This document shows positions 1-64,000 of a DNA stretch of 64,000 nucleotides, piece after piece. The notes under the pieces were generated by a model, which saw nothing but the letters and a program-made list of their open reading frames with translations, had not been told where the DNA came from and searched no databases. Position numbers and translations under genes: made by a program. Source of the DNA: an uncultured Clostridia bacterium (lineage in GTDB: Bacteria; Bacillota; Clostridia; Oscillospirales; Ruminococcaceae); the NCBI GenBank assembly GCA_947632025.1, contig CANRNN010000003.1, forward strand, positions 124,001 through 188,000, in the 5' to 3' direction. Position 1 is the stretch's first letter, and each line of letters begins with the position of its first letter.

Positions 1-348
1 GAATATCCCGTTGATATTTGTCACTACAAACCGGCTGTATTTGAAAACCCCTATCATACCTATATTGAACACCAGACTTACCGCGAGAAGTATCTTGCGG
101 CGGAGCGTAGGCGTGGAAAGGTCTTTTTTAAGTTCAACTCTTGTAGGCGAAACTCCCATTCCGAGAAAATAGTTCACCACAGCCGAAAGCAGCAGATACA
201 GCACTCTCACCGGCTCTCCCCACGAATAGAACAGCAGCGAAAACACGATAAGGACGCCGTTTTTCCCCTTCAAAGGCTTGATAAGAAAGTAGAAAAGCAT
301 ACACAAAGGCAAAAAAGCGTACAGAAAGATCAAGCTTGAAAATACCAT
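1..348 (-). CDS. MBOAT family O-acyltransferase, N-terminal part (runs off left edge)
   Basis: Reads leftward and leaves the window, so only the first 116 codons are present. The ATG at 348-346 is preceded by GGGGAGAA six bases upstream. The protein opens MVFSSLIFLYAFLPLC, then NGVLIVFSLLFYSWGEP and VVNYFLGM: successive membrane helices with the Phe-Tyr-Ser-Trp-Gly-Glu-Pro signature found at the start of AlgI/DltB-like membrane-bound O-acyltransferases. These enzymes usually transfer acyl groups to exported polysaccharide or cell-wall polymers. The catalytic histidine lies beyond the edge, so activity cannot be judged. A promoter lies at 391-419. The substrate is unknown. Confidence 0.85.
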   Translation of the reverse strand, partial: MVFSSLIFLYAFLPLCMLFYFLIKPLKGKNGVLIVFSLLFYSWGEPVRVLYLLLSAVVNYFLGMGVSPTRVELKKDLSTPTLRRKILLAVSLVFNIGMIGVFKYSRFVVTNINGIF

Positions 349-390
349 GTTTTATTCTCCCCATTTTTAGACATTTTATAATATAGTATT

Positions 391-419
391 ATTATAGCGC
401 AAAAAAACTCACTTGTCAA
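391..419 (-). promoter_or_regulatory. SigA-type promoter for the MBOAT gene
   Basis: On the minus strand TTGACA (419-414) and TATAAT (396-391) are separated by exactly 17 bases. This is a full-consensus housekeeping promoter pointing at the ATG at 348. Confidence 0.8.
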
Positions 420-572
420 GCGGATTTTATCACAAATTTAGTTACAATTTTGTAAACATTTCAGCAAATCCGCTTCTGTGAAACTTCCTGCAAAAATATA
501 TACGACGTTTTTGAAAGGAGTTTAACACAAAATCAGGCTTTTGCATATTATGTGTCAAAGGGGGGTGCGACT

Positions 573-1373
573 ATGGATATATTGTTTATCGGCGGTGACA
601 AGCGAATGGAATATGCCGCAAATGCGCTTTTGGGGGATTTTTCGGTCAGACAATACAGCGGCGCGGCTTTTCCCGAAAGCAAGTTTTCGGCAGCGGTGCT
701 GCCTTTGCCTTTTTCAAAAAAAGATGGAGAGGTATTTGCTCCGCTGTCTGATAAGCCGATACCATTTGAGATTATTCCGGATCTGGTCGGGACGGGCGGC
801 ATTGTTTTTTCAGGAGGAGAAAACGAGCGGCTTGCAAAACTTTGCGCCGAAAATTCGCTGAAGCTCGTAAATTATTTCGCGTCGGAAGCTCTCACTCTGA
901 AAAACGCAGCGCTTACGGCGGAAGCCGCCTGTGCTTTACTTATAGAAAGTTCGGAGGGCTCGCTTCTGGATTCAAAGGTCCTTATTTCGGGCTACGGCAG
1001 GATAGGGGAGCTTTTGGCGGCACGGCTGAAAGCGTTCGGGTGCAGTGTGACTGTCGCCGCCCGCCGTGAAGCTGTGCGTGTCAAGGCAAGGCTCGACGGA
1101 TCTTACTCGACGGATTTTTCAGAAATCATGCCGCGGCTTTCGGAATTTGATTTTATAGCGAACACCGTACCGTGCGGTTTGTTCGGGGAGCGGGAATTAT
1201 CCGAGTATACGGGAGTTTTTTTGGAGCTTGCGTCCGTTCCCGAATATCACGGAAAAGTTGGCGGGAAATACATTTACGCTTCGGGACTTCCGGGAAAATA
1301 TTCGCCTAAAAAAGCCGGAGAATTTATTGCCGAGGAGATACGCTCATTCTGCGAAAGCCTGAACTTAAATTGA
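573..1373 (+). CDS. dpaA: dipicolinate synthase subunit A
   Basis: 266 aa. The A subunit of dipicolinate synthase (SpoVFA), which with DpaB oxidises dihydrodipicolinate to dipicolinic acid in the mother cell during sporulation. A Rossmann motif GYGRIG lies near residue 150, and NYFASEALTLKNAALTAEA is typical of the family linker just before it. The ATG at 573 is chosen because AAAGGGGG sits seven bases upstream; an in-frame GTG at 552 is possible but has no ribosome site. dpaB follows 110 bases downstream in the same direction. In Bacillus this pair is controlled by the late mother-cell sigma factor SigK. I could not place a convincing SigK promoter here. Confidence 0.9.
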   Translation: MDILFIGGDKRMEYAANALLGDFSVRQYSGAAFPESKFSAAVLPLPFSKKDGEVFAPLSDKPIPFEIIPDLVGTGGIVFSGGENERLAKLCAENSLKLVNYFASEALTLKNAALTAEAACALLIESSEGSLLDSKVLISGYGRIGELLAARLKAFGCSVTVAARREAVRVKARLDGSYSTDFSEIMPRLSEFDFIANTVPCGLFGERELSEYTGVFLELASVPEYHGKVGGKYIYASGLPGKYSPKKAGEFIAEEIRSFCESLNLN

Positions 1374-1483
1374 AACAAAGAAAAAACGGCTCGAAAGGGA
1401 ATTTTGTTTTCTTTTCAGGAACTCTGTTTTTCGGAATATACCGCGCATCTGCGCGTCCAAATCTACATACGAAAGGAAATGCT

Positions 1484-2077
1484 ATGAACGATTTACAGAA
1501 ACTTTCGGGACTGCGGCTCGGCTTTGCGGTCTGCGGCTCGTTCTGTACGTTCGCCAAGGCGTTCGGCACGGCGGAAAAGCTTGTAAAGCTAGGCTGTGAA
1601 GTCACACCGATAATGTCTTTTAACGCTGCCGCCCTTGACACACGCTTCGGTTCTGCCCGTGACAACATAACCAAAATAACCGAGATCACAGGGAAAGAGC
1701 CTCTTTGCGATATACCCTCAACCGAGCCTATAGGACCCAATAAAATGTTTGACGCTCTTGTCGTCGCGCCGTGTACGGGAAATACCCTCGCGAAGCTGGC
1801 GCTAGGTATTGTTGATACGCCTGTTTGTATGGCGGTAAAAAGCCACCTGCGCAATTCGCGTCCAGTGATAATAGCTGTTTCAACAAACGACGCTCTGGCG
1901 GGCGCAGCGAAAAATATCGGTGCGCTTATGAATTTACGAAATTATTATTTTGTTCCGTTCGCTCAGGACGACTGCGAAAAAAAGCCTAATTCTCTTGTCG
2001 CGGATTTTTCAAAAATACCCGAAGCAGTTGCCCTAGCCCTTGACGGAAAACAACTCCAGCCGCTTTTGGTAGTATAA
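1484..2077 (+). CDS. dpaB: dipicolinate synthase subunit B (flavoprotein-like)
   Basis: 197 aa. Partner of DpaA in making dipicolinic acid for the spore core. The fold is that of flavin-dependent decarboxylase-like proteins: GFAVCGSFCTFAKA at the N-terminus, IGPNKMFDALVVAPCTGNT near residue 80, and the spore-specific KSHLRNSRPVIIAVSTND segment near residue 125. The ATG at 1484 has GAAAGGA six bases upstream. An open frame continues upstream to 1370, but that part has no ribosome site and low-complexity content, so it was left out. A strong terminator follows at 2084. Confidence 0.92.
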   Translation: MNDLQKLSGLRLGFAVCGSFCTFAKAFGTAEKLVKLGCEVTPIMSFNAAALDTRFGSARDNITKITEITGKEPLCDIPSTEPIGPNKMFDALVVAPCTGNTLAKLALGIVDTPVCMAVKSHLRNSRPVIIAVSTNDALAGAAKNIGALMNLRNYYFVPFAQDDCEKKPNSLVADFSKIPEAVALALDGKQLQPLLVV

Positions 2078-2083
2078 AAACCG

Positions 2084-2116
2084 CCCGCCGAGGACAAATG
2101 TTCACGGCGGGTTTTC
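2084..2116 (+). terminator. Rho-independent terminator of dpaAB
   Basis: CCCGCCG (2084-2090) pairs with CGGCGGG (2105-2111), followed by TTTT. It lies seven bases after the dpaB stop. Confidence 0.85.
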
Positions 2117-2236
2117 GCGTCGTATTCCGATTTTTTGTTAAACCGTTTTGTTGTTGAATTGCATAAAATTTGCAGGGCAGTTTTGTTTAATACTACAAGA
2201 CTTTGGGGGAATTATCTCACTTTGTTCTGAGGGTGA

Positions 2237-2265
2237 TTGACAAAAGTTTTTGAATGTGTTATAAT
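2237..2265 (+). promoter_or_regulatory. SigA-type promoter for the small exported-protein pair
   Basis: TTGACA (2237-2242), 17 bases, TATAAT (2260-2265): a perfect consensus. It leaves a leader of roughly 95 bases before the ATG at 2369. Confidence 0.85.
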
Positions 2266-2368
2266 GTATAATGTAAAAATTTGAGAATATTTGTTCCAAA
2301 ATACTGACTGTTTGTTAATTAAATTATTGTCGGCAAAGAAAGACTGATTTTATTTTTAGGAGGATATT

Positions 2369-2650
2369 ATGAAAGTTAAATTCTTAGCATGCTTAACTTG
2401 TACATCATTGGCGTTCCTTGGAGGAACAGTTGTTTTAGCTGCTTCTGCGTCCAAACAGAATAATGATATTAAGACACCGCCGGCTGCAGTCAATACTCTT
2501 GAAAATCCTGAAGCTGAAACTACGAATGTTGCGGATAAGGAAAATGTCAATTATGCCGCGGAAAAAGCCGCAGAGGTCAGCGACGAAAAGTCTGAGTCCG
2601 TTTTTGAAGCGACAGACGGCGCGGACGAAAAAGTTTTTTATACTATCTGA
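2369..2650 (+). CDS. small secreted protein of unknown function
   Basis: 93 aa with a clear signal peptide: MKVK, a hydrophobic stretch to about residue 23, and a likely signal-peptidase I site after VVLAA. The mature part of about 68 residues is acidic, rich in Glu, Ala, Asn and Asp, with no cysteine and no recognisable domain. The ribosome site AGGAGG is strong. A full-consensus promoter precedes it, so it is probably well expressed. A lipoprotein gene starts 22 bases after its stop and is probably co-transcribed. I do not recognise the family. Confidence 0.7.
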   Translation: MKVKFLACLTCTSLAFLGGTVVLAASASKQNNDIKTPPAAVNTLENPEAETTNVADKENVNYAAEKAAEVSDEKSESVFEATDGADEKVFYTI

Positions 2651-2672
2651 TTTTTGGAAAAGGAAAAATTTT

Positions 2673-3680
2673 ATGAAACTCTCAAAAAATATACCGGCTT
2701 TTATCTCGGCATTCGCTATTATATGCTGTACGGCTTGCTCTAACAAACAGAATCAGGATCAAAGCTCCTCAAACGGTTCTTCTTCGTTTTCATCGGAAAG
2801 TTCTTCCGGATTTCTGTCTGATTCAGATTCTTCCTTAAATAATTCAAACACGGCAAGCGCTTCTGACGGCACTTCAAAAAAGCAAGCCGTGAAACTGGTC
2901 GGGCTCGACGGCAAGGAAGTTGAAAAGGGCGATGTTATCTCAATCGAAAACGCCGATATTTCAATGTTTGATGAAATGACATATGACGAGCTTACAAATG
3001 TTACTGTTAAGGGTGCTTTTGTTACTATGCCGACGGGTGTTTTCCGAAACAGCATCGACGACGCGGAAACGTTCGATCACGACAGCAGGACATTTTCGGA
3101 CGTTCTCGAAAATGAGGAGAGCGAATTTGTAAAAATTTATGAAGGCGATGAAATATGCGGATTCAAAGTTTCTTCTGCGGTTTCCTACTACAACAAAAAG
3201 TTGGCGTCAAATCAGGAAGTTATCAGACTCGGCGGACGATGCAATGAAATTTACTACGGCGGCTCGGATATCGAGCTTGAGGGAACGGCTGAATTTACGG
3301 GATATTTCGGCATTGCCGATGATAAGTTTTACGGCGTCAATAACGGAGATATTGAATTCTGTCCAACAAGCTGCTCCACACCTTTTCCTTTACATTCCGT
3401 TTCGTTCAGTGCCAGAGAAGGTTTTAAGCCAAATGGCGCATTTGCGGTAATGATAGGAGATGTAACCAAACTCGGCGAGGTGATATTGTATTCTGAGTAC
3501 AACTATATTAACCTTGGAAACATAAACGATTATGATTTGGACTTCAGCGGTATGGAGGTCGGCGAATATACAAAAGCGAAAATTACCATTGACAATATTA
3601 AAATGCACAGCGAACCGAATCAGAGCTTTTTTTCTTCGAGGACTTCGGCGCGATTAGTTTCAGTGGAAAAAATAGATTAA
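2673..3680 (+). CDS. putative lipoprotein, serine-rich stalk, unknown function
   Basis: 335 aa. The N-terminus MKLSKNIPAFISAFAIICC leads to TACSNK, a plausible lipobox with acylated Cys near residue 22. Residues 30-70 are a Ser-rich, disordered stalk, a common spacer between lipid anchor and ectodomain. The remaining 260 residues look globular and beta-rich but match no domain I know. The ATG at 2673 follows AAAAGGAAAAA. A longer open frame upstream (from 2463) overlaps the previous gene in another frame and was rejected. Probably exposed on the outer face of the membrane. Confidence 0.7.
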   Translation: MKLSKNIPAFISAFAIICCTACSNKQNQDQSSSNGSSSFSSESSSGFLSDSDSSLNNSNTASASDGTSKKQAVKLVGLDGKEVEKGDVISIENADISMFDEMTYDELTNVTVKGAFVTMPTGVFRNSIDDAETFDHDSRTFSDVLENEESEFVKIYEGDEICGFKVSSAVSYYNKKLASNQEVIRLGGRCNEIYYGGSDIELEGTAEFTGYFGIADDKFYGVNNGDIEFCPTSCSTPFPLHSVSFSAREGFKPNGAFAVMIGDVTKLGEVILYSEYNYINLGNINDYDLDFSGMEVGEYTKAKITIDNIKMHSEPNQSFFSSRTSARLVSVEKID

Positions 3681-3742
3681 ACATCAAATAGCTTTACAAG
3701 GCAATAAACGGCTGTTAAACCTCATTTCTCCCCGTTGCGCAT

Positions 3743-3769
3743 AGCAGCAAAAGCACCTCGCTGCTTTTT
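3743..3769 (+). terminator. probable Rho-independent terminator
   Basis: AGCAGC (3743-3748) pairs with GCTGCT (3760-3765), which runs into TTTTT. It lies 62 bases after the lipoprotein stop. The stem is short, so confidence is moderate. The rest of 3681-3958 is AT-rich with no gene visible. Confidence 0.55.
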
Positions 3770-3958
3770 GTGAATACGCAGAATTTACGGGAGTTTGAAA
3801 ATTTTATGCTCGCACAACATTCAAAAATCTCTAATTTGTAATAATATACTATCGAATATTTTTATGGTATTTAGAAATTTTGGAAACAAATCCTCCCAAT
3901 AAACAGACTTCCGTTATGGGAACATCAACCTATATTTTTAACGAAGGGAAATTTAATC

Positions 3959-4699
3959 ATGAAAAAATTCTATGCAACATTATCGGCACTTGTTTTAACT
4001 CTCGGACTTTGCGGATGCAACAGTGAAACACAGTCGGATAGCTCCCAAAGCTCTACAAGTTCAAGCCAAGAAAGCTCACTGCCTATCGGAAGCGATCTTG
4101 AGGACACTCCTCCCGTCGACCCGCTTTTCGTTGCGGACGAACCCGTACGCAATAAATTTGTGACCGAAACCGATGAGATTTTGGAGCTTATCAAAAATTA
4201 TTCCGTGTTCTATTATAATTATTTCTATGAAACGGATTGGATACGCGTTGATGATAAAGATGCACTGGACGGGTACGAATCCTGCTATCGTGCAGAAAAC
4301 GTTAGTGCCGAACAGTTTTTCGGAAAACTGAACGCTTATGCTACCGAAAATCTCGCCGATAAGCTCACAGCGAAAAACGAATATGTCGCCGACAGCGGCA
4401 AACTCTATACGAGCCGTCCCGGTGGTGAGGCAGGCTGGGGGATATGTGAAGTAAAGCTCACGCTTGATTCCGTCGAATATCCCGACGACACTACCGTAAA
4501 GGTCAATCTAACGGGTCACAATGAGGATCCCGAAACTCACAAGCCGATGGAGGACGATAAATTCACGGTCATTCTGAAAAGAACGTCAAAGGGACTTCGC
4601 GTTGACGGATTCGGCAGCGATGACGATATGTTCAACACTCCGTACAATCTACACAATTACGGTCAAATATACATAGGTGACTATTCGTTCGGTTTCTGA
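3959..4699 (+). CDS. putative lipoprotein of unknown function
   Basis: 246 aa. The signal sequence ends in the lipobox LCGC, placing the acylated Cys near residue 20. A Ser/Gln-rich spacer follows (residues 21-45), then a globular part with NYSVFYYNYFYETDW near residue 80 and a beta-rich C-terminus. The general plan (lipobox, Ser-rich stalk, ectodomain) matches the preceding lipoprotein, but the ectodomains do not look alike. ATG follows AAGGGAAATTTAATC. No close promoter was identified. A bidirectional terminator separates it from the convergent dehydrogenase gene. Confidence 0.72.
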   Translation: MKKFYATLSALVLTLGLCGCNSETQSDSSQSSTSSSQESSLPIGSDLEDTPPVDPLFVADEPVRNKFVTETDEILELIKNYSVFYYNYFYETDWIRVDDKDALDGYESCYRAENVSAEQFFGKLNAYATENLADKLTAKNEYVADSGKLYTSRPGGEAGWGICEVKLTLDSVEYPDDTTVKVNLTGHNEDPETHKPMEDDKFTVILKRTSKGLRVDGFGSDDDMFNTPYNLHNYGQIYIGDYSFGF

Positions 4700-4709
4700 A
4701 TATAAATTT

Positions 4710-4736
4710 CCCCGTCCGCACTTCGGACGGGGATTT
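4710..4736. terminator. bidirectional terminator between convergent genes
   Basis: CCCCGTCCG (4710-4718), loop CACTT, CGGACGGGG (4724-4732), then ATTTT. On the other strand the stem is followed by GAAATTTA. It serves the lipoprotein gene and probably the convergent dehydrogenase gene ending at 4753. Confidence 0.85.
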
Positions 4737-4752
4737 TATATTATCGGACATA

Positions 4753-5724
4753 TCATTCAAAGCTGAATTTAAGACCGCAGCTGCTGCGTATGCTGTCCAG
4801 AAGCCGCATATTATCAAGACTTTCGGCGTGGGTGTAAACGGAGCTTTCAGTCTTGCCCTGTGAAACACATTTTGAAAAGTCCCGTATCTGATACTCAAAT
4901 CCATTGATTTCGGGCGGGAATTTCAACTCGCTGACCGATGCGTCCGAGCGCTTTATTGTCATGGAATACGCTCCCTGAAAATCGTCAAGATAAACAGCCG
5001 CCGAATCAAAGAAAAGCGCGGCTTTTCTGTCGATCTGCAAGCCTATTGTCTGAACACACTGAGCTGTAGCGCCGTTCGGATATTCAAGCTGGACGGCGCT
5101 GAACTCGTCCGTTCCATACTCGTTGAATCTCATTGAAGCCGTGAATTTTTTTGGATTTTCGCCCATTACCATTCTGAGGAAACCCAGGCAGTAGATCCCG
5201 ATATCGAGAAGCGCCCCACCCGCAAGCTCGGACTTGAATTTTCTCTCGCGGCGTTCGCCGCTTACTGTGAAGCCGTATTCACACCGTGCGTGGCGAAGCT
5301 TTCCGTACTCCTCCGAGCGGATAATTTCAAGAAGCTTCTGATACAGCGGAAGGAATCGTATCCACAGACCCTCTGTCAGCAAAAGACCTTTTTCCTTCGC
5401 GAATTTATAAAGCCTTTCCGCTTCGTTTGCGCATACGGTAAAAGGCTTTTCACAGAGAACGTGCTTTCCTGCCTCAAGGCACATAAGCGTGTTTTCATAG
5501 TGAAAATTATTCGGTACGGCAATATAGACCGCGTCTATACCCGCGTCGTCCGCAAGCTCCTTATAAGAGCCGTACACCCTCGGAATACCGTAATCTGCAG
5601 CGAACGCCTCGGCTCGTCCCTTATCCCGTGAACCGACCGCTGCAAGCTCCTCGCCTTCCATATCCGATACCGTTTTTGCAAACTTTTTTGCAATATTTCC
5701 TGTTGCAATAATGCCCCACTTCAT
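4753..5724 (-). CDS. Gfo/Idh/MocA family NAD(P)-dependent oxidoreductase
   Basis: 323 aa, the usual size for the family. The N-terminal Rossmann motif is GIIATGNIAKKFAKT. The family signature GKHVLCEKPF (about residues 89-98) supplies the Glu-Lys-Pro that contacts cofactor and substrate. The C-terminal half is the beta-sheet substrate domain. These enzymes oxidise or reduce sugars and related polyols, and the sequence is closest in style to the dihydrodiol/xylose dehydrogenase branch. Substrate cannot be assigned. It stands alone, convergent with the lipoprotein gene and divergent from ppa. Confidence 0.88.
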   Translation of the reverse strand: MKWGIIATGNIAKKFAKTVSDMEGEELAAVGSRDKGRAEAFAADYGIPRVYGSYKELADDAGIDAVYIAVPNNFHYENTLMCLEAGKHVLCEKPFTVCANEAERLYKFAKEKGLLLTEGLWIRFLPLYQKLLEIIRSEEYGKLRHARCEYGFTVSGERRERKFKSELAGGALLDIGIYCLGFLRMVMGENPKKFTASMRFNEYGTDEFSAVQLEYPNGATAQCVQTIGLQIDRKAALFFDSAAVYLDDFQGAYSMTIKRSDASVSELKFPPEINGFEYQIRDFSKCVSQGKTESSVYTHAESLDNMRLLDSIRSSCGLKFSFE

Positions 5725-5805
5725 AAAAACATCTCCTTTACAGCAATATTTGTAAACGAAGTGCGCAGGAAAATATAATTAGTTTCAATACACAAAATGA
5801 ACCTA

Positions 5806-5834
5806 TTGATTTTTTTGAGAAAAAGTAGTATAAT
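5806..5834 (+). promoter_or_regulatory. SigA-type promoter for ppa-maf-rhomboid
   Basis: TTGATT (5806-5811), 17 bases, TATAAT (5829-5834). The start codon of ppa is 43 bases further on. Confidence 0.75.
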
Positions 5835-5876
5835 ATTTTATAGAATTTTTTTTGCAGCAAGGAGAAATAAAAAATT

Positions 5877-6428
5877 ATGAATATCTGGCATGATGTAGAT
5901 CCCGAAAGAGTAACACCGGAAGATTTTCTCGCGATCGTGGAAATAGAACGCGGAAGCAAGAAAAAATACGAACTGGACAAGCATACGGGACTTATTATCC
6001 TCGACAGGATACTGTATACCTCAACGCATTATCCCGCAAACTACGGATTTATCCCGCGGACACTCGCAGACGACGGCGACCCGCTCGATGTGCTTATTCT
6101 CTGTAATGAGCCTATTGACCCGCTCGTCGAGGTGCGCTGCTATCCGATAGGCGTTATCACCATGCTTGACAACGGACGCCGCGACGAGAAAATAATCGCT
6201 ATCCCGTTCGAGGATCCAAACTACAACGCTTACCGCGGAATAGAGGCTCTGCCGTCGCATATTTTTCAGGAAATGCGCCATTTCTTCTCGGTGTATAAAC
6301 AGCTTGAGGGAAAGGAAACCGCCGTCGACGAAGTTCAGGGACGGGATAAGGCTGTGCAGGTCGTAAAACAATGTATAGCCAACTACATAGATATTTACGG
6401 AAACCGTGATAAAAAGGCGGCGCAGTGA
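5877..6428 (+). CDS. ppa: soluble inorganic pyrophosphatase (family I)
   Basis: 183 aa. Hydrolyses pyrophosphate to phosphate in the cytoplasm, pulling nucleotide and polymer synthesis forward. The family I active site DDGDPLDVLI (about residues 64-73) carries the metal-binding aspartates, and ERGSKKKYELDK (residues 24-35) and HYPANYGFIPRTL (about 51-63) are the other conserved blocks. ATG follows AAGGAG. The stop overlaps the maf start by one base, so ppa, maf and the rhomboid gene form one operon. Confidence 0.97.
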   Translation: MNIWHDVDPERVTPEDFLAIVEIERGSKKKYELDKHTGLIILDRILYTSTHYPANYGFIPRTLADDGDPLDVLILCNEPIDPLVEVRCYPIGVITMLDNGRRDEKIIAIPFEDPNYNAYRGIEALPSHIFQEMRHFFSVYKQLEGKETAVDEVQGRDKAVQVVKQCIANYIDIYGNRDKKAAQ

Positions 6429-6991
6429 TGATACTTGCAAGCAAATCGCCCCGCCGAAAGGAGCTTTTATCGGTAATTTCACGGGAGTTCAGAATTATTC
6501 CCGCAAAAGGTGAGGAAAATATCCCCGACGGCACTTCTCCGAAAGACGCCGTGCTTATGCTTTCACGGCAAAAGGCAGCGGAAATATACTCCCGATATAA
6601 AAACGAAACCATAATCGCCGCCGATACGGTAGTGGCTATCGACGAGAAAATTCTCGGAAAACCACACTCAGAAGAGGAAGCCCGTGAAATGCTGCGGGAG
6701 CTTTCGGGACGTGTTCATCGTGTTTATACGGGAGTGTGCGTTATCTTCGCGGACGGAACCACCGAGAATTTCGCGGAGGACACCGCCGTTGAATTCTACG
6801 AGCTTTCCGATAAGGAAATTTCCGATTACGTCGCCACGGGTGAGCCGATGGACAAAGCGGGAGCATACGGTATACAAGAACAGGGCGCACTGTTGGTAAA
6901 GAGGATAGACGGCGATTTTTATAATGTAATGGGCTTGCCTATTGCCGAATTGTCACGGCGGCTGAAAGGCTCAGGGAAGGAAATAATATGA
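6428..6991 (+). CDS. maf: Maf family nucleoside triphosphate pyrophosphatase
   Basis: 187 aa. Maf proteins hydrolyse non-canonical or surplus nucleotides (dTTP/UTP type) and influence septum formation. The signature LASKSPRRKELL is at the N-terminus, with IIAADTVVAIDEKILGKP near residue 65 and GEPMDKAGAYGIQ near residue 140. All are conserved family motifs. The ATG at 6428 shares its A with the ppa stop; a GTG at 6425 is an alternative. The product of ppa removes the pyrophosphate that Maf releases, which fits the coupling. The end overlaps the next start by four bases. Confidence 0.95.
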   Translation: MILASKSPRRKELLSVISREFRIIPAKGEENIPDGTSPKDAVLMLSRQKAAEIYSRYKNETIIAADTVVAIDEKILGKPHSEEEAREMLRELSGRVHRVYTGVCVIFADGTTENFAEDTAVEFYELSDKEISDYVATGEPMDKAGAYGIQEQGALLVKRIDGDFYNVMGLPIAELSRRLKGSGKEII

Positions 6992-7572
6992 AAACTCATA
7001 AATACAAACTCACATATAATTCCCCCGTGATTCTGACATTTGCGGGGGTGTGTCTTGCGGTGCTGGTCCTGAATCTGATAACAAGAGGCTTTATCAACAG
7101 GCTGTTGTTTATCTGCTATGGTCACGGAAGCCTTTTAGATCCGCTGACATATCTAAGATTGTTCACATATGTATTCGGACACGCTGATTTTTCGCATCTG
7201 GCAGGAAATATGACAATGCTGCTGCTTGTGGGACCTATTGTAGAGGAACGCTACGGCAGCTGGAACACCGCCATAATGATGATAGTGACGGCTTTTCTGG
7301 GCGGGGTGCTGAACACGTTCTTTTTCAGCACGGGAATATTGGGCGCTTCGGGAATAGTCTTTATGCTTATAATATTAAGCGCGTTTACGAATATGAGAAA
7401 AGGCGAAATACCGCTTACGCTTATCATTATTGCCGTGATTTATCTCGGTCAGGAGATCTACAGCGGACTTACGCTTAACGACAATGTTTCGCATTTCGGA
7501 CATTTGTGCGGAGGAGTTTCGGGCTTGGCGTTCGGCACGGTTTTCTACAAGAAAAAGTTTGAAAACTTTTAA
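6988..7572 (+). CDS. rhomboid-type intramembrane serine protease
   Basis: 194 aa, six hydrophobic helices. The catalytic serine lies in GASG (about residue 118) and the catalytic histidine in SHFGHLCGG (about residue 172). The Asn-containing HLAGNM segment, near residue 72, is the conserved helix that helps form the oxyanion hole. These enzymes cut transmembrane substrates within the membrane. The substrate is unknown. ATG overlaps the maf stop (ATGA). It closes the ppa operon before the hairpin at 7600. Confidence 0.92.
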   Translation: MKTHKYKLTYNSPVILTFAGVCLAVLVLNLITRGFINRLLFICYGHGSLLDPLTYLRLFTYVFGHADFSHLAGNMTMLLLVGPIVEERYGSWNTAIMMIVTAFLGGVLNTFFFSTGILGASGIVFMLIILSAFTNMRKGEIPLTLIIIAVIYLGQEIYSGLTLNDNVSHFGHLCGGVSGLAFGTVFYKKKFENF

Positions 7573-7599
7573 ATCAAGAATATAAAAACTAAGATCACA

Positions 7600-7632
7600 A
7601 AGACCGTCCGCGAAAGCGAACGGTCTTATTTG
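7600..7632. terminator. terminator between convergent operons
   Basis: AAGACCGT (7600-7607) pairs with ACGGTCTT (7620-7627) around an inner CGC-GAAA-GCG stem, followed by ATTTGT. It ends the rhomboid operon and may also stop the convergent permease transcript. Confidence 0.75.
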
Positions 7633-7689
7633 TAATAAAAACTAATCGTTGTTTACTTGTCGATTTTGTTGAACGTTTATGTGAAAAGG

Positions 7690-8796
7690 CTAATTCAAAA
7701 TAAAGGAAATTGCCAGAAGCAGCGCCAGTATGCCGAAATTCACTGCACTGAACACGCCGAAATATTTTCCTGTTTTCGCGCCCGCGCTTTTACGGTAAAA
7801 CTGGAACGAGATAAGGCTCGCAAGGGACGCGATAAGCGTACCCAGACCGCCGATGTTCACGCCGACAAGAAGCCCCTTTCCGTTTTCCGTGAATCCCGAA
7901 AGCATCACGGCTGCGGGAACGTTGCTTATTCCCTGCGACAACAGCGCCGCTATCCACACCTCTCGTCCGACCAGAACCGACGACAGATAACCGCTTACTG
8001 CGTCGATCCTCGCAATATTGCCTACGAAAACGAAAAAGCACACGAACGTTGCGATAAGCGCGTAATCCGCCTTAAGCAGGAGTTTTCTGTCAAATATCAA
8101 AGCGCACACGACAGTCGCCGCAAGACACACAAGGCTTGGTATAACACGAAAAACTGTCAGCAGGCACACTATAAACAGCGCAGCGTACCCTACTGCCTTT
8201 GCTTTTGGAATATCCGTCTTTTCGGCAGCCGGAGCGGAACATCTTGTCTTTGGAAGCGCCAAAGTCAACACTGCAAGGACCACCAGTCCTGTCAGCCCGT
8301 AAGGCAGCGTAGATGTCAGGAATTCCACGCCCGAAAGCCTGAATTCGTCGTATATGTAGAGGTTCTGGGGATTGCCGAACGGTGTCATCATACTTCCGAT
8401 ATTCGCGGCGCAGGTTTCGAGAACTATCACGAGGATACGCGCCTTTTCGTCGTTGACAGACGAAAAGAGCATTATTGTCAGCGGCACGAACGTAAGCAGC
8501 GCCACATCGTTGGTCACGAGCATTGACGTGAAAAAACATATCAATGTAAGAATAAGTCCCAATCGCCTTACTGTTCCCGCTTTTTTCAGCAGAAGAGATG
8601 TCGCTGCGTCGAACACTCCCACACTTCTAAAGCCCGCCACGGCTATCATCAACGAGAATAATTCTATAAGCACCGACGTATTGCAGTAGCCGAGGTATTC
8701 CTTATCGGGGGGGATTATAAACAAGGTAATTATTGCCAGAACGCCCGCTATTACCAGTACGGGCTGCGATTTCACGAATTTGAGTATACTTTTCAT
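7690..8796 (-). CDS. SLC13/CitM-NhaD type membrane permease
   Basis: 368 aa with about ten membrane helices. TNDVALLTFVPLTIML near residue 95 and MMTPFGNPQNLYIY near residue 138 are the paired conserved hairpin motifs of the ion-transporter superfamily containing ArsB, NhaD and the SLC13 anion carriers. The second half repeats the pattern less clearly (LLSQGISNVPAAVMLSGFT near residue 285). Substrate could be a di/tricarboxylate, another anion, or sodium/proton exchange. The ATG at 8796 is used because GGAGG lies seven bases upstream; an in-frame TTG at 8808 overlaps that ribosome site and is rejected. It stands alone with its own promoter. Confidence 0.85.
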   Translation of the reverse strand: MKSILKFVKSQPVLVIAGVLAIITLFIIPPDKEYLGYCNTSVLIELFSLMIAVAGFRSVGVFDAATSLLLKKAGTVRRLGLILTLICFFTSMLVTNDVALLTFVPLTIMLFSSVNDEKARILVIVLETCAANIGSMMTPFGNPQNLYIYDEFRLSGVEFLTSTLPYGLTGLVVLAVLTLALPKTRCSAPAAEKTDIPKAKAVGYAALFIVCLLTVFRVIPSLVCLAATVVCALIFDRKLLLKADYALIATFVCFFVFVGNIARIDAVSGYLSSVLVGREVWIAALLSQGISNVPAAVMLSGFTENGKGLLVGVNIGGLGTLIASLASLISFQFYRKSAGAKTGKYFGVFSAVNFGILALLLAISFILN

Positions 8797-8825
8797 TTCT
8801 GCCTCCAAAAATATGTTACGGAATT

Positions 8826-8854
8826 ATTATAGCATATTTTTTACGAATTTTAAA
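8826..8854 (-). promoter_or_regulatory. SigA-type promoter for the permease
   Basis: On the minus strand TTTAAA (8854-8849), 17 bases, TATAAT (8831-8826). The -10 is perfect and the -35 partial. Confidence 0.6.
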
Positions 8855-8963
8855 TATTTTTCGTGTATTTTTCCGTATTTTCGTGAAATTGATAATATTT
8901 AAGGCATAACCATTTAAATTATAAACTACGGACTATACGCATTTGCTTTTACAGGATGTCGGA

Positions 8964-8992
8964 GAAAAAAATCCGCTCCCGAAAGAGCGGAT
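8964..8992 (-). terminator. Rho-independent terminator (leftward)
   Basis: Read leftward, ATCCGCTC, loop, GAGCGGAT is followed by six T residues (8970-8965). It ends the small exported-protein gene that stops at 9015. Confidence 0.85.
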
Positions 8993-9014
8993 CGTTTTAT
9001 GTGTGCGTATACGA

Positions 9015-9506
9015 TTATTCAACCAAAATGAAATCGCCGAACAGAGCGAAGTTGAGCGTTTCGGAATCTGAAAAGTAGGTGTAGCCCGTGCCGTTATAGC
9101 GGTGCTGTTCCTCGTCAACGGTCGACCAGTCAATAAGTATACCGCAACTTCCATCGCGAAACGAATGAGTTACAACATACGGATTTTCTTTGCAGTATTC
9201 GGACATCAGCGTTTCGGAACGTGTGTCGGCATCGCTGCCTGTCAGACCCTCTCGATTTTCAACGGCGGAAAAAAACGAGCCTTTCAAGTCATTTCCGCAA
9301 AGCTCAATATGCTCCGGTGTAAGTTCAAGCCAAAGCCCCGAATCAACGTTGCCGTCCAGATAATATTTACCGTAGGTAAGCTCCGGAACGGAGTAGTCAA
9401 TATAATCCTGTTCGGCATCGGCATGTCTGTTGAGAGCTACTGCCGTGACCGCGCCGCCAACTCCCAAAGCAGCAGCGATAATGATAGGGATAATAAATTT
9501 TTTCAT
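9015..9506 (-). CDS. membrane-anchored or secreted small protein, unknown function
   Basis: 163 aa. MKKFIIPIIIAAALGVGGAV is a signal peptide or anchor. The ectodomain is acidic and contains YDYSV-like and TYFSDSETLNFALFGDF-like beta segments, and the motif GKYYLDGNVDSGLWLELTPE suggests a lipocalin-like or immunoglobulin-like barrel, but no family is recognised. The ATG at 9506 is picked because AAGGAGG stands the right distance away; an ATG six bases upstream would be too close to it. It stands alone between the permease promoter and the rpsO region. Confidence 0.7.
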   Translation of the reverse strand: MKKFIIPIIIAAALGVGGAVTAVALNRHADAEQDYIDYSVPELTYGKYYLDGNVDSGLWLELTPEHIELCGNDLKGSFFSAVENREGLTGSDADTRSETLMSEYCKENPYVVTHSFRDGSCGILIDWSTVDEEQHRYNGTGYTYFSDSETLNFALFGDFILVE

Positions 9507-9759
9507 AACCATTCCTCCTTGAGAAAAATTCATTAGTAAATCTTAATTATCAAAAATATCTGTGTCAAGTATGCCTGTTGTTATCAAAACCTGTTTTATC
9601 ATTCGATACTTCTTACTTATTATATTATCATAAAATATACAGTAATTTCAAGCGCAACAATTACTAAATTTTGAGAACGCTGTTTAATTTTTTTGTGCAA
9701 TAAGTCAAAAAATTACGCTAAGAATAAAATACAAAGAGCCAAAAAATTAAAAAACCCCC
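9507..9759. other. AT-rich intergenic stretch, no gene seen
   Basis: Contains the ribosome site of the leftward small gene and AT-rich DNA. A weak leftward promoter (TTGAAA, 18 bases, TAATAT) may lie near 9620-9650. No ORF, repeat or RNA is supported here. Confidence 0.5.
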
Positions 9760-9788
9760 TTTACAAATCGAAAAAGATGTGTTATAAT
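9760..9788 (+). promoter_or_regulatory. SigA-type promoter for rpsO-pnp
   Basis: TTTACA (9760-9765), 17 bases, TATAAT (9783-9788). Confidence 0.8.
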
Positions 9789-9915
9789 AGGTAGTGTGTG
9801 CAATTCCGCACACATAAAACTTTACCGCTCTCACGGTCGGCGGAGTTTGCTCCAAAGGAGAATCACACCGTATCCCCGAACTGTGACCGCGGAGAATATT
9901 TAATGAGGTGTTATT
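9789..9915 (+). promoter_or_regulatory. structured rpsO 5' leader, candidate S15 autoregulation site
   Basis: The leader of about 120 bases begins with the hairpin GTGTGC (9796-9801) / GCACAC (9808-9813). Further on, TCACGGT (9831-9837) can pair with ACTGTGA (9880-9886) close to the ribosome site, which would enclose a smaller CCGC/GCGG stem. S15 represses its own translation through leader RNA in several bacterial groups. That this leader works so is an inference from its length and folding, not a match to a known motif. Confidence 0.45.
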
Positions 9916-10182
9916 ATGTTAAGAAAAGAAGAAAAAACCGAAGTTATTGAGGCTAACCGCATCCATGACAAGGATACCGGCTCGCCCGAAGTCCAGATCG
10001 CTATTCTCACCAAGAGAATCAACGAGCTTACCGAGCATATCAAGGAGCATAAGAAGGATTATCACTCCACACGCGGACTGCTGAAAATGGTAGGACACCG
10101 CAAAAACCTTCTCAATTACCTCAAGAAAAAGGATATTGAGCGCTACCGCGCTATCGTCGCAAAGCTCGGTCTTAGAAAGTAA
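9916..10182 (+). CDS. rpsO: 30S ribosomal protein S15
   Basis: 88 aa, the standard length. It binds the central domain of 16S rRNA early in small-subunit assembly and contacts 23S rRNA in bridge B4. Conserved blocks: [16 protein letters not shown] (residues 22-37), [18 protein letters not shown] (about 45-62) and LLNYLKKKD. It is preceded by GAGGTG. pnp follows, the common bacterial order, which links S15 expression with RNA turnover. Confidence 0.98.
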
Positions 10183-10191
10183 GAGGACGGA

Positions 10192-10223
10192 ACGCAAAAG
10201 CGGCGCGACCGCTTTTGCGTATT
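10192..10223 (+). terminator. long perfect hairpin between rpsO and pnp
   Basis: A 12-bp perfect stem ACGCAAAAGCGG (10192-10203) and CCGCTTTTGCGT (10209-10220) with a 5-base loop, followed only by ATTT. It may act as a partial terminator, or as a processing site between the two genes. In Escherichia coli the rpsO-pnp interval carries an RNase III site used for pnp autocontrol. The role here is inferred. Confidence 0.6.
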
Positions 10224-10257
10224 TCCAAAATGGCTCTACTATGGAAGGATATTTTTA

Positions 10258-12381
10258 ATGTTTGAGAATTACAAAGTATTCAAAACTATGTTCGCGGGCA
10301 GAGAGCTTACCGTCGAAACGGGAAAGGTCTGCGGGCTCGCAAACGGCTCTTGCTGGGTAAGATACGGCGAAACCGTGGTTATGGTAAATGTTACCGCTTC
10401 CCCGAAACCCCGTGAGGGAGTAGATTTCTTCCCGCTTGCAGTGGATTATGAGGAAAAACTGTACTCCGTCGGAAAAATTCCGGGCGGATTTTTAAAGCGT
10501 GAGGGCAGACCTTCTGAGAAGGCTATACTCACATCACGCGTGGTCGACAGACCTATGCGTCCGCTGTTCCCGAAAGATATGAGAAACGACGTGGCTATCA
10601 CAATGACGGTGCTGGCGGTAGATCCCGACTGCTCGCCCGAAATTCTCGGAATGATAGGCGCGTCTGTTGCGGTGTCAATTTCCGATGTTCCGTGGAACGG
10701 TCCTATAGGCGGCATTTCGGTGGGATTGGTTGACGGCGAGATAGTTCTTATGCCGAATCAGGAGCAGAGAGCTAAAACCGATCTGACGCTTACTGTCGCT
10801 TCTTCCGAAAAGAAAGTAGTTATGATAGAAGCGGGAGCAAACGAAGTTCCCGATGATGTTATGTTCGACGCTATTATGGCGGGTCATAACGAGATCGTCA
10901 AGAGCCTTATCCCGTTCATAAAGGATATTCAGGCGCAGATAGGAAAGCCTAAGTTCTCATTCGAGAGTATGGAAGTCGACCACGATATGTATGATGCGAT
11001 CTCCGATTTCGCTATCGAGAAAGTCCGCTTTGCTATGGACACCGACGACAAGAATATCCGTGAGGAGCGCTTGCAGCCCATTTACGCAGAGGTTCACGAA
11101 AAATTCGACGAGCAGTATCCCGAACAGATACCGATGATAGACGAATGTATGTACAAGCTTCAGAAGTTTGTCGTTCGCCGTTGGCTGCTCGACGACGGAA
11201 AGCGTGTCGACGGCAGAGCCCTTGACGAGATAAGACCGCTCGCTGCAGAGGTAGGCGTACTGCCGAGAGTTCACGGTTCGGGCATCTTCACCCGCGGTCA
11301 GACGCAGGTCATGACGATATGCACGCTTGGTCCGGTGTCGGATTCCCAAAAGCTGGAGGGTCTTGACGACGAAGAGGGCAAGCGTTATATGCACCACTAC
11401 AACTTCCCGTCATACTCTGTCGGAGAAACAAAGGCTTCAAGAGGTCCCGGCAGACGTGAGATAGGTCACGGTGCGCTTGCGGAAAGAGCGCTGCTGCCTG
11501 TTATCCCGTCTGTAGAGGAATTTCCGTATGCAATAAGACTTGTGTCGGAAGTACTTTCGTCAAACGGCTCGACTTCACAGGGTTCCGTCTGCGGTTCTAC
11601 TCTTGCGCTTATGGACGCGGGCGTTCCGATAAAGAAGCCCGTCGCGGGAATTTCCTGCGGACTTATCACCGAGGGCGACCGTTGGATGACTATGGTCGAT
11701 ATCCAAGGCGTTGAGGACTTCTTCGGAGATATGGATTTCAAGGTGGCAGGTACTCACGACGGTATCACCGCTATCCAGATGGACCTTAAGATCGACGGTC
11801 TTACTCCCGAAATAATCAAGAGCGCATTTGCGAAAACACATAAGGCACGCGATTATATCCTCGACGAGGTAATGCTGAAGGCGATACCTGCTCCCCGCAA
11901 GGAGGTAGGAAAGTACGCTCCGAAGATGCTCACAATGAAAGTACCTGTCGACAAGATAAGCGACGTTATCGGCAAGGGCGGAAAGGTCATTCAGAAGCTC
12001 TGCGCGGATTTCGAGTGCAAAATCGACATCGACGACGACGGAAATGTGTTCATCTGCGGACTGGATATGGAGAAAGCAAAAGCCTGCGTTCAGGTTATCT
12101 CCACTATCGTAAATCCGCCTGAGGTCGGCGCAATTTACAAGGGCAAGGTCGTTCGTATTATGAACTTCGGCGCATTTGTTGAAATCGCTCCCGGCAAGGA
12201 CGGAATGGTGCATATTTCCAAGCTTGAAAATCACCGTGTCGAAAAGGTGGAGGACGTTGTTTCCATAGGCGACGAGATCATTGTAAAGGTCATGGAGATA
12301 GATTCTCAGGGGCGGATAAATCTTTCGAGAAAGGACGCTCTTGCGGATATCGAAGCAAAGAAAAAAGCGCAGCAGGGCTGA
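10258..12381 (+). CDS. pnp: polyribonucleotide nucleotidyltransferase (PNPase)
   Basis: 707 aa, full length. Degrades RNA 3' to 5' by phosphorolysis as a trimer, and can add tails in reverse. Two RNase PH folds are visible: the first starts near residue 15 and contains the FFPLAVDYEEKLYSVGKIPG block; the second begins near 320 with GKRVDGRALDEIRPL and carries the GSVCGSTLALMDAGVPI active-site region. A KH domain with VIGKGGKVIQ lies near residue 565 and an S1 domain, with GAIYKGKVVRIMNFGAFVE, occupies the last 85 residues. No own promoter was seen, so expression depends on readthrough from rpsO. Confidence 0.98.
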   Translation: MFENYKVFKTMFAGRELTVETGKVCGLANGSCWVRYGETVVMVNVTASPKPREGVDFFPLAVDYEEKLYSVGKIPGGFLKREGRPSEKAILTSRVVDRPMRPLFPKDMRNDVAITMTVLAVDPDCSPEILGMIGASVAVSISDVPWNGPIGGISVGLVDGEIVLMPNQEQRAKTDLTLTVASSEKKVVMIEAGANEVPDDVMFDAIMAGHNEIVKSLIPFIKDIQAQIGKPKFSFESMEVDHDMYDAISDFAIEKVRFAMDTDDKNIREERLQPIYAEVHEKFDEQYPEQIPMIDECMYKLQKFVVRRWLLDDGKRVDGRALDEIRPLAAEVGVLPRVHGSGIFTRGQTQVMTICTLGPVSDSQKLEGLDDEEGKRYMHHYNFPSYSVGETKASRGPGRREIGHGALAERALLPVIPSVEEFPYAIRLVSEVLSSNGSTSQGSVCGSTLALMDAGVPIKKPVAGISCGLITEGDRWMTMVDIQGVEDFFGDMDFKVAGTHDGITAIQMDLKIDGLTPEIIKSAFAKTHKARDYILDEVMLKAIPAPRKEVGKYAPKMLTMKVPVDKISDVIGKGGKVIQKLCADFECKIDIDDDGNVFICGLDMEKAKACVQVISTIVNPPEVGAIYKGKVVRIMNFGAFVEIAPGKDGMVHISKLENHRVEKVEDVVSIGDEIIVKVMEIDSQGRINLSRKDALADIEAKKKAQQG

Positions 12382-12401
12382 CGCTTTACAAAGTATTTGT
12401 G

Positions 12402-12428
12402 CCGCGAAAGGAAACTTTCGCGGTTTTG
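12402..12428 (+). terminator. Rho-independent terminator of rpsO-pnp
   Basis: CCGCGAAAG (12402-12410), loop GAAA, CTTTCGCGG (12415-12423), TTTT. Confidence 0.88.
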
Positions 12429-12435
12429 CGTAAGA

Positions 12436-12468
12436 GAAAAATCGGGAGCCTGCGCTCCCGATTTCTGT
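12436..12468 (-). terminator. terminator of the dut operon (leftward)
   Basis: AAATCGGGAGC (12439-12449) pairs with GCTCCCGATTT (12454-12464). Read leftward the stem runs into TTTTCTCTT. It lies just after the dut stop. Confidence 0.8.
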
Positions 12469-12469
12469 A

Positions 12470-12961
12470 TTATACATTTGTGCTGCCCATTCCGCCGTTT
12501 CTCACGCCCTCGGCGCTGTCGTCGTAGGTTATCCCGTATTCTGTGAAGATACCCTGAGCGAAACCTGTTCCTGCGGGGATCGTGACTGTTTTGTTCTCGT
12601 GAGAATCGTTTGTTATTTTAATGAAAATATGCCCCTCGTTTTCCGAGTTGTAATAATCGCTGTCGATAATGCCGACCGTGTTGTCCAGCTGGAGGCGGTA
12701 CTTGAATCCCAGACCGCTCCTCGGATAGAGCGACATTACCCAGCCCTCCTCAATGCACACGCGAATGCCTGTCGGGATCTTGACGCTCTCGCCCGCCTTA
12801 AGGCTTATGTCGATAGGCGCAAAGAAATCATACCCCGCCGAACCTGCCGTTGCACGTTTCGGAAGAATTATGGAATCGTATACCTCCTGAGCGTTTGACA
12901 GTCCGCAGTCATTTGCGAACCGTTCCGGACTTACCTTTCTGAATACCGCTATTCGTTTCAT
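12470..12961 (-). CDS. dut: dUTP diphosphatase
   Basis: 163 aa. Trimeric dUTPase that hydrolyses dUTP to dUMP, keeping uracil out of DNA and feeding dTMP synthesis. All five motifs are present: AGSAGYDFFAP (motif 1, about residue 40), PRSGLGFK (2), GIIDSDYY (3), TIPAGTGFAQGIF (4) and the C-terminal RNGGMGSTNV (5), where Met replaces the usual Phe of the lid. The start overlaps the stop of the HAD gene by four bases (ATGA), so the two are translationally coupled. Confidence 0.95.
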   Translation of the reverse strand: MKRIAVFRKVSPERFANDCGLSNAQEVYDSIILPKRATAGSAGYDFFAPIDISLKAGESVKIPTGIRVCIEEGWVMSLYPRSGLGFKYRLQLDNTVGIIDSDYYNSENEGHIFIKITNDSHENKTVTIPAGTGFAQGIFTEYGITYDDSAEGVRNGGMGSTNV

Positions 12962-13533
12962 TGTCTTGTTACCTCCGTTATAAGATCGGGGATCTTATTT
13001 TCGTCAAATTCTCCCCAGTTTTCTATGTACAGGTCCGAAAAGAGTCGGGTACAGCCCTCTCTCAGCGCGACCGTATCAGCGATACCGACCACATAGAATC
13101 CTGCGTTTTTTGCTGTCCGTGCGCAGTATTCCGCGTCCTCGAAAACGACGCATTCTTCGGTCTTAGCGCCGAGAAGCGCTGCCGCTTTCAGATAAATATC
13201 GGGTTTTTCCTTGAACGCTCTCACGTCGAAACTGTCGATATAGAACTCCATAAAATCAAGTATACCCGTTTTTTCAAGGAACGGCAAAGCGACATCACGG
13301 CGTGTTCCCGTGGCGATACACATTTTTATCCCGCGTTTTCGGGAACGTTCAAGAAACTCCAAAGCGCCGTCCTTTAATTTTATGTCGTTTCTGTAATGCT
13401 CCCGCATTACGTCGAAAACCTTTGCGACCACATCCGCGTCGCGGAAATCGGGAACGTGTACGCTTTCTTTCCGCCATAACTCCATACTGTCGCAAAGCGT
13501 TCCGTCCATATCCAGAATATAAAACCTTTTCAT
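12958..13533 (-). CDS. HAD-superfamily phosphatase (phosphoglycolate phosphatase-like)
   Basis: 191 aa. Motif I DMDGTLCDS (residues 8-16) provides the nucleophile aspartate; ATGTRRD is motif II (about residues 75-81); VVFEDAEYC holds the acidic motif IV (about 145). The helical cap sits between motifs I and II, the arrangement of small sugar-phosphate or nucleotide phosphatases. Co-transcription with dut suggests, but does not prove, a nucleotide-related substrate. ATG at 13533. Confidence 0.88.
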   Translation of the reverse strand: MKRFYILDMDGTLCDSMELWRKESVHVPDFRDADVVAKVFDVMREHYRNDIKLKDGALEFLERSRKRGIKMCIATGTRRDVALPFLEKTGILDFMEFYIDSFDVRAFKEKPDIYLKAAALLGAKTEECVVFEDAEYCARTAKNAGFYVVGIADTVALREGCTRLFSDLYIENWGEFDENKIPDLITEVTRQ

Positions 13534-13580
13534 CAGAACTTTCAGACCCTTTAACCTTTTATTTTCTGCCTCCGTTTTAT

Positions 13581-13609
13581 ATTATAACATATTTTTCTCC
13601 TTTTGTAAA
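13581..13609 (-). promoter_or_regulatory. SigA-type promoter for HAD-dut
   Basis: On the minus strand TTTACA (13609-13604), 17 bases, TATAAT (13586-13581). It diverges from the ABC exporter promoter. Confidence 0.75.
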
Positions 13610-13627
13610 GCAAATTACAAAAAATAC

Positions 13628-13656
13628 TTGACAAATCGTACAAATTGTTGTATATT
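13628..13656 (+). promoter_or_regulatory. SigA-type promoter for the ABC exporter
   Basis: TTGACA (13628-13633), 17 bases, TATATT (13651-13656). A second AT-rich TATAAT lies just downstream. Confidence 0.7.
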
Positions 13657-13696
13657 ATTATATAATGGATTATTATTTTGTATGGAAAGGGAAAAT

Positions 13697-14590
13697 ATGG
13701 TTACAATTACTGATCTGAAAAAAAGCTACGGTCGTTTTGAAGTCCTGCGGGGATTGAATATGTACGTCCACGATGGGGACATTTACGGTTTTCTGGGAAG
13801 AAACGGCTGCGGAAAAACCACAACAATGAACATTATTTGCGACATTATACCGAAAGATTCGGGAAATATCGTGATAGGCTCCGGCGGAGAAAAACGCACC
13901 AAGATAGGCTATCTGCCCGAAAGCCCGACGATCTTCGGCTATATGACCGCCCGCGAGTATCTCGAATATATCGGCGCTTGCTGCGAGTACGACGGCGATA
14001 TCCCCAAACGAGCTTCGGAGGTCCTGAATATCGTAGGTCTGACGCAAGCCGCAGACCGCCGCACAAAAGGCTTTTCAAGAGGAATGACGCAGCGTCTGGG
14101 AATGGGCGCGGCTATTTTCAGAAAGCCGGAACTGCTGATTTTTGACGAGCCTACTTCCGCGCTCGACCCGCAGGGAAGAAGCGAGGTCATCGACATCATC
14201 AACCGCCTGAAATCCCTCGGAAGCACGATAATCCTGTCTACACATATCCTCTCCGACGTTGAAAAAGTCGCGAACCGCATAGGCATAGTAAGCGACGGCA
14301 AACTCGCGGAGGAGGGTGAGCTTACGGAGATACTCCGCAGACACGGCGGCGACGTTGTAAAGCTGTCTATCCGAGGACTTTCTCAGGAAAATAAGATAGC
14401 TCTCCTGAAAGTGGATTTCGCCCGTGCGGAATACGACGAGGTGACAAACACTTTCCGTTTTGGAACGGAAAACGCCGAGGAAACCGTCAAGCGCCTGACA
14501 AAAATAATTTCCGAAAACGATATGATAATCGAGAAAATGGAAATAGGCACGGCGACTCTTGATGAGGTTTTCAGAAAGGTAAGCGGATAA
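13697..14590 (+). CDS. ABC transporter ATP-binding protein (ABC-2 exporter type)
   Basis: 297 aa. Walker A GRNGCGKTT near residue 37, signature FSRGMTQRL near 133, Walker B LLIFDEPTSALDP near 150, and the switch histidine in STHILSDVE near 188. The C-terminal 70 residues form the extra domain seen in single-nucleotide-domain drug, lipid or Na+ exporters (NatA/DrrA-like). ATG at 13697 is used because GGAAAGGGAAA stands directly upstream. It pairs with the membrane protein that starts 21 bases after its stop. The cargo is unknown. Confidence 0.93.
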   Translation: MVTITDLKKSYGRFEVLRGLNMYVHDGDIYGFLGRNGCGKTTTMNIICDIIPKDSGNIVIGSGGEKRTKIGYLPESPTIFGYMTAREYLEYIGACCEYDGDIPKRASEVLNIVGLTQAADRRTKGFSRGMTQRLGMGAAIFRKPELLIFDEPTSALDPQGRSEVIDIINRLKSLGSTIILSTHILSDVEKVANRIGIVSDGKLAEEGELTEILRRHGGDVVKLSIRGLSQENKIALLKVDFARAEYDEVTNTFRFGTENAEETVKRLTKIISENDMIIEKMEIGTATLDEVFRKVSG

Positions 14591-14611
14591 TAAGAAAGGA
14601 GCATAAAATTT

Positions 14612-15490
14612 ATGCAGCTTAAATACAGCTTCAAAAAGGAAATTTCACAGTTTTTCAGGACATTCAAATTCTGGGGCATTCTTATATGCGTGTTTTCATT
14701 CGGAATATCAACGCCTTTGCTCTTCAAGTTTACGGAGCAGATGCTTAAAATGATGAACAGCGAAACTCTCACGGCTGCGTTTGATCCGCAGCAGACCCCC
14801 GAAATTCCGTCAGGCGGAATACTCGGCGAGAACATAAGCGAAATGCTTGGTCTATACTCCGATGCCGGAATGATGTTTTATATGACGGTCGCGATGTACG
14901 CGAGCTATTCGATGCTGGTAGTGATGTTGCTGCTGATGTCGGCTGCCGGCGGAGAGCAGAAAAAACGTGCGATGATAGTCCCTATGTGCAGCGGTCTGAA
15001 TTTGAAAAGCTATCTCCTGCCGAAATTTATTCTGTACCCCATGACGATTTTTGTCGTGCATTTTATCGGCGCTTTGTTTGCGGGATTCCTCTGCAACGTA
15101 ATGTTCCAAAACAACCATATCCCGTTTGACAAGCTCCTGCTGATATCGTTACTGATATCTGTTTACGTTGCATTTATGACGGCAATTTTCCTTTCGGTCG
15201 GAATATGCACATCTCGTCCGGGAGCGGCTGTGCCGTTGGTACTGCTTGGAGAAATGATACTTGAAAACCTGCTCATCGGGCTCGGACTTACGGAATTCCA
15301 CCCGTTTGCACTGCAGTCGTATATATCGGCGATCTCGTCTGGAGAATACGAGCCTTCCGAGCATGCCGCCGGAATAGCCGTTGCTGCAGTTTTGGCTATC
15401 GTCATTTCTGAGCTTATGTATCATCTGACATATGGGATCCTCAACGCTAAAAAGGTCGACAATCAGTCGGAGGATATTCCCGAATTCTGA
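14612..15490 (+). CDS. ABC-2 type exporter permease
   Basis: 292 aa with six predicted membrane helices (about residues 20-40, 95-118, 145-168, 180-200, 212-235, 255-275) and an extracytoplasmic segment between the first two, the plan of ABC-2 permeases. The N-terminus YSFKKEISQFFRTFKFW resembles the amphipathic lead helix of that family. It forms the channel for the ATPase encoded just upstream. The ribosome site AGAAAGGAG is 9 bases ahead of ATG. Confidence 0.88.
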   Translation: MQLKYSFKKEISQFFRTFKFWGILICVFSFGISTPLLFKFTEQMLKMMNSETLTAAFDPQQTPEIPSGGILGENISEMLGLYSDAGMMFYMTVAMYASYSMLVVMLLLMSAAGGEQKKRAMIVPMCSGLNLKSYLLPKFILYPMTIFVVHFIGALFAGFLCNVMFQNNHIPFDKLLLISLLISVYVAFMTAIFLSVGICTSRPGAAVPLVLLGEMILENLLIGLGLTEFHPFALQSYISAISSGEYEPSEHAAGIAVAAVLAIVISELMYHLTYGILNAKKVDNQSEDIPEF

Positions 15491-15510
15491 TCAATAACAC
15501 TCACAAAAAC

Positions 15511-15545
15511 ACGCGGCGGAATAAAACCCGCCGCGTTTGTTTTAT
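15511..15545. terminator. terminator between convergent operons
   Basis: ACGCGGCGG (15511-15519) pairs with CCGCCGCGT (15528-15536), followed by TTTGTTTT. It serves the ABC exporter and sits at the end of the convergent signalling operon. Confidence 0.85.
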
Positions 15546-16906
15546 GTTACTTTTTTCTTTCCGCTAAGTCTTGCTATGCCGTATTCAAGTTGGATCTGAC
15601 CGTCGGTGTTCATTTTGTTAAAGTTGTCAGTTATGCGTTCGGCGACCATATCGCAGTTTTCGGAAGTGATATCCATAAGTATCACTATGACCTGATGTCC
15701 GGAATATCTCGTGGAAATATCCGACCTCCGCAAACAGGAGTATATGGACTTTTCAAGTATCTCCACGGCTCGTTCAGTCCTTTTCGCGTCGTCAGCGCCG
15801 CTTACCGTAAACAGCACTATCTGGACGTTCTTGTTGCCGCGTTCAACAAATCTCCGTATAAAATTGTAGACGTGATGGAAACTCTCAAATTCCATCTGAT
15901 ATGCGCCGGTTCCTCCGTCGGCGCGGTCCATTATATCCTGAAGATAGTCAATGCTTATTGTTTTTTCGCCGCGTGCCGATTCCGCTGCCATTCTGTCGCT
16001 GAAGAAGTGGTAGGAGTTCTTTCCGTTCTGCTTGACAAAATACAGCGCTTTGTCTGCGGAATTGTAAAGCGAAGCAAAATCCTCGCCGTCGCCGGGAGCA
16101 ATAGAAATTCCGATAGAAACAGAGGTGTCGGTTTCAAAATGATTTTCGTCTATCTTACGGCAGATGTCGTGGATAATATCCGCCGCACGGAGAGAAAGCT
16201 CCGGCTTTGAAGTCACGTCCTTAACGAAAATAACAAACTCGTCGCCGCCTATTCTGCAAAGGACATCGCCTTCCTCCGAAAATTCGCGCATTGTATCCGC
16301 AAACATTTTAAGCGTCTTGTCACCGGCGATATGTCCGTAATTGTCGTTGATAAGCTTGAAATTGTCCATATCTATCATCATTACGGCACCGCCCGAACCG
16401 CTGAGCAGTATGGTGTTCACGGCTTCCTCGGCGTATTGTCTGTTCCACAAGCCTGTCAGCGCGTCGTGTCCGGCGCGGTTTTTTATATCGGAAACCTCGC
16501 GTATTTTCTGTTCGAGCCTGTCGGCAAGACCGCGGCGCAGCTCGTCAAGCTCCAGTATCCTCCCTATTCTGTGGAGCATAACGGCGGGTACGAACGGCTT
16601 TGCGATAAAGTCGATAGCACCTTCCTTAAAGCATCTCGCCTCGGTTTCGGAATCGTTGTCGCCCGTGAGGAATATCACGGGAATTTCTCTCAGCCGCTCT
16701 GATTCGCGGAGCTTGCGCATCACCTCAAAGCCGTCCATTTCGGGCATATTTATATCAAGCAGGATAACGTCGCAGTCGCCCGTTTCGAGGTAAGCCAAAG
16801 CCTGCTGTCCCTTTTTCACGAGAATGACTTTATATGTATCGCTCAAAACTTCTCGCGTCGTCTGGAGATTTACGTTGTCGTCGTCGACAACAAGAATGGT
16901 TTTCAT
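15542..16906 (-). CDS. response regulator with GGDEF domain plus degenerate second GGDEF
   Basis: 454 aa. The receiver spans residues 1-120, with phosphoacceptor Asp51 in VILLDINMPEMDG and Lys103. A GGDEF domain with intact RIGGDEFVIF (about 218-227) follows, so diguanylate cyclase activity is likely. The inhibitory RxxD site is absent: the matching positions read EEGD. Residues 325-450 again resemble a GGDEF fold, but the motif has become RYSGHQVIVIL, so this copy should be inactive. ATG at 16906 has AAGGGG eight bases upstream; an in-frame GTG two codons earlier lacks good spacing. Last gene of the signalling operon. Confidence 0.92.
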   Translation of the reverse strand: MKTILVVDDDNVNLQTTREVLSDTYKVILVKKGQQALAYLETGDCDVILLDINMPEMDGFEVMRKLRESERLREIPVIFLTGDNDSETEARCFKEGAIDFIAKPFVPAVMLHRIGRILELDELRRGLADRLEQKIREVSDIKNRAGHDALTGLWNRQYAEEAVNTILLSGSGGAVMMIDMDNFKLINDNYGHIAGDKTLKMFADTMREFSEEGDVLCRIGGDEFVIFVKDVTSKPELSLRAADIIHDICRKIDENHFETDTSVSIGISIAPGDGEDFASLYNSADKALYFVKQNGKNSYHFFSDRMAAESARGEKTISIDYLQDIMDRADGGTGAYQMEFESFHHVYNFIRRFVERGNKNVQIVLFTVSGADDAKRTERAVEILEKSIYSCLRRSDISTRYSGHQVIVILMDITSENCDMVAERITDNFNKMNTDGQIQLEYGIARLSGKKKVT

Positions 16907-16921
16907 AAGCACAGCCCCTTT

Positions 16922-17722
16922 TTATTCGAGTATAGCTTCCTTTATCCCGTAAATTTCCGCAAGCTCTTCCATAGTTCCGTCCGTGCCTGCACCTTTGAGA
17001 AATTTATTCAGCTCGTCCGTGAGATCCGAATTTTTCCGCAGTCCGACGCAGATCTTCTCATCGTTCAGCGGAAAATTGAACGCCAGCTTATCGAATTCGT
17101 TGCCGTCGGCGGTGTAATATCCTGCCATAATAATATCAATAACTGCCGCGTCCGTTTTGCCCTCAACTACGCTTTGAAGCGCGTCTTTCTGCGTATCGCA
17201 GACCGTGTACCGATAATTTTTTTCTTTAAGTATGCTCTCACCCGTCGAACCTGTTTCCGCTGCGAAAAGCAGGTGCTGACAATCCTCTGCCGACGAATAT
17301 TCTCCTATCGCTTCTTCCTTCATAATAATTACCTGAGCGTTTGAAATGTACACGTCAGAGCAGGTGATCTCCTGTGCAAGCTCGTCTGTATACGTCATTC
17401 CGTTCCACACGCAGTCGATAGTCCCGTCTTTCAGAAGCTGTGCTTTGCGGTCCCAGTCTATTTCGACAAATTCGGGTTCAACTCCCATTGTTTTGGCGAA
17501 CATAACCGCAAGCTGTGCGTCAAATCCGCTCCACTCGCCGTTTTCCTTAAAATCCATCGGCGCAAAATCGGTTATCCCGACAATAAGCGTTCCTTTATTG
17601 TGTACATATTCGCTGTCGGAATCTCCGTCTTTCAAAACGGACGGTTTTTCCTTTCCCGCACAGCCGCACATCATCACTGCTGCCAGCGAAAGCGCCGCTA
17701 TTTTCTTAAAAAAAGTGTTCAT
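16922..17722 (-). CDS. solute-binding lipoprotein, family 3 (amino-acid type)
   Basis: 266 aa. The signal peptide ends in the lipobox MCGC (Cys about residue 20), so it is tethered outside the membrane. GTLIVGITDFAPMDF (about residues 44-58) and WSGFDAQLAVMFAKTMG are the opening blocks of family 3 binding proteins that bind polar amino acids, and DGTIDCVWNGMTYTDE is the matching ligand-site region. No permease or ATPase gene lies nearby. Its place between two-component genes suggests it could present a ligand to a membrane kinase rather than feed a transporter; that is inference. Confidence 0.9.
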   Translation of the reverse strand: MNTFFKKIAALSLAAVMMCGCAGKEKPSVLKDGDSDSEYVHNKGTLIVGITDFAPMDFKENGEWSGFDAQLAVMFAKTMGVEPEFVEIDWDRKAQLLKDGTIDCVWNGMTYTDELAQEITCSDVYISNAQVIIMKEEAIGEYSSAEDCQHLLFAAETGSTGESILKEKNYRYTVCDTQKDALQSVVEGKTDAAVIDIIMAGYYTADGNEFDKLAFNFPLNDEKICVGLRKNSDLTDELNKFLKGAGTDGTMEELAEIYGIKEAILE

Positions 17723-17740
17723 CTGTTACTCCTTGAAAAA

Positions 17741-20422
17741 TCATTGTTCCATAAACAGAAGCCCGAAAGAATTCGGTCCGCAGTTGATAGATATAGCCGG
17801 AGAAGCCTTCTGATATATCACGCGGTCGAATTTTATCCTTGTATTCACCTGTTTTGCTATGTTGTCCAACTCGTCGGGACTCATTCCCGCATAGGTGATA
17901 AAGAGCGTTTTCCTGTCTATTCTGTCGCGGTGTTTAAGCGCCGCGTTTATATATTTTTTTCTTACCGAGCTTTGGTTTCCGATATGGATAGCCGCTACTT
18001 TCATATTGCTTTTTTTGAGCTTTATAACGGGACGCATCATAAACAGCTCGCAGATTTTATTGACATTTTGCGGTATCCTGCCCGAACGTGCGAGATATTC
18101 CGTGCTTCCCACGACGAATGTGGTTCTGGTCTTTGCTTTTAGAAGCTCGATTTGAGCGAGTACCGCTTCCGCAGACATTCCCTGAGCGGCGTATTCGGCA
18201 GCTTTAAGCACGATAAGACCCATACCGCTCGACAGATGCCCCGAATCAACGACTGTGACATTATCGAAAGAACTCGATGCCTCAAGTGCCTTTTCATATC
18301 CTCGGCTTGCGTTTTTCGCCATCGAGATGTGGATTATGTGCTGCGCCTTTGTAAGCTGCTCGGCGAAAAACTGTTCATACTCGGAAACGCTCGGCTCTTC
18401 GGAGCGTGCTATCTTATTTTTCTGTGCGAGGTATGACAAGACGCCGTCTGTTTCTATCTCCTCGCCTGCCTTGAATTCTCCGCCCTCGGTGATGATGTGA
18501 TACGGAAGGACGGCGATATGACGATCCTTTGCGAATGATTCGGGAAAGTCGCTCACGCTGTCCGTAGTTATCAGCAACGGGCGTTTTTTCCCGTGTGCGA
18601 GAACGGGACCTACCAACACGTCGTTGAATTCTCCTGCCGAAGCAAGCGTCACAAGTTCCCTCGGTAGGTGTTTGAGAAGCTCACTTTCGAGCAGCTCACC
18701 GCTCACGGGCTTAAGCAGATACCCGTCGAATCCCTCGCGGTTATAGAGCGCCTGATTTTCTCCACCTGCATTAGCCGTAAGTACGACGATGGGTGTGTTG
18801 CGATTAAGTCCGCCTGCCTGCATTCGTATGGCGTGCAGGCACTCTATCCCGTCCATAACCGGCATAAGGTGATCCATAAAGATCATGTCATAGCGCTTGC
18901 TTTCGGTTTTCTTCAAGCACTCCTCGCCGCTTGACGCTGTATCCGTGCCGACTTTCGTGTCTTGAAGGAGCTTTGTCGCCACCATAAGGTTTGCATCGTT
19001 ATCGTCAACAATAAGGACGTTTGCCTTCGGAGCTTCAAAAAGCGCCCTGTAGTGTTCGCGGGTGTGCATTGTGTGCTTAGTTTCGAGGTCAAGCTCACCA
19101 ATAGCCTCGGTGCTGACGATCTTCTGCGGAAGTGTCACCATAAACGTCGAACCTTTGGTGTAAACGCTGTTTACCTCAATTTCTCCGCCCATAAGCACCA
19201 CCAGCTGCTTTACTATTGAAAGCCCCAGACCCGTGCCCTCGATATGACGGTTTTTCTCCTCGTCCACACGCTTGAACGCGCTGAAAAGGTGCGGAATATT
19301 TTCTTTTTTAATACCCATTCCCGTATCGGATACGGTATAGGTGATATACGCCGTGTCGTCTTCTTTTTTAAGTGTCTGGATGGACAGCGTCACCGACCCG
19401 TCGGGAGTGTATTTCACGGCGTTGTTCAGCAGGTTTATGATTATCTGTTTTATTCTCACCTCATCGCCGAAAAGCCTTGCGGGGATATTTTCGTCGACAT
19501 TTATGTGGAATTCCAGCCCCTTGTCCTGTGCGCGTATCCATATCATATTCACGACATCTGAAAGCATTGACCCCACGTCGTATTCCACGGGAACGATATC
19601 CATTTTGCCCGATTCTATCTTCGACATATCCAGTATATCGTTGATAAGCGACAGCAGCATTTTACTTGCGGACTGAATATTTTTTGCGTCGTAAGCCACC
19701 TCGTCCGTCACTGTCTCGCGGAGGATCATCTCGTTCAAACCGATTATCGTATTTATAGGGGTTCTGATCTCGTGCGACATACTCGAAAAAAATCTGTTCT
19801 GCGCCCTGTTAAGTTCTTCTATTTCTTCCTTCTGCTTTTCGGTCTTTCTGTTTTCGGAGCGGTATACGGCGTTCTGGAACAGCAGCATTCCGCAGACGAC
19901 GAACGACACCAGCACTACCGTTATCAGAGAATCTATGTACGCCATATTCAGCGTGTGCTGTATGATCTTAGTGGGATAATGATACGCGAAGTAATAACAC
20001 CCAAGCAGCGTAAGCACCCCGCCCACCATAAGGAAATACTTCGCTTTTCCCTGAACGACTATCGTAGCCAGTACGAATCCCACAATAAACCATATCGGTG
20101 CGCCGCCGTAAATTCCTCCCGCCGAAACGAAGTTGAACGGCAGCACCACGAACATTGCAATAGCGGCAAGCACAATAGAGCCTACCTGTATCCTTTTCGC
20201 CTTTATTGAAATTATTACTATGCTTACCAGTACCGCAAAAGCTATTGCCATAGCTATGACATTAGTCAGCGACTCTCCCGAAAAAAAACCTACGATCGCT
20301 CCCGTAGCCAGACCTGTCGCCCCTATTATGGAGATCAGCCTGAACAGTCTTTCCTGAAGCGGTCGTGTATAGTCGCCGATAGCTTTTTCCGCGAACTTTA
20401 TGATTTTTTTATTCACGAGCAT
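17741..20422 (-). CDS. hybrid histidine kinase-receiver fused to a C-terminal DegV/FakB-like domain
   Basis: 893 aa. Residues 25-185 hold six hydrophobic helices with hardly any extracytoplasmic domain. HisKA follows with His217 in SSMSHEIRTPINTIIG, then HATPase (N-box NLLNNAVKY near 331, G-box EGTGLGLSIV near 395). The receiver runs from 467 to 590 with Asp517. Residues 615-893 are a full DegV domain: ITTDSVSDFP, HISMAKNASRGY, VVDSGHLSSGMG, the Arg motif YLARSGRIPQ, and a closing NCGPNSFGL where DegV proteins usually have His-x-Gly-Pro. DegV/FakB proteins bind single fatty acids. The fusion suggests that lipid binding modulates, or is modulated by, the phosphorelay. ATG at 20422 (an adjacent GTG at 20425 is possible). 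It overlaps the upstream gene by 14 bases. Confidence 0.9.
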   Translation of the reverse strand: MLVNKKIIKFAEKAIGDYTRPLQERLFRLISIIGATGLATGAIVGFFSGESLTNVIAMAIAFAVLVSIVIISIKAKRIQVGSIVLAAIAMFVVLPFNFVSAGGIYGGAPIWFIVGFVLATIVVQGKAKYFLMVGGVLTLLGCYYFAYHYPTKIIQHTLNMAYIDSLITVVLVSFVVCGMLLFQNAVYRSENRKTEKQKEEIEELNRAQNRFFSSMSHEIRTPINTIIGLNEMILRETVTDEVAYDAKNIQSASKMLLSLINDILDMSKIESGKMDIVPVEYDVGSMLSDVVNMIWIRAQDKGLEFHINVDENIPARLFGDEVRIKQIIINLLNNAVKYTPDGSVTLSIQTLKKEDDTAYITYTVSDTGMGIKKENIPHLFSAFKRVDEEKNRHIEGTGLGLSIVKQLVVLMGGEIEVNSVYTKGSTFMVTLPQKIVSTEAIGELDLETKHTMHTREHYRALFEAPKANVLIVDDNDANLMVATKLLQDTKVGTDTASSGEECLKKTESKRYDMIFMDHLMPVMDGIECLHAIRMQAGGLNRNTPIVVLTANAGGENQALYNREGFDGYLLKPVSGELLESELLKHLPRELVTLASAGEFNDVLVGPVLAHGKKRPLLITTDSVSDFPESFAKDRHIAVLPYHIITEGGEFKAGEEIETDGVLSYLAQKNKIARSEEPSVSEYEQFFAEQLTKAQHIIHISMAKNASRGYEKALEASSSFDNVTVVDSGHLSSGMGLIVLKAAEYAAQGMSAEAVLAQIELLKAKTRTTFVVGSTEYLARSGRIPQNVNKICELFMMRPVIKLKKSNMKVAAIHIGNQSSVRKKYINAALKHRDRIDRKTLFITYAGMSPDELDNIAKQVNTRIKFDRVIYQKASPAISINCGPNSFGLLFMEQ

Positions 20423-23177
20423 CACCGCCTTTTACGCGCCCGATAAGCGCGGACGTTTTTTCCGAAGCCGATTCATACTCGAACTCGTCAACATCGCGGC
20501 TTACGCTGTCAAGTGTCTTTTTCAGCGGCTCGCCGCCATAGGAATACCGGCTAAGGTCGCCTAACAGTTTCTGCGCCTTGTCCGCTTCATACGTTCCGAA
20601 ACAATTAAGAAGCTCCGACAGAGTATTCAGCAGAGTTTCCGCGTCTATTTCCTCGCACTTTGAATTTTCGCCGTCATCAGATTTTTCTAATCCGACAGCG
20701 CTGCCTATTATCTTCACTGTTTCCTTGAAAAGCTCTGTCAGTGCGCCATGATTTTTCCCGACGAATTCTGCGTCATGCTCCTTTGAAGCGTCCTCCAGCT
20801 CCTTTGCTTTCTGCGAGAGTATATCCGCTCCGAGCATTTTTGACGAGCTTTTCAATGCGTGGACCTGTATCCTGTATCCGTCCCAGTCACTCGCAGCAAA
20901 AAGCCGTTCAAGCTCCGAAGCCTTTGAGTTTGCGTCCGACACGAATTTCGACAATATCTGAATGTAGAAATCCTTATCCTTACGGCAGTATGTAAGTCCC
21001 GCACGGGTATTTATCCCTGCTTTTTCAAGGACGGCGATGGGGTCGGTGTTTTCTTCGTCCTTTACGGGAACATCTTTCTTTTCTGCGGGCTTTTCCGCTG
21101 CCGGAATATTTTCTTCGATCTCTTTTTCGGCAATGAATTTTATTCTGGAATTTGGCAGCACTTTTCTCAAAACACGCTCAAGCTCGGCGGATTCGACAGG
21201 CTTTGACAAAAAATCGTCGAATCCCTCGCGCAAAAACATTTCTCTCGAACCGCTCACGGCGTTTGCCGTAAACGCCACGACCGTGAACATATCCGTAGGG
21301 TCGTTTTTCAGCTTGCGCAGCATTTTCAAAGTTTCAACGCCGTCCATTTCGGGCATCATATGGTCGAGGAAGATAACGTCGAAGTCCTCGCTCTCGCATA
21401 TTGAAACCGCCTCTGCGCCGGAACCTGCTGTTTTTACCGACATCTGATAATCCTTGAGTATTCCCTCCGCTACAAGGCGGTTCATAGGCTCGTCGTCGAC
21501 TACGAGAGCCTTCACATCGGGGCAGACCATTCTCTGTCCTCTAACTGTCTGATCCTCTGCCGAGGAGTTCAGTACATTCACCACAGGGAAACAGTAGAAC
21601 GGCTTGTGCATTATCCTGGCTCTGCTTCCCGCACGCAGAGTACCCGCATCATCGGAAACGACCACTACGATTATATCTTCTGCCAGTTTTTCGATATAGT
21701 CCGCATCTTTCTCGTATTCTTCCTTTGCCACAAACAAATGCGTCAGACGGTATCTTGAAACCAGCGTTTCAAGCTCCGTAATATTGAACACCCTGTGTGC
21801 GGTAACGTCCAGTCCCTGAGTGATATGAGTTATCATTTCGTCATAGAACATTCTCACTTCGGGATTTTTATACTTTTCAGGCATAAGATAGCACGCCAGA
21901 CACAATTCCGACGGCTTTTCGACCTGCATTCCCGCAGCATTGTCGGCTATTTTCTGCGGAATGCTGACCGTCACGGAAGTACCTTTTCCGTACTCGCTTT
22001 CAATATGGACGAAGCCCTCCATAGCCTTTACCATTCCGTAAACTATCGGAAGTCCCAGTCCAAGTCCTCCCGCACGTCTTTTATAGCCGCGGCTGGACTG
22101 GTAAAATCTTTCTGTTATTCTTGAAAGGCTTTCGGCTTTCATACCTATTCCCGTATCCTTTACAAGGATACACAGATTCACGCCGTAGGTTTTTTTGAGA
22201 GCGTAGATCCTCACATAAACTCCGCCCTCGTCGGTAAATTTTACGGCATTGGAAATAAGGTGCTTTATTATCTTCTTTATTTTTCTGCCGTCACCGTAAA
22301 GTCCCGCCGGAATTTTTGCGTCTATGTCAAAAATAATCTCCGGCGAAGGCTTTGTACCCGTCATATTAAGCTCGGTGATGATATCGTTGACTATTGACGA
22401 CATCATATATGCTTCGTCGCTTATTGATATTCTTTCGGTATCTATTTCGGTATAATCAAGAATATCCTCTATCTGTCCGAAAAGGCGGTATCCCGCTTTC
22501 TGAACGGAGATCAGATTTTCGCGCTTTTCGGGGTCGTTCTCGTTTTTGAGCATTACGGCTGTAAGCCCCGTGACAGCGTTTATCGGGGTGCGCAATTCAT
22601 GAGAAACGTTTGTAAGGAAATCTTCCGTTCGGCGGTTTTCCTCCTTCAGACGCGAGATAAGCTCTTCGATATCCGCGTTCTTACTTTTGCGGCGTGCCTC
22701 TGTTTTTTTGAGGATCAGACCCGTTGTCACCACAAAAGCTATACAGAATAAAAGCCTTGCAATTTCCGGAGGAGCAAAGCTCCCTCCCGAAGAAAAAACG
22801 TTTATTATGTCATACGCGAGGACTCCGAAATAAAACAGCGCACAAAACGGTATCGGACTGTAAATTTCAGCAGAAAAAAACAGCAGAAATATCCCGATCA
22901 CAAGCGGCGCTATGACATATATCGAGCTTTCATGCGTTCCGAAAAACACGAATCCGTCCATAGCAGCGGCAAAATACACCCACATAAGCCACTTTTCGGG
23001 CATTTTCCGTGAAATGTACAACGCCCAGCAAGCGGCGATCTCGACAGCTAATCTTACAAGTGTACCTTTATCCCAGCCGTTCAGAATGATCTCTGCTCCC
23101 AGCGCGAACGCCAGCACCGTCAGTCCTATCGGAAGAATTTTTCCTGCCGAGCGCCCTTTGTCCTGTTTCGCGTACAT
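20409..23177 (-). CDS. hybrid histidine kinase with receiver and Hpt domains
   Basis: 922 aa. Membrane region, residues 15-155. HisKA has His193 in TNVSHELRTPINAVTG, and the HATPase carries the N-box HLISNAVKF (about 306) and the G-box AGGLGLGLPIV (about 369). Residues 425-535 resemble a receiver that has lost its phosphorylation site. A true receiver follows with Asp605 in VIFLDHMMPEMDG. An Hpt domain with His773 in HALKSSSKMLGA lies near the C-terminus, then about 110 residues of helices. This is the full set for an internal phosphorelay His-Asp-His. The Hpt could pass phosphate to the separate receiver proteins of the same operon. Confidence 0.93.
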   Translation of the reverse strand: MYAKQDKGRSAGKILPIGLTVLAFALGAEIILNGWDKGTLVRLAVEIAACWALYISRKMPEKWLMWVYFAAAMDGFVFFGTHESSIYVIAPLVIGIFLLFFSAEIYSPIPFCALFYFGVLAYDIINVFSSGGSFAPPEIARLLFCIAFVVTTGLILKKTEARRKSKNADIEELISRLKEENRRTEDFLTNVSHELRTPINAVTGLTAVMLKNENDPEKRENLISVQKAGYRLFGQIEDILDYTEIDTERISISDEAYMMSSIVNDIITELNMTGTKPSPEIIFDIDAKIPAGLYGDGRKIKKIIKHLISNAVKFTDEGGVYVRIYALKKTYGVNLCILVKDTGIGMKAESLSRITERFYQSSRGYKRRAGGLGLGLPIVYGMVKAMEGFVHIESEYGKGTSVTVSIPQKIADNAAGMQVEKPSELCLACYLMPEKYKNPEVRMFYDEMITHITQGLDVTAHRVFNITELETLVSRYRLTHLFVAKEEYEKDADYIEKLAEDIIVVVVSDDAGTLRAGSRARIMHKPFYCFPVVNVLNSSAEDQTVRGQRMVCPDVKALVVDDEPMNRLVAEGILKDYQMSVKTAGSGAEAVSICESEDFDVIFLDHMMPEMDGVETLKMLRKLKNDPTDMFTVVAFTANAVSGSREMFLREGFDDFLSKPVESAELERVLRKVLPNSRIKFIAEKEIEENIPAAEKPAEKKDVPVKDEENTDPIAVLEKAGINTRAGLTYCRKDKDFYIQILSKFVSDANSKASELERLFAASDWDGYRIQVHALKSSSKMLGADILSQKAKELEDASKEHDAEFVGKNHGALTELFKETVKIIGSAVGLEKSDDGENSKCEEIDAETLLNTLSELLNCFGTYEADKAQKLLGDLSRYSYGGEPLKKTLDSVSRDVDEFEYESASEKTSALIGRVKGGDARE

Positions 23178-23186
23178 AACGCCCTC

Positions 23187-24218
23187 CTACTTTTCCCTCA
23201 TATGGTAATCTTTATCCTCATCTATCATATCGAGCATTATATCCGCGAATTTAGGGTCAAACTGAACTCCCCGCCCCTCGGCAACTTCCTGTCTTACCTG
23301 ATCCTGCGGGAGAACGTCGCGGTAGCTTCTGCGTGAGGTCATAGCGTCATAGGCGTCCGCCACGGCTATTATTCTCGCTTCTATCGGAATATTTTCCCCT
23401 GCCAGTCCGTCGGGATAGCCGCGTCCGTCATATCGCTCGTGGTGGAATCTTGCCCCCGTCACGAGTCTTGGAAATTCCTCAATAAGCTTCAGTATTTTTT
23501 CTCCCATTACAGGGTGTGCCATAATTACGGCTCTTTCTTCGGGGTCAAGTTTGCCGGGCTTATTGATGATAGCGTCGGGGATACCTATTTTCCCTACGTC
23601 GTGCAGAAGCCCTATCATATAGATGTTGTCCTGTTCTTCCCTTGAGAAGCCTGCTCTTGCGGCTATCATTCTTGAATAATCCGCCACTCTTGCCGAATGA
23701 CCGTTGGTATATTTATCTTTAGCGTCGATAGCTCCTGAAAGAGCCATACATATCTGCATTGAAATTTTTTCAAGCTTGATGTTCTGTGCGGTCAGCTCCA
23801 GTGTTTTCTGTTCTACCTCGAAAGCCAGATCTGCCTGAAGCCTGCTAAGCTCCACGATATGTTTTATTCTTAAAAGCAGGACTTCGGGATTGAACGGTTT
23901 TTTTATAAAGTCCATAGCTCCTGCTTTAAGACCTCTGGTTTCGGTATCGCTGTCGTCGTCAGCTGTCAGGAATATCACGGGAATTACCGAAGCGTCGGCG
24001 ATCTTATTTATCTCCGCAAGTGTCTGAAACCCGTCCATGACGGGCATATGTACATCAAGCAGGATAAGATCGGGTACCGCGATGCTTGACTGTAAAAACT
24101 TTACAGCCGCCTCGCCTGATTTTACGCAGCTTACTCTCATACCCTCTGCGCTCAGGATATTGTTTGCCATTTTGAGGTTTGCAGCATCATCGTCTATCAC
24201 GAGGATCCAGTAATTCAT
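23187..24218 (-). CDS. response regulator with HD-GYP domain (c-di-GMP phosphodiesterase)
   Basis: 343 aa. The receiver (residues 1-120) has its Asp in LILLDVHMPVMDG. The HD-GYP domain has all hallmark residues: NGHSARVADYS, LLHDVGKIGIPD, and HHERYDGRGYPDGL. Such proteins hydrolyse c-di-GMP to GMP via a metal centre. First gene of the five-gene signalling operon; the last encodes an enzyme that makes the same messenger. ATG at 24218 has CGGAGG six bases upstream. The next gene begins nine bases after its stop. Confidence 0.95.
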   Translation of the reverse strand: MNYWILVIDDDAANLKMANNILSAEGMRVSCVKSGEAAVKFLQSSIAVPDLILLDVHMPVMDGFQTLAEINKIADASVIPVIFLTADDDSDTETRGLKAGAMDFIKKPFNPEVLLLRIKHIVELSRLQADLAFEVEQKTLELTAQNIKLEKISMQICMALSGAIDAKDKYTNGHSARVADYSRMIAARAGFSREEQDNIYMIGLLHDVGKIGIPDAIINKPGKLDPEERAVIMAHPVMGEKILKLIEEFPRLVTGARFHHERYDGRGYPDGLAGENIPIEARIIAVADAYDAMTSRRSYRDVLPQDQVRQEVAEGRGVQFDPKFADIMLDMIDEDKDYHMREK

Positions 24219-24285
24219 TACAAGCCTCCGTTTCCTATAGGAGATCTAAAGAAATGTCATTAAAATATTATTATAGTACATTTAT

Positions 24286-24314
24286 AGTTTACCATAATTA
24301 GCGCCTAAAGTCAA
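24286..24314 (-). promoter_or_regulatory. promoter of the signalling operon
   Basis: On the minus strand TTGACT (24314-24309), 17 bases, TAAACT (24291-24286). No other clear promoter was seen inside the five-gene operon. Confidence 0.65.
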
Positions 24315-24368
24315 GAGCTAATTCAAAAAAGCTCAAAAACGTCGGGGACAATTCATTTTATCTAAAAT

Positions 24369-24405
24369 AAAAAGAAAAAATACACGGGCTTGTGACCCGT
24401 GTATT
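24369..24405 (-). terminator. Rho-independent terminator of the chemoreceptor-galM operon
   Basis: AATACACGGG (24379-24388) pairs with CCCGTGTATT (24396-24405). Read leftward the stem runs into a T-rich tract. Confidence 0.85.
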
Positions 24406-24426
24406 TTCCTGAAAAATGCTCTTAAA

Positions 24427-25458
24427 TTAAATTGCCGTGAACATATATGTTGTTTTGAAATAATATTCCTCGCCCGCGTGAAGCACTGTGCTGGGAAAAT
24501 TCGGGTGATTCGGGGAATCGGGGAAATGCTGCGGTTCTAAACACAATCCGCCGTACTTGCAGTAGGTGTGACCGTGCTTTCCATGCTCGTTGTCAAGTCC
24601 TATTCCGATATAAAACTGCACAGCGGGCTGATTGGTAGCAATTACCATCATTCTTCCCGAATCGGGGTCATAGACCGAAGCCGCCGCGTCCTTGCCTTGT
24701 TCGGTAGAAAGGACGAAGTTGTTGTCGTAGCCGTTCGGAAGTCTGCCGTTGTCCATATCCTCGCCGACGCGCTTTTGCTTGTTGAAGTCGTAAGGCGTGA
24801 GCGCCACTGATTTCAGCGCTCCTGTAGGGATAAGCCCCTCGTCCACGGGAGTATATCTCGCGGAATTTATTTGTACGATATGGTCCTTGATATTTCCCTG
24901 TCCCTCGCCTTTAAGATTGAAATACGCGTGATTCGTGAGGTTTATGACTGTGTCCCTGTCGGAAACGGCGGTATATTCCACCTTATAGCCGTTGGAGATA
25001 AGCGTGTATTTTGCGGTAATATCAACCGCGCCGGGAAAATGCTCCTCTCCGTCGGGGCTATGGTACGTCATTTCGACGAAAGGCTCCGCTGCGTCCACTG
25101 CGTGCAGGATTTCCCAAACACGCTTGTTGTAGCCGTAAAATCCGCCATGAAGCGTATTTTCGCCGTCGTTTCTGGAAAGCTCATAATGTTCTCCGTTAAG
25201 CGAGAAACGTCCGAGCCCTATACGGTTTGCGTACCGTCCGACGGTCGCGCCGTGGCAGGAATTTCCGTTCGCGTATTCCTCAAGGGTATCGTATCCGAGA
25301 ACAACATCCGTAAATATCCCGTTCTTGTCCGGAGCCTCCACCGCCTGCACTGACGCGCCGAAATTAGTGACCGTCAACGAGTATCCTTCCTTGTTTTTAA
25401 GCGTGATAAGCAGACATCTGTACCCGTTATAATACCCGAATTCCTTGCTCTCTATCAT
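24427..25458 (-). CDS. galM: aldose 1-epimerase (mutarotase)
   Basis: 343 aa. Interconverts alpha and beta anomers of galactose, glucose and related sugars. Conserved blocks: TVTNFGASV (N-terminal sheet), GATVGRYANRIG, ENTLHGGFYGYNKRVWE, VINLTNHAYFNLKGEG (catalytic His) and, near the end, GGLCLEPQHFPDSPN (catalytic Glu). ATG at 25458 follows GGAGGTG by seven bases. It begins only 17 bases after the chemoreceptor stop, so both are very likely on one transcript. That pairing is unusual and could mean sugar-related taxis. Confidence 0.94.
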   Translation of the reverse strand: MIESKEFGYYNGYRCLLITLKNKEGYSLTVTNFGASVQAVEAPDKNGIFTDVVLGYDTLEEYANGNSCHGATVGRYANRIGLGRFSLNGEHYELSRNDGENTLHGGFYGYNKRVWEILHAVDAAEPFVEMTYHSPDGEEHFPGAVDITAKYTLISNGYKVEYTAVSDRDTVINLTNHAYFNLKGEGQGNIKDHIVQINSARYTPVDEGLIPTGALKSVALTPYDFNKQKRVGEDMDNGRLPNGYDNNFVLSTEQGKDAAASVYDPDSGRMMVIATNQPAVQFYIGIGLDNEHGKHGHTYCKYGGLCLEPQHFPDSPNHPNFPSTVLHAGEEYYFKTTYMFTAI

Positions 25459-25475
25459 ATAATTACACCTCCGCG

Positions 25476-27839
25476 TTAATATTTATCGCGTTCCATATTT
25501 ACAGTATAATTGACAGGCTGCATAGTAGCCTTTGAAACAGGCTGTGCGGCAGGAGTCGCCGTGCTTTCCGCTTTTACGGGAGCGGGAGCCGGCTTCGTTT
25601 CCGGAATAACGGGAGCCTCGCCCACAGAAGATGCGGAAGCGGGTTTCGCGGCAGGTCTTGCTGCGAATGAACCGGAAGGTTTTCCGACATTTGGCTTTTG
25701 TATATCACCCGGAAGAGTTATCGTCTTTGAACGCGCCGAGGTATTCAGGACGGGTTTCGGCTCGTTCTTTACCTCCTGCTTCGGCATTGCCGTAGCGGGC
25801 TTGGGCTTTTCTGCAGCGGCAGGTTTACTTTCAGCTGCCGCCTTTGGTCTTTCGGGAGCGGGTTTTGGTTTTTCCGCAGCAGCGGCTGACACGGACACGG
25901 GCTTGCTCTCTGATACGGCTTTAGGCTTGTTCACCGCTGTTTTTACGGGAGTCTGCGATTCGTCGATAATAAACTTGTCTACCGTTTCGCTCAACATTGC
26001 GGACTGCGCTGCGAGCAGCTGTGAGCTTTCCGCGCACTCTCCCGCCGAAGAGTTCACCTGATTTACGGACGCGGAGATCTTGTTCATACCCTCCATTACC
26101 CGCATTATGGACTGTGCCTGCTTGCCCGAAGCGTCGGCTATCTCTTCGACAACGCTTGCGGACTCTCTGGACTTTTCGACTATGGAATCAAGCATTTTAG
26201 CGGATTCGTTTGCTATCACAGTACCTCTGTCGACCGCTTTAAGGGAGTTTTCGATAAGTCCCTTTGAGGATTTCGCAGCTTCTGCGGCTTTCCCCGCGAG
26301 AGTGCCTACTTCCTCTGCGACAACGGCAAATCCCTTGCCCGCGTCGCCTGCCCGTGCAGCTTCGATAGCGGCGTTAAGCGCAAGGATATTTGTCTGGAAC
26401 GAAATATCCTGAATAGCCTTGATGATATTCGCTATTTCGGACGAGGTGTCGTTTATGTACTTCATAGCGCCGACCATCTCGTTCATCTTCTCGTTGGCTT
26501 CGTTCATAGCGTCGACGGTCTGTTCGGCTGTGCGGCGGGCAACATCGGCTTTATCGGCGCTTTCGTTTATCTGGTCGCGGACGTTTCCGAGGCTTTCGGA
26601 AAGTTCCTCAACGATAGCTGCCTCCTCGGAAGCCGCCGTAGACAGCGCTGCCGAGTTCGTCGACATCTGTGCAGAGGACGCGCTCACCTTGCTTCCCGCG
26701 CTGTCGATCTTCGCGATGACATCGCGCATTGATGTGACTATACTTTCAAGAGAATTCTTGACAGGCAGAAAATCGCCGAGGTACTGTGCTTTCGGGCGGA
26801 CGCAGAGGTTCTCGTTCGCTATCTGCTCTGCCGTTGAAGAAATATCCTCTATGATGTTGCTGTTGATATTCGCGAGATTGTTTACGGCGCCCGCCAGTTC
26901 ACCGAGTTCGTTTTCTGTTTCTATCTCGACCTTTTTAGAGGAGAGGTTGCCGTTGGACATTTCCATTATTTTCTCGCGGATAATTCCGAGCGGAAGTACT
27001 ATCTTTTTCCTTATTACGATATTGAAGAAGATGCCCAGTGCCGTCATAGCGGCAATAATTCCCAGATCCACGAAGAACGCTATAATAATGCCGTTATAGT
27101 ATTCGCCGCTCCTTGCGCACACGAGCAGTGTCCAGCCCGATTCGCCGATAGCCTCGGCGGAATAGACCTTGCGGCTGCCGCTTTCGCCTTTCGGGTGGAT
27201 ATCGACGAGCGAATGACCCGCGCCCATAACATAATTGGGATAACTCTCGCTGAAATCGTTATTTTCGGCGGACGCGGCAATGACCGTTCCGTTATCGGAC
27301 AGAATAAACACGTCGCAGGCGTTGCCGGATATGATACCGTCGAGCTTTGCGGCTTTCATATGCGACACGAGCGCCGCTCCGGAATTTGTCTTTATTCCGA
27401 GGTAAAAATCTCCGCTTCTCGATGCGGGGGTAGTAATGACGGAGGACGTTGACGAAAGTCCCTTTGTCACCTCATCGGGCAGTGCATCGCCGTAGACGGT
27501 ACCGTCCGCGCCGATATATGTAAGTGCGAGGACGTTCTCGTCAAAGGACGCGATAAGCTCTGCGTGTGCAGTTTTTTCTTCGGGAGTTCCGTTAGCGAAT
27601 TCCCAGTCGTTTGCGTGGTCGCTTACGAGAATATTGAGATTTCTCAGACCGCTCTCGACGCTTGAAGCGCAGCCCCTTAGATTCTCGGCAAGCATAGTCT
27701 TGACGTTCTTCTCAGTCTGAGTATATTGAATGATAATACTCGCCGTGATGTTCAGCACCAGCCCCAGCATAAGCAATACGCTTATCATAACGATATTGCC
27801 CATAATAGAGCGTTTTGTTCTTGTGGGTTGTGTACCCAT
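25476..27839 (-). CDS. methyl-accepting chemotaxis protein with long Pro/Ala-rich tail
   Basis: 787 aa. TM1 about residues 13-37, a ligand-binding ectodomain of about 210 residues (Cache-like by length and position), TM2 about 249-275, then HAMP. The signalling hairpin tip [20 protein letters not shown] lies near residue 480, with [14 protein letters not shown] after it. After the coiled coil, residues 631-787 are low-complexity Pro-Ala-Lys-Glu sequence ([18 protein letters not shown] and similar), ending MERDKY. No CheR-binding pentapeptide is seen. ATG at 27839 is chosen because GGAGGTGA precedes it; the open frame upstream to 27920 crosses the promoter. Confidence 0.93.
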
Positions 27840-27891
27840 AAGAGTCACCTCCGAAAATATTTTTAATGTTTGATAAATTCCGGCTATATAA

Positions 27892-27920
27892 ATTGTACCA
27901 CAAACCGATTCTCTTGTCAA
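27892..27920 (-). promoter_or_regulatory. SigA-type promoter for chemoreceptor-galM
   Basis: On the minus strand TTGACA (27920-27915), 17 bases, TACAAT (27897-27892). This separates the chemoreceptor transcript from the kinase gene just upstream. Confidence 0.8.
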
Positions 27921-27941
27921 GGATTTTCGGTAAAAATCGCG

Positions 27942-28967
27942 TTACTCTCTCGTATCGGGAAGCTCCTTCTCGAAGCGTATTGTAAATTCCGCGCCTGTAA
28001 TGCCGTCCGAGCGGTTTTTCGCGGATATCGTATGCCCCAGACGTGAGCATATTCTCTTTGTGAGGTACAAACCTATTCCTGTCGAACGGTTTTCGGCTCT
28101 GCCGTTGAGTCCTGTGAATCCGTGTTCAAATATCCTCGGCAGGTCCTCAGCGGGGATACCCGTTCCCGTATCGCGCACTGTAAGCTCCACAAAATTCCCG
28201 ATATCCTCCGTTACTATTTCCACAGCACCTTCGCGCGTGTACTTGAGGGCGTTTGAAATAAGCTGCTCCACAGCAAAAAGAAGCCACTTTTCGTCCGTTA
28301 GCACCTCGATTTTTGTCGGAGAATACAAAAGCCTTATCTTCCTGCGGATAAACTGCTGAGAAAAACGCTTTACGGCGCTTTTTACAATTTTATCCGCAGA
28401 AACGCTCCCGAAAACGAAATCGTCCGAATTATCCTCCAGACGAACGTAGCAGAGCGTCATTTCGGCGTACCTTTCTATTTTCCGCAGTTCGTCCGTCAGC
28501 TCTTCGGTGAATTCGTGGGGGTAAATCTCGTCCTCGCCGGCTTCCTTCAAAGCGAGGTACATCGCTGAGATCGGCGTTTTTATCTGATGCGTCCACAGCG
28601 TGAAATATACCGAGGAATCCTCCGCTCGCTTTTCGGCTTCCTCCGAAAGTCTGTTCTTTTCCTCGCACAGAATATGAATAAGCTCCTCATAGCCCAGCTC
28701 TATCACATCGGAGGTTTCGGGAAGATGCTCATCTGTAAGCAGTATCTCATGCTTCAGCGCTTCGAGTATCCTGTGCTTTCTCGCAAATTCGGCAAGATCC
28801 CAGACGGCTGCAAAGGCGAAAACAATGAACGAAATAAGCTCCGCATAAAACACCGCTACCGTCGGCACTCCGTAAATTACCATAAGCAGCGCGAAAACAG
28901 CCATACATATCCCCGCTGTGACGATCGCCCGAACGTGTCCTTTAAGGAACAGAAAAAACGTTTTCAC
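27942..28967 (-). CDS. BceS/GraS-like intramembrane sensor histidine kinase
   Basis: 341 aa. Two membrane helices close together (about residues 12-32 and 37-58) with almost no extracellular loop, the hallmark of intramembrane-sensing kinases that answer to cell-envelope antibiotics. The phosphorylation site is WTHQIKTPISAMYLAL (His near 132), in the style of BceS/GraS. The HATPase motifs QLISNALKY and STGIGLYLTKRIC are intact. Usually such kinases sit beside a response regulator and a BceAB transporter; neither is here. The start overlaps the cca stop by four bases. Confidence 0.88.
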   Translation of the reverse strand: MKTFFLFLKGHVRAIVTAGICMAVFALLMVIYGVPTVAVFYAELISFIVFAFAAVWDLAEFARKHRILEALKHEILLTDEHLPETSDVIELGYEELIHILCEEKNRLSEEAEKRAEDSSVYFTLWTHQIKTPISAMYLALKEAGEDEIYPHEFTEELTDELRKIERYAEMTLCYVRLEDNSDDFVFGSVSADKIVKSAVKRFSQQFIRRKIRLLYSPTKIEVLTDEKWLLFAVEQLISNALKYTREGAVEIVTEDIGNFVELTVRDTGTGIPAEDLPRIFEHGFTGLNGRAENRSTGIGLYLTKRICSRLGHTISAKNRSDGITGAEFTIRFEKELPDTRE

Positions 28968-30445
28968 TTCTTGTCCTTTTTGGAGAAGATAGGCTCGGAG
29001 CGTCTGTCGCCTGCTTTGTTCCTGAGAGTTTCACGCTCAGTGCGCGCCCGTATGCGCTCCTCCAGACGGGACTTGCTCTTTTCGGCGATATCCAGCAGCA
29101 TGAGCCGATTGTTGAACGAGGGCTTGTCGAGTACTATATCGAACAGAGCGTCCATAAGCTCGTCGGCTTCGTCGTCGCTTCGGACAAGCCGGCGGTCGAT
29201 AAGCTCGCGCTTAGTTACGGCAAGCTGACTTATGTCGTAGCACTCTCCCGTGTTGATTATTTCGTCAAGCGCCGCAAGTGCAGCACGCGCCTTTGCGGTT
29301 TCGGGAGTGTTCGGGTCGACCTTACGCGCCCTGCTGTCGGCTATTTCGCACTGAATGAGCATTTTCAGATCTGATGCGCCAAGCTCGCGTATAAGCGCTT
29401 TCAGTTCTTTTCTGTCCTCAGGAATGGGAACATCATGGTGGAACACGAGCCAGCTTATTTCGTCCGCGAGATTTTTCGGAAACTCAAGCCTGCGCATAAT
29501 TCCCTCGGCGATGAGCCTTCCGCGCTCTCCGTGACCCTTGAAATGCCCCATACCGTTTTTGTCTATCGACATACAATCGGGCTTTCCGAGGTCGTGGAAC
29601 AGCATGGCAAAGCGTATTTCGGGTTCCGGCAGAGCATATCCCACAGCCTTGCAGGTATGCGTCCACACATCATAATCGTGATACGGGGTCTGTTGTTCAA
29701 AGTCGACACACTGCTCTATTTCGGGCAGGACATAAGAGATTATATCGGAATTCTGTTCCAAAGCCCTCGCGGCGAATTTTCCCATAACAATGCGCTGCAG
29801 CTCCTCACGCAGGAGGTCAGTTTCAGCGTAATCGAAGCAGGTGACATTGGCACGCATACAATTTTTTGTCTGCTCCTCTATCTCGTATTCGTCCTCGGAG
29901 CAGTAGCGGACGGCTTCGAGAAGTCTTGACGGCTTCGAGCTGAAGCTTCTTGTCATATCGTAGATGGTTTCCGCCGTAGGCACTCCGCCGATCTTTACAT
30001 TTACGGTGACATTCTCGCCGATAGCGACGACCTGACGTATATCGCCCATAAGCGCGCTTTTGCCGTCGTAAGGGTCTATAAGTCCCGTTTTTGGTGAATA
30101 CGCCATAGCGTTCATTGTAAAGCCGCGTCTTGCAAGGTCGGTTTCAAGGTCGGGAGCGTACATCACGCGGTTTCCGAACACCTCGCGCCTGTATGGCGAA
30201 ATCTGGATAACCATACCGAGAATAGTTACCATTATCTCGCCCCTTGCCATTCCCTCATCGGATATCCTGTACTCTCTGAAAGCGAACATTATGTCGTTTA
30301 TCTCGGCGTTTGTGACGATGTCGAAATCCTGCGGGGAGTTTCCGAGCATCAGTTCTCTCACGCAAGCGCCGACGATATACGCGTCGAATCCAGCGCTTTC
30401 GAGCCGCTCGATGGCTTCCTTTATTTGTTCGGGAAGAATTATCAT
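28964..30445 (-). CDS. cca: CCA tRNA nucleotidyltransferase with HD domain
   Basis: 493 aa. Adds or repairs the 3' CCA end of tRNAs. The nucleotidyltransferase head has YIVGACVRELMLGNSPQDFD (about residues 22-42); the usual Gly-Gly and Arg-Asp are Gly-Ala and Arg-Glu, but the two catalytic aspartates in DFD remain. LARRGFTMNAMAY is the second conserved block. About 25 extra residues separate DPYDGKSALM from the RLLEAVRYCSE arm motif. An HD domain follows (LFHDLGKPDCMSIDKNG, VFHHDVP). Close relatives could be poly(A) polymerases, so the tRNA role is probable rather than certain. Confidence 0.87.
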   Translation of the reverse strand: MIILPEQIKEAIERLESAGFDAYIVGACVRELMLGNSPQDFDIVTNAEINDIMFAFREYRISDEGMARGEIMVTILGMVIQISPYRREVFGNRVMYAPDLETDLARRGFTMNAMAYSPKTGLIDPYDGKSALMGDIRQVVAIGENVTVNVKIGGVPTAETIYDMTRSFSSKPSRLLEAVRYCSEDEYEIEEQTKNCMRANVTCFDYAETDLLREELQRIVMGKFAARALEQNSDIISYVLPEIEQCVDFEQQTPYHDYDVWTHTCKAVGYALPEPEIRFAMLFHDLGKPDCMSIDKNGMGHFKGHGERGRLIAEGIMRRLEFPKNLADEISWLVFHHDVPIPEDRKELKALIRELGASDLKMLIQCEIADSRARKVDPNTPETAKARAALAALDEIINTGECYDISQLAVTKRELIDRRLVRSDDEADELMDALFDIVLDKPSFNNRLMLLDIAEKSKSRLEERIRARTERETLRNKAGDRRSEPIFSKKDKK

Positions 30446-30498
30446 AAATTTCTCCTTTATTATTCAATTACAAGCTGAGTCCATTAGTCCACATCTTT

Positions 30499-30527
30499 AT
30501 TATACTACAATCTTTTACCGAATTCAA
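30499..30527 (-). promoter_or_regulatory. SigA-type promoter for cca-kinase
   Basis: On the minus strand TTGAAT (30527-30522), 17 bases, TATAAT (30504-30499). Confidence 0.72.
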
Positions 30528-30568
30528 GCTGTTTTCACAGAGTATTTCAAAAATATTCACAAAAACAC

Positions 30569-30597
30569 TTGCATTTTGTTGAGAGTTATTGTATAAT
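30569..30597 (+). promoter_or_regulatory. SigA-type promoter for the EF-G-like gene
   Basis: TTGCAT (30569-30574), 17 bases, TATAAT (30592-30597). The gene begins 63 bases later after a GGGGGAT ribosome site. Confidence 0.72.
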
Positions 30598-30659
30598 AAA
30601 TACAAGAAGTTGTTTTAAATTGTTAAAGCACTTTAATTAACTAACAGGGGGATAAAGCA

Positions 30660-32663
30660 ATGAAAACTTTTTCAGCCGACAAAATCAGGAACGTCGTTCT
30701 CGCGGGTCACGGCGGGAGCGGCAAAACCGCGCTTGCGGAAGCAATGCTCTTTAAGTGCGGTCTTATCGACAGAATGGGTAATACCGCCGACGGCAGCACA
30801 GTGTGCGACTTCGACGCGGAGGAGATCAAACGCAAGCTGTCAATAAATGCCTCGCTTGTCAATATGACGTGGAAAGACACAAAGATAAACGTTATAGACG
30901 CTCCCGGCGGATTCGATTTTGCGGGCGGAATGTACGAGGGCGTCCGTGCGGCTGAAAGTATGATAATCACCGTAAACGGTAAGGACGGAGTATGCCCCGG
31001 CACAATGAAGGCGTATCAGCTGGCTATGAAAAACAACAAGGCACATATGCTTGCAGTCACCTGTATGGAGGTGGAAAACAGCGACTTCTACCGTGTGTTC
31101 ACACAGATGAAGACCGTGTTCGGTCCGTCCGTCTGCCCTATAGTCGTGCCGTATGACAAGAACGGTCCCGTCGAGGCTTACATCAATCTTCTGACTATGA
31201 AGGCGTATAAGTACGACAAGAAGGGCATACCTACAGAGGTGGAAATGCCCGCCTCCGAAAACCGTATAGCGGGACTTCGTGCGGCTATGGCTGAGGCTGT
31301 CGCCGAAACTAACGAGGAATTTATGGATAAATTCTGCAGCGAGGTGGAATTTACTCACGACGAACTTGTCAAAGGTATCCACGACGGAGTGGCAAACGGA
31401 ACGATAACTCCCGTTGTCTGCTGCGCTAACGATACTCTTTCGGGTGTGGATATGCTGCTTGATGCCGTGGTTTCCATGCTCCCGTCGCCGAACGAAAGAA
31501 AACTTGAAAAAGCAGGCGGAACTGTTCTCGAATACGACGAAAACAAGCCTTTCAAGGGCGTGGTGTTCAAAACTGTAGCCGACCCGTTCGTTGGAAAGAT
31601 AAGCTTTGTAAAAGTGGTTCAGGGAAAGCTTACCGCAAAATCCGTCCCGGTAGATACCGACGGGCGTGAGATGCGCTTCGGAAAGCTGGTCACTGTCTGC
31701 GGCAAGAAGCAGGAGGATGCAGCCGAGATACTCGCGGGCGACATCTGCGCCGTCACGAAAATAGAAGCCAATACCGGCGATACCCTCTGCGACCCCTCCG
31801 ATAAGACCGCGCTGGAGGGAATGGAGTTTCCGAAAGCCTGCTACTTCCGCGCTGTTACTCTTGCGGGCGGCGGCGATGAAGGCAAGCTCTCCGACGCTAT
31901 CAGAAAACTTCTGGCAGAGGACAAGACACTCGAATACGTCCACAATCACGAAACCCACGAGCGCACGGTCGGGGGCTTGGGCGACCAGCACCTCGAAGTT
32001 ATGGCGCAGAAGCTCAGAACAAAATTCGGAGTCGACGTAAAGCTCTCCGCTCCGAAGATCGCGTACCGCGAAGCTATCCGGAAGAAAGTCCTCATCGAAA
32101 GCAAATACAAAAAACAGTCGGGCGGTCACGGGCAATACGGTCACGTCAAGATAGAGTTTGAACCGACCACGGAGGACGATCTGATATTTGAGGAGAAGAT
32201 CTTCGGCGGCTCTGTCCCGAAGAATTTCTTCCCCGCCATTGAAAAGGGACTTCACGAGGCAGCGGAAAAAGGCTCTATCGGAGGTTATCCCGTTGTCCGT
32301 GTTAAGGCAACGCTTATCGACGGAAGCTACCACCCCGTCGACAGCTCGGAAATGTCGTTCAAGACGGCAGCTTCTATGGCGTTCAAGGATTGCCTTGCAA
32401 AAGCCGACCCGTATTTGCTGGAGCCCATCTATTCGTACAAGATCCTTGTACCCGACGACAAACAAGGCGATATTATGTCGGTCATCTCCAAAAAACGCGG
32501 AACGGTGCTGGGTCTTAATTCACTGGAAAACGCCATGACGGAGGTACTCGCGGAAGCTCCCGAAGCGGAAATGCAGGATTTCGCGCTGCTGTTAAGGCAG
32601 ATAACGCAGGGTATGGGCGAATTCACAAGCGAGTTTTCAAGGTACTCTGAATGTATCAAGTAA
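30660..32663 (+). CDS. elongation factor G-like translational GTPase
   Basis: 667 aa, a little shorter than true EF-G. P-loop GHGGSGKTALAEAM (about residues 17-30); G3 is DAPGGFDFAGG instead of DTPGHVDF, so the catalytic histidine is replaced by Gly. The G4 base-specificity motif, normally NKMD, reads VTCMEVE, losing both Asn-Lys and Asp. Domains II-V are complete: RTVGGLGDQHLEVMAQKL, KKQSGGHGQYGHVKIEFEP and ending TQGMGEFTSEFSRY. This is the EF-G2/FusA2-like branch found beside genuine EF-G in many Firmicutes. GTP hydrolysis may be weak or altered. The role is not established from sequence. Confidence 0.9.
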   Translation: MKTFSADKIRNVVLAGHGGSGKTALAEAMLFKCGLIDRMGNTADGSTVCDFDAEEIKRKLSINASLVNMTWKDTKINVIDAPGGFDFAGGMYEGVRAAESMIITVNGKDGVCPGTMKAYQLAMKNNKAHMLAVTCMEVENSDFYRVFTQMKTVFGPSVCPIVVPYDKNGPVEAYINLLTMKAYKYDKKGIPTEVEMPASENRIAGLRAAMAEAVAETNEEFMDKFCSEVEFTHDELVKGIHDGVANGTITPVVCCANDTLSGVDMLLDAVVSMLPSPNERKLEKAGGTVLEYDENKPFKGVVFKTVADPFVGKISFVKVVQGKLTAKSVPVDTDGREMRFGKLVTVCGKKQEDAAEILAGDICAVTKIEANTGDTLCDPSDKTALEGMEFPKACYFRAVTLAGGGDEGKLSDAIRKLLAEDKTLEYVHNHETHERTVGGLGDQHLEVMAQKLRTKFGVDVKLSAPKIAYREAIRKKVLIESKYKKQSGGHGQYGHVKIEFEPTTEDDLIFEEKIFGGSVPKNFFPAIEKGLHEAAEKGSIGGYPVVRVKATLIDGSYHPVDSSEMSFKTAASMAFKDCLAKADPYLLEPIYSYKILVPDDKQGDIMSVISKKRGTVLGLNSLENAMTEVLAEAPEAEMQDFALLLRQITQGMGEFTSEFSRYSECIK

Positions 32664-32680
32664 GTTAGATCCAACAGAAA

Positions 32681-32720
32681 ATCCCCCTTTCGGTTTGATC
32701 CGAGAGGGGGATATTTTTCT
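32681..32720. terminator. bidirectional terminator
   Basis: ATCCCCCTTTCGG (32681-32693) pairs with CCGAGAGGGGGAT (32700-32712), followed by ATTTTTCT. On the other strand it is followed by TTTTCTG, so it can also end the convergent MATE gene. Confidence 0.9.
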
Positions 32721-32733
32721 GTCATAATGCCGC

Positions 32734-34104
32734 TTATGCTTTTTCCACAATATTTGATATCCATACGCCCTTGCGAATAAGTATATATCCGACTGTCACC
32801 TTAATAAAATCAAGAGCCTGTACTATGGCATATATCCCAAGAATGGGGAGTGTAGTAAATTCGCAAAGAAGAGCCGCAGCCGTGACACTTACAACCCATG
32901 TGAACACACTGTCAAACAAAAATGTGACAAGCGTTTTTCCGCCGCTGCGGAGCGTGAAATAAAGAGCGTTCAGGAATCCCTGAAGCGGGAAAAACAGCGC
33001 CGTTATCACGATAAATCCCGTTGCGTAATTTTTGACATCGGCTGTAGTGTCATAGAGATTCGGGAACACGCCGGAGATCGCCACAAGAATTATCGTAAGC
33101 ACCGCCGAAACCGCTCCCGTAAACCACATAAGCCGAAACGCGTCTTCTTTTGCCTGCTTGTATTTTGACGCACCGAGCGTCTGACCGACGAGTATCCCGA
33201 CGGCGTTTCCGAGAGCGATAAATACGACGTTCAGCAAATTGCACAGTGCGTTTGAGATATTTAATCCTGCGACAATATCCAGACTTCTCTGCGAGTAGCA
33301 TTGTGTGAGCCGCGCTGTTCCGCCCGCCCACAAAAACTCGTTGAGAAATATGGGCAGACTTTTTTTGATTATCACGCCCGCAGTCGACTTTTTCACGAGC
33401 ATAGTTTTATATAGCCCGCGGAGGAAAAAGTGCTTCTTCTTTGCCGCGAACGCCCAGATGATCACTATCGCTGCCTCAACGATCCTTGCGGAAACGGTCG
33501 CTATCGCTGCGCCCTTAACGCCGAGCTTCGGGAATCCGAAATTCCCGTATATCAGAAGCCAGTTTCCGACAATATCCACAGCCACGGAAACAAGTCCTGC
33601 TACCATGGGCTTCACGGACGCTCCCGTTTCCCGCAGACTTCCTGCGTATATCTGCGTTATAACGAACGGCGGCAGTCCCCAGAGCATTATGTTCATATAG
33701 TCCAGTGCCAGAGCTTTCGTAAGCGCCGGATCAATATCGGCGCTTTCACCTTTCAGGTATAATTCCACGAGAAAACCCCCGCCGAACGCGAACAAAGGTA
33801 TCCCCACAAGCAGAACGAACACTCCTATCCAATGCTTGAGCCTTACCGTGCTTTGAAAGCCCTCTGTGTTGTTCTGCCCGTAATACTGCGCACCGTATAT
33901 TCCGGGACCCGAAAGTCCGCCGAATACCGCGAGATTGAACACGAAAATAAGCTGTCCCGCAATAGACACCGCCGTTATCGCCTCTGTGCCGAGACTTCCT
34001 ACCATTATGTTGTCGACAAGTCCTACGGCATTTGTAATGCCGTTCTGTATCATCATCGGAACGGCGAGCGTCAGCGCCCGCCGGAAAATAGCATTGTTTT
34101 TCAT
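32734..34104 (-). CDS. MATE family efflux transporter
   Basis: 456 aa with twelve predicted helices in two similar halves. The N-terminus has LTLAVPMMIQNGITNAVGLVDNIMVG, written here as two short conserved pieces: PMMIQNGITNAVGLVD and NIMVGSLGTEAITAV. The second half begins with LPIFLNEFLWAGGTA and includes LGNAVGILVGQTLGA. MATE proteins expel cationic drugs or metabolites using Na+ or H+. AAAGGAG precedes the ATG. The antiporter gene lies upstream in the same direction but a hairpin separates them. Confidence 0.93.
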   Translation of the reverse strand: MKNNAIFRRALTLAVPMMIQNGITNAVGLVDNIMVGSLGTEAITAVSIAGQLIFVFNLAVFGGLSGPGIYGAQYYGQNNTEGFQSTVRLKHWIGVFVLLVGIPLFAFGGGFLVELYLKGESADIDPALTKALALDYMNIMLWGLPPFVITQIYAGSLRETGASVKPMVAGLVSVAVDIVGNWLLIYGNFGFPKLGVKGAAIATVSARIVEAAIVIIWAFAAKKKHFFLRGLYKTMLVKKSTAGVIIKKSLPIFLNEFLWAGGTARLTQCYSQRSLDIVAGLNISNALCNLLNVVFIALGNAVGILVGQTLGASKYKQAKEDAFRLMWFTGAVSAVLTIILVAISGVFPNLYDTTADVKNYATGFIVITALFFPLQGFLNALYFTLRSGGKTLVTFLFDSVFTWVVSVTAAALLCEFTTLPILGIYAIVQALDFIKVTVGYILIRKGVWISNIVEKA

Positions 34105-34111
34105 ATTTCTC

Positions 34112-34151
34112 CTTTACAAAATAAAGCTCCCCGCTTTTTGCGGCGGGAAGC
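34112..34151 (-). terminator. terminator between antiporter and MATE genes (leftward)
   Basis: Read leftward GCTTCCCGC (34151-34143) pairs with GCGGGGAGC (34134-34126), followed by TTTATTTTG. It overlaps the region just upstream of the MATE ribosome site. Confidence 0.7.
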
Positions 34152-34179
34152 GCTTGTTTCTTTTGATTTTGACAGTATA

Positions 34180-35415
34180 TCAGTATTCCGCGTAGACTTC
34201 CTCGGTTTCGTCCACGTCCTGTGATGTCGGGACCTTGTGGTCGGGCTTATCCTCTCCTTTGTAGAGGAGTTTGAGAAGTATGGGCGAAATGACCGACGAG
34301 CAGAGTATAAGCAAAATTACTGATGTGAAATATTCGGGCGATACCATTCCCACAGCCAGACCTTTCTGTGAAACGATAAGCGCGACTTCTCCGCGCGTCA
34401 TCATTCCCACGCCTATCTTGAGGGAATCTTTCATATTGAATCTCCAGATCTTCGCCGCCAGTCCGCAGCCTATGACCTTTGCTATGAGGGCAACCGCCAC
34501 GAACGCCAGTGAAAACCACAGCAGCGTCACGGAAAATCCGTCAAACGTCGTCTTAAGTCCTATTGAAGCGAAGAATACCGGTCCGAACAGCATATATCCC
34601 GAAATATCCATCTTGCCCGCTATATATTCCGCGTCACGCAAGTTACAAAGAATAATTCCCGCGACGTAAGCTCCCGTAATATCGGCGATCCCGAAAAACT
34701 TTTCGGCGCAGAACGCCATAATAAAGCAAAGCGCCAGTCCGAATATCGGTATTCTGCGGTGGTGGAAACTTTTCTTGTCAAGGTATTTGAAAAGCCAGTA
34801 AATGAGGAATCCCACGCCTATGCTGAACACAATGAACAGAAGTGTCTTTATCACCACATCAACAGGCTTTGCATCGGCGGATTTGAAGCCGATAACGAAC
34901 GTGAGTACGATAATTCCGATAACGTCGTCGATTATCGCCGACGATACTATCACTGTTCCCACCTTGCCTTTCAAGTGTCCCAGTTCACGCAGAGCCTGTA
35001 CCGTAATTGATACGGAAGTCGCTGTCATTATAGTTCCTATGAAAACCCCGCGGAAAAATTCCTCCGAACCGAACGGCGCAAATCCGAAAAAGCACCCGTA
35101 CAGCGCCCAGCCCATGACCAACGGCACGGCGACACCCGCGCAGGCGATAGTCACCGCCACAGGACCTGTTTTCACAAGCTCCCGCAGGTTAGTTTCAAGC
35201 CCCGCCGAGAACATAAGTATCACCACGCCTATTTCGGCGAGCATTGAAATGAAATCCGACTGCTGCACAAAACCTAACAGCGACGGACCTATGACAAGCC
35301 CCGCGACTATCTGTCCGACGACCTGTGGGGCTTTCAGCTTCTTTGCGAGCAGTCCGAACAGCTTTGCCGTGACAAGGATAATTGCGAGGTCCTTAAAGCA
35401 CTCATATGCTTCCAT
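34180..35415 (-). CDS. CPA2-type cation:proton antiporter
   Basis: 411 aa with about twelve helices. The N-terminus LKAPQVVGQIVAGLVIGPS is the family signature; GVVILMFSAGLETNLREL follows near residue 60; the ion-binding Asp pair lies in SSAIIDDVIGIIVL near residue 160. It probably exchanges Na+ or K+ for protons. Unlike KefB/KefC there is no C-terminal regulatory TrkA-N domain, only a short charged tail. It has its own promoter. Confidence 0.93.
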   Translation of the reverse strand: MEAYECFKDLAIILVTAKLFGLLAKKLKAPQVVGQIVAGLVIGPSLLGFVQQSDFISMLAEIGVVILMFSAGLETNLRELVKTGPVAVTIACAGVAVPLVMGWALYGCFFGFAPFGSEEFFRGVFIGTIMTATSVSITVQALRELGHLKGKVGTVIVSSAIIDDVIGIIVLTFVIGFKSADAKPVDVVIKTLLFIVFSIGVGFLIYWLFKYLDKKSFHHRRIPIFGLALCFIMAFCAEKFFGIADITGAYVAGIILCNLRDAEYIAGKMDISGYMLFGPVFFASIGLKTTFDGFSVTLLWFSLAFVAVALIAKVIGCGLAAKIWRFNMKDSLKIGVGMMTRGEVALIVSQKGLAVGMVSPEYFTSVILLILCSSVISPILLKLLYKGEDKPDHKVPTSQDVDETEEVYAEY

Positions 35416-35454
35416 AATCTACCACTTTCCTTAACAGATGATCCAACCTTATAC

Positions 35455-35483
35455 ATTATAGTACATTTATTTTGTAATTTCAA
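35455..35483 (-). promoter_or_regulatory. SigA-type promoter for the antiporter
   Basis: On the minus strand TTGAAA (35483-35478), 17 bases, TATAAT (35460-35455). Confidence 0.75.
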
Positions 35484-35538
35484 GCGAAAAACTGCACAAT
35501 TTTTACCGGATAGCGGGGAGATTTTTGGATATTTTGTA

Positions 35539-35567
35539 TTGACAAAATTTTTGCAATATAGTATAAT
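35539..35567 (+). promoter_or_regulatory. SigA-type promoter for the duplicated-module membrane protein
   Basis: TTGACA (35539-35544), 17 bases, TATAAT (35562-35567): full consensus, divergent from the antiporter promoter. Confidence 0.85.
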
Positions 35568-35611
35568 TTATTATAGTAACATCATTTTTATATTTTTAGG
35601 AGTAATTTTTT

Positions 35612-37042
35612 ATGCAGACTCATAACTACACCAATCCTGCCGACCGCGGACGCTTCGGTTTTTCCGAAAGCGGTGAGTTCCGCTCACCGTATAAGTCGGA
35701 ACACTTTATCATCGCCGTGCTTGTGGCTCTGGGAATAACGTTTATGATAATCGCCGGAGCGGGCATAATCGGCGCCGTAAATTATATGCTTCCCGAAGCA
35801 GGCGTTTCCACAAACGAATATCAATCAAACACCATATTCTACAAGCTTGCGGGAGTGATCGCTTTTGTCGTTGCCGAAATAGTAATAGCGGCTGTATTCA
35901 TAATACTGATGAAATATGTATTGCAGGGCTATGTCTGCACATATGTCGCGTCCGAAGACAAACTCATCGTCAATATAGGCGGGACTACTCACACATTCTA
36001 TTACAATGAAGTTCAGAAAATAGAGTTCGTCCCCCGCGGACTGTTCAAGAAAATTAACGGTTATACCGTTTATATGATAATAAACAACGCCACGGAAACA
36101 TACGCCGTGACCTCCACGGGATATATTTCCGAAAAAACCACGCCGTTCTGGATAATCAAAGAACGGCAAGAGCTTATACATGAAAACGAATCCCGCAATA
36201 AAGCAAACGAGGCTGTGAGCAGTCTTGCCGACGCGTCATTGTTTGCTTCGGGCAGCAGTGTATCCGCTGCGGACGCGCATACTCCCGAAGATAAAATGTC
36301 ACATGTCCTCGGAAGCACAAATTCTATTCCCTCTGTTTCAGCTCCTGCGAGAACAAGCAGGATCGGTATCCCCGAAGATATTTTCACGGAAACCGAAACA
36401 GCGACGGAGATACCTATTACCGAAAAAGACGAGGATACTGCCGCGGACAGCTCCGGCTATTCTCAGAAGCTCTCGCCGCTTATGGAAGAACCGAAAATGC
36501 TTTCTGTGGACGAAACTCCGAAATACGATCCTATCGTCATGGGCAAGGACGGCCGTGAAACCCGCGAGAATGATACAGTCACGCAGGGAACATACCTCGA
36601 ACCTTACAATTTCATTACAATTTCTGTAGCTGTATTTATCAGTCTGTGCGTGATAGCTTTTGCTGTATATCTTCTTAATTTGGGACTTTCGCCGTATTCG
36701 CCGCTGCCTAACGGAATTTGCGTTTTCGGATCGCCTGTGGTGGCGTTTATTGGATTTATGATCACGAAAGTCGTGATATCGGGCAGAGAGATCACATACA
36801 AGGCGAACGGACGGGAATTCCGGATTTATCGCAAGGGCAGACTTGACGAGAGGATACTTTACTCCGACGTTACCGGAATAACCTATCATCCGTACAGAAT
36901 AATGTGGGTAAAGCGCGGATACAATGTCGAAATAGTAACAAGGACAAGGACGATAAGATATTCGTTTCTGTATCCGGGGCTGCGGAGATTTGTGAGTGAA
37001 AAGGATCTGCCGTTTGAGGTCATAAAACAATATATGAAGTGA
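35612..37042 (+). CDS. membrane protein with two TM2-beta modules and a disordered linker, unknown function
   Basis: 476 aa. Two modules of similar plan: helices at about 30-55 and 75-98 followed by a beta-rich cytoplasmic segment (to about 190), then helices at about 335-356 and 365-387 followed by another (to 476). Each segment has a pattern such as VNIGGTTHTFYYNEVQKIEF and YRKGRLDERILYSDVTGITY, which reminds me of bacterial PH-like domains next to paired helices. Residues 195-325 between them are Ser/Thr/Glu-rich and look disordered. ATG follows AGGAG. A strong promoter drives it. I cannot name a family. Confidence 0.75.
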   Translation: MQTHNYTNPADRGRFGFSESGEFRSPYKSEHFIIAVLVALGITFMIIAGAGIIGAVNYMLPEAGVSTNEYQSNTIFYKLAGVIAFVVAEIVIAAVFIILMKYVLQGYVCTYVASEDKLIVNIGGTTHTFYYNEVQKIEFVPRGLFKKINGYTVYMIINNATETYAVTSTGYISEKTTPFWIIKERQELIHENESRNKANEAVSSLADASLFASGSSVSAADAHTPEDKMSHVLGSTNSIPSVSAPARTSRIGIPEDIFTETETATEIPITEKDEDTAADSSGYSQKLSPLMEEPKMLSVDETPKYDPIVMGKDGRETRENDTVTQGTYLEPYNFITISVAVFISLCVIAFAVYLLNLGLSPYSPLPNGICVFGSPVVAFIGFMITKVVISGREITYKANGREFRIYRKGRLDERILYSDVTGITYHPYRIMWVKRGYNVEIVTRTRTIRYSFLYPGLRRFVSEKDLPFEVIKQYMK

Positions 37043-37117
37043 AGAGCGGACATTTTGGCAGCATTGGTAGACCAAAGACAAATCAAACAGCGTTGTATAT
37101 AACCTATCGTCCGAAAA

Positions 37118-37579
37118 GTGAATGTTATGGCTTTTGTATATGAAATTGTCCAAGAAAAAGATTTTGATTTTTTCAAATCTATGGGATTAAAAAACTGTTG
37201 GGGGACAGATCCAAAGATATTTTTGCCGGGGCGAACAGAGTGGATAGCAGACAGAGTTCGAAATGCATTTTTAGTTGCCATTGGGGGAGGGATGCATGAT
37301 GTGCCGCTTATTTACGATTTGTGGTGAAATGGATATGTCGTGCGTTTGGAAGTTGAAGATTTTCGAAGCGAGGGTAATCGACGTGAAAGCTTTAAGTTAG
37401 TATGGGATGTAAATAAAATTCTTATTCCTAAATCAATTTGGGAAAAGCGAGATTTAATTATAAAAATGATAGAAGAAGCCATGTCAGTTAATCAAGGTGG
37501 TGTAAAGAAAGCAAATCTAAACTCTATCATTGTTAATATGAATAACGCAACTGCTATTGAAGTGGAGGAAAATCAATAA
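37118..37579 (+). pseudogene. small gene interrupted by an in-frame TGA
   Basis: Two open segments lie in the same frame: 37118-37324 (MNVMAFVYEIVQEKDFDFF to IYDLW) and 37328-37579 (NGYVVRLEVEDFRSEG to the end). Only the TGA at 37325-37327 separates them. Reading it as TGG gives a smooth LWWNGYVVRLEVEDF, so the whole looks like one 153-residue protein. Codon use is more AT-rich than its neighbours, and it sits in the accessory region just before the CRISPR locus. It could be a nonsense-mutated gene, a sequencing error, or two small proteins (the second could start at 37340 on GTG/TTG). No family is recognised and no clear ribosome site is seen. Confidence 0.55.
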
Positions 37580-37761
37580 TCTGTCCGGCGAACCGGCAAA
37601 TGAGATTTTAGCTGTTGTTATTACCTATTTGTGCTGCTCTATGCGAGGTGGAGTGACAAGCCGAGAACAATTTTGAGTTATCTATGAAATATAGCATTCG
37701 TCAGCCGGGATATTACGGAAAATGTTCAGCAATCCAAATCGGAATTTATTTTCCTTTAATT
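37580..37761. other. intergenic stretch, no feature recognised
   Basis: AT-rich DNA between the interrupted gene and the convergent methyltransferase gene. I see no strong hairpin or credible reading frame. Confidence 0.4.
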
Positions 37762-38469
37762 TCATGCTATCTTTACCTCTATTCCGACAAAGCAAGTATA
37801 TGGTTTTATTATTAAATCAAAATATTTTTTATCACCGGCTGCAAAATCGTTGTCAATTTCAAGCCATTCGCTCCATGCTGTGTCAAAGCATTCCATTTCC
37901 CATGTTCTAACCGAAAAAATTCTATTATTGCTACCGATAATCTCTTTCCAAAGTTTCGGACTTTTAAACATATGTGAATCTTCGCCGAGCCAATCCGAAA
38001 GCAACTCGGCAGCACGACCCTCAAATTCGTCTTTAATTCCCGGAATACCGATCAGAGCAATTCCGCCGTCTTTGATAAACGGCATAATATTGTTTTCAAA
38101 AAAGCCTTTATTTCCTGCAAAATAATGATAAGCGTCTATACTAAACACGGCATCGAATTGCTTTTCTTCAAAGTGAAGATGATTTGCATCTTCGCAAACA
38201 GGTATCACTTGTTTGTCAATTCCCCATTTGATAAAACGTTTTTTGTTTTCGGCTGCGCTTATCCACAAATCGTTTGCATAAACTTTAGCCCCTGTTTCTT
38301 TCGCGATTATGAAACTTGTAAGTCCTCGTCCGCACCCTAAATCAAGAATTTGATTATCAAAATTAAATTGTAAAGAACATAGCCTCAGCAGTTCTTCCAA
38401 AATCCTCACGCTGCTTGGTCCCATCATTGTTTCTTTCGAAATATATTTTTGATAGTTGCTGATATTCAA
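37762..38469 (-). CDS. class I SAM-dependent methyltransferase
   Basis: 235 aa. Motif I ILDLGCGRGLTSFIIA (about residues 41-56) binds S-adenosylmethionine; VYANDL carries the acidic residue of motif II; FDAVFSIDAYHYF (about 103-115) and GGIALIGIPG complete the Rossmann core. It belongs to the broad small-molecule methyltransferase group. The start is TTG at 38469, chosen because GGAGGTAAG lies four bases upstream. The promoter at 38523-38551 lies just past the far end of the CRISPR array. Codon use is AT-richer than in the flanking core genes, suggesting an acquired gene. Confidence 0.85.
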   Translation of the reverse strand: MNISNYQKYISKETMMGPSSVRILEELLRLCSLQFNFDNQILDLGCGRGLTSFIIAKETGAKVYANDLWISAAENKKRFIKWGIDKQVIPVCEDANHLHFEEKQFDAVFSIDAYHYFAGNKGFFENNIMPFIKDGGIALIGIPGIKDEFEGRAAELLSDWLGEDSHMFKSPKLWKEIIGSNNRIFSVRTWEMECFDTAWSEWLEIDNDFAAGDKKYFDLIIKPYTCFVGIEVKIA

Positions 38470-38522
38470 TTTTCTTACCTCCGGTTGATTTGTATTGATA
38501 GATAAAAATGTACTTATCTAAC

Positions 38523-38551
38523 ATTATATCAGATCGTATTTAAATTGTCAA
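38523..38551 (-). promoter_or_regulatory. SigA-type promoter for the methyltransferase
   Basis: On the minus strand TTGACA (38551-38546), 17 bases, TATAAT (38528-38523). It begins 31 bases beyond the last CRISPR repeat. Confidence 0.8.
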
Positions 38552-38582
38552 CGGCTTTCTGATAACAGCAGACGAAAAAAGT

Positions 38583-38752
38583 ATTTCAATCCACGCTCCA
38601 CGCATGGTGGAGCGACCTGGGTTACATTATCTCTTTTGCGAGGTTCCTCTATTTCAATCCACGCTCCACGCATGGTGGAGCGACGTTCGGACGTTATTGC
38701 TATGCGCGGTATATCCGCATTTCAATCCACGCTCCACGCATGGTGGAGCGAC
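38583..38752 (-). CRISPR. type I-C CRISPR array, three repeats and two spacers
   Basis: Three identical 34-base repeats at 38583-38616, 38651-38684 and 38719-38752. Read on the minus strand each begins GTCGCTCCACC and ends GCGTGGATTGAAAT, the typical form of type I-C repeats, with an 8-bp palindromic stem CGCTCCAC/GTGGAGCG. The two spacers (38617-38650 and 38685-38718) are both 34 bases. Orientation follows the repeat and the cas genes: the leader-proximal repeat is at 38719-38752, beside cas2. No degenerate terminal repeat is present. Confidence 0.98.
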
Positions 38753-38921
38753 CGCAAATTTCAACAGTTCTCCCGAAATATTTTCGAAAAAAATTGTGAA
38801 ATCTGTACAAAATTTTTAGTGCGAAATCAAAAATCTCCGCTAAAAATAATTAACTAAATCAAAAAAGCATTGAAAATCAGGTGCGAATCCGGCGCGTTTT
38901 TATGTGAGCTTGCGTTTCGCA
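38753..38921 (-). promoter_or_regulatory. CRISPR leader region
   Basis: 169 bases between the cas2 stop and the leader-proximal repeat. AT-rich, with runs of A and T, as leaders commonly are. It should hold the array promoter and the integration signals for Cas1-Cas2. I could not fix one -10/-35 pair with confidence. Confidence 0.65.
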
Positions 38922-39212
38922 CTAAAGCAAAAGCGGTTTGTCCATTTGTGGGGCTGACTTTGCGCCGTAGTGTTCAACTTTTGCCTTTTGCGGATCGCCT
39001 AAAAAGTAAAATCTCAGCGAGTCAAAATTAACGTCAATTTCGCTCAGCAATTTTTGTTTAAGCACCCGCCACTCTGCCGCGTCAACTATACATTCAAACA
39101 CGGAATTTTGCACCCGAACGCCGTAATTAACACAGCATTTTGCTACACGTCTTAAGCGTTTTCTGCCTTCGTTATCTTCCGTATTTACATCATATGTTAT
39201 CAGTATCAGCAT
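38922..39212 (-). CDS. cas2: CRISPR-associated endonuclease Cas2
   Basis: 96 aa. Forms the adaptation complex with Cas1 that inserts new spacers. The ferredoxin-like fold starts MLILITYDVNTED, with the conserved Asp8 of the Cas2 active site, and continues RVQNSVFECIVDAAEW and LRFYFLGD, all typical of type I-C Cas2. It starts one base after the cas1 stop. Last gene before the leader. Confidence 0.97.
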   Translation of the reverse strand: MLILITYDVNTEDNEGRKRLRRVAKCCVNYGVRVQNSVFECIVDAAEWRVLKQKLLSEIDVNFDSLRFYFLGDPQKAKVEHYGAKSAPQMDKPLLL

Positions 39213-39213
39213 C

Positions 39214-40245
39214 TTATTTCCACAAAAACGGCGGATAATCGTCTAAATCTCCGCGCATATATCGTGCAAGCAGCAATGCCTGCACATAAGGCACAAGTCC
39301 CCATTTGACCTTTTCTTTCAAAAACGGATGAGTAATTTCATCATCTTTGCGCAATTGCCAGTTTCGCAGGAATTCACGCCGTCCTTCATCAGTCAGAAGC
39401 ACTGCGCCGTCCTCCTGTTCAATAAAAAAGTCTTTGGAAATTATTTTTTTATTGATACAAGTCAGCACAAACCTGTCGCACAACGGTGCGCGGAATTCCT
39501 CAAGCAGATCAAGCGCCAGCGAACGCCTCCCCGGACGGTCGGTATGCAGAAAACCAACATAAGGGTCAAGCCCGACAGATTCCAGCGCGGAACAGCACAT
39601 ACTTGTACACAGCAAATACGCAAACGACAACATAGCGTTCACCCTGTCAAGCGGCGGTCGGCGGCTTCTTACTGTAAAACAAAAATCGTCCTTTTGCTGT
39701 AATATCATATCGTTGAAAACCGAAAAATACACCGTCGCCGCTTCGCCCTCAATTCCTCGGAGAGAATCTGCGTCAACCGCCGTTATCGCGTTTTCCGAAG
39801 CCGTTTTCAGGTACGCGGATTTTTGCGAAAACAGTTCGGTATCTATTCTCGCGGCATGGTCACGCAGCGTTCGTTCAAGCGTCCATCGGCAATTATACAG
39901 TTTTGCGGCAATCATATTTTTCGCGACGCACAGGCTTCTTTCGGGATTATCCGAAATACGGTACTGCTCGCGGCGCAGGAGAACGTTTCCGCAAACCTCT
40001 CCCTCGACCCTCGCCATAAACTTTCCCGAACGCGAAAAGAAAATCAATTCCCGATTTTCCGAAACGCATTTTTCCATAAGCGCGGGCGAAGCTCCTGCCG
40101 CTCCGAACGCCATTATACGCTCAAGATTATGCAGCGGAAAACGAGCTATTTCTTTATAATTTTTCGAAACAACAATGTTCTCACCGTCAAGCGATAAATA
40201 TCGTTCGGGAGTGGTGATATAAAGCGTATTCAGCAGGTTCTTCAT
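39214..40245 (-). CDS. cas1: CRISPR-associated integrase Cas1 (type I-C)
   Basis: 343 aa. Catalyses spacer integration. The metal-binding residues are visible: Glu in LRGIEGEAATVYF (about residue 167), His in VGFLHTDRPGRRSLALDLLE (about 235) and the acidic residues after it. The N-terminal beta domain begins LNTLYITTPERYLSLDGENI. The start overlaps the cas4 stop by four bases (ATGA), so cas4, cas1 and cas2 are translationally coupled as one adaptation unit. Confidence 0.97.
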   Translation of the reverse strand: MKNLLNTLYITTPERYLSLDGENIVVSKNYKEIARFPLHNLERIMAFGAAGASPALMEKCVSENRELIFFSRSGKFMARVEGEVCGNVLLRREQYRISDNPERSLCVAKNMIAAKLYNCRWTLERTLRDHAARIDTELFSQKSAYLKTASENAITAVDADSLRGIEGEAATVYFSVFNDMILQQKDDFCFTVRSRRPPLDRVNAMLSFAYLLCTSMCCSALESVGLDPYVGFLHTDRPGRRSLALDLLEEFRAPLCDRFVLTCINKKIISKDFFIEQEDGAVLLTDEGRREFLRNWQLRKDDEITHPFLKEKVKWGLVPYVQALLLARYMRGDLDDYPPFLWK

Positions 40246-40904
40246 GGATCTTCCTCCAATGCGCTTTTCAGATATTCAGACACAGAACACGCCTTTTCAA
40301 GCGACGGCAAACAAATTTTTTTCAGCAAACACGCGTTACAGGATTTAGTGCGCCGCGCCTTGGGAGTATATCCACGCTCGAAATAACCGCGCATTTCCAA
40401 AAGCATTTTTGTCGTTGAATTTCTGAGTTCATCATCAATAATAACTTTTTCACGGCGGCGCGGTTCTCCGTAAAAAATATACCCCTCGCCTATATCACAG
40501 CACAGCATCTCTTCAAGACATAAAACCTGCGCGCAAAGCTGAATACGGTCGCAGTCGTCCGATTTAACTTTCCCGCGCTTATATTCAACAGGAACAGCAC
40601 GAAATTTCCCTTCGAGTTTCGGAATGTAAACGCCGTTTATTTCATCACGTATAAATTCCACAACGTCGCATTCGCCGCTTACGCCGAATTTCCGCGACAT
40701 TATCCTCATTCCGCGAACGGTTATCAAATCGCCGCGCTTTTCGCGGAATTCGACATTGTGCGCGTTCTCGTGCATGATTCTGCCGTCGGCGGTGCGGAAA
40801 TTTTCTTCCCACTGACCTTCAATATGTATCAAAGCCCATTGCCGGCGGCAGAAAGTAAAATGCTGAATTCCCGAAAGCTGTATAAACTCTTCCTCGGAAT
40901 ACAT
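40242..40904 (-). CDS. cas4: CRISPR-associated exonuclease Cas4
   Basis: 220 aa. A RecB-like nuclease that trims prespacers and checks the PAM for Cas1-Cas2. The iron-sulfur cluster cysteines are present: one in FTFCRRQWALIH near residue 18, and three in CNACLLKKIC near 188-197. The nuclease core has ECDVVEF and the PVEYKRGK motif (Glu and Lys of motifs II/III, near residue 108). The start shares one base with the cas7c stop. Confidence 0.95.
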   Translation of the reverse strand: MYSEEEFIQLSGIQHFTFCRRQWALIHIEGQWEENFRTADGRIMHENAHNVEFREKRGDLITVRGMRIMSRKFGVSGECDVVEFIRDEINGVYIPKLEGKFRAVPVEYKRGKVKSDDCDRIQLCAQVLCLEEMLCCDIGEGYIFYGEPRRREKVIIDDELRNSTTKMLLEMRGYFERGYTPKARRTKSCNACLLKKICLPSLEKACSVSEYLKSALEEDP

Positions 40905-41755
40905 CAGACAAGCTCAATAATTTCGGGCTTTACACCCGTATCCTCAACGGTTATGTCATAATCATCAAAGCAGGTGGGCTGTTTTATTCCGTCCTTTAAT
41001 TTTATCTTGACCGAACGGTGAATTTTCGCGGAACTTACTTTCGGAGTGCGGCAGTCGTGTTCCCACCAGTAAACTCTGCAAACCTCCATACTCCCCTCCG
41101 GACGCGCTGAGGAAGCGTCGTTCTCAAAAAGCGTAGTAAGAGCTTCTTTGATTTTTTTCGCATCGTCCGCGGAAAATCCCGTTTTATCGGCAAGCTGGCA
41201 GTTTATGCTGCCGTTGATAACGTAAAGTCCGAAAGCTATACGGTGCTTCATTCCCATTGTATCAGATGCTTTTTCATTTTTCCCACCCTCGCTGTTTACG
41301 CTTTTGGTTATCTGCATTGAAATAATATCCACGGGAGAAACGCTTGTCGCCTGCTGAATTGAAACAGGTCCGCGAACGCCAACCGAAACGCTGTCGCCCT
41401 TAAACGCGAACACCTGACCGAAACTGCGGACATCTATCCATTCTTTGCAGGCTGCTTTAGCAAAATCGTCCTGATTTGTGTTCTTTCCTTTGCTTATTTC
41501 TTTAAGAGCCTTGTTATTTGAAACGCGGTCGGAAAGACTGCCATAACCGTCGTCACTGCGGTCATTCGACTGAACAAAAATTTCCTCGCCCATATCCTGA
41601 AGTCTGTTGCGTATCTTGCGTTTAATGCAGACATCGGAAATTTCTCCAAGACCCGTTATGCTTTCACGCGGACGGTTTCCGTTAAGCGGATCGCCGTTGG
41701 GATTTGCGTTAGTGGCAGTAATAAGCACTGTAAAATCGATTTTGTGTTCAAGCAT
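40904..41755 (-). CDS. cas7: type I-C Cascade backbone protein Cas7c (Csd2)
   Basis: 283 aa. Multiple copies coat the crRNA and form the Cascade filament. The N-terminus DFTVLITATNANPNGDP LNGNRPRE (broken here by a space) and the following CIKRKIRNRLQDMG are diagnostic of Csd2/Csh2-type Cas7. VRGPVSIQQATSVSPVDI near residue 140 is a further family block. GAGGAGG precedes the ATG, a strong ribosome site that suits the high copy number. It begins two bases after the cas8c stop. Confidence 0.96.
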   Translation of the reverse strand: MLEHKIDFTVLITATNANPNGDPLNGNRPRESITGLGEISDVCIKRKIRNRLQDMGEEIFVQSNDRSDDGYGSLSDRVSNNKALKEISKGKNTNQDDFAKAACKEWIDVRSFGQVFAFKGDSVSVGVRGPVSIQQATSVSPVDIISMQITKSVNSEGGKNEKASDTMGMKHRIAFGLYVINGSINCQLADKTGFSADDAKKIKEALTTLFENDASSARPEGSMEVCRVYWWEHDCRTPKVSSAKIHRSVKIKLKDGIKQPTCFDDYDITVEDTGVKPEIIELV

Positions 41756-41757
41756 TT

Positions 41758-42144
41758 TTATTCCTCCTCGTTGTTGTCTTTTCTTGATTTATAAATTTCA
41801 GCCGAATAATGATGGTATCCCAGCAAATAATTCGGACTTAACGCGCCGTCATTTTCAAATTCTCCGACAGAAAATTTGTTCATTATTTCGTTCAGCTTTT
41901 TTTCAAAGCGAATTCCCGTATTTCTGCCGTATTCATTTGTTTTGTCAAAATACGGACGCAGCTTTCCCTCGATTATCTTCCATGTTGTCCACGGTCTTTG
42001 AGCAAACGCGCTCCAGTATCTGCGTGCATTTGTCACGCGGTCGGTTTCACCTTTTTCGTAAGTGTTTCTCTCGGCAGCGTCCGCTACTGCAAGCAGGCAG
42101 CCGTAAAGATAGCTGCGGTCGGTTTCGTTGGGATCGTAAGCCAT
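41758..42144 (-). CDS. cas11c: internally translated small subunit Cas11c inside cas8c
   Basis: 128 aa, the same frame and stop as cas8c. The internal ATG at 42144-42142 opens MAYDPNETDRSYLYG and is preceded by AAGGAAGGAG with eight bases of spacing. That is among the best ribosome sites in the operon although it lies in the middle of a gene. In studied type I-C systems the Cas11 small subunit is made in exactly this way from the 3' part of cas8c, and its size (about 14-15 kDa) matches. The presence of the start is seen; its use is inferred from the known biology. Confidence 0.85.
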   Translation of the reverse strand: MAYDPNETDRSYLYGCLLAVADAAERNTYEKGETDRVTNARRYWSAFAQRPWTTWKIIEGKLRPYFDKTNEYGRNTGIRFEKKLNEIMNKFSVGEFENDGALSPNYLLGYHHYSAEIYKSRKDNNEEE

Positions 42145-43635
42145 AGCTGTAACTCCTTCCTTTCGGTCAATGTTGAATTTTCGTATCAAACCGCATGCAG
42201 TTTCAAGAACCTTGCGGTGATTTTTGGTTTTTTCGTCGTAAGCAAGCGGATTTGACGACTTTTTGCAAATCGCCCTCACGATATCGGCAGGCAGCGGTCG
42301 TCCCTGCGTAATGCACGGCAGCAGGCGGAGGATAAGGTCTTTTCTAAGCTCTGCCTTACAGTCTATAAATCCCTTTGAGGTTTCTGTTCCATAAGCGTAA
42401 TTTGTTATTTCATATACGGAAAAAGAATTGATTTTGCCGTATTTGCCGTAACCTCTGAGTGCCGCCGTGTCCTCGTGCCACTTTAAGAGATTATCGTAAA
42501 AACGCGAACCTTCAAGCTCGTCATAAAGCGACACGGAAAGCCGCCCCGTAGTTGCCGCGTCCAAGCACATTATCATTACTTTTGAGTTAAACGAAATTAC
42601 TGATTTGTTTCCGAAAATTCGTTTTCTTAATTGATTGCTGTATTCTTTGCTGACATTGATTTCCTGTTCGCTGCTGCCGAACGGATCTTCGCTTTCGTCA
42701 TATTCGTCGTCTTGTTCGGGTATTCCCTTGCAGCACATATCGGGGACATTGTCCATTGTACTTGACCAGACGACTGCCGTCAAAGAATCAAAATGTATAC
42801 CCTGCCGCGCGATAAGCCATTTCAGCGCGCTGTGCATTTTTTGACTGAATTCATAGCTTACCGAAAATGCTTCCTTGTCGTTAGAAAATCTTCCGCGATA
42901 GGTAAAATTCTGTGTGTCGTTTGTTGATATCAGCTTTGCTTTATCGCCGCTGTTTCGTATTTTCAACGGGTGTTTTTCAGCAGGAGGGAGAACTTTTCCA
43001 AGTGCGTAGCACAAAACAGGCTCGCCGAGCGTTTCGTTATAATACGCAATAAATTTCTCGGAAAGCGTGTCGTTTTTCCAAGTTTCAGGCTCATCTATCC
43101 CGTCTATCCGAAATCTTACAAAACATTTCTTCTGTTCTATAGTCGCTATTTTTGAATCATCGAGCTTTCCCGTTGTTTCATCGACCAACAAAACCCCGCA
43201 CCTCACCAAATCGGCTATAACAGTACCTTTAGTGATATAATTGTACAGAGCGTTTACAGCGTGGTGAATATATTCGCTTTCGTTCCATTTTTTCAGCTGT
43301 TCAATATAAAGAGAGAATTTTTCGGAATTGTCACTTCCCTTGCCCTCAACAAATTTAGGATAATCGGCAGCTATGTACTGTAGATTGTCCGCAAACGGCA
43401 TTGCCGCATCTCCGCTTGTCCTGCTTGCGGAATCCTCCGTGACTTGAATAGGGGTATTTTTGCCCTCTTCCTTTGAGAGCTTGCGCGCTGTCGTAAAATT
43501 GCCGTTTTTATCAAGCGTTATCTGTATCTGCGCGTTTGCAGTGGAGTGTGATATTTTCGGCAGCACCTCCTCCCCGTCAAACTCTTTTCCGCACTGCGTT
43601 TCGTAGACGCTGTAAAGCTCATTTTCCCAGCTCAT
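41758..43635 (-). CDS. cas8c: type I-C Cascade large subunit Cas8c (Csd1)
   Basis: 625 aa. Recognises the PAM and starts strand opening in type I-C Cascade. Family blocks include QITLDKNGNFTTARKL near residue 35, FVRFRIDGIDEPETW near 170 and LKWLIARQGIHFDSLTAVVW near 272. The acidic stretch EQDDEYDESEDPFGSSEQE, about residues 306-324, is a charged loop. The last 128 codons are also a separate small-subunit gene with its own internal start (see cas11c). ATG overlaps the cas5c stop by 17 bases. Confidence 0.95.
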   Translation of the reverse strand: MSWENELYSVYETQCGKEFDGEEVLPKISHSTANAQIQITLDKNGNFTTARKLSKEEGKNTPIQVTEDSASRTSGDAAMPFADNLQYIAADYPKFVEGKGSDNSEKFSLYIEQLKKWNESEYIHHAVNALYNYITKGTVIADLVRCGVLLVDETTGKLDDSKIATIEQKKCFVRFRIDGIDEPETWKNDTLSEKFIAYYNETLGEPVLCYALGKVLPPAEKHPLKIRNSGDKAKLISTNDTQNFTYRGRFSNDKEAFSVSYEFSQKMHSALKWLIARQGIHFDSLTAVVWSSTMDNVPDMCCKGIPEQDDEYDESEDPFGSSEQEINVSKEYSNQLRKRIFGNKSVISFNSKVMIMCLDAATTGRLSVSLYDELEGSRFYDNLLKWHEDTAALRGYGKYGKINSFSVYEITNYAYGTETSKGFIDCKAELRKDLILRLLPCITQGRPLPADIVRAICKKSSNPLAYDEKTKNHRKVLETACGLIRKFNIDRKEGVTAMAYDPNETDRSYLYGCLLAVADAAERNTYEKGETDRVTNARRYWSAFAQRPWTTWKIIEGKLRPYFDKTNEYGRNTGIRFEKKLNEIMNKFSVGEFENDGALSPNYLLGYHHYSAEIYKSRKDNNEEE

Positions 43636-44389
43636 TCAAATCACCCCCGAAAAATTCGGATAAGCCCTCCTCGGACAGTCCAGAAAAGTTTTCGAGTTCT
43701 TTCCCGAAAGGCTTTATAATTTGCGGCTTTATGTGCCGCTTTATTGTACATTCCTTCGGCGGAAGGAATTCGATAACTCCGTCTTTCATCACGGGATTCC
43801 AGAAACGCACCGTAAGCTGCCCTTTGTCCTCGTCAAGTTCCGCCTCGTCCGCATAGGTTATGCCGTGGTACATCAGGCTGTACGGAATTTCTCCTGTATT
43901 GTCGTAAAAGCCCTCGCCCTCACCGAATTTGCAGGGCTCGACATAGCCTTGACACTCACGCGTTCCGAGGAAAATATCGCGCCGTCCGCCGCGCTCTATC
44001 ATTCGCCGCGCTATTGACAAATGTTTTCCCGCGTCACGGTCGCATTCAAGCTCCGGGCGGTTTAAATTCCACTCGAAATGCGCCTTGACCTGATAGCATA
44101 CATCGTCAAGATAAGTGTAATATGCAAGATCGTTTGAGCCGTCGCTGTACTTTATCGGACGGACGCCCCTGCGGACGGTTTTTATCTGATTCACCACCCG
44201 CACCTTGTCAATGACCCACACGATAGTCGGCTTCCAGTACACGCTTTGAAGTATGCCTTTAAGTGCCTCGTAAGTCGGTATCATATATGTACACCGCTCT
44301 CCTCCGGCCTTCGTCAGAATATCGGTAAACAGCGCCGACGCGCCTGTCACCTTAAATTCCACGCCCCGTTCTTTATGGTTTTTCTCCAC
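43619..44389 (-). CDS. cas5: type I-C Cas5c (crRNA-processing endoribonuclease)
   Basis: 256 aa. In type I-C there is no Cas6; Cas5c cuts the pre-crRNA and stays bound to the 5' handle. The start is GTG at 44389 (VEKNHKERGVEFKVTG) because GAAAGGAG lies six bases upstream. A longer frame to 44476 would run back into cas3 and was rejected. Family blocks: GERCTYMIPTYEALKGILQS near residue 35 and KPTIVWVIDKVRVVNQIKT, which includes the basic residues near the active site. It starts 13 bases after the cas3 stop. Confidence 0.93.
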   Translation of the reverse strand: MEKNHKERGVEFKVTGASALFTDILTKAGGERCTYMIPTYEALKGILQSVYWKPTIVWVIDKVRVVNQIKTVRRGVRPIKYSDGSNDLAYYTYLDDVCYQVKAHFEWNLNRPELECDRDAGKHLSIARRMIERGGRRDIFLGTRECQGYVEPCKFGEGEGFYDNTGEIPYSLMYHGITYADEAELDEDKGQLTVRFWNPVMKDGVIEFLPPKECTIKRHIKPQIIKPFGKELENFSGLSEEGLSEFFGGDLNELGK

Positions 44390-44402
44390 ATTATCACTCC
44401 TT

Positions 44403-46748
44403 TCAAATTTCAAGAAACTCACGCTCAAGCGGTTCTTTGGTAATTCCGAATTCCGCATTGTAATATCGTTCTTCAAGCGTGAACGCTCCGCACGAAAGTT
44501 CGTATATGCCGCCGCATTCGCAAAGTTCCCTAAACAAATTCGGATAAACGTTTACCGTAAATTTCTGCGCACTGCGAAGTTGTTTTATTTGTTCCGCGGG
44601 GGAAATTTCCGAATTTAATTTCGCGATAATTTCCTTTGCTGCGTCGCTGTACGGAACAATTATCCCGACAGCCCCGTCTGAAATGACCTCAAACAAACTC
44701 CCCGCTGTCTTAAAAGCCTGAGCGCAGTTTTTTATGCTTTTGTTCGCTGACAATACGAACCGGTCTTTATTTTCGGATAGAAAATCCAATAGATTCCCTT
44801 TCGGATCTTCGGTGTTGTAAAACAGCTTTTTGGAGTTGCTGTCGTAAAGTCGGGCAAAATACGTTTCCATACATTCAACGCCTAAAATATCGGAATATTT
44901 TTTACTTTGCAGCATTTCTATGGAAATATCCCTCGCCACGGTTATTTCGGGCAAACCGTTGAGCTTTTCATCACGCAGATTAAGCAAATAGACGGGGCGT
45001 ACCCCGCCGCACTCGCCGTTTCTGTTGCAGCGTCCCGCTGCCTGAGCCGCATTATCCATACCTGCAATTATCCTTACAACGCAGCCGAACGAAACGTCAA
45101 CTCCCGCTTCGATAAGCTGTGTTGTAACGCAAATAAGTCCCGAATTATTTTCACGGATCTTGTTTATTATTTCCCGCCTGTGCTGAGGACACATATTCGT
45201 GCTTAAATGAATTATTTCCGCGTCGGATCTTTCTTTGATCAAGCCGAATAATCCCACAGCCTCGGATTTAGTATTAACGATAAGCAAAAGACTTCCGAAT
45301 TCTTTTTGTTTTTCAGCGCAGAATTCCGCAATTTCTTCAATTTTGCAGCCTTCGGGACGAAAAAGATCTTCAATTTTTACTCTTTTGAAAATTTCAAAAT
45401 CTTCCGCAGTATCGCCTGTGATATTCGGTGTGTTTTTATCAAGCATTATCGGGAATTTATCCAATTTATCAAACGGCGGCTGAGTAGCTGTGCAAAGAAC
45501 GATTGTCGCACCGCATACAGCAGACAAAAAATTCGCAGCAAGATTAAAAATATACACGCATTTTATCGGCATCGACTGGACTTCGTCGATTATTATTACC
45601 GAATTTGCCAGTCTGTGCATTCGGCGTATGTCGGTAGTTTTTCCCGAAAAAAGCGCGTTCAAAAGCTGCACCATTGTGGTCGCTATCACGGGAGGATCCC
45701 ATTTCTCGCTGCGGAGTTCGTACTCGTGAAGTTCGGGGACATCGTCCGCTATTTCAGCCGCATAATTTGAATGATGTTCAAGGAAATTATCTTCGCCCGC
45801 GATTTTTCGGAATTCATCAGCGTTCTGCTCCAAAATTGACAAAAAAGGCGCGGTATAGATTATACGTTCTTTACCGTGCTTTTTGCAGTATTGTATAGCA
45901 AATCGAAGTGACGAAAGCGTTTTTCCGCCGCCCGTCGGAACGATTAGCTTTGTAATTCCGATACAACTTTGCGCCGCGTTTTTACAGCGTTCGGAAATAT
46001 CTTTTCTCCGCTCGGAAATTCTGTCAGTGGACGCGCCGAATCCCGCAAGACGATCGTCCATACGCGTTTCCATTAAATCAAGAATTTCTTTGAAATTATA
46101 TTCTCTTTCGGTTTTTTCATCGGACATAAAATCCGCCGTATCTATCCTGTCCGCGTCTATCAAAATTGATTCTGCCAGTCTTTCAAACATTCCCATGTAA
46201 AAAGCATATGCCTGTGCGCGGCGTTCTGCCGGAATATTCGTTGAGATCCCGATAATTTTTTCTTTGACCTTTTTATATTCGCCGGCAGCTTTTGCAAGCA
46301 TTTCGTCTGTGATATCAAGTTCGGGAAATAATTTCAGATTATTTAAGATCTCATCGTAATTTTCGGATTTTTCCGTAAGTCTTGAATAATTGTCCGTACC
46401 CTCGTCGTCCACCCAGTCTTTTAGTCCGTGGTGAGAAAGAATTACACGCCCGATAAATCTTCCGACAGCACATAATGTTTTATCGTTTTTCGTAAATTCA
46501 CGGATATATTTAGCGCCTGCGAAGCTGTGGTCGATCTCCCCGCGCCGGCAGCTGTTTTCTCCGCGAATATATTCGTTGAATTTCCGTATCAGTTTTCCGA
46601 TATCATGCAGCAGACCGGAAATTCGGCAAATATTTGATATTCCGATAATACTGCCAAAATTTCCGGCAATTTCGGATACATTTTTGCAGTGTGCCGCGAC
46701 TGTCTGTACTTGATTATCTTTTTCACGAATATGAGCGGCGAATTCCAT
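44403..46748 (-). CDS. cas3: CRISPR-associated helicase-nuclease Cas3
   Basis: 781 aa. HD nuclease first: VAAHCKNVSEIAG, GLLHDIGKLIRKF (about residue 45), EIDHSFAGAKY and LSHHG give the metal-binding residues. The SF2 helicase follows: Walker A LIVPTGGGKTLSSLRFA (about 266), motif II VIIIDEVQSMP (DEVQ box), motif III CTATQPP, and VTTQLIEAGVDVSF and AAGRCNRNGE for motifs V and VI. All catalytic motifs appear intact, so target DNA degradation should work. First gene of the cas operon, ATG preceded by AGAGGTG. Confidence 0.97.
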   Translation of the reverse strand: MEFAAHIREKDNQVQTVAAHCKNVSEIAGNFGSIIGISNICRISGLLHDIGKLIRKFNEYIRGENSCRRGEIDHSFAGAKYIREFTKNDKTLCAVGRFIGRVILSHHGLKDWVDDEGTDNYSRLTEKSENYDEILNNLKLFPELDITDEMLAKAAGEYKKVKEKIIGISTNIPAERRAQAYAFYMGMFERLAESILIDADRIDTADFMSDEKTEREYNFKEILDLMETRMDDRLAGFGASTDRISERRKDISERCKNAAQSCIGITKLIVPTGGGKTLSSLRFAIQYCKKHGKERIIYTAPFLSILEQNADEFRKIAGEDNFLEHHSNYAAEIADDVPELHEYELRSEKWDPPVIATTMVQLLNALFSGKTTDIRRMHRLANSVIIIDEVQSMPIKCVYIFNLAANFLSAVCGATIVLCTATQPPFDKLDKFPIMLDKNTPNITGDTAEDFEIFKRVKIEDLFRPEGCKIEEIAEFCAEKQKEFGSLLLIVNTKSEAVGLFGLIKERSDAEIIHLSTNMCPQHRREIINKIRENNSGLICVTTQLIEAGVDVSFGCVVRIIAGMDNAAQAAGRCNRNGECGGVRPVYLLNLRDEKLNGLPEITVARDISIEMLQSKKYSDILGVECMETYFARLYDSNSKKLFYNTEDPKGNLLDFLSENKDRFVLSANKSIKNCAQAFKTAGSLFEVISDGAVGIIVPYSDAAKEIIAKLNSEISPAEQIKQLRSAQKFTVNVYPNLFRELCECGGIYELSCGAFTLEERYYNAEFGITKEPLEREFLEI

Positions 46749-46833
46749 AATTTCACCTCTTCAAATTTTTGAACAGATTCATTATTTTTCAGTTTATAAA
46801 ATCATACATTTATAATTATATTCATCTACAAAA

Positions 46834-46861
46834 ATTATATCATATTCTTTTTAATTGTCAA
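46834..46861 (-). promoter_or_regulatory. promoter of the cas operon
   Basis: On the minus strand TTGACA (46861-46856), 16 bases, TATAAT (46839-46834). It leaves an AT-rich leader of about 80 bases before cas3. No promoter as good was seen inside the operon. Confidence 0.75.
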
Positions 46862-47069
46862 CACACTTCTCCAAAATAATCCAATTTTTTGCTAAATAAA
46901 GCCCGTTTTGCGCAAGATGTAAAAATCCTGCGCAAAATGCAATAATTGTTTGTGGAATTATCTAAATATTTGAGCATATTTTTGTTTAATTATGGTTTTG
47001 CTAAAAAAATCGGTGGATTTTACAGTCCACCTCTATACTGCATTGCATTATAATATACAGGATGTCGAA
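46862..47069. other. intergenic region upstream of the cas operon
   Basis: AT-rich. Holds the inverted repeat at 46906-46937, a small hairpin GGTGGA/TCCACC near 47012-47030, and a TATAAT at 47049-47054 that may be the -10 of the decayed gene at 47070. No intact gene was found. Confidence 0.5.
46906..46937. repeat. 9-bp inverted repeat upstream of the cas promoter
   Basis: TTTTGCGCA (46906-46914) and TGCGCAAAA (46929-46937) with 14 bases between. It lies 45 bases upstream of the cas -35 box, where an activator or repressor could bind. Confidence 0.6.
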
Positions 47070-47330
47070 ATGATTAAACTTGGAGATTTGCTAAGGTTTG
47101 TTGATAATAATTACACTAAAAACACAAATGTAAAGGCTTTTACAATGTAAAAGTATCGGCTGACAATTGCAGTTCGGCTATGATGTCTCCGAATTTGAAT
47201 TCTGTGTGTAGGTTAGGAAAACTCTTTCTCCAATTTCACTTATGAAAACGCAGAAATTCCTCTTATGCGCGTCAGCAAAGACAGAGAGTTAAGAGTACTT
47301 ATCAATACTATGCAGACTCTAACACCTTGA
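47070..47330 (+). pseudogene. decayed small gene with compensating frameshifts
   Basis: Three coding-like pieces lie in order. MIKLGDLLRFVDNNYTKNT starts at ATG 47070 and ends at TAA 47148. FGYDVSEFEFCV lies at 47173-47208 in the next frame, ending at TAG. TYENAEIPLMRVSKDREL starts near 47235 back in the first frame and runs to TGA 47328. A frameshift out and back, plus stops, indicates an old, non-functional gene of about 85 codons. The family is not recognised. Confidence 0.5.
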
Positions 47331-47348
47331 AACCGGTTTCACGGTGTT
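47321..47348. repeat. 28-bp near-perfect palindrome
   Basis: AACACCTTGAAACC (47321-47334) is followed directly by GGTTTCACGGTGTT (47335-47348); the halves are complementary except for one pair. It covers the last stop of the decayed gene. It may be an operator or a hairpin without a normal loop. Confidence 0.65.
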
Positions 47349-47444
47349 ACATATACAAGCATAGCTTGTGCAGACAGGGCGCGGCGGTTCGTGGCATTGC
47401 CACCGTTCCTATATGCAGAATTTGGGGTATTTTCTTTTCAACTC

Positions 47445-47473
47445 TTGACATCTACAATATACTGTGGTATAAT
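47445..47473 (+). promoter_or_regulatory. SigA-type promoter for the 86-aa protein
   Basis: TTGACA (47445-47450), 17 bases, TATAAT (47468-47473). The leader carries a GC hairpin CGCCCCG/CGGGGCG at 47502-47517 shortly before the ribosome site. Confidence 0.85.
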
Positions 47474-47539
47474 ATAGGTGATGATAGGTACGGATAGTAT
47501 TCGCCCCGTGCGGGGCGACAGCGATGAAAGGAGCTTGTT

Positions 47540-47800
47540 ATGGAAAATACAAACACTAATGAAATCAGACCGGAATTCATATCCGAAGAACAATTCTTTG
47601 CCACGGAATTTGCATCTGATTGGGTTTCGGGACACTGCTTAACTTTGGAAAAGAGGAAATATTGGGTATGGTTTTCTCCACTTCAACACAAAATATACCG
47701 TTGGTTAGGCGAAAATCGCGACAGGATACGCGACTTGTCCCTTGAAGAAAGTGAGGAGCTGATGATAGCTGACGGCATTATCACAAGGGACGATATATAA
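47540..47800 (+). CDS. small protein of unknown function
   Basis: 86 aa. ATG follows GAAAGGAG. The sequence is acidic at both ends with an aromatic middle, KRKYWVWFSPLQHKIYRWLG (residues 40-59), and no membrane segment or signal peptide. It has a full-consensus promoter and its own terminator, so it is probably a real, well-expressed gene. It is not recognised as a toxin, antitoxin or anti-CRISPR, though size and place in the accessory region would allow any of these. Confidence 0.7.
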   Translation: MENTNTNEIRPEFISEEQFFATEFASDWVSGHCLTLEKRKYWVWFSPLQHKIYRWLGENRDRIRDLSLEESEELMIADGIITRDDI

Positions 47801-47830
47801 GGCAGTCACTAAACACAATTGAATAGTCGA

Positions 47831-47860
47831 AAACGCGGAGAAAAATCTCCGCGTTTTTTT
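47831..47860 (+). terminator. Rho-independent terminator of the 86-aa gene
   Basis: AAACGCGGAGA (47831-47841) pairs with TCTCCGCGTTT (47846-47856), followed by TTTT; seven T in all. Confidence 0.9.
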
Positions 47861-47876
47861 ATAAGGAGGTTTTTAT

Positions 47877-47981
47877 TTGGACGAGAATACTATTAACAAA
47901 CCGCCCGTTCCCGAAAGCACGACAAGCGCGGCTGAGGAATACTTCCTCGGCGGTGACGACGATTCTCCCTACCCGTTTTAA
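47877..47981 (+). CDS. possible 34-aa acidic small protein
   Basis: TTG start at 47877 preceded by AAGGAGGT, the best possible ribosome site, with six bases spacing. The product begins MDENTINKPPVPESTTS and ends GGDDDSPYPF. No promoter lies between it and the terminator at 47831-47860, so it would depend on readthrough. No family is recognised. Short length makes the call tentative. Confidence 0.4.
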   Translation: MDENTINKPPVPESTTSAAEEYFLGGDDDSPYPF

Positions 47982-48011
47982 TCAAATTTTTCAGGAAACA
48001 TCATTTCTCCC

Positions 48012-48040
48012 TTGACTTTCGGGGAGAAGTGGTGTATAAT
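48012..48040 (+). promoter_or_regulatory. SigA-type promoter for the Rpn-type gene
   Basis: TTGACT (48012-48017), 17 bases, TATAAT (48035-48040). Confidence 0.78.
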
Positions 48041-48077
48041 ATAAGCAAGGGAAATCATTTCAAGTGAGGTGATACCA

Positions 48078-48935
48078 ATGGACGAATTTATCAAACCGAA
48101 AATAGATGTTGTGTTCAAGAAAATGTTCGCGGACAAGAACAACAAGGGGCTGCTTATCGACCTTCTGGCAAGTCTGATGGATATCGACAAGAACGACGTT
48201 CGGGACGTTACGGTACTTAATCCCGAAATAACGCCCGATATGGCACGCGAAAAGTTTTCGCGGCTGGATATTCTTATGACGACCAAAGACAGGTCAATAG
48301 ACCTCGAAATGCAGACAACAGACAGCAACGACTTTGTAGACAAGGAACTTGTGTACTGGGCGAAAATGTGTGCGCAGGACTTGAATAAAGGTCAGAGCTA
48401 TGGTGAATTACGCCAGAACATTTCAATAAGCATTCTGGACTTCGACCACGACAAGTTTAAGCATACCGATTATGCGTCGCTTTACACGCTTTACGACGAA
48501 AAGCATAATCAAAGACTGACGAACAAGTGCGCGTTTTTCTTCTTTGAGCTTCACAAGCTGAGAAATCTGAACAAGGACATTTCACAATTCAGCCAGAAAG
48601 AGCTGTGGTTGAAGCTCATAAATTCTGAAAGCAAGGAGGAACTCGATATGCTGAAAAAGATCAACAATTCGGTAATGAACGAAGCAGTAGGCGTTGTGAA
48701 CAGTATGAGCAGCGATCCTGCTGTAAGAGAGCTTGCGCGGATACGCTATTTTGCGGAACACGAAGAAGCTTCGCGCCTGCAGGACGCAATAAAACAAGGC
48801 AAAGCTGAGGGCAAAGCTGAGGGCAGAGCTGAGGGCAGAGCTGAGGGCAGAGCTGAGGAAAGAGCTGATATCATTGCAAAGATGCGTGATAGTGGAATGA
48901 CCGAGGAGCAGATAAGTGCAATACTAAAGAGTTAG
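48078..48935 (+). CDS. Rpn family recombination-promoting nuclease / PD-(D/E)XK transposase-like
   Basis: 285 aa. The N-terminal nuclease core starts FIKPKIDVVFKKMFADKNN, and LDILMTTKDRSIDLEMQ (about residues 69-85) carries the PD-(D/E)XK-type Asp and Glu-x-Gln residues. Such proteins cut DNA and promote RecA-independent gene transfer; many copies occur in Firmicute genomes. Near the C-terminus GKAEGKAEGRAEGRAEGRAE comes from five 12-bp tandem repeats, followed by a short helix MRDSGMTEEQISAILKS seen in many family members. ATG at 48078 has GAGGTG six bases upstream; a GTG three codons earlier overlaps that site. Confidence 0.9.
   Translation: MDEFIKPKIDVVFKKMFADKNNKGLLIDLLASLMDIDKNDVRDVTVLNPEITPDMAREKFSRLDILMTTKDRSIDLEMQTTDSNDFVDKELVYWAKMCAQDLNKGQSYGELRQNISISILDFDHDKFKHTDYASLYTLYDEKHNQRLTNKCAFFFFELHKLRNLNKDISQFSQKELWLKLINSESKEELDMLKKINNSVMNEAVGVVNSMSSDPAVRELARIRYFAEHEEASRLQDAIKQGKAEGKAEGRAEGRAEGRAEERADIIAKMRDSGMTEEQISAILKS
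48801..48860 (+). repeat. five 12-bp tandem repeats inside the Rpn-type gene
   Basis: Units AAAGCTGAGGGC twice, AGAGCTGAGGGC twice, and AGAGCTGAGGAA once. Each adds a Gly-Lys/Arg-Ala-Glu tetrapeptide, so copy changes keep the frame. Confidence 0.9.
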
Positions 48936-49012
48936 CCTATCAAGCAGGATTTTCCTAAGAAAAATACGCCGAAGCACGGCAGAACAAGAACAGAGCTAAA
49001 CGAATAAAATTT

Positions 49013-49042
49013 AATCCCCATCGTTGCCGATGGGGATTTTTC
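49013..49042 (+). terminator. Rho-independent terminator of the Rpn-type gene
   Basis: AATCCCCATCG (49013-49023), loop, CGATGGGGATT (49028-49038), TTTCTTT. Confidence 0.88.
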
Positions 49043-49058
49043 TTTGCGGTTTTTTCTG

Positions 49059-49208
49059 TTAATCCATTCCCAGAATATACCTTGCGTATTTGTTCACCAG
49101 CTTGTCGATATCATCGAGATTTATCTTTTTATTATTGTCAATGTCAAGCTTGGAAAGCTCCTTCGGGGCATAATCGGGATAAAGAATCCTGCGTGCGACA
49201 TATGGTTT
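49059..49208 (-). pseudogene. stranded dockerin C-terminal fragment
   Basis: Read leftward, right after the stop of the intact dockerin gene, the frame gives RRILYPDYAPKELSK, then LDIDNNKKINLDDIDKLVNK, then YARYILGMD and a TAA at 49061-49059. The middle piece is one dockerin calcium-loop repeat (DxDNNKKxNxxD followed by the helix). There is no start codon or ribosome site. It is a leftover dockerin half from another or an earlier gene, differing clearly from the dockerin upstream. Confidence 0.75.
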
Positions 49209-51437
49209 TTATATGCTGCGCAAATATTGAACCAATACTTTTGTAGCATCGTCAATATCAATTATACCGTTTCCATCATAATCGTAATTGGGATAATCAT
49301 TTGGTTCAAGTTTTTCACCTAATTTTCTAAGATACAATATAAGTATCTGCAAAGCATCATCAATATCTACTTTACAGTTATAATCGGCATCTCCCACCAG
49401 CTTTGTAACAGTGTCAATTATAACAACATATTTTCCCTGCTTGAAAATTCCCAGCTCCGCAGCGCCGTTCGATACCTCAGCGCAGGAAACAAATTCAAGC
49501 TCGCCGAGGTTGTTGTACAAAAACAGATTTGCAAACAACCTGTCCGTTTTTTTCAACTCCTCCGATTCGGGAGATACCGGCACGCGTATCTTCGCGCCCT
49601 TTCCGAGATTTAAGGCGAACGTATTAAAGCACGCACCGCGCTCCCCTCCGAGCTTTTCGGTAAGAACAAATGGCACAGCCGCTGACGTTACTGAGAGATT
49701 CAACGACGAGCTGCCGCTTATTTCCGAAGTGTCAATGACCCATGTGTAGCTTTCGCCGAGCTTCATTCTGAGCTTCAAATCTTTTTCTTTCATTGCAGCG
49801 ACCAGCTCGGCAGATACCATCTTCATACCCTCGGCGGAAATTTCAGCGCCGTTTTCCGCGTTCTCGATAAGCGCTTTCAATTCCTCGTCGGAGGTCACTG
49901 TTTCGGGCTTTTCCTCCTCAGGGAGCTTGGGATTTCCGACCTTTACGGTGCATTCGCAGGACGCGGCAGCGGTATACTCGTCGCCGTCAAATACTGCCCT
50001 GAACGTATAGATGGCGTCATTATACGGGAATTCCGCCTCGAACTCACGGACGGCGCTTCCCCCTTCGGTTATTTCCGTTACCGAAAAGCCCGCCTCGCCT
50101 GTGCCGCTGGATTCGAGCCGCATTTTCGCTCCTTCGGGAAGTCCGAAAACCTTTATCAGAGCTTTATCGCCCAATTTTATACTATCCTTGCGGGCAGAGA
50201 TCCTAAGCGTGATAGGACGGCGGCTTACCGTTACGCTGAACATTCCGTCAACGTATTCGTACTTTTCAATATCATCGGGATAGAACGTAGCGGTGAAAAT
50301 CGTCCGCTCGCAGGGGTCAACAGGAAAGCTGTCCCAGACGAGCCACTCGCCGGAGATCTTTTCGCCGTTTACCTCGGCGCAGCTTCCGTTCGTTGAAAGT
50401 ATATCTTCGGGAATTTCTTTGCCGTCGTAGGTTTTGTAGATCGAATTTATAGTGAGCTTCGGTATCTCCTTTTCGGCGGGAGTTACTATAAATGACATCA
50501 TAAAATCTTCATGGTTGCGGACGTTTGTCACAGGAATATCTATTTCGGTGTCATTATAAACGTCATCTGAAAGTGTGAAGCGAAGCTCGTTAAAAGCGAT
50601 TTTCGGCTGACCGTCGGCTGTAAAATCCTCGCTGTAAAATTCCGGTATGCCGAACAGAGAGCCTGTGGGTTTTATCGTGGACAATCCCATAACGAACGGC
50701 GTAAGGGGCTTGACCTTTATTTCCATATAAACATCGGACGAGGGAGCTTTTTCGATAGTGAACTCCACTCTCCTGCTGCCCGAAAAATTCCCCTGAAATT
50801 CGATATCGCATACTGCGGGCGAGGACTCGTCAGAAGCGTTGATATTATTCGTGAATGTCACTTGAAAGTCCTTTTCGCCGAGCGTAAGCTCGCCGACCTT
50901 TACTGTAACATCGGGAGTTTGAGCAAGACCGTTATAGACGCAGTCGGCGACCATGATCTTCACTCCGCTGCGGCTTTCGGAGCAATCGAGCGGGGTTATC
51001 TCGTATGTAATTTCAACGCTTCCCGAATTTTTTCCTGCGGCTGTTACGGTGACGGTTTTTCTGCCGACATTAACACAATCGTCGGGATAAGCTACGGTAA
51101 AATCTTCGCCTTCGTGAAGCTCTCTTTCGCCGTCTGAAACAGATATTTTCGGCTTTTGGGGAGAGCCGCTGTAGTCGGTTTTTTCGTACTCAATCTTAAC
51201 TTTATCACGGGAAATGGTCACAGGCGGAAGCTCCGGAACAGATCCTGTTTCAGATTCCGAGCCGCTCGAAGTTTGAGGAGCGCTGTCGGAAACTCCTGAG
51301 GAAGTATCTCCGTCTGAGGAAGTGTCAGATGTTTCCGAAGAAGGGTCGCCCGTCGCCGCATAAGCCGCATATGCTCCGGTGAAAACGGCGATCCCGACAG
51401 CGGCTCCGGCTATCAATTTTTTGACGAATAGATTCAT
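49209..51437 (-). CDS. secreted multi-domain protein with C-terminal dockerin
   Basis: 742 aa. Signal peptide (about residues 1-28), a Ser/Asp/Thr-rich linker to about residue 70, then several beta-sandwich repeats of about 80-100 residues in the style of MBG-like or bacterial Ig-like domains (EYEKTDYSGSPQKPKISVS; VADCVYNGLAQTPDVTVKVG; SIYKTYDGKEIPEDILS). The C-terminus is a type I dockerin: GDADYNCKVDIDDALQILIL and YDYDGNGIIDIDDATKVLVQ are its two calcium loops with helices. Dockerins dock into cohesins of scaffoldins, so the protein is probably part of a cellulosome-like or cell-surface assembly. No catalytic domain is seen; an adhesive or structural role is likely. CGGAGG precedes ATG. Confidence 0.87.
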   Translation of the reverse strand: MNLFVKKLIAGAAVGIAVFTGAYAAYAATGDPSSETSDTSSDGDTSSGVSDSAPQTSSGSESETGSVPELPPVTISRDKVKIEYEKTDYSGSPQKPKISVSDGERELHEGEDFTVAYPDDCVNVGRKTVTVTAAGKNSGSVEITYEITPLDCSESRSGVKIMVADCVYNGLAQTPDVTVKVGELTLGEKDFQVTFTNNINASDESSPAVCDIEFQGNFSGSRRVEFTIEKAPSSDVYMEIKVKPLTPFVMGLSTIKPTGSLFGIPEFYSEDFTADGQPKIAFNELRFTLSDDVYNDTEIDIPVTNVRNHEDFMMSFIVTPAEKEIPKLTINSIYKTYDGKEIPEDILSTNGSCAEVNGEKISGEWLVWDSFPVDPCERTIFTATFYPDDIEKYEYVDGMFSVTVSRRPITLRISARKDSIKLGDKALIKVFGLPEGAKMRLESSGTGEAGFSVTEITEGGSAVREFEAEFPYNDAIYTFRAVFDGDEYTAAASCECTVKVGNPKLPEEEKPETVTSDEELKALIENAENGAEISAEGMKMVSAELVAAMKEKDLKLRMKLGESYTWVIDTSEISGSSSLNLSVTSAAVPFVLTEKLGGERGACFNTFALNLGKGAKIRVPVSPESEELKKTDRLFANLFLYNNLGELEFVSCAEVSNGAAELGIFKQGKYVVIIDTVTKLVGDADYNCKVDIDDALQILILYLRKLGEKLEPNDYPNYDYDGNGIIDIDDATKVLVQYLRSI

Positions 51438-51463
51438 TTAATATTCCTCCGTTTTTGTAAAAA

Positions 51464-52129
51464 TTAAAATCCTATTTTGTCAAGATTCTTTGAATAAAAT
51501 GTCAGTTCCTCGGCGAAAAAATCCGCCGCAAGTTTAAGCTTGTACGTGTTTTTTTCGGAAATATCCGCGACGGCAGCGGTGATGAATCCTGCTTTTTTCG
51601 CGGTTTCGACAGCGAACAGCGAATCCTCGAAAACCACCGTGAGCTTCGGTACGGCGCTGACTATCCTTGCAGCGGCATAGTACACGGAGGGCTCGGTTTT
51701 TGCTCCGAATTTTTCACAGTCGGCGATCCCGTTAAAATATCGCCACACGTTTAACCGTTCAAATGCGGCTTTCACAAGAATGGGATCTCCCGCCGTAGCG
51801 ACGACCGCGGGAACGCCCCGTGAGGAGAGCGCTTCAAGAAGCTCCCGTGCGCCGTTTTTCAGCTGCACGTCGTGAAGATAGAATTTTTCGGAAAGCGTGT
51901 TTATTTCTTTTATGATCTCGGCGGAAGTTTTCGGGATATCATAGCGTTTTCTGAGAAACTCGGCGCCCTCGGAGATGGTCATTTCATTCAATGTTTCCGA
52001 AAGTCTGTTTTCGGGGTGTTTTCCGAGAGAAATTATGTAACGTTCGCCCAGAGAATTCCAGAAAAGCGAGGAATCCAGCAGCACTCCGTCCGCGTCGAAC
52101 ACCGCGAAGTTCGCCATTCGCCGATTCAC
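51464..52129 (-). CDS. HAD-superfamily hydrolase (beta-phosphoglucomutase-like)
   Basis: 221 aa. Motif I FDADGVLLDSS (nucleophile Asp near residue 12), cap helices, motif II VVATAG (about 110), motif III Lys in KTEPSVYY (about 145), motif IV VVFEDSLFAVETAKKAG. This order is that of the DhaK-like sugar-phosphate phosphatases and beta-phosphoglucomutases; the phosphomutase-specific residues cannot be assured. GTG at 52129 overlaps the mntP stop by four bases; ATG at 52117 is an alternative. Last of tgt-mntP-HAD. Confidence 0.85.
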   Translation of the reverse strand: MNRRMANFAVFDADGVLLDSSLFWNSLGERYIISLGKHPENRLSETLNEMTISEGAEFLRKRYDIPKTSAEIIKEINTLSEKFYLHDVQLKNGARELLEALSSRGVPAVVATAGDPILVKAAFERLNVWRYFNGIADCEKFGAKTEPSVYYAAARIVSAVPKLTVVFEDSLFAVETAKKAGFITAAVADISEKNTYKLKLAADFFAEELTFYSKNLDKIGF

Positions 52130-52698
52130 ACTCCTGTAATAACATGCTCAAGAAAAGTTTTCAAGCCGATAAGAACCAATATAATGCCGCCGATAAGCTC
52201 CGCTTTTACGCCGAGCCTGAGTCCGAGCTTTCTGCCGCCGAGCGCTCCGATAAGCGACAGCGCGAATGTCACTGCTCCGATAAAAGCGGCTGCGGGAGCG
52301 ATCTTTACGCCGATAGCCGCAAAACTTACGCCTACCATAAACGCGTCCACAGAAGTCGCAAGCGCCTGAACCAGAAGCTCGTGAAACTTCAGCGCCTTTT
52401 CGGGAGGAGTTTCAGTCTTGCCCGAACGCAGCTCGCCAATACTTTCGGCTATCATTTTCCCGCCGATAAAGCCCAATGCCGCAAGCGCGATAAAATGGTC
52501 GAAAGCGCTTATAAATCCCGCAAAACCTGCGCCGAGCAGAAAGCCCAATATCGGCATAAGCGCCTGAAATCCGCCGAAAAAGAGCGCTATTATCACAGCC
52601 CTGCGTTTTTTCGCAAGGGAAAATCCGTCCGCCAATGACACGGCGAACGCGTCCGCCGAAAGCCCCACGGCGATGAAAAACAATTCGGCAATCGTCAT
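52126..52698 (-). CDS. mntP: manganese efflux pump MntP
   Basis: 190 aa, the family size. Six helices in two homologous halves, each with an Asp-containing motif: VGLSADAFAVSLADGF near residue 12 and ALATSVDAFMVGVSF near residue 108. The acidic residues are needed for Mn2+ export in characterised members. ATG at 52698 follows AAGGAGAA; the frame upstream reaches into tgt and was rejected. Manganese-sensing yybP-ykoY RNA often precedes mntP, but only 13 bases separate it from tgt here, so no riboswitch is possible immediately upstream. Confidence 0.94.
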   Translation of the reverse strand: MTIAELFFIAVGLSADAFAVSLADGFSLAKKRRAVIIALFFGGFQALMPILGFLLGAGFAGFISAFDHFIALAALGFIGGKMIAESIGELRSGKTETPPEKALKFHELLVQALATSVDAFMVGVSFAAIGVKIAPAAAFIGAVTFALSLIGALGGRKLGLRLGVKAELIGGIILVLIGLKTFLEHVITGV

Positions 52699-52711
52699 AA
52701 ATTCTCCTTGA

Positions 52712-53866
<1,155 letters not shown>

Positions 53867-53875
53867 CTATATTTT

Positions 53876-53936
53876 GCATTATTCGCGTCAGCGAATAATG
53901 CGCTCTTACCCCTTACCTCTTATTTCTTACCTCTAA
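53876..53936. repeat. hairpin plus GGTAAGA-type repeat after the EAL gene
   Basis: Read leftward from the EAL stop: TTAGAGGTAAGAAATAAGAG, then GTAAGGGGTAAGAGC, then a perfect 11-bp hairpin GCATTATTCGC (53886-53876 side) / GCGAATAATGC (53891-53901) with loop of four. No T-tract follows, so it is not a normal terminator. The GTAAGA-rich part recurs at 62163-62203. Confidence 0.7.
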
Positions 53937-55141
53937 TCCAAGGCGTGGCTTAAGGTTATTGCAAGGATATCCTCGCTATTGGGATTTTTCATATAGTAAT
54001 TTGTGGTTTCGACGCGGCGGTAGATGCCGTCGTCGCCGAGCTGACGGGTGACAACGCGGCGGGTGCGCTCGCCTTTCTCATAAGCGGAGATCTGGTCGCT
54101 TATCTCAAATGTATCAGAAAAGAGCTTCTGGTCGTCGGGGTGCATGGTAGACGCTCCGTGAACGATAAGCTCCGCATAAACTCCGGTAGACGGGCAGGAC
54201 GTTGTTGAAAAGTTGTCATACGCCATCATGTAGTAGCTGTTGCGGGTAAGATTGCTCATAATTACTAACGGGTAGGCGCTGAACACGGCATTGAGCAGGA
54301 GCTGCGTCGCTGACGCGGGCGACTGTGTAAGCAGGATATCTTCCGTTTCGCGTATTTCGGCGGATCTCATAAGCGCCTCGCGGAAGCTGTCCTCAGGTAC
54401 AGGTTTTGAGAACAGGAAGCCCTGTATCAGCTCGCAGCCGCAAGTCCTTAAAAAACCAAGCTGCTCTTTGGTTTCAACACCCTCGGCTACTGTGGTCATA
54501 TTCAGGCGGTGAGCGAATTCAAAAATAGCCTCAAGGACTATGCGCTCCTTTTCGTTCTCGCAATTATGGGAAAGGAGGGATTTATCTATTTTAAGCTCGT
54601 TTGCGGGAACGTCTTTCACGAAATTCAGCGATGAAAGTCCGCTTCCGAAATCGTCGATAGAGATAGCGAATCCCGCGTCCTTTATCGACTGCACGAAATC
54701 GAGGATATCCACGCCCTCGAACGCCAAGGCAGACTCGGTTATTTCCACTTCGAGATATTTTCTGGGAACATTGAATTCGTCGGTTATCTCGCAAAGGCGC
54801 TCGGCAAATTTCGGCTCGCGCGCGTGGAATCTCGAAAAATTCGACGAAACGGGTACCACTTTATGACCCTTTGAAAGCTCCTCCGCGATAAAGCGGCAGA
54901 CCTCGCGGAAAACATACCAGTCAAGGCTTATGATAAGACCCATTTCTTCCAGCAAGGGAATGAACATTCCGGGAGATATCATCACCCCGTCGGACATCTG
55001 CCAGCGCGCCAGAGCTTCCGCGCCTTGTATTTTTCCGTTCACGGCGTTGAATTTTGGCTGATAGTAGACCTTTATCTCACGGTTTTCAAACGCTTTGGCG
55101 ATAAGCTCTGTAATATTTTCCTTATTTATCTCGATCCCCAT
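53933..55141 (-). CDS. EAL-domain c-di-GMP phosphodiesterase with C-terminal sensor-like region
   Basis: 402 aa. The EAL domain fills residues 20-265: YYQPKFNAVNGKIQGAEALA carries Glu-Ala-Leu at 42-44, followed by SSNFSRFH (metal Asn), VEITESA, ISIDDFGSGLSSLNF (Asp-Asp), ELKIDKSLL (Lys), TVAEGVET (Glu) and IQGFLFSKP. All catalytic residues are present, so it should cleave c-di-GMP to pGpG. Residues 285-402 look like a PAS-type fold. ATG at 55141 follows GGAGG by eight bases. It adds a third c-di-GMP enzyme type to the window. Confidence 0.93.
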   Translation of the reverse strand: MGIEINKENITELIAKAFENREIKVYYQPKFNAVNGKIQGAEALARWQMSDGVMISPGMFIPLLEEMGLIISLDWYVFREVCRFIAEELSKGHKVVPVSSNFSRFHAREPKFAERLCEITDEFNVPRKYLEVEITESALAFEGVDILDFVQSIKDAGFAISIDDFGSGLSSLNFVKDVPANELKIDKSLLSHNCENEKERIVLEAIFEFAHRLNMTTVAEGVETKEQLGFLRTCGCELIQGFLFSKPVPEDSFREALMRSAEIRETEDILLTQSPASATQLLLNAVFSAYPLVIMSNLTRNSYYMMAYDNFSTTSCPSTGVYAELIVHGASTMHPDDQKLFSDTFEISDQISAYEKGERTRRVVTRQLGDDGIYRRVETTNYYMKNPNSEDILAITLSHALD

Positions 55142-55427
55142 AATGTCAACCTCCGTCGGCAATTTATGTTTTAATTTGCGGCAAAAAGTATTTTCCGTGC
55201 AAGACCTGCGTACACATATTTATATTATATCACAACTAATTCTGTTTGGGAATTACTTTTTAAGAAAAAACTCTTTTTCGTCAAAATTACCAGAAATCGC
55301 GACTAAAATTTGTAGCACTCGATATTTTATGTAACGGTTTTCAGTCTTGTAATTTTACGGGAATTGGTGTATACTTGTATTATAGGGTAATTTGCCCGCC
55401 AAAAGAAATGGAAGGACGGTATTTCTA

Positions 55428-57950
55428 ATGAAATTCGGCTACTTTGACGACAGCTCGAAGGAGTATGTCATCACCTCTCCCCGCACGCCTTATCCGTGGA
55501 TAAACTATCTCGGAACTCAGGGCTTCTTCTCGCTTATTTCAAATACAGCAGGAGGATACAGCTTCTACAAGGACGCGCGCTTGCGCAGGATCACGCGTTA
55601 CCGCTACAACAACGTTCCCGTGGATATGGGAGGAAGATACTTCTATCTGAAGGACGGAGATACCGTCTGGAATCCGGGCTGGAGCCCCGTAAAGACCGAA
55701 CTTGACGAGTACGAGTGCCGTCACGGGCTGGGTTATACGGTAATTACCGGCAAGAAAAACGGCGTGAAGGCTTCCGTGAAATTCTTCGTGCCGCAGGATT
55801 TTAACGGCGAAATTCAGAAAGTCACCATAACCAACGAAAGCGGTTCTAAAAAGAGCCTTAAGCTCTTTTCTTTCCTTGAATGGTGCCTGTGGGACGCGAA
55901 TGACGATTCCACAAACTTCCAGAGGAACTACAACACCGGCGAGGTTGAAATAGTAGGCTCTACTATCTACCACAAGACCGAGTACAAAGAACGCCGCGAC
56001 CACTTCGCGTTCTATACCGTAAATGCTCCGATTCAGGGCTTTGACACCGACCGCGAGAGCTTCTTGGGACTTTATAACGGGTTTGAGCGCCCCGACGCTG
56101 TTTTTGAGGGCAAGCCGAAAAACTCCGTTGCAGAGGGCTGGAGCCCGATTGCTTCCCACTATATCGAGCTTGAACTTGCGGCGGGAGAAAGCCGTGAGCT
56201 GGTGTTCTGCTTAGGGTATGTTGAAATGCCTGCGGACGAGAAATTCGACACTTCCGGCAACTACGACGGAATTATCGCTTCCTACACCACCGACGGCGTC
56301 GGAAACGCAAAGCCGCTGTGCAACGTTATCAACAAGAAAAAAGCTCTGGCTATGATAGAGCAGTGCAATACCTCCGAAAAGGCAGACAAGCTGTTCGAGA
56401 GCCTTAAGAATTACTGGGATAAGCTGCTGACACAGTACAGGGTGGATTCTCCGGACGAGAAAGTCAACCGTATGGTCAACATCTGGAATCAGTATCAGTG
56501 CATGGTAACGTTCAATATGTCGCGCTCGGCTTCTTATTTCGAGAGCGGTATCGGGCGCGGAATGGGCTTCCGTGATTCAAATCAAGACCTTTTGGGATTT
56601 GTTCACCAGATTCCCGAAAGAGCGAGAGAACGCCTTATCGACCTTGCGGCGACAATGCTTGAGGACGGCGGCGCGTATCACCAGTATCAGCCGCTTACCA
56701 AAATGGGCAACCACGAGCTGGGGTCTAACTTCAACGACGACCCGCTGTGGATGATTCTCGCGGTGGCACAATACATAAAGGAAACGGGCGATGTGTCCAT
56801 TCTCGACGAGAAAGTGCCTTACGAGAACAAAACAGAGCTTGCGGACACCATGCTTGACCACTGCAAGAGGGCGTTTAACCACGTCTGCAAGAAAATCGGT
56901 CCTCACGGGCTGCCGCTGTCGGGACGCGCGGACTGGAATGACTGCCTGAATCTCTCGTGCTTCTCCGACAAGCCCGGAGAGAGCTTCCAGACCTACAATA
57001 ACAAGGAGATTTTCCCGAATCCGCCGTTCTATTCGCAAACAGCGGAATCGGTCATGATTGCGGGAATGTTCTGCTTTATCGCTCCCGAATACCCCGCTAT
57101 GTGCCGTCTTAAGGGCGACGAATCGGAGGCGAAACGCGCCGAGGCGGAAATTGAGAAAATGCGCAAGAATACCGTTGAATTCGGCTATGACGGAGAATGG
57201 TTCCTCCGCGCATACGACCACAACGGCGGAAAAGTCGGCTCTCACGAGTGCGAGGAGGGCAAGATATTTATCGAGCCGCAGGGCTGGTGCGTTCTGGCGG
57301 GGCTTGGGAAAGACAAGGGTTACGACCTCAAAACGCTGGAGAGCGTCGACAAGTACCTCAATTCCAAGCACGGTCTGGTGCTGAATAATCCCGCGTTTAC
57401 AAAGTACATTGTAAAGTACGGCGAAATTTCCACATATCCGGGCGGCTATAAAGAAAATGCGGGCGTGTTCTGCCACAACAACGCATGGATAATCTGCGCG
57501 GAAGCGGCGGTAGGTCACGGCGACAAGGCGTTTGAGTACTATTCAAAGATTGCTCCCGCGTTCCGCGAGGAAATGAGCGATCTGCACCGCACAGAGCCGT
57601 ATGTTTACGCGCAGATGATCGCAGGTAAGGACGGCAAGCGTCACGGCGAAGCTAAAAACTCGTGGCTTACCGGTACGGCGGCATGGAATTTTGTGGCTAT
57701 ATCGCAGTATATTCTCGGAGTAAAGCCGCAGTACGAGGGCTTGAAGATAGACCCGTCCATTCCGCACGAGTGGAACGGATACAAACTGACGCGCCAGTTC
57801 AGAGGGGCGACGTACAATATCGACGTCAAAAACCCGAACCACGTTTCGGCGGGCGTGAAGTCGCTTGTCGTTGACGGAAAAGCCGTTGACGGAAACGTAA
57901 TTCCCGTGTTTAAGGACGGAGAACATACAGTCGAAGTAACTCTCGGCTGA
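55428..57950 (+). CDS. cellobiose phosphorylase (glycoside hydrolase family 94)
   Basis: 840 aa. Splits cellobiose with phosphate into glucose 1-phosphate and glucose in the cytoplasm, saving ATP for the cell. N-terminal beta-sandwich ([40 protein letters not shown]), then an (alpha/alpha)6 barrel: [13 protein letters not shown] near residue 380 and [16 protein letters not shown] near 495, whose Asp is the general acid of the family. [16 protein letters not shown] and [12 protein letters not shown] form the phosphate-binding part. ATG at 55428 follows GAAGGACGG. The length and motifs favour cellobiose over cellodextrin or chitobiose phosphorylase, though that is not certain. Confidence 0.94.
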
Positions 57951-57983
57951 AAGGCAATATAGAAGCATAATATGTATGATAAT

Positions 57984-58018
57984 AAAACGGCAGTCTTAAA
58001 GGCTGCCGTTTTAATTTT
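57984..58018 (+). terminator. Rho-independent terminator of the cellobiose phosphorylase gene
   Basis: AAAACGGCAG (57984-57993) pairs with CTGCCGTTTT (58003-58012), then AATTTT. Its core recurs after the flagellin gene at 60726. Confidence 0.88.
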
Positions 58019-58027
58019 AAAAAGCAC

Positions 58028-58056
58028 TTGAAATATAACGCCAAATGGTGTATAAT
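58028..58056 (+). promoter_or_regulatory. SigA-type promoter for flagellin
   Basis: TTGAAA (58028-58033), 17 bases, TATAAT (58051-58056), leaving about 135 bases of leader. GACGATAT at 58157-58164 resembles the -10 of the flagellar sigma factor SigD, but a good TAAA box at the right distance is missing. Confidence 0.65.
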
Positions 58057-58196
58057 TAGTATGGAGAATTATGGCTTTTGTAAAAATTCAACAAAACGGC
58101 AGGATAAATTTTGTGAAAAAATTATAAAGTAAAAACTAATTTTATTCTCAGAATATGACGATATAAAATATAGATGCTCTTTTCGGAGGTGACGAT

Positions 58197-60707
58197 GTGA
58201 TCATTTCTCATAATTTGCAGGCGCTGAATGCGGCGGGCACGCTGAATAAAAATACAAACGCTCTCGCGAAAGCTACGGAAAGGCTTTCAAGCGGTTACAG
58301 GATAAACTCGGCAGGCGATGATGCAGCGGGGCTTGCTGTGTCGGAAAAGCTCAGAGGACAGATACGCGGTATCGCGCAGGCTATTCGGAACTGCAAAGAC
58401 GGGATAGATCTCGTGCAGACGTTTGAGGGCGCGATCGGCGAGGAGCAAAGCATTATCAAACGCGCAAAGGAACTTGCCGCAGAAGCTGCAAACGGCACAT
58501 ATGATGATGTCGACCGACAGGCACTGCAGCTTGAATATTATAATTTATGCGAGGAACTGAACCAGATAGCCGATACCGATTTCAACGGAACGGTGATGCT
58601 TAACGGCGGATATATGGCGGACGGTTTTACGGTTCTTACCGAAAACGGAACGATGTGGCTGAGTCCGTCGAACGCGGAACTGCCGGAGGATACATTCAGA
58701 AATAATTTCTACATCGCTCAGGAATCAATAAGCAGCGTTCCCGACCCTGAACTTACTATAGAGCTTATGCCGGACGTGAAAGATAAACTGCTGAGTGACG
58801 AGGAACTTATGGGAGCGCTTCTCGCTATAAACGACGCCTCACTGAGAGCTTCGTATGACCATATCGCTCCGAAATTCTCGTTGGAGGGGCTGCCGGAAAA
58901 GTATAAGGATATGATCTCCATTGAATACGAGGAGGACGGCTCGGCAATCATCAAAATAACCACGCCGAAAAGCGGCACGGTGGACGCGCTTCGTGTATAC
59001 TGCACGGAATTGCCGCATTACGCTTCAAGTACCGCGAAAGGAAGATGGTCAAGCGGCAGCGTCGGAAACAGCAGTATGGGTTCTCCCGACCCGACCGACC
59101 CGCAAAACGCGAAATATCTCAAAGACGGCTCTTTAGAGCGCTGGACGTCAGGCTATGTCAACGGCAGGAACGCTACGCGTAAAGAGCGTGAAGAATATCT
59201 TCAGTGGATAAAGGACACCAACGCGAGAGCGGAGCTTGTCAAGGACGATAATTTTGACCGCGACACAGACCCTCTGGAATATACATGGAGCGTCGACGGA
59301 CAGACGTATAAAAACGAATACAATGCTTCGGGAACTCCTCAGGCGGACGGCGACAAGCTGCCGCTCTACCCCGACGGATACACCGGCGGTCCGCAGGTCT
59401 ATGTCGAAAATATGCATTTCTACTACAACGACGAGAGAATGAACAGCGACGCGAAATGCTACGACCAATGGGGATACTCCGTGCAGAGCTGGAGCGCGTC
59501 GGGCTCATATAAAGGAAAGTCCTACGACGGCGGAGGAACAAGTTATTCTTCCACAAGCAGTCAGTTTTATCTTGATACATGGCTTGATTACGGCAGCAGC
59601 CCGAACGGCACTACGCTCACGCTTACTTACGACAAGAACACTGACAAATGGAAAGATAACGTGACGAACGAATGGCACGACGCGGGCTACTACGGGATAA
59701 GCTATCGTTATCACAATTATTCGGACGAGTACCTTAAAAGACCCGAAAATTCTTACGCAAGGCAGCTGGACGCGAGAAATCTTTACCATTTATTTGAGGA
59801 AGACGGGAAGCTACCCGACGGATTTACGCTTTCCGTAAATCTTCCGACCCCCGCGGTAAGGTCACAGAGCAGCAACGGAGAATATTTCAATCCGAATTCG
59901 GCACATTCCGATTACAGCGACGGCTCGGCTAAAAGCGGCGACTTCAAGATGGGAGAATTTGACCCCGATAACCCCGACGCGGGCGGAATAGACTACAAGG
60001 TCGCAGATGACGGAGCAGTCTACAGATACGACGAGGAACGTAAAGTGTGGACAGACGAGGACGGAAAGGAAGTAGACCTCGCAGGTATGGGAGTTCATCT
60101 GCCGAAATCGTTCTACTACGACAACGACCCGCTTCACGACGGAATGGAGATAACGGTTTCAAATCCCACTCAGATAGGCGGGATCTACATCGAGGCGGAT
60201 ATAAAGCTCTACGAGGACCGCGGCGTAAACGCTTTTTTCAGACTGTACGACAATCTCACATATACACAGAATTTGATTTTACAGACAAATTCAAGGACGA
60301 AAGATTCGGTGTCGTTTACATTCTGGTATCCGTCATCTTCGCTGGGAGGGCTTAAAAATGACCTTAACTGCTCCTCAAAGGGTCTGGGAATGAGCGAGCT
60401 TAAATTCGACCCGATAGAGGAAGCAAACCGCGCTATAGACCGTCTGGACTATGCTCTTGCGAAAACATCAATGGTGCGCTGCGTTTTCGGAGCGATACAG
60501 AATCGTCTTGGGCACAAGATTGACGATCTCAGCAACGCTCACTATAACATAAACGGCGCCGAAAGTCAGATTCGCGACGCGGATATGGCGACGGAAATGA
60601 TGAACTACACAAAATCAAGCATTTTACAGAATGTTTCACAAGCAATGCTCTCGCAGGCGAATCAGAAGCCGCAAGGAGTGCTTTCCCTGCTTGGTGTGAA
60701 CGGATAA
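58197..60707 (+). CDS. fliC: giant flagellin with large central insertion
   Basis: 836 aa against 270-500 in most Firmicutes. The conserved D0/D1 ends are complete: IISHNLQALNAAGTLNKNT, ERLSSGYRINSAGDDAAGLA and FNGTVMLNGG at the N-side; RLGHKIDDLSNAHYNINGAE, IRDADMATEMMNYTKSSIL and ANQKPQGVLSLLG at the C-side. They form the filament core. About residues 160-720 are variable, rich in Tyr, Ser, Asp and Gly, probably surface-exposed. No HExxH zinc-protease motif was found in the insert. Translation starts at GTG 58197 behind GGAGGT six bases away; an overlapping ATG is out of frame. Confidence 0.93.
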   Translation: MIISHNLQALNAAGTLNKNTNALAKATERLSSGYRINSAGDDAAGLAVSEKLRGQIRGIAQAIRNCKDGIDLVQTFEGAIGEEQSIIKRAKELAAEAANGTYDDVDRQALQLEYYNLCEELNQIADTDFNGTVMLNGGYMADGFTVLTENGTMWLSPSNAELPEDTFRNNFYIAQESISSVPDPELTIELMPDVKDKLLSDEELMGALLAINDASLRASYDHIAPKFSLEGLPEKYKDMISIEYEEDGSAIIKITTPKSGTVDALRVYCTELPHYASSTAKGRWSSGSVGNSSMGSPDPTDPQNAKYLKDGSLERWTSGYVNGRNATRKEREEYLQWIKDTNARAELVKDDNFDRDTDPLEYTWSVDGQTYKNEYNASGTPQADGDKLPLYPDGYTGGPQVYVENMHFYYNDERMNSDAKCYDQWGYSVQSWSASGSYKGKSYDGGGTSYSSTSSQFYLDTWLDYGSSPNGTTLTLTYDKNTDKWKDNVTNEWHDAGYYGISYRYHNYSDEYLKRPENSYARQLDARNLYHLFEEDGKLPDGFTLSVNLPTPAVRSQSSNGEYFNPNSAHSDYSDGSAKSGDFKMGEFDPDNPDAGGIDYKVADDGAVYRYDEERKVWTDEDGKEVDLAGMGVHLPKSFYYDNDPLHDGMEITVSNPTQIGGIYIEADIKLYEDRGVNAFFRLYDNLTYTQNLILQTNSRTKDSVSFTFWYPSSSLGGLKNDLNCSSKGLGMSELKFDPIEEANRAIDRLDYALAKTSMVRCVFGAIQNRLGHKIDDLSNAHYNINGAESQIRDADMATEMMNYTKSSILQNVSQAMLSQANQKPQGVLSLLGVNG

Positions 60708-60725
60708 AAAATAATAAATAAAATC

Positions 60726-60756
60726 AACGGCAGCCTTGACGACTGCCGTTTTATTA
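60726..60756 (+). terminator. Rho-independent terminator of flagellin
   Basis: AACGGCAG (60726-60733) pairs with CTGCCGTT (60743-60750), followed by TTATT. The stem is the same as at 57984. Confidence 0.85.
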
Positions 60757-60777
60757 TAGGAATGTTTTTATTTGGGC

Positions 60778-61500
60778 TTATTCGGTTATATATCCGTCAA
60801 AGCCTGCGGTTTTCAGCTTTTCGAGCTGATTTTCGGCGAGCTTTCTGTCGTTGAATGCGCCGACCTGCACGCGATAGAATTTTTTGTTTCCGGAAGTTTC
60901 CGGAGGCTTTACGGCGGTATCTTCTAACAGCTTTTTTACTTTATCCCTGAACCAATCCATATCGCGTCCGAATTTTGAAAGCCAGTTTTCGGGATCTCCG
61001 TGGGCGGAGGCGTAACCGCGCGCATTTGCTTCCTTATGCGAGATAACATTTTCAAGCTTTATCTGCGGAAACTCCTTCATAATTTCCACGACGTACTGTG
61101 CGGCTGCGTCAAAGGCGCGGTTGAAATAATTTTCATCGTTAAGTCCGTCCTCGCACATTTCAAACTGAATATACGCGGGCGAGAAATTATAGCTGCCCTT
61201 GGTGCCGCTGCCGCAGCCCCAGCAGCAGATGTCATACGGCAATATCTGTGCGGCGCGGACTTCGCCGTTTATGTCAAGTCCAACTACTCCGTGCGGCGTG
61301 ACGAGATTGGAATTTTCCCCGCCGAACCAATTCTTGTTCGGATTTACTCCGACCAGATCGGGAGCGTAGACGTATCGTTTAAGATTGGGGTTATTCGCCG
61401 CGGTTGAATGAACGATTATCCCCGCGGGCGAACCGCTCGGCATTTTACGGTTTTCCTTATAGCATGCCGAAAAAGTTGCTATTGCTTTAATTGTTTTCAT
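60778..61500 (-). CDS. N-acetylmuramoyl-L-alanine amidase with SPOR domain (endolysin-like)
   Basis: 240 aa. An Amidase_2-type domain: GIIVHSTAANNP has the first zinc His (about residue 31), ENVISHKEANARGYASAHGD the second (about 152), followed by the HGDPENW segment. It cleaves the bond between muramic acid and peptide. Residues 200-240 form a SPOR-like fold (FYRVQVGAFNDRKLAENQLE) that binds denuded glycan. No signal peptide, as in phage endolysins that exit through a holin. ATG at 61500 follows AAGGTG; a GTG at 61509 is possible. It overlaps the holin stop by 14 bases. Confidence 0.88.
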   Translation of the reverse strand: MKTIKAIATFSACYKENRKMPSGSPAGIIVHSTAANNPNLKRYVYAPDLVGVNPNKNWFGGENSNLVTPHGVVGLDINGEVRAAQILPYDICCWGCGSGTKGSYNFSPAYIQFEMCEDGLNDENYFNRAFDAAAQYVVEIMKEFPQIKLENVISHKEANARGYASAHGDPENWLSKFGRDMDWFRDKVKKLLEDTAVKPPETSGNKKFYRVQVGAFNDRKLAENQLEKLKTAGFDGYITE

Positions 61501-61834
61501 ACTCTTCACCTTCCTGCGGAGAGTCCCCGCCGACAGTACGCTTCGCGCCTTGATCTAAATCATTTGTGTTTACGCGAATATATTGTTGATTATTTTCTAT
61601 AGCGCCGTTTGCGGGGGTGTCCCCGCCTGTGGTATCCGAGTTGCTTTTTACCGCCGAGCTGTCGGTCATGCTCTCGCCTATTATGTAAGTTACGATAGCC
61701 GCAGCGGAAAGCAGACTTCCGGAAATCTTATCGGCAAGATCGTCCGAACCGCCAAAAAGTGTTATTATTCCCGTAACAAAGCCCGCGACAGCTATCCAGA
61801 ATTTTCTTGATGTAAGCTTTCGCTTCAGATCCAT
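61487..61834 (-). CDS. phage-type holin
   Basis: 115 aa. RKFWIAVAGFVTGIITLFGG and SGSLLSAAAIVTYIIGESM make two membrane helices in the first 60 residues; the remaining 55 are a hydrophilic tail. The opening LKRKLTSRKFWIA is typical of small holins from phages of Gram-positive bacteria. It would form the membrane pores through which the amidase reaches the wall. GAGGTGA precedes the ATG. It overlaps the amidase gene. Confidence 0.82.
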   Translation of the reverse strand: MDLKRKLTSRKFWIAVAGFVTGIITLFGGSDDLADKISGSLLSAAAIVTYIIGESMTDSSAVKSNSDTTGGDTPANGAIENNQQYIRVNTNDLDQGAKRTVGGDSPQEGEEYENN

Positions 61835-61878
61835 AAAATCACCTCCTCACGGCATTATATGCCGATTTTCGGGACTTG

Positions 61879-62088
61879 TCAATCGTCCCGTTCCATTCGC
61901 TTGTTGAGTTCGGATATCTGCTCTTCCAGCACGGGGATACGCCTTGCGAAATTATTATGCTCGTTTACTCGTTTTTCGAGCTGTTCGAGCCGGTAAGCCG
62001 TAAGCTTGGACGAAACGACTATTCCGCCCAGACTTCCGAAAAGTGTTCCCGCAAGAGAAAGCATTGCCACTATTACCGTGTTGTCCAT
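61879..62088 (-). CDS. small coiled-coil membrane protein (XhlA-like, phage lysis module)
   Basis: 69 aa. MDNTVIVAMLSLAGTLFGSL is a membrane helix, followed by a coiled coil, YRLEQLEKRVNEHNNFARRI and VLEEQISELNKRM. The EQLEKRVNEHNNFA segment is seen in small phage proteins encoded just ahead of holin and endolysin in many Clostridia phages. Probably assists the holin. CAGGAGGTGA lies just upstream of ATG. First gene of the three-gene lysis cassette; the gap to the holin gene is 44 bases. Confidence 0.8.
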   Translation of the reverse strand: MDNTVIVAMLSLAGTLFGSLGGIVVSSKLTAYRLEQLEKRVNEHNNFARRIPVLEEQISELNKRMERDD

Positions 62089-62127
62089 AAATTCACCTCC
62101 TGTTTTGATATGTTCCCTTACAATTTA

Positions 62128-62156
62128 AGTATAGAATATCTTCGACTGCAAAACAA
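62128..62156 (-). promoter_or_regulatory. promoter of the lysis cassette
   Basis: On the minus strand TTGTTT (62156-62151), 17 bases, TATACT (62133-62128). It is a host-type promoter, which would let the cassette be expressed without a phage regulator. Confidence 0.6.
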
Positions 62157-62162
62157 TGTATT

Positions 62163-62203
62163 TTAGAGGTAAGAAGTAAGAGGTAAGAGATAAGAAGTAA
62201 GAA
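62163..62203. repeat. GGTAAGA-type short tandem repeat
   Basis: TTAGAGGTAAGAAGTAAGAG followed by GTAAGAGATAAGAAGTAAGA: an irregular array of 6-8 base units centred on GTAAGA. The same element, inverted, ends the EAL gene at 53904-53936; both adjoin a hairpin containing GCGC. Confidence 0.75.
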
Positions 62204-62236
62204 AAAAGCGCACAGTATGAAATACCGTGCGCTTTT
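62202..62236 (-). terminator. Rho-independent terminator of the flavin reductase gene (leftward)
   Basis: AAAAGCGCAC (62204-62213) pairs with GTGCGCTTTT (62227-62236), with an inner GTAT/ATAC stem. Read leftward it is followed by TTTTTTC. Confidence 0.82.
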
Positions 62237-62266
62237 AAGTTTCACTGTAAACTGTTAAGGCGGGGA

Positions 62267-62815
62267 TTATTTAAGCTTCTCTCCGTCCTTGAAGGCGTTT
62301 CCGACTTTTTCGCCGAGTTTGAGATAAGCGGCGTTTACAGGGTCGAAAACTATGGCATTAAGCTTTGCGGGGTCGATCTTGCCGTCGGTGAGTATCTTTT
62401 CGTCGGCTACTGCGTCAACGATCTCCCCTACGAGAATACCGTCCTCATTGAATTTGACGAGCTTGCACTCCAGCGCGAAGGGAAGCTCCTCAAACAGCGG
62501 AGCGTCGACTTTTCCTGCCTTTTTGGCGTGAAGCCCCGATTTCTTCATCTTATCGGGGTCATCGTTCGCGGAAACTATGCCGACATAATCGCACTGTGTG
62601 ACAGTGCCGGCGGTCGCGAAGCTGACGGTAAACGCGCCCTTTGCTTTGATATTTTCGGTAGTCCTGTGAGAGCCGAGGGAAACCATCACCTGATTTGACT
62701 CATACTGACCGCCCCAAGCGGCATTCATAGCGTCGGGAGCGCCGTTTGCGTCGTAGCTGCCGATAATAAGCACGGGCTGTGGGAACACCCACGATTTTAC
62801 TCCAAAACTTTTCAT
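62267..62815 (-). CDS. flavin reductase-like FMN-binding protein
   Basis: 182 aa. A split-barrel flavin domain: WVFPQPVLIIGSYDANGAPD at residues 9-28, MNAAWGGQYESNQVMVSL, TTENIKAKGAFTVSF, and the family cysteine/aspartate segment QCDYVGIVSANDDPDK. Such proteins bind FMN and pass electrons to partner enzymes, or act as small NAD(P)H oxidoreductases. The partner is unknown. AAAGGAG precedes ATG, and it has its own promoter and terminator. Confidence 0.9.
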   Translation of the reverse strand: MKSFGVKSWVFPQPVLIIGSYDANGAPDAMNAAWGGQYESNQVMVSLGSHRTTENIKAKGAFTVSFATAGTVTQCDYVGIVSANDDPDKMKKSGLHAKKAGKVDAPLFEELPFALECKLVKFNEDGILVGEIVDAVADEKILTDGKIDPAKLNAIVFDPVNAAYLKLGEKVGNAFKDGEKLK

Positions 62816-62850
62816 AAAAGAATTCTCCTTTCAAAATTTAATACAAATTT

Positions 62851-62879
62851 ATTATATTACATTTTTCAGAAATTGTCAA
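62851..62879 (-). promoter_or_regulatory. SigA-type promoter for the flavin reductase gene
   Basis: On the minus strand TTGACA (62879-62874), 17 bases, TATAAT (62856-62851): full consensus. It lies just downstream of the larE stop. Confidence 0.85.
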
Positions 62880-62888
62880 GGGGGAAAA

Positions 62889-63719
62889 TCAATTTTTCCG
62901 ATCAGACCCGCAATTTCCGAGGACCTCGTTCATACTTCCCGTGCGGTATCCAAGAAGGTCAAGGGTTATGTAGCCGAATCCGAGTTTTTGTAATTTACCG
63001 TAAATTTCGCGGCGGTTATTTTCGTCGAGAATGATTGAAAATTCGTCGGGAAGCGCCTCTATTCTCGCTATTTTTCCGTGTACTCTAACTCTTGCCTGAG
63101 AAAGTCCCATGCCGAACAGGAATTCTTCGGCGGCGGCGACCTTAGAGAGCCTTTCGGCGGAAATTTCCTCTCCGTAGGGGAATCGCGACGCAAGGCACGC
63201 AAGCGACGGCTTGTTCCAGGTGGGCAGACCGAGCTTGTGGGAAAGCTCGCGTATATCGGCTTTGGTGAAGCCGTTTTCAAGAAGCGGACTTATAATGCCG
63301 AGTTCTCTTATCGCGATCATACCGGGGCGATAATCACCCTCGTCGTCGAGGTTTGAGCCCTCGCAGACGGCAGTGCAGTTGTTTTCTTGCGCGATTTCGA
63401 GAATTTTCCCGAAGATCGCTTTTTTGCAGCGATAGCAGCGGTCAGGGGGATTTTCGCCGAATCCGCCGATACCAAACGGGTCGAATTCGACAACTATCTG
63501 ACGCGCGCCTATTTTACAGCAAAGCTCTGAAGCGCCCGAAAGCTCGCTTTCGGTAATGAGAACGGACTTTACGGTGACGGCGCAGGCTTTTTCTCCGAGA
63601 GCGTCGTGAGCGGCTTTCAGCAGGAGCGCGGAATCCGCTCCTCCCGAAAACGCCACGGTGACGCTTTTAAGCTGCTGCAGAAAATCACATAATTTATTAT
63701 ATTTTTCCGAAATTTCCAC
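62889..63719 (-). CDS. larE: ATP-dependent sacrificial sulfur transferase LarE
   Basis: 276 aa. LarE adenylates the pyridinium carboxylate and donates sulfur from its own cysteine while building the nickel-pincer cofactor. The PP-loop SGGADSALLLKAA is near residue 26; RCYRCKKAIFG near 95 and KPSLACLASRFPYGEEIS near 170 include conserved cysteines, the second being the likely sacrificial one. larB and larC are not in the window. The start is GTG at 63719, five bases after GAGGTGA; the longer frame to 63773 crosses the promoter. Confidence 0.9.
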   Translation of the reverse strand: MEISEKYNKLCDFLQQLKSVTVAFSGGADSALLLKAAHDALGEKACAVTVKSVLITESELSGASELCCKIGARQIVVEFDPFGIGGFGENPPDRCYRCKKAIFGKILEIAQENNCTAVCEGSNLDDEGDYRPGMIAIRELGIISPLLENGFTKADIRELSHKLGLPTWNKPSLACLASRFPYGEEISAERLSKVAAAEEFLFGMGLSQARVRVHGKIARIEALPDEFSIILDENNRREIYGKLQKLGFGYITLDLLGYRTGSMNEVLGNCGSDRKN

Positions 63720-63740
63720 AAAAATCACCTCATAAAGTAT

Positions 63741-63769
63741 ATTATACTCCCGACTATAAAATTTGTCAA
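63741..63769 (-). promoter_or_regulatory. SigA-type promoter for larE
   Basis: On the minus strand TTGACA (63769-63764), 17 bases, TATAAT (63746-63741). Confidence 0.85.
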
Positions 63770-63789
63770 GCAAAATGAGAAAATTCTCC

Positions 63790-63818
63790 TTGACAAATTA
63801 AGCGAACGGCTGTATAAT
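63790..63818 (+). promoter_or_regulatory. SigA-type promoter for the right-edge gene
   Basis: TTGACA (63790-63795), 17 bases, TATAAT (63813-63818). It is divergent from the larE promoter 20 bases away. Confidence 0.85.
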
Positions 63819-63838
63819 GAAATTTAAGAGGTGAGCTT

Positions 63839-64000
63839 ATGAGATCGGATAAAAATGCGGATATCGCGAAAATAGTCGAGGGCGTTATGCGAAAAGCAGA
63901 GAGCGGCAGGTCGCCGGAGAATATAGCGCAAAGCCTTAACGCAGACGTTAAGCTTGTCCGGCAGATATGCCAGATATACTATACGCACAAAGGAATTAAT
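63839..64000 (+). CDS. small helix-turn-helix-like protein, N-terminal part (runs off right edge)
   Basis: 54 codons are present. ATG at 63839 follows AAGAGGTGA. The product begins MRSDKNADIAKIVEGVMRKA and continues SGRSPENIAQSLNADVKLVR, whose helix-turn-helix pattern (SPENIAQSLNAD turn, VKLVRQICQIY recognition helix) suggests DNA binding. Only the start is visible, so the family cannot be named. It is too short to exclude other roles. Confidence 0.7.
   Translation, partial: MRSDKNADIAKIVEGVMRKAESGRSPENIAQSLNADVKLVRQICQIYYTHKGIN

Follow-up and report, generated by a model that had tools for sequence, protein, structure and literature searches.

DegV/FakB proteins, such as FakB1 and FakB2 of S. 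aureus and 2dt8 of T. thermophilus, bind fatty acids, and the family is known for carriers that serve fatty acid kinase. In S. aureus, the two-component system SaeRS is under the control of FakA, in that free fatty acid levels alter the system, and the link runs indirectly through fatty acid pools (PMC5539427). A fatty acid is also bound by RpfC, the membrane HK-REC-HPt kinase of the Xanthomonas DSF system, which has five membrane segments (PMC5391125). The locus we investigated lies in a stretch of 64,000 nucleotides (the window) from an uncultured Clostridia bacterium, and there a DegV domain is part of a hybrid kinase. Its features are the following:

15542..16912, minus strand: response regulator REC-GGDEF, candidate diguanylate cyclase (Pfam; a second, weak GGDEF match of 28 bits)
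16922..17722, minus strand: solute-binding protein SBP_bac_3 (Pfam)
17741..20425, minus strand: HK-REC-DegV hybrid sensor kinase, 894 codons with the GTG start, 893 with the ATG at 20422
17747..18574, minus strand: DegV domain, residues 618-893 (Pfam profile and predicted fold)
18686..19018, minus strand: receiver, residues 470-580, with Asp518 and Lys572 (Pfam, above cut-off)
19121..19468, minus strand: HATPase_c, residues 320-435, with intact N and G boxes (Pfam, above cut-off)
19607..19804, minus strand: HisKA, residues 208-273, with the phospho-acceptor His218 in SHEIRTP (Pfam, above cut-off)
19880..20359, minus strand: six predicted membrane helices within residues 23-182 (AlphaFold2 and hydropathy)
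20409..23177, minus strand: partner hybrid kinase HK-REC-Hpt, 922 aa, overlapping the start of the HK-REC-DegV gene (Pfam)
23187..24218, minus strand: response regulator REC-HD-GYP, candidate c-di-GMP phosphodiesterase (Pfam)

RpfG is a REC-HD-GYP protein, and the membrane HK-REC-Hpt kinase that adjoins a REC-HD-GYP gene in the window can be likened to RpfC/RpfG by domain order only. Because this architecture is common, it is weak evidence for membership in that system, and RpfC/RpfG would be the closest working analogue. Unlike RpfC/RpfG, the locus has an additional hybrid kinase that carries a DegV domain (some relatives have a free DegV instead), and it belongs to Clostridia, not Proteobacteria; the partner kinase shows four membrane segments by hydropathy, against the five given for RpfC in PMC5391125. 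The HisKA-HATPase-REC core resembles that of BarA/TorS/ArcB-type kinases (NCBIfam matches, below cut-offs), but here DegV follows the receiver and the relay Hpt is usually on another chain. In contrast to the described FakB/DegV proteins, the domain is fused to, or encoded with, a hybrid kinase, which also sets it apart from the indirect link to SaeRS. As far as a targeted search of the open-licence literature goes, HK-REC-DegV and its partner form a conserved Clostridia signalling module that is undescribed: the search returned no description of a fusion or pair of DegV with a kinase, receiver or HisKA domain, and its hits PMC12688256, PMC3146951 and PMC3533761 were off topic. The author of a preliminary description of this DNA likewise knew of no system with this domain order; that account does not mention the Hpt-bearing partner kinase, the enzymes of c-di-GMP or the split form, all reported below.

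The HK-REC-DegV protein and its relatives

The HK-REC-DegV gene is a single unbroken reading frame that encodes, in this order, membrane helices, HisKA, HATPase, receiver and a complete DegV domain. At the sequence level the protein is a hybrid histidine kinase, with HisKA, HATPase_c and receiver domains, the phospho-His and the phospho-Asp. AlphaFold2 places the helices at residues 23-49, 53-76, 79-101, 109-123, 127-149 and 159-236, the sixth continuing into the dimerisation helix of the kinase. Among members with less than 80% identity to each other (n = 125), His218 is present in 121, and Asp518 and Lys572 are present in all. The DegV part agrees with the DegV sequence profile (PF02645) across the full domain, and its predicted model matches FakB structures along the entire domain; the linker between receiver and DegV has low conservation (0.44) and is poorly predicted by AlphaFold2. 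The preliminary description had reported an 893-residue frame with membrane helices, kinase core, receiver and DegV, numbering as His217 and Asp517 the residues that are His218 and Asp518 in our 894-residue count from GTG. Pfam, AlphaFold2 and the homologues confirm this frame, and the DegV domain proves complete in both model and profile.

The combination of kinase, receiver and DegV, for which a database search had been suggested, is found in all of the matches listed. A protein search with the DegV part gave 735 matches with E values up to 1e-3; the 120 that were listed, the window protein among them, all have HATPase_c, receiver and DegV on one chain, and 116 of these (window protein counted) exceed 700 aa with the same domains. 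This, and the origin of the genes from many assemblies, makes it hardly conceivable that an assembly or frame artefact joined a kinase to a DegV gene. A frame error at the receiver-DegV junction, a concern of the preliminary description, is contradicted by the relatives, which share the full chain, and we see no sign of one. A genome scan confirmed 202 relatives, of which 80, from many assemblies, were retained. They come mostly from Lachnospiraceae and other Clostridia and are largely MAGs, apart from a few genomes without that label, such as Butyrivibrio sp. CB08, a cultivable relative in which the module is locus L043; the source annotations, where given, read 'DegV family protein' or 'DegV family (protein with) EDD domain'. 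In a phylum sample, 5 of 398 genomes matched the window DegV at E 1e-40, a cut-off that misses distant members. These five include clear fusions in the window's own genome and in G152, a broken frame in G126 and a free DegV in G387. The frame in G126 (locus L173, 7032-9813, minus strand) is interrupted between the membrane and kinase parts, either as a pseudogene or through a sequencing error.

Some entries are shorter than 520 aa (359-518 aa). In most of them the first residue lies within the kinase or the receiver and either is an internal Met or is not Met at all; P0133, P0159, P0187, P0208, P0209 and P0235 start just ahead of the receiver. Genuine two-domain REC-DegV proteins would have been a sign that DegV is an output, but most of these short entries look like gene-call fragments. 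The 641-aa entry P0142, from a 2.7-kb contig, has REC-DegV after a VWA-like stretch (26.6 bits, cut-off 27) and no kinase; it is half identical to the window protein (residue 437 onward) and possibly represents a different architecture or a chimera. The FakA-like_C label carried by some homologues reflects, in P0133 and L072, a weak match within the DegV domain and no additional domain.

The partner kinase and the neighbouring genes

The fetched loci contain 72 HK-REC-DegV frames longer than 450 aa, 71 of them preceded by 400 nt or more of sequence. Directly upstream of 69 of these 71 is the gene for another hybrid kinase, akin to the partner kinase of the window, although the loci stem largely from related gut MAGs and their counts are not independent. 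The gap between the two genes, with starts set mechanically, ranges from -104 to +55 nt, and the genes overlap in 56 of the 69 pairs, 32 times by 4 bases. In the exceptions, L073 and L074, HK-REC-DegV is split into two frames and the same kinase precedes the first piece. The partner's His193, Asp605 and Hpt His773 are each kept in 49 of 52 partners (less than 80% identity). Every one of the 69 paired modules has an Hpt, on either kinase or on a separate protein. It matches on the partner kinase in 65; in L043 and L045 it is found at the C-terminal end of the HK-REC-DegV chain, and in the second copies of L031 and L046 on a separate 312-residue protein encoded directly upstream, the partner in all four cases having none. 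Partners without Hpt also occur in L148 from the class sample, where the Hpt is on the DegV chain, and in L173, where a separate REC-Hpt protein is present instead. Since the Hpt changes chain yet stays in the module, both kinases are expected to share one relay, as we infer from gene structure. The tandem duplications of the kinase pair that gave rise to second copies with a separate Hpt protein span 3994-15440 in L031 and 2695-14166 in L046.

A REC-HD-GYP-like gene is found directly upstream of the kinase pair in 38 of the 58 modules with room for one. Among the 45 loci whose flanks are complete, 36 have an HD-GYP, GGDEF or EAL gene at most two genes from the pair (47 of 68 when all loci are counted), and c-di-GMP genes account for 42 of 180 such near neighbours, against 13 of 281 genes located four to seven places away. 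The usual neighbour is replaced by EAL proteins in L026, L036 and L061 and by REC-GGDEF/HD-GYP fusions in L033 and L167. The HD and GYP motifs are intact in all 18 distinct HD-GYP copies (less than 80% identity), and the window's own genome has 15 GGDEF, 8 HD_5 and one PilZ match. The neighbouring c-di-GMP enzymes are likely outputs of the relay; however, gene neighbourhood is no proof of wiring, the loci are interrelated, and 9 of the 45 full-flank loci have no c-di-GMP neighbour within two genes of the pair.

The SBP_bac_3 gene is found behind HK-REC-DegV in nearer relatives only. Its product has, by eye, a lipoprotein-like start and is a candidate outside partner of the kinases. The only transporter-like genes nearby, at 13628-15490, look ABC-like by eye and are on the opposite strand to the SBP_bac_3 gene. 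One gene past REC-HD-GYP, Pfam identifies a chemotaxis receptor (MCP; window 25476-27920, minus strand), and MCP-like genes stand behind the module's solute-binding gene in L009, L014 and L016.

Fused and split DegV domains

In FakB1, the carboxylate of the fatty acid is part of a network with Thr62, Ser95, Ser171 and His270; Arg173 is a latch that the kinase reaction requires, and Arg205 is the residue that binds FakA and touches the membrane (PMC8892158 and PMC9136124). FakB2 Arg170 corresponds to FakB1 Arg173, FakB2 position 202 to FakB1 Arg205, and position 200 is the adjoining site of the docking pair. We take 61, 93, 170, 202 and 266 to be the FakB2 numbering, and all five fell on the expected letters in the alignment, where FakB2 61, 93, 170, 200, 202 and 266 align with Ser675, Ser707, Arg783, Ile813, Ile815 and Asn881 of the window protein. 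Lys or Arg occurs at position 200 or 202 in none of 182 fused rows (a redundant set that includes the window protein); among free DegVs it occurs in 35 of 35 at position 200 and in 33 of 35 at 202. Where FakB2 has a basic patch, both positions are hydrophobic in 176 of the 182 fused rows and in 33 of the 37 that are less than 60% identical. Judged from the alignment, the basic FakA-docking patch is lost in the fused DegVs, which lends support to the preliminary description's departure from a carrier that serves FakA. Two free DegVs are encoded in the window's own genome, as is a FakA-sized frame with a Dak2 domain.

At the carboxylate network, the window protein has Ser675, Ser707 and Asn881 at the sites of FakB1 Thr62, Ser95 and His270. 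The equivalent of Ser93, around which the alignment is uncertain, is kept in 153 of the 182 fused rows and in 16 of the 37 diverse ones; for Arg170 the counts are 143 and 18. Thus aligned, the pocket mouth is kept close to the window protein and drifts in more distant relatives, and because the head-group residues drift in the diverse set, the ligand of the fused DegV may be other than free fatty acid. Asn takes the place of FakB2 His266 in 181 of the 182 fused rows, and Asn881 is kept in 123 of 125 members with less than 80% identity. The His-to-Asn change pointed out in the preliminary description is therefore real, but it loses weight as a special trait since 9 of 35 free DegVs also have Asn. 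(An initial standalone set of 31 rows includes L107, a split DegV; the 35-row set omits L107 and adds five.) Eight of the 31 standalone rows (L002, L105 and L108-L113) belong to another type of free DegV within the genus, which has its head-group sites swapped (His at FakB2 61, Asn at 266) and an intact basic patch.

Of 43 genomes surveyed within the genus (E 1e-42), seven have the fused gene and another seven a free DegV of the same type (8 genes); none of the 43, several of which are incomplete, has both forms. Of the 8 free DegV genes, seven come immediately after a gene of HK-REC-Hpt type, with REC-HD-GYP and/or REC-GGDEF close by, and the eighth, L115 on a 4.5-kb contig, has no adjoining kinase. 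Pfam recognises HK, receiver and Hpt in the split-form kinases of L114, L117 and L168; the Hpt of L167 is below the Pfam reporting level, and the kinases of L116, L165 and L166 are matched by phmmer only. The split DegVs have Lys at position 200 in none of 8 and Arg at 202 in 4 of 8. Outside the genus, no adjoining kinase was found for five free DegVs of the class sample (L143-L147, among 8 loci fetched from 23 match rows) and one of the phylum sample (L174).

In a tree of 83 DegV domains, calculated with a quick method and no bootstrap, the fused and split DegVs form one clade (SH-aLRT 99) with 38 others outside. Within it the fused DegVs are one clade (SH-aLRT 98) and the split ones another with weak support (73); an earlier tree with a single split row placed that row among the fused ones, with unclear resolution. 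Because the kinase-linked DegVs form one clade that contains the fused ones as a clade, the simplest reading is one recruitment and one fusion event, and the patch change, too, may be a single ancestral event. The tie between DegV and signalling proposed in the preliminary description thus extends, through pairing, split form and clade, to a conserved link of a DegV lineage to phosphotransfer signalling.

The role of the DegV domain

Loss of the docking patch, the two free DegVs and FakA-sized Dak2 frame in the genome, and the linkage to kinases in two gene forms suggest that this DegV lineage works in signalling. We read the DegV of this clade as a signalling module and not a FakB carrier, most likely one that senses a lipid or acyl ligand for a phosphorelay of two kinases; the sensor role is favoured because DegV remains beside a kinase even without an attached receiver. 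We see an about even chance that the protein is one of two membrane hybrid kinases in a phosphorelay with likely c-di-GMP outputs, its DegV domain being a recruited FakB-type regulatory module that is most likely lipid- or acyl-sensing. This reading builds, by sequence, on the architecture, the intact catalytic residues, the pairing, the Hpt in each paired module, the c-di-GMP neighbours, the split form and the patch loss; from these we infer the ligand, the direction of the signal, the order of phosphotransfer and the neighbours as targets. The DegV pocket, together with the six helices in the membrane, would set the kinase/phosphatase balance. Phosphate would move from His218 to the receiver, either to Asp518 of the same protein or to Asp605 of the partner, on to the Hpt of the module (here the partner's His773), and finally to REC-HD-GYP and REC-GGDEF, altering c-di-GMP.

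An alternative explanation is that DegV is the output of the attached receiver, so that phosphorylation would decide whether DegV picks up or releases lipid or touches the membrane, and signalling would steer lipid traffic. A domain directly after a receiver is in the usual effector position and is more often output than input, which also counts against a sensor. Asp518 and Lys572 are invariant in the 125 members, the N-terminal membrane domain could itself be the sensor, and P0142 has REC-DegV without a kinase, again to the disadvantage of a sensor, though this entry is on a short contig and may be a chimera. We consider an output role possible but unlikely: the split-form DegV is found beside an HK-REC-Hpt kinase without an attached receiver, the loss of the FakA-docking pair leaves the fused form with no known client, and the linker to the receiver is poorly conserved (0.44) and poorly predicted. 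The sensor reading has to accommodate the drifting head-group residues in the diverse set (Ser93 in 16 of 37, Arg170 in 18 of 37), the Arg kept at 202 in half of the 8 split DegVs, and L115 without an adjoining kinase.

The same drift, and the hydrophobic residues at 200 and 202 in 176 of 182 fused rows, which might form a protein interface, would suit a DegV that binds no ligand and acts as a docking or dimerisation part joining both kinases. A precedent exists in FakA_C, a FakB-related, protein-binding domain without a tunnel, which lacks three FakB segments that form the tunnel top (PMC9136124). However, the model of the window protein matches FakB over the full domain, and the protein keeps Ser707 and Arg783, with Asn881 in 123 of 125 members; we regard a docking role as rather improbable. 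Still less do we expect a membrane-tethered FakB carrier that feeds FakA. The FakB fold, Arg783 and the FakA-sized Dak2 frame would fit a carrier, but the docking Arg (FakB1 Arg205; PMC9136124 and PMC8892158) is absent from all 182 fused rows, the Arg required for the reaction (FakB1 Arg173; PMC8892158) is present in only 18 of the 37 fused rows with less than 60% identity, and the genome has two free DegVs.

Returning to DegV as a lipid or acyl sensor, a more specific and tentative proposal, to which we give somewhat less than an even chance, is a new class of Clostridial two-kinase phosphorelay: an acyl ligand, either a cytoplasmic fatty acid or a gut lipid signal, would bind in the FakB-fold pocket and gate a shared phosphate flow into c-di-GMP. 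Such a relay, in fused and split forms, would be the Gram-positive equivalent of DSF/RpfC signalling, its lipid receptor lying inside the cell. As a separable domain, the DegV part is open to ligand testing, and the split form, with its free DegV, allows a simple in vitro test of kinase activity under ligand control. The known role of DegV/FakB proteins is to carry fatty acids for fatty acid kinase, and a clade tied instead to hybrid kinases would make this fold a signalling receptor. If the clade does signal, gut Clostridia would be able to relay their lipid state directly to c-di-GMP.
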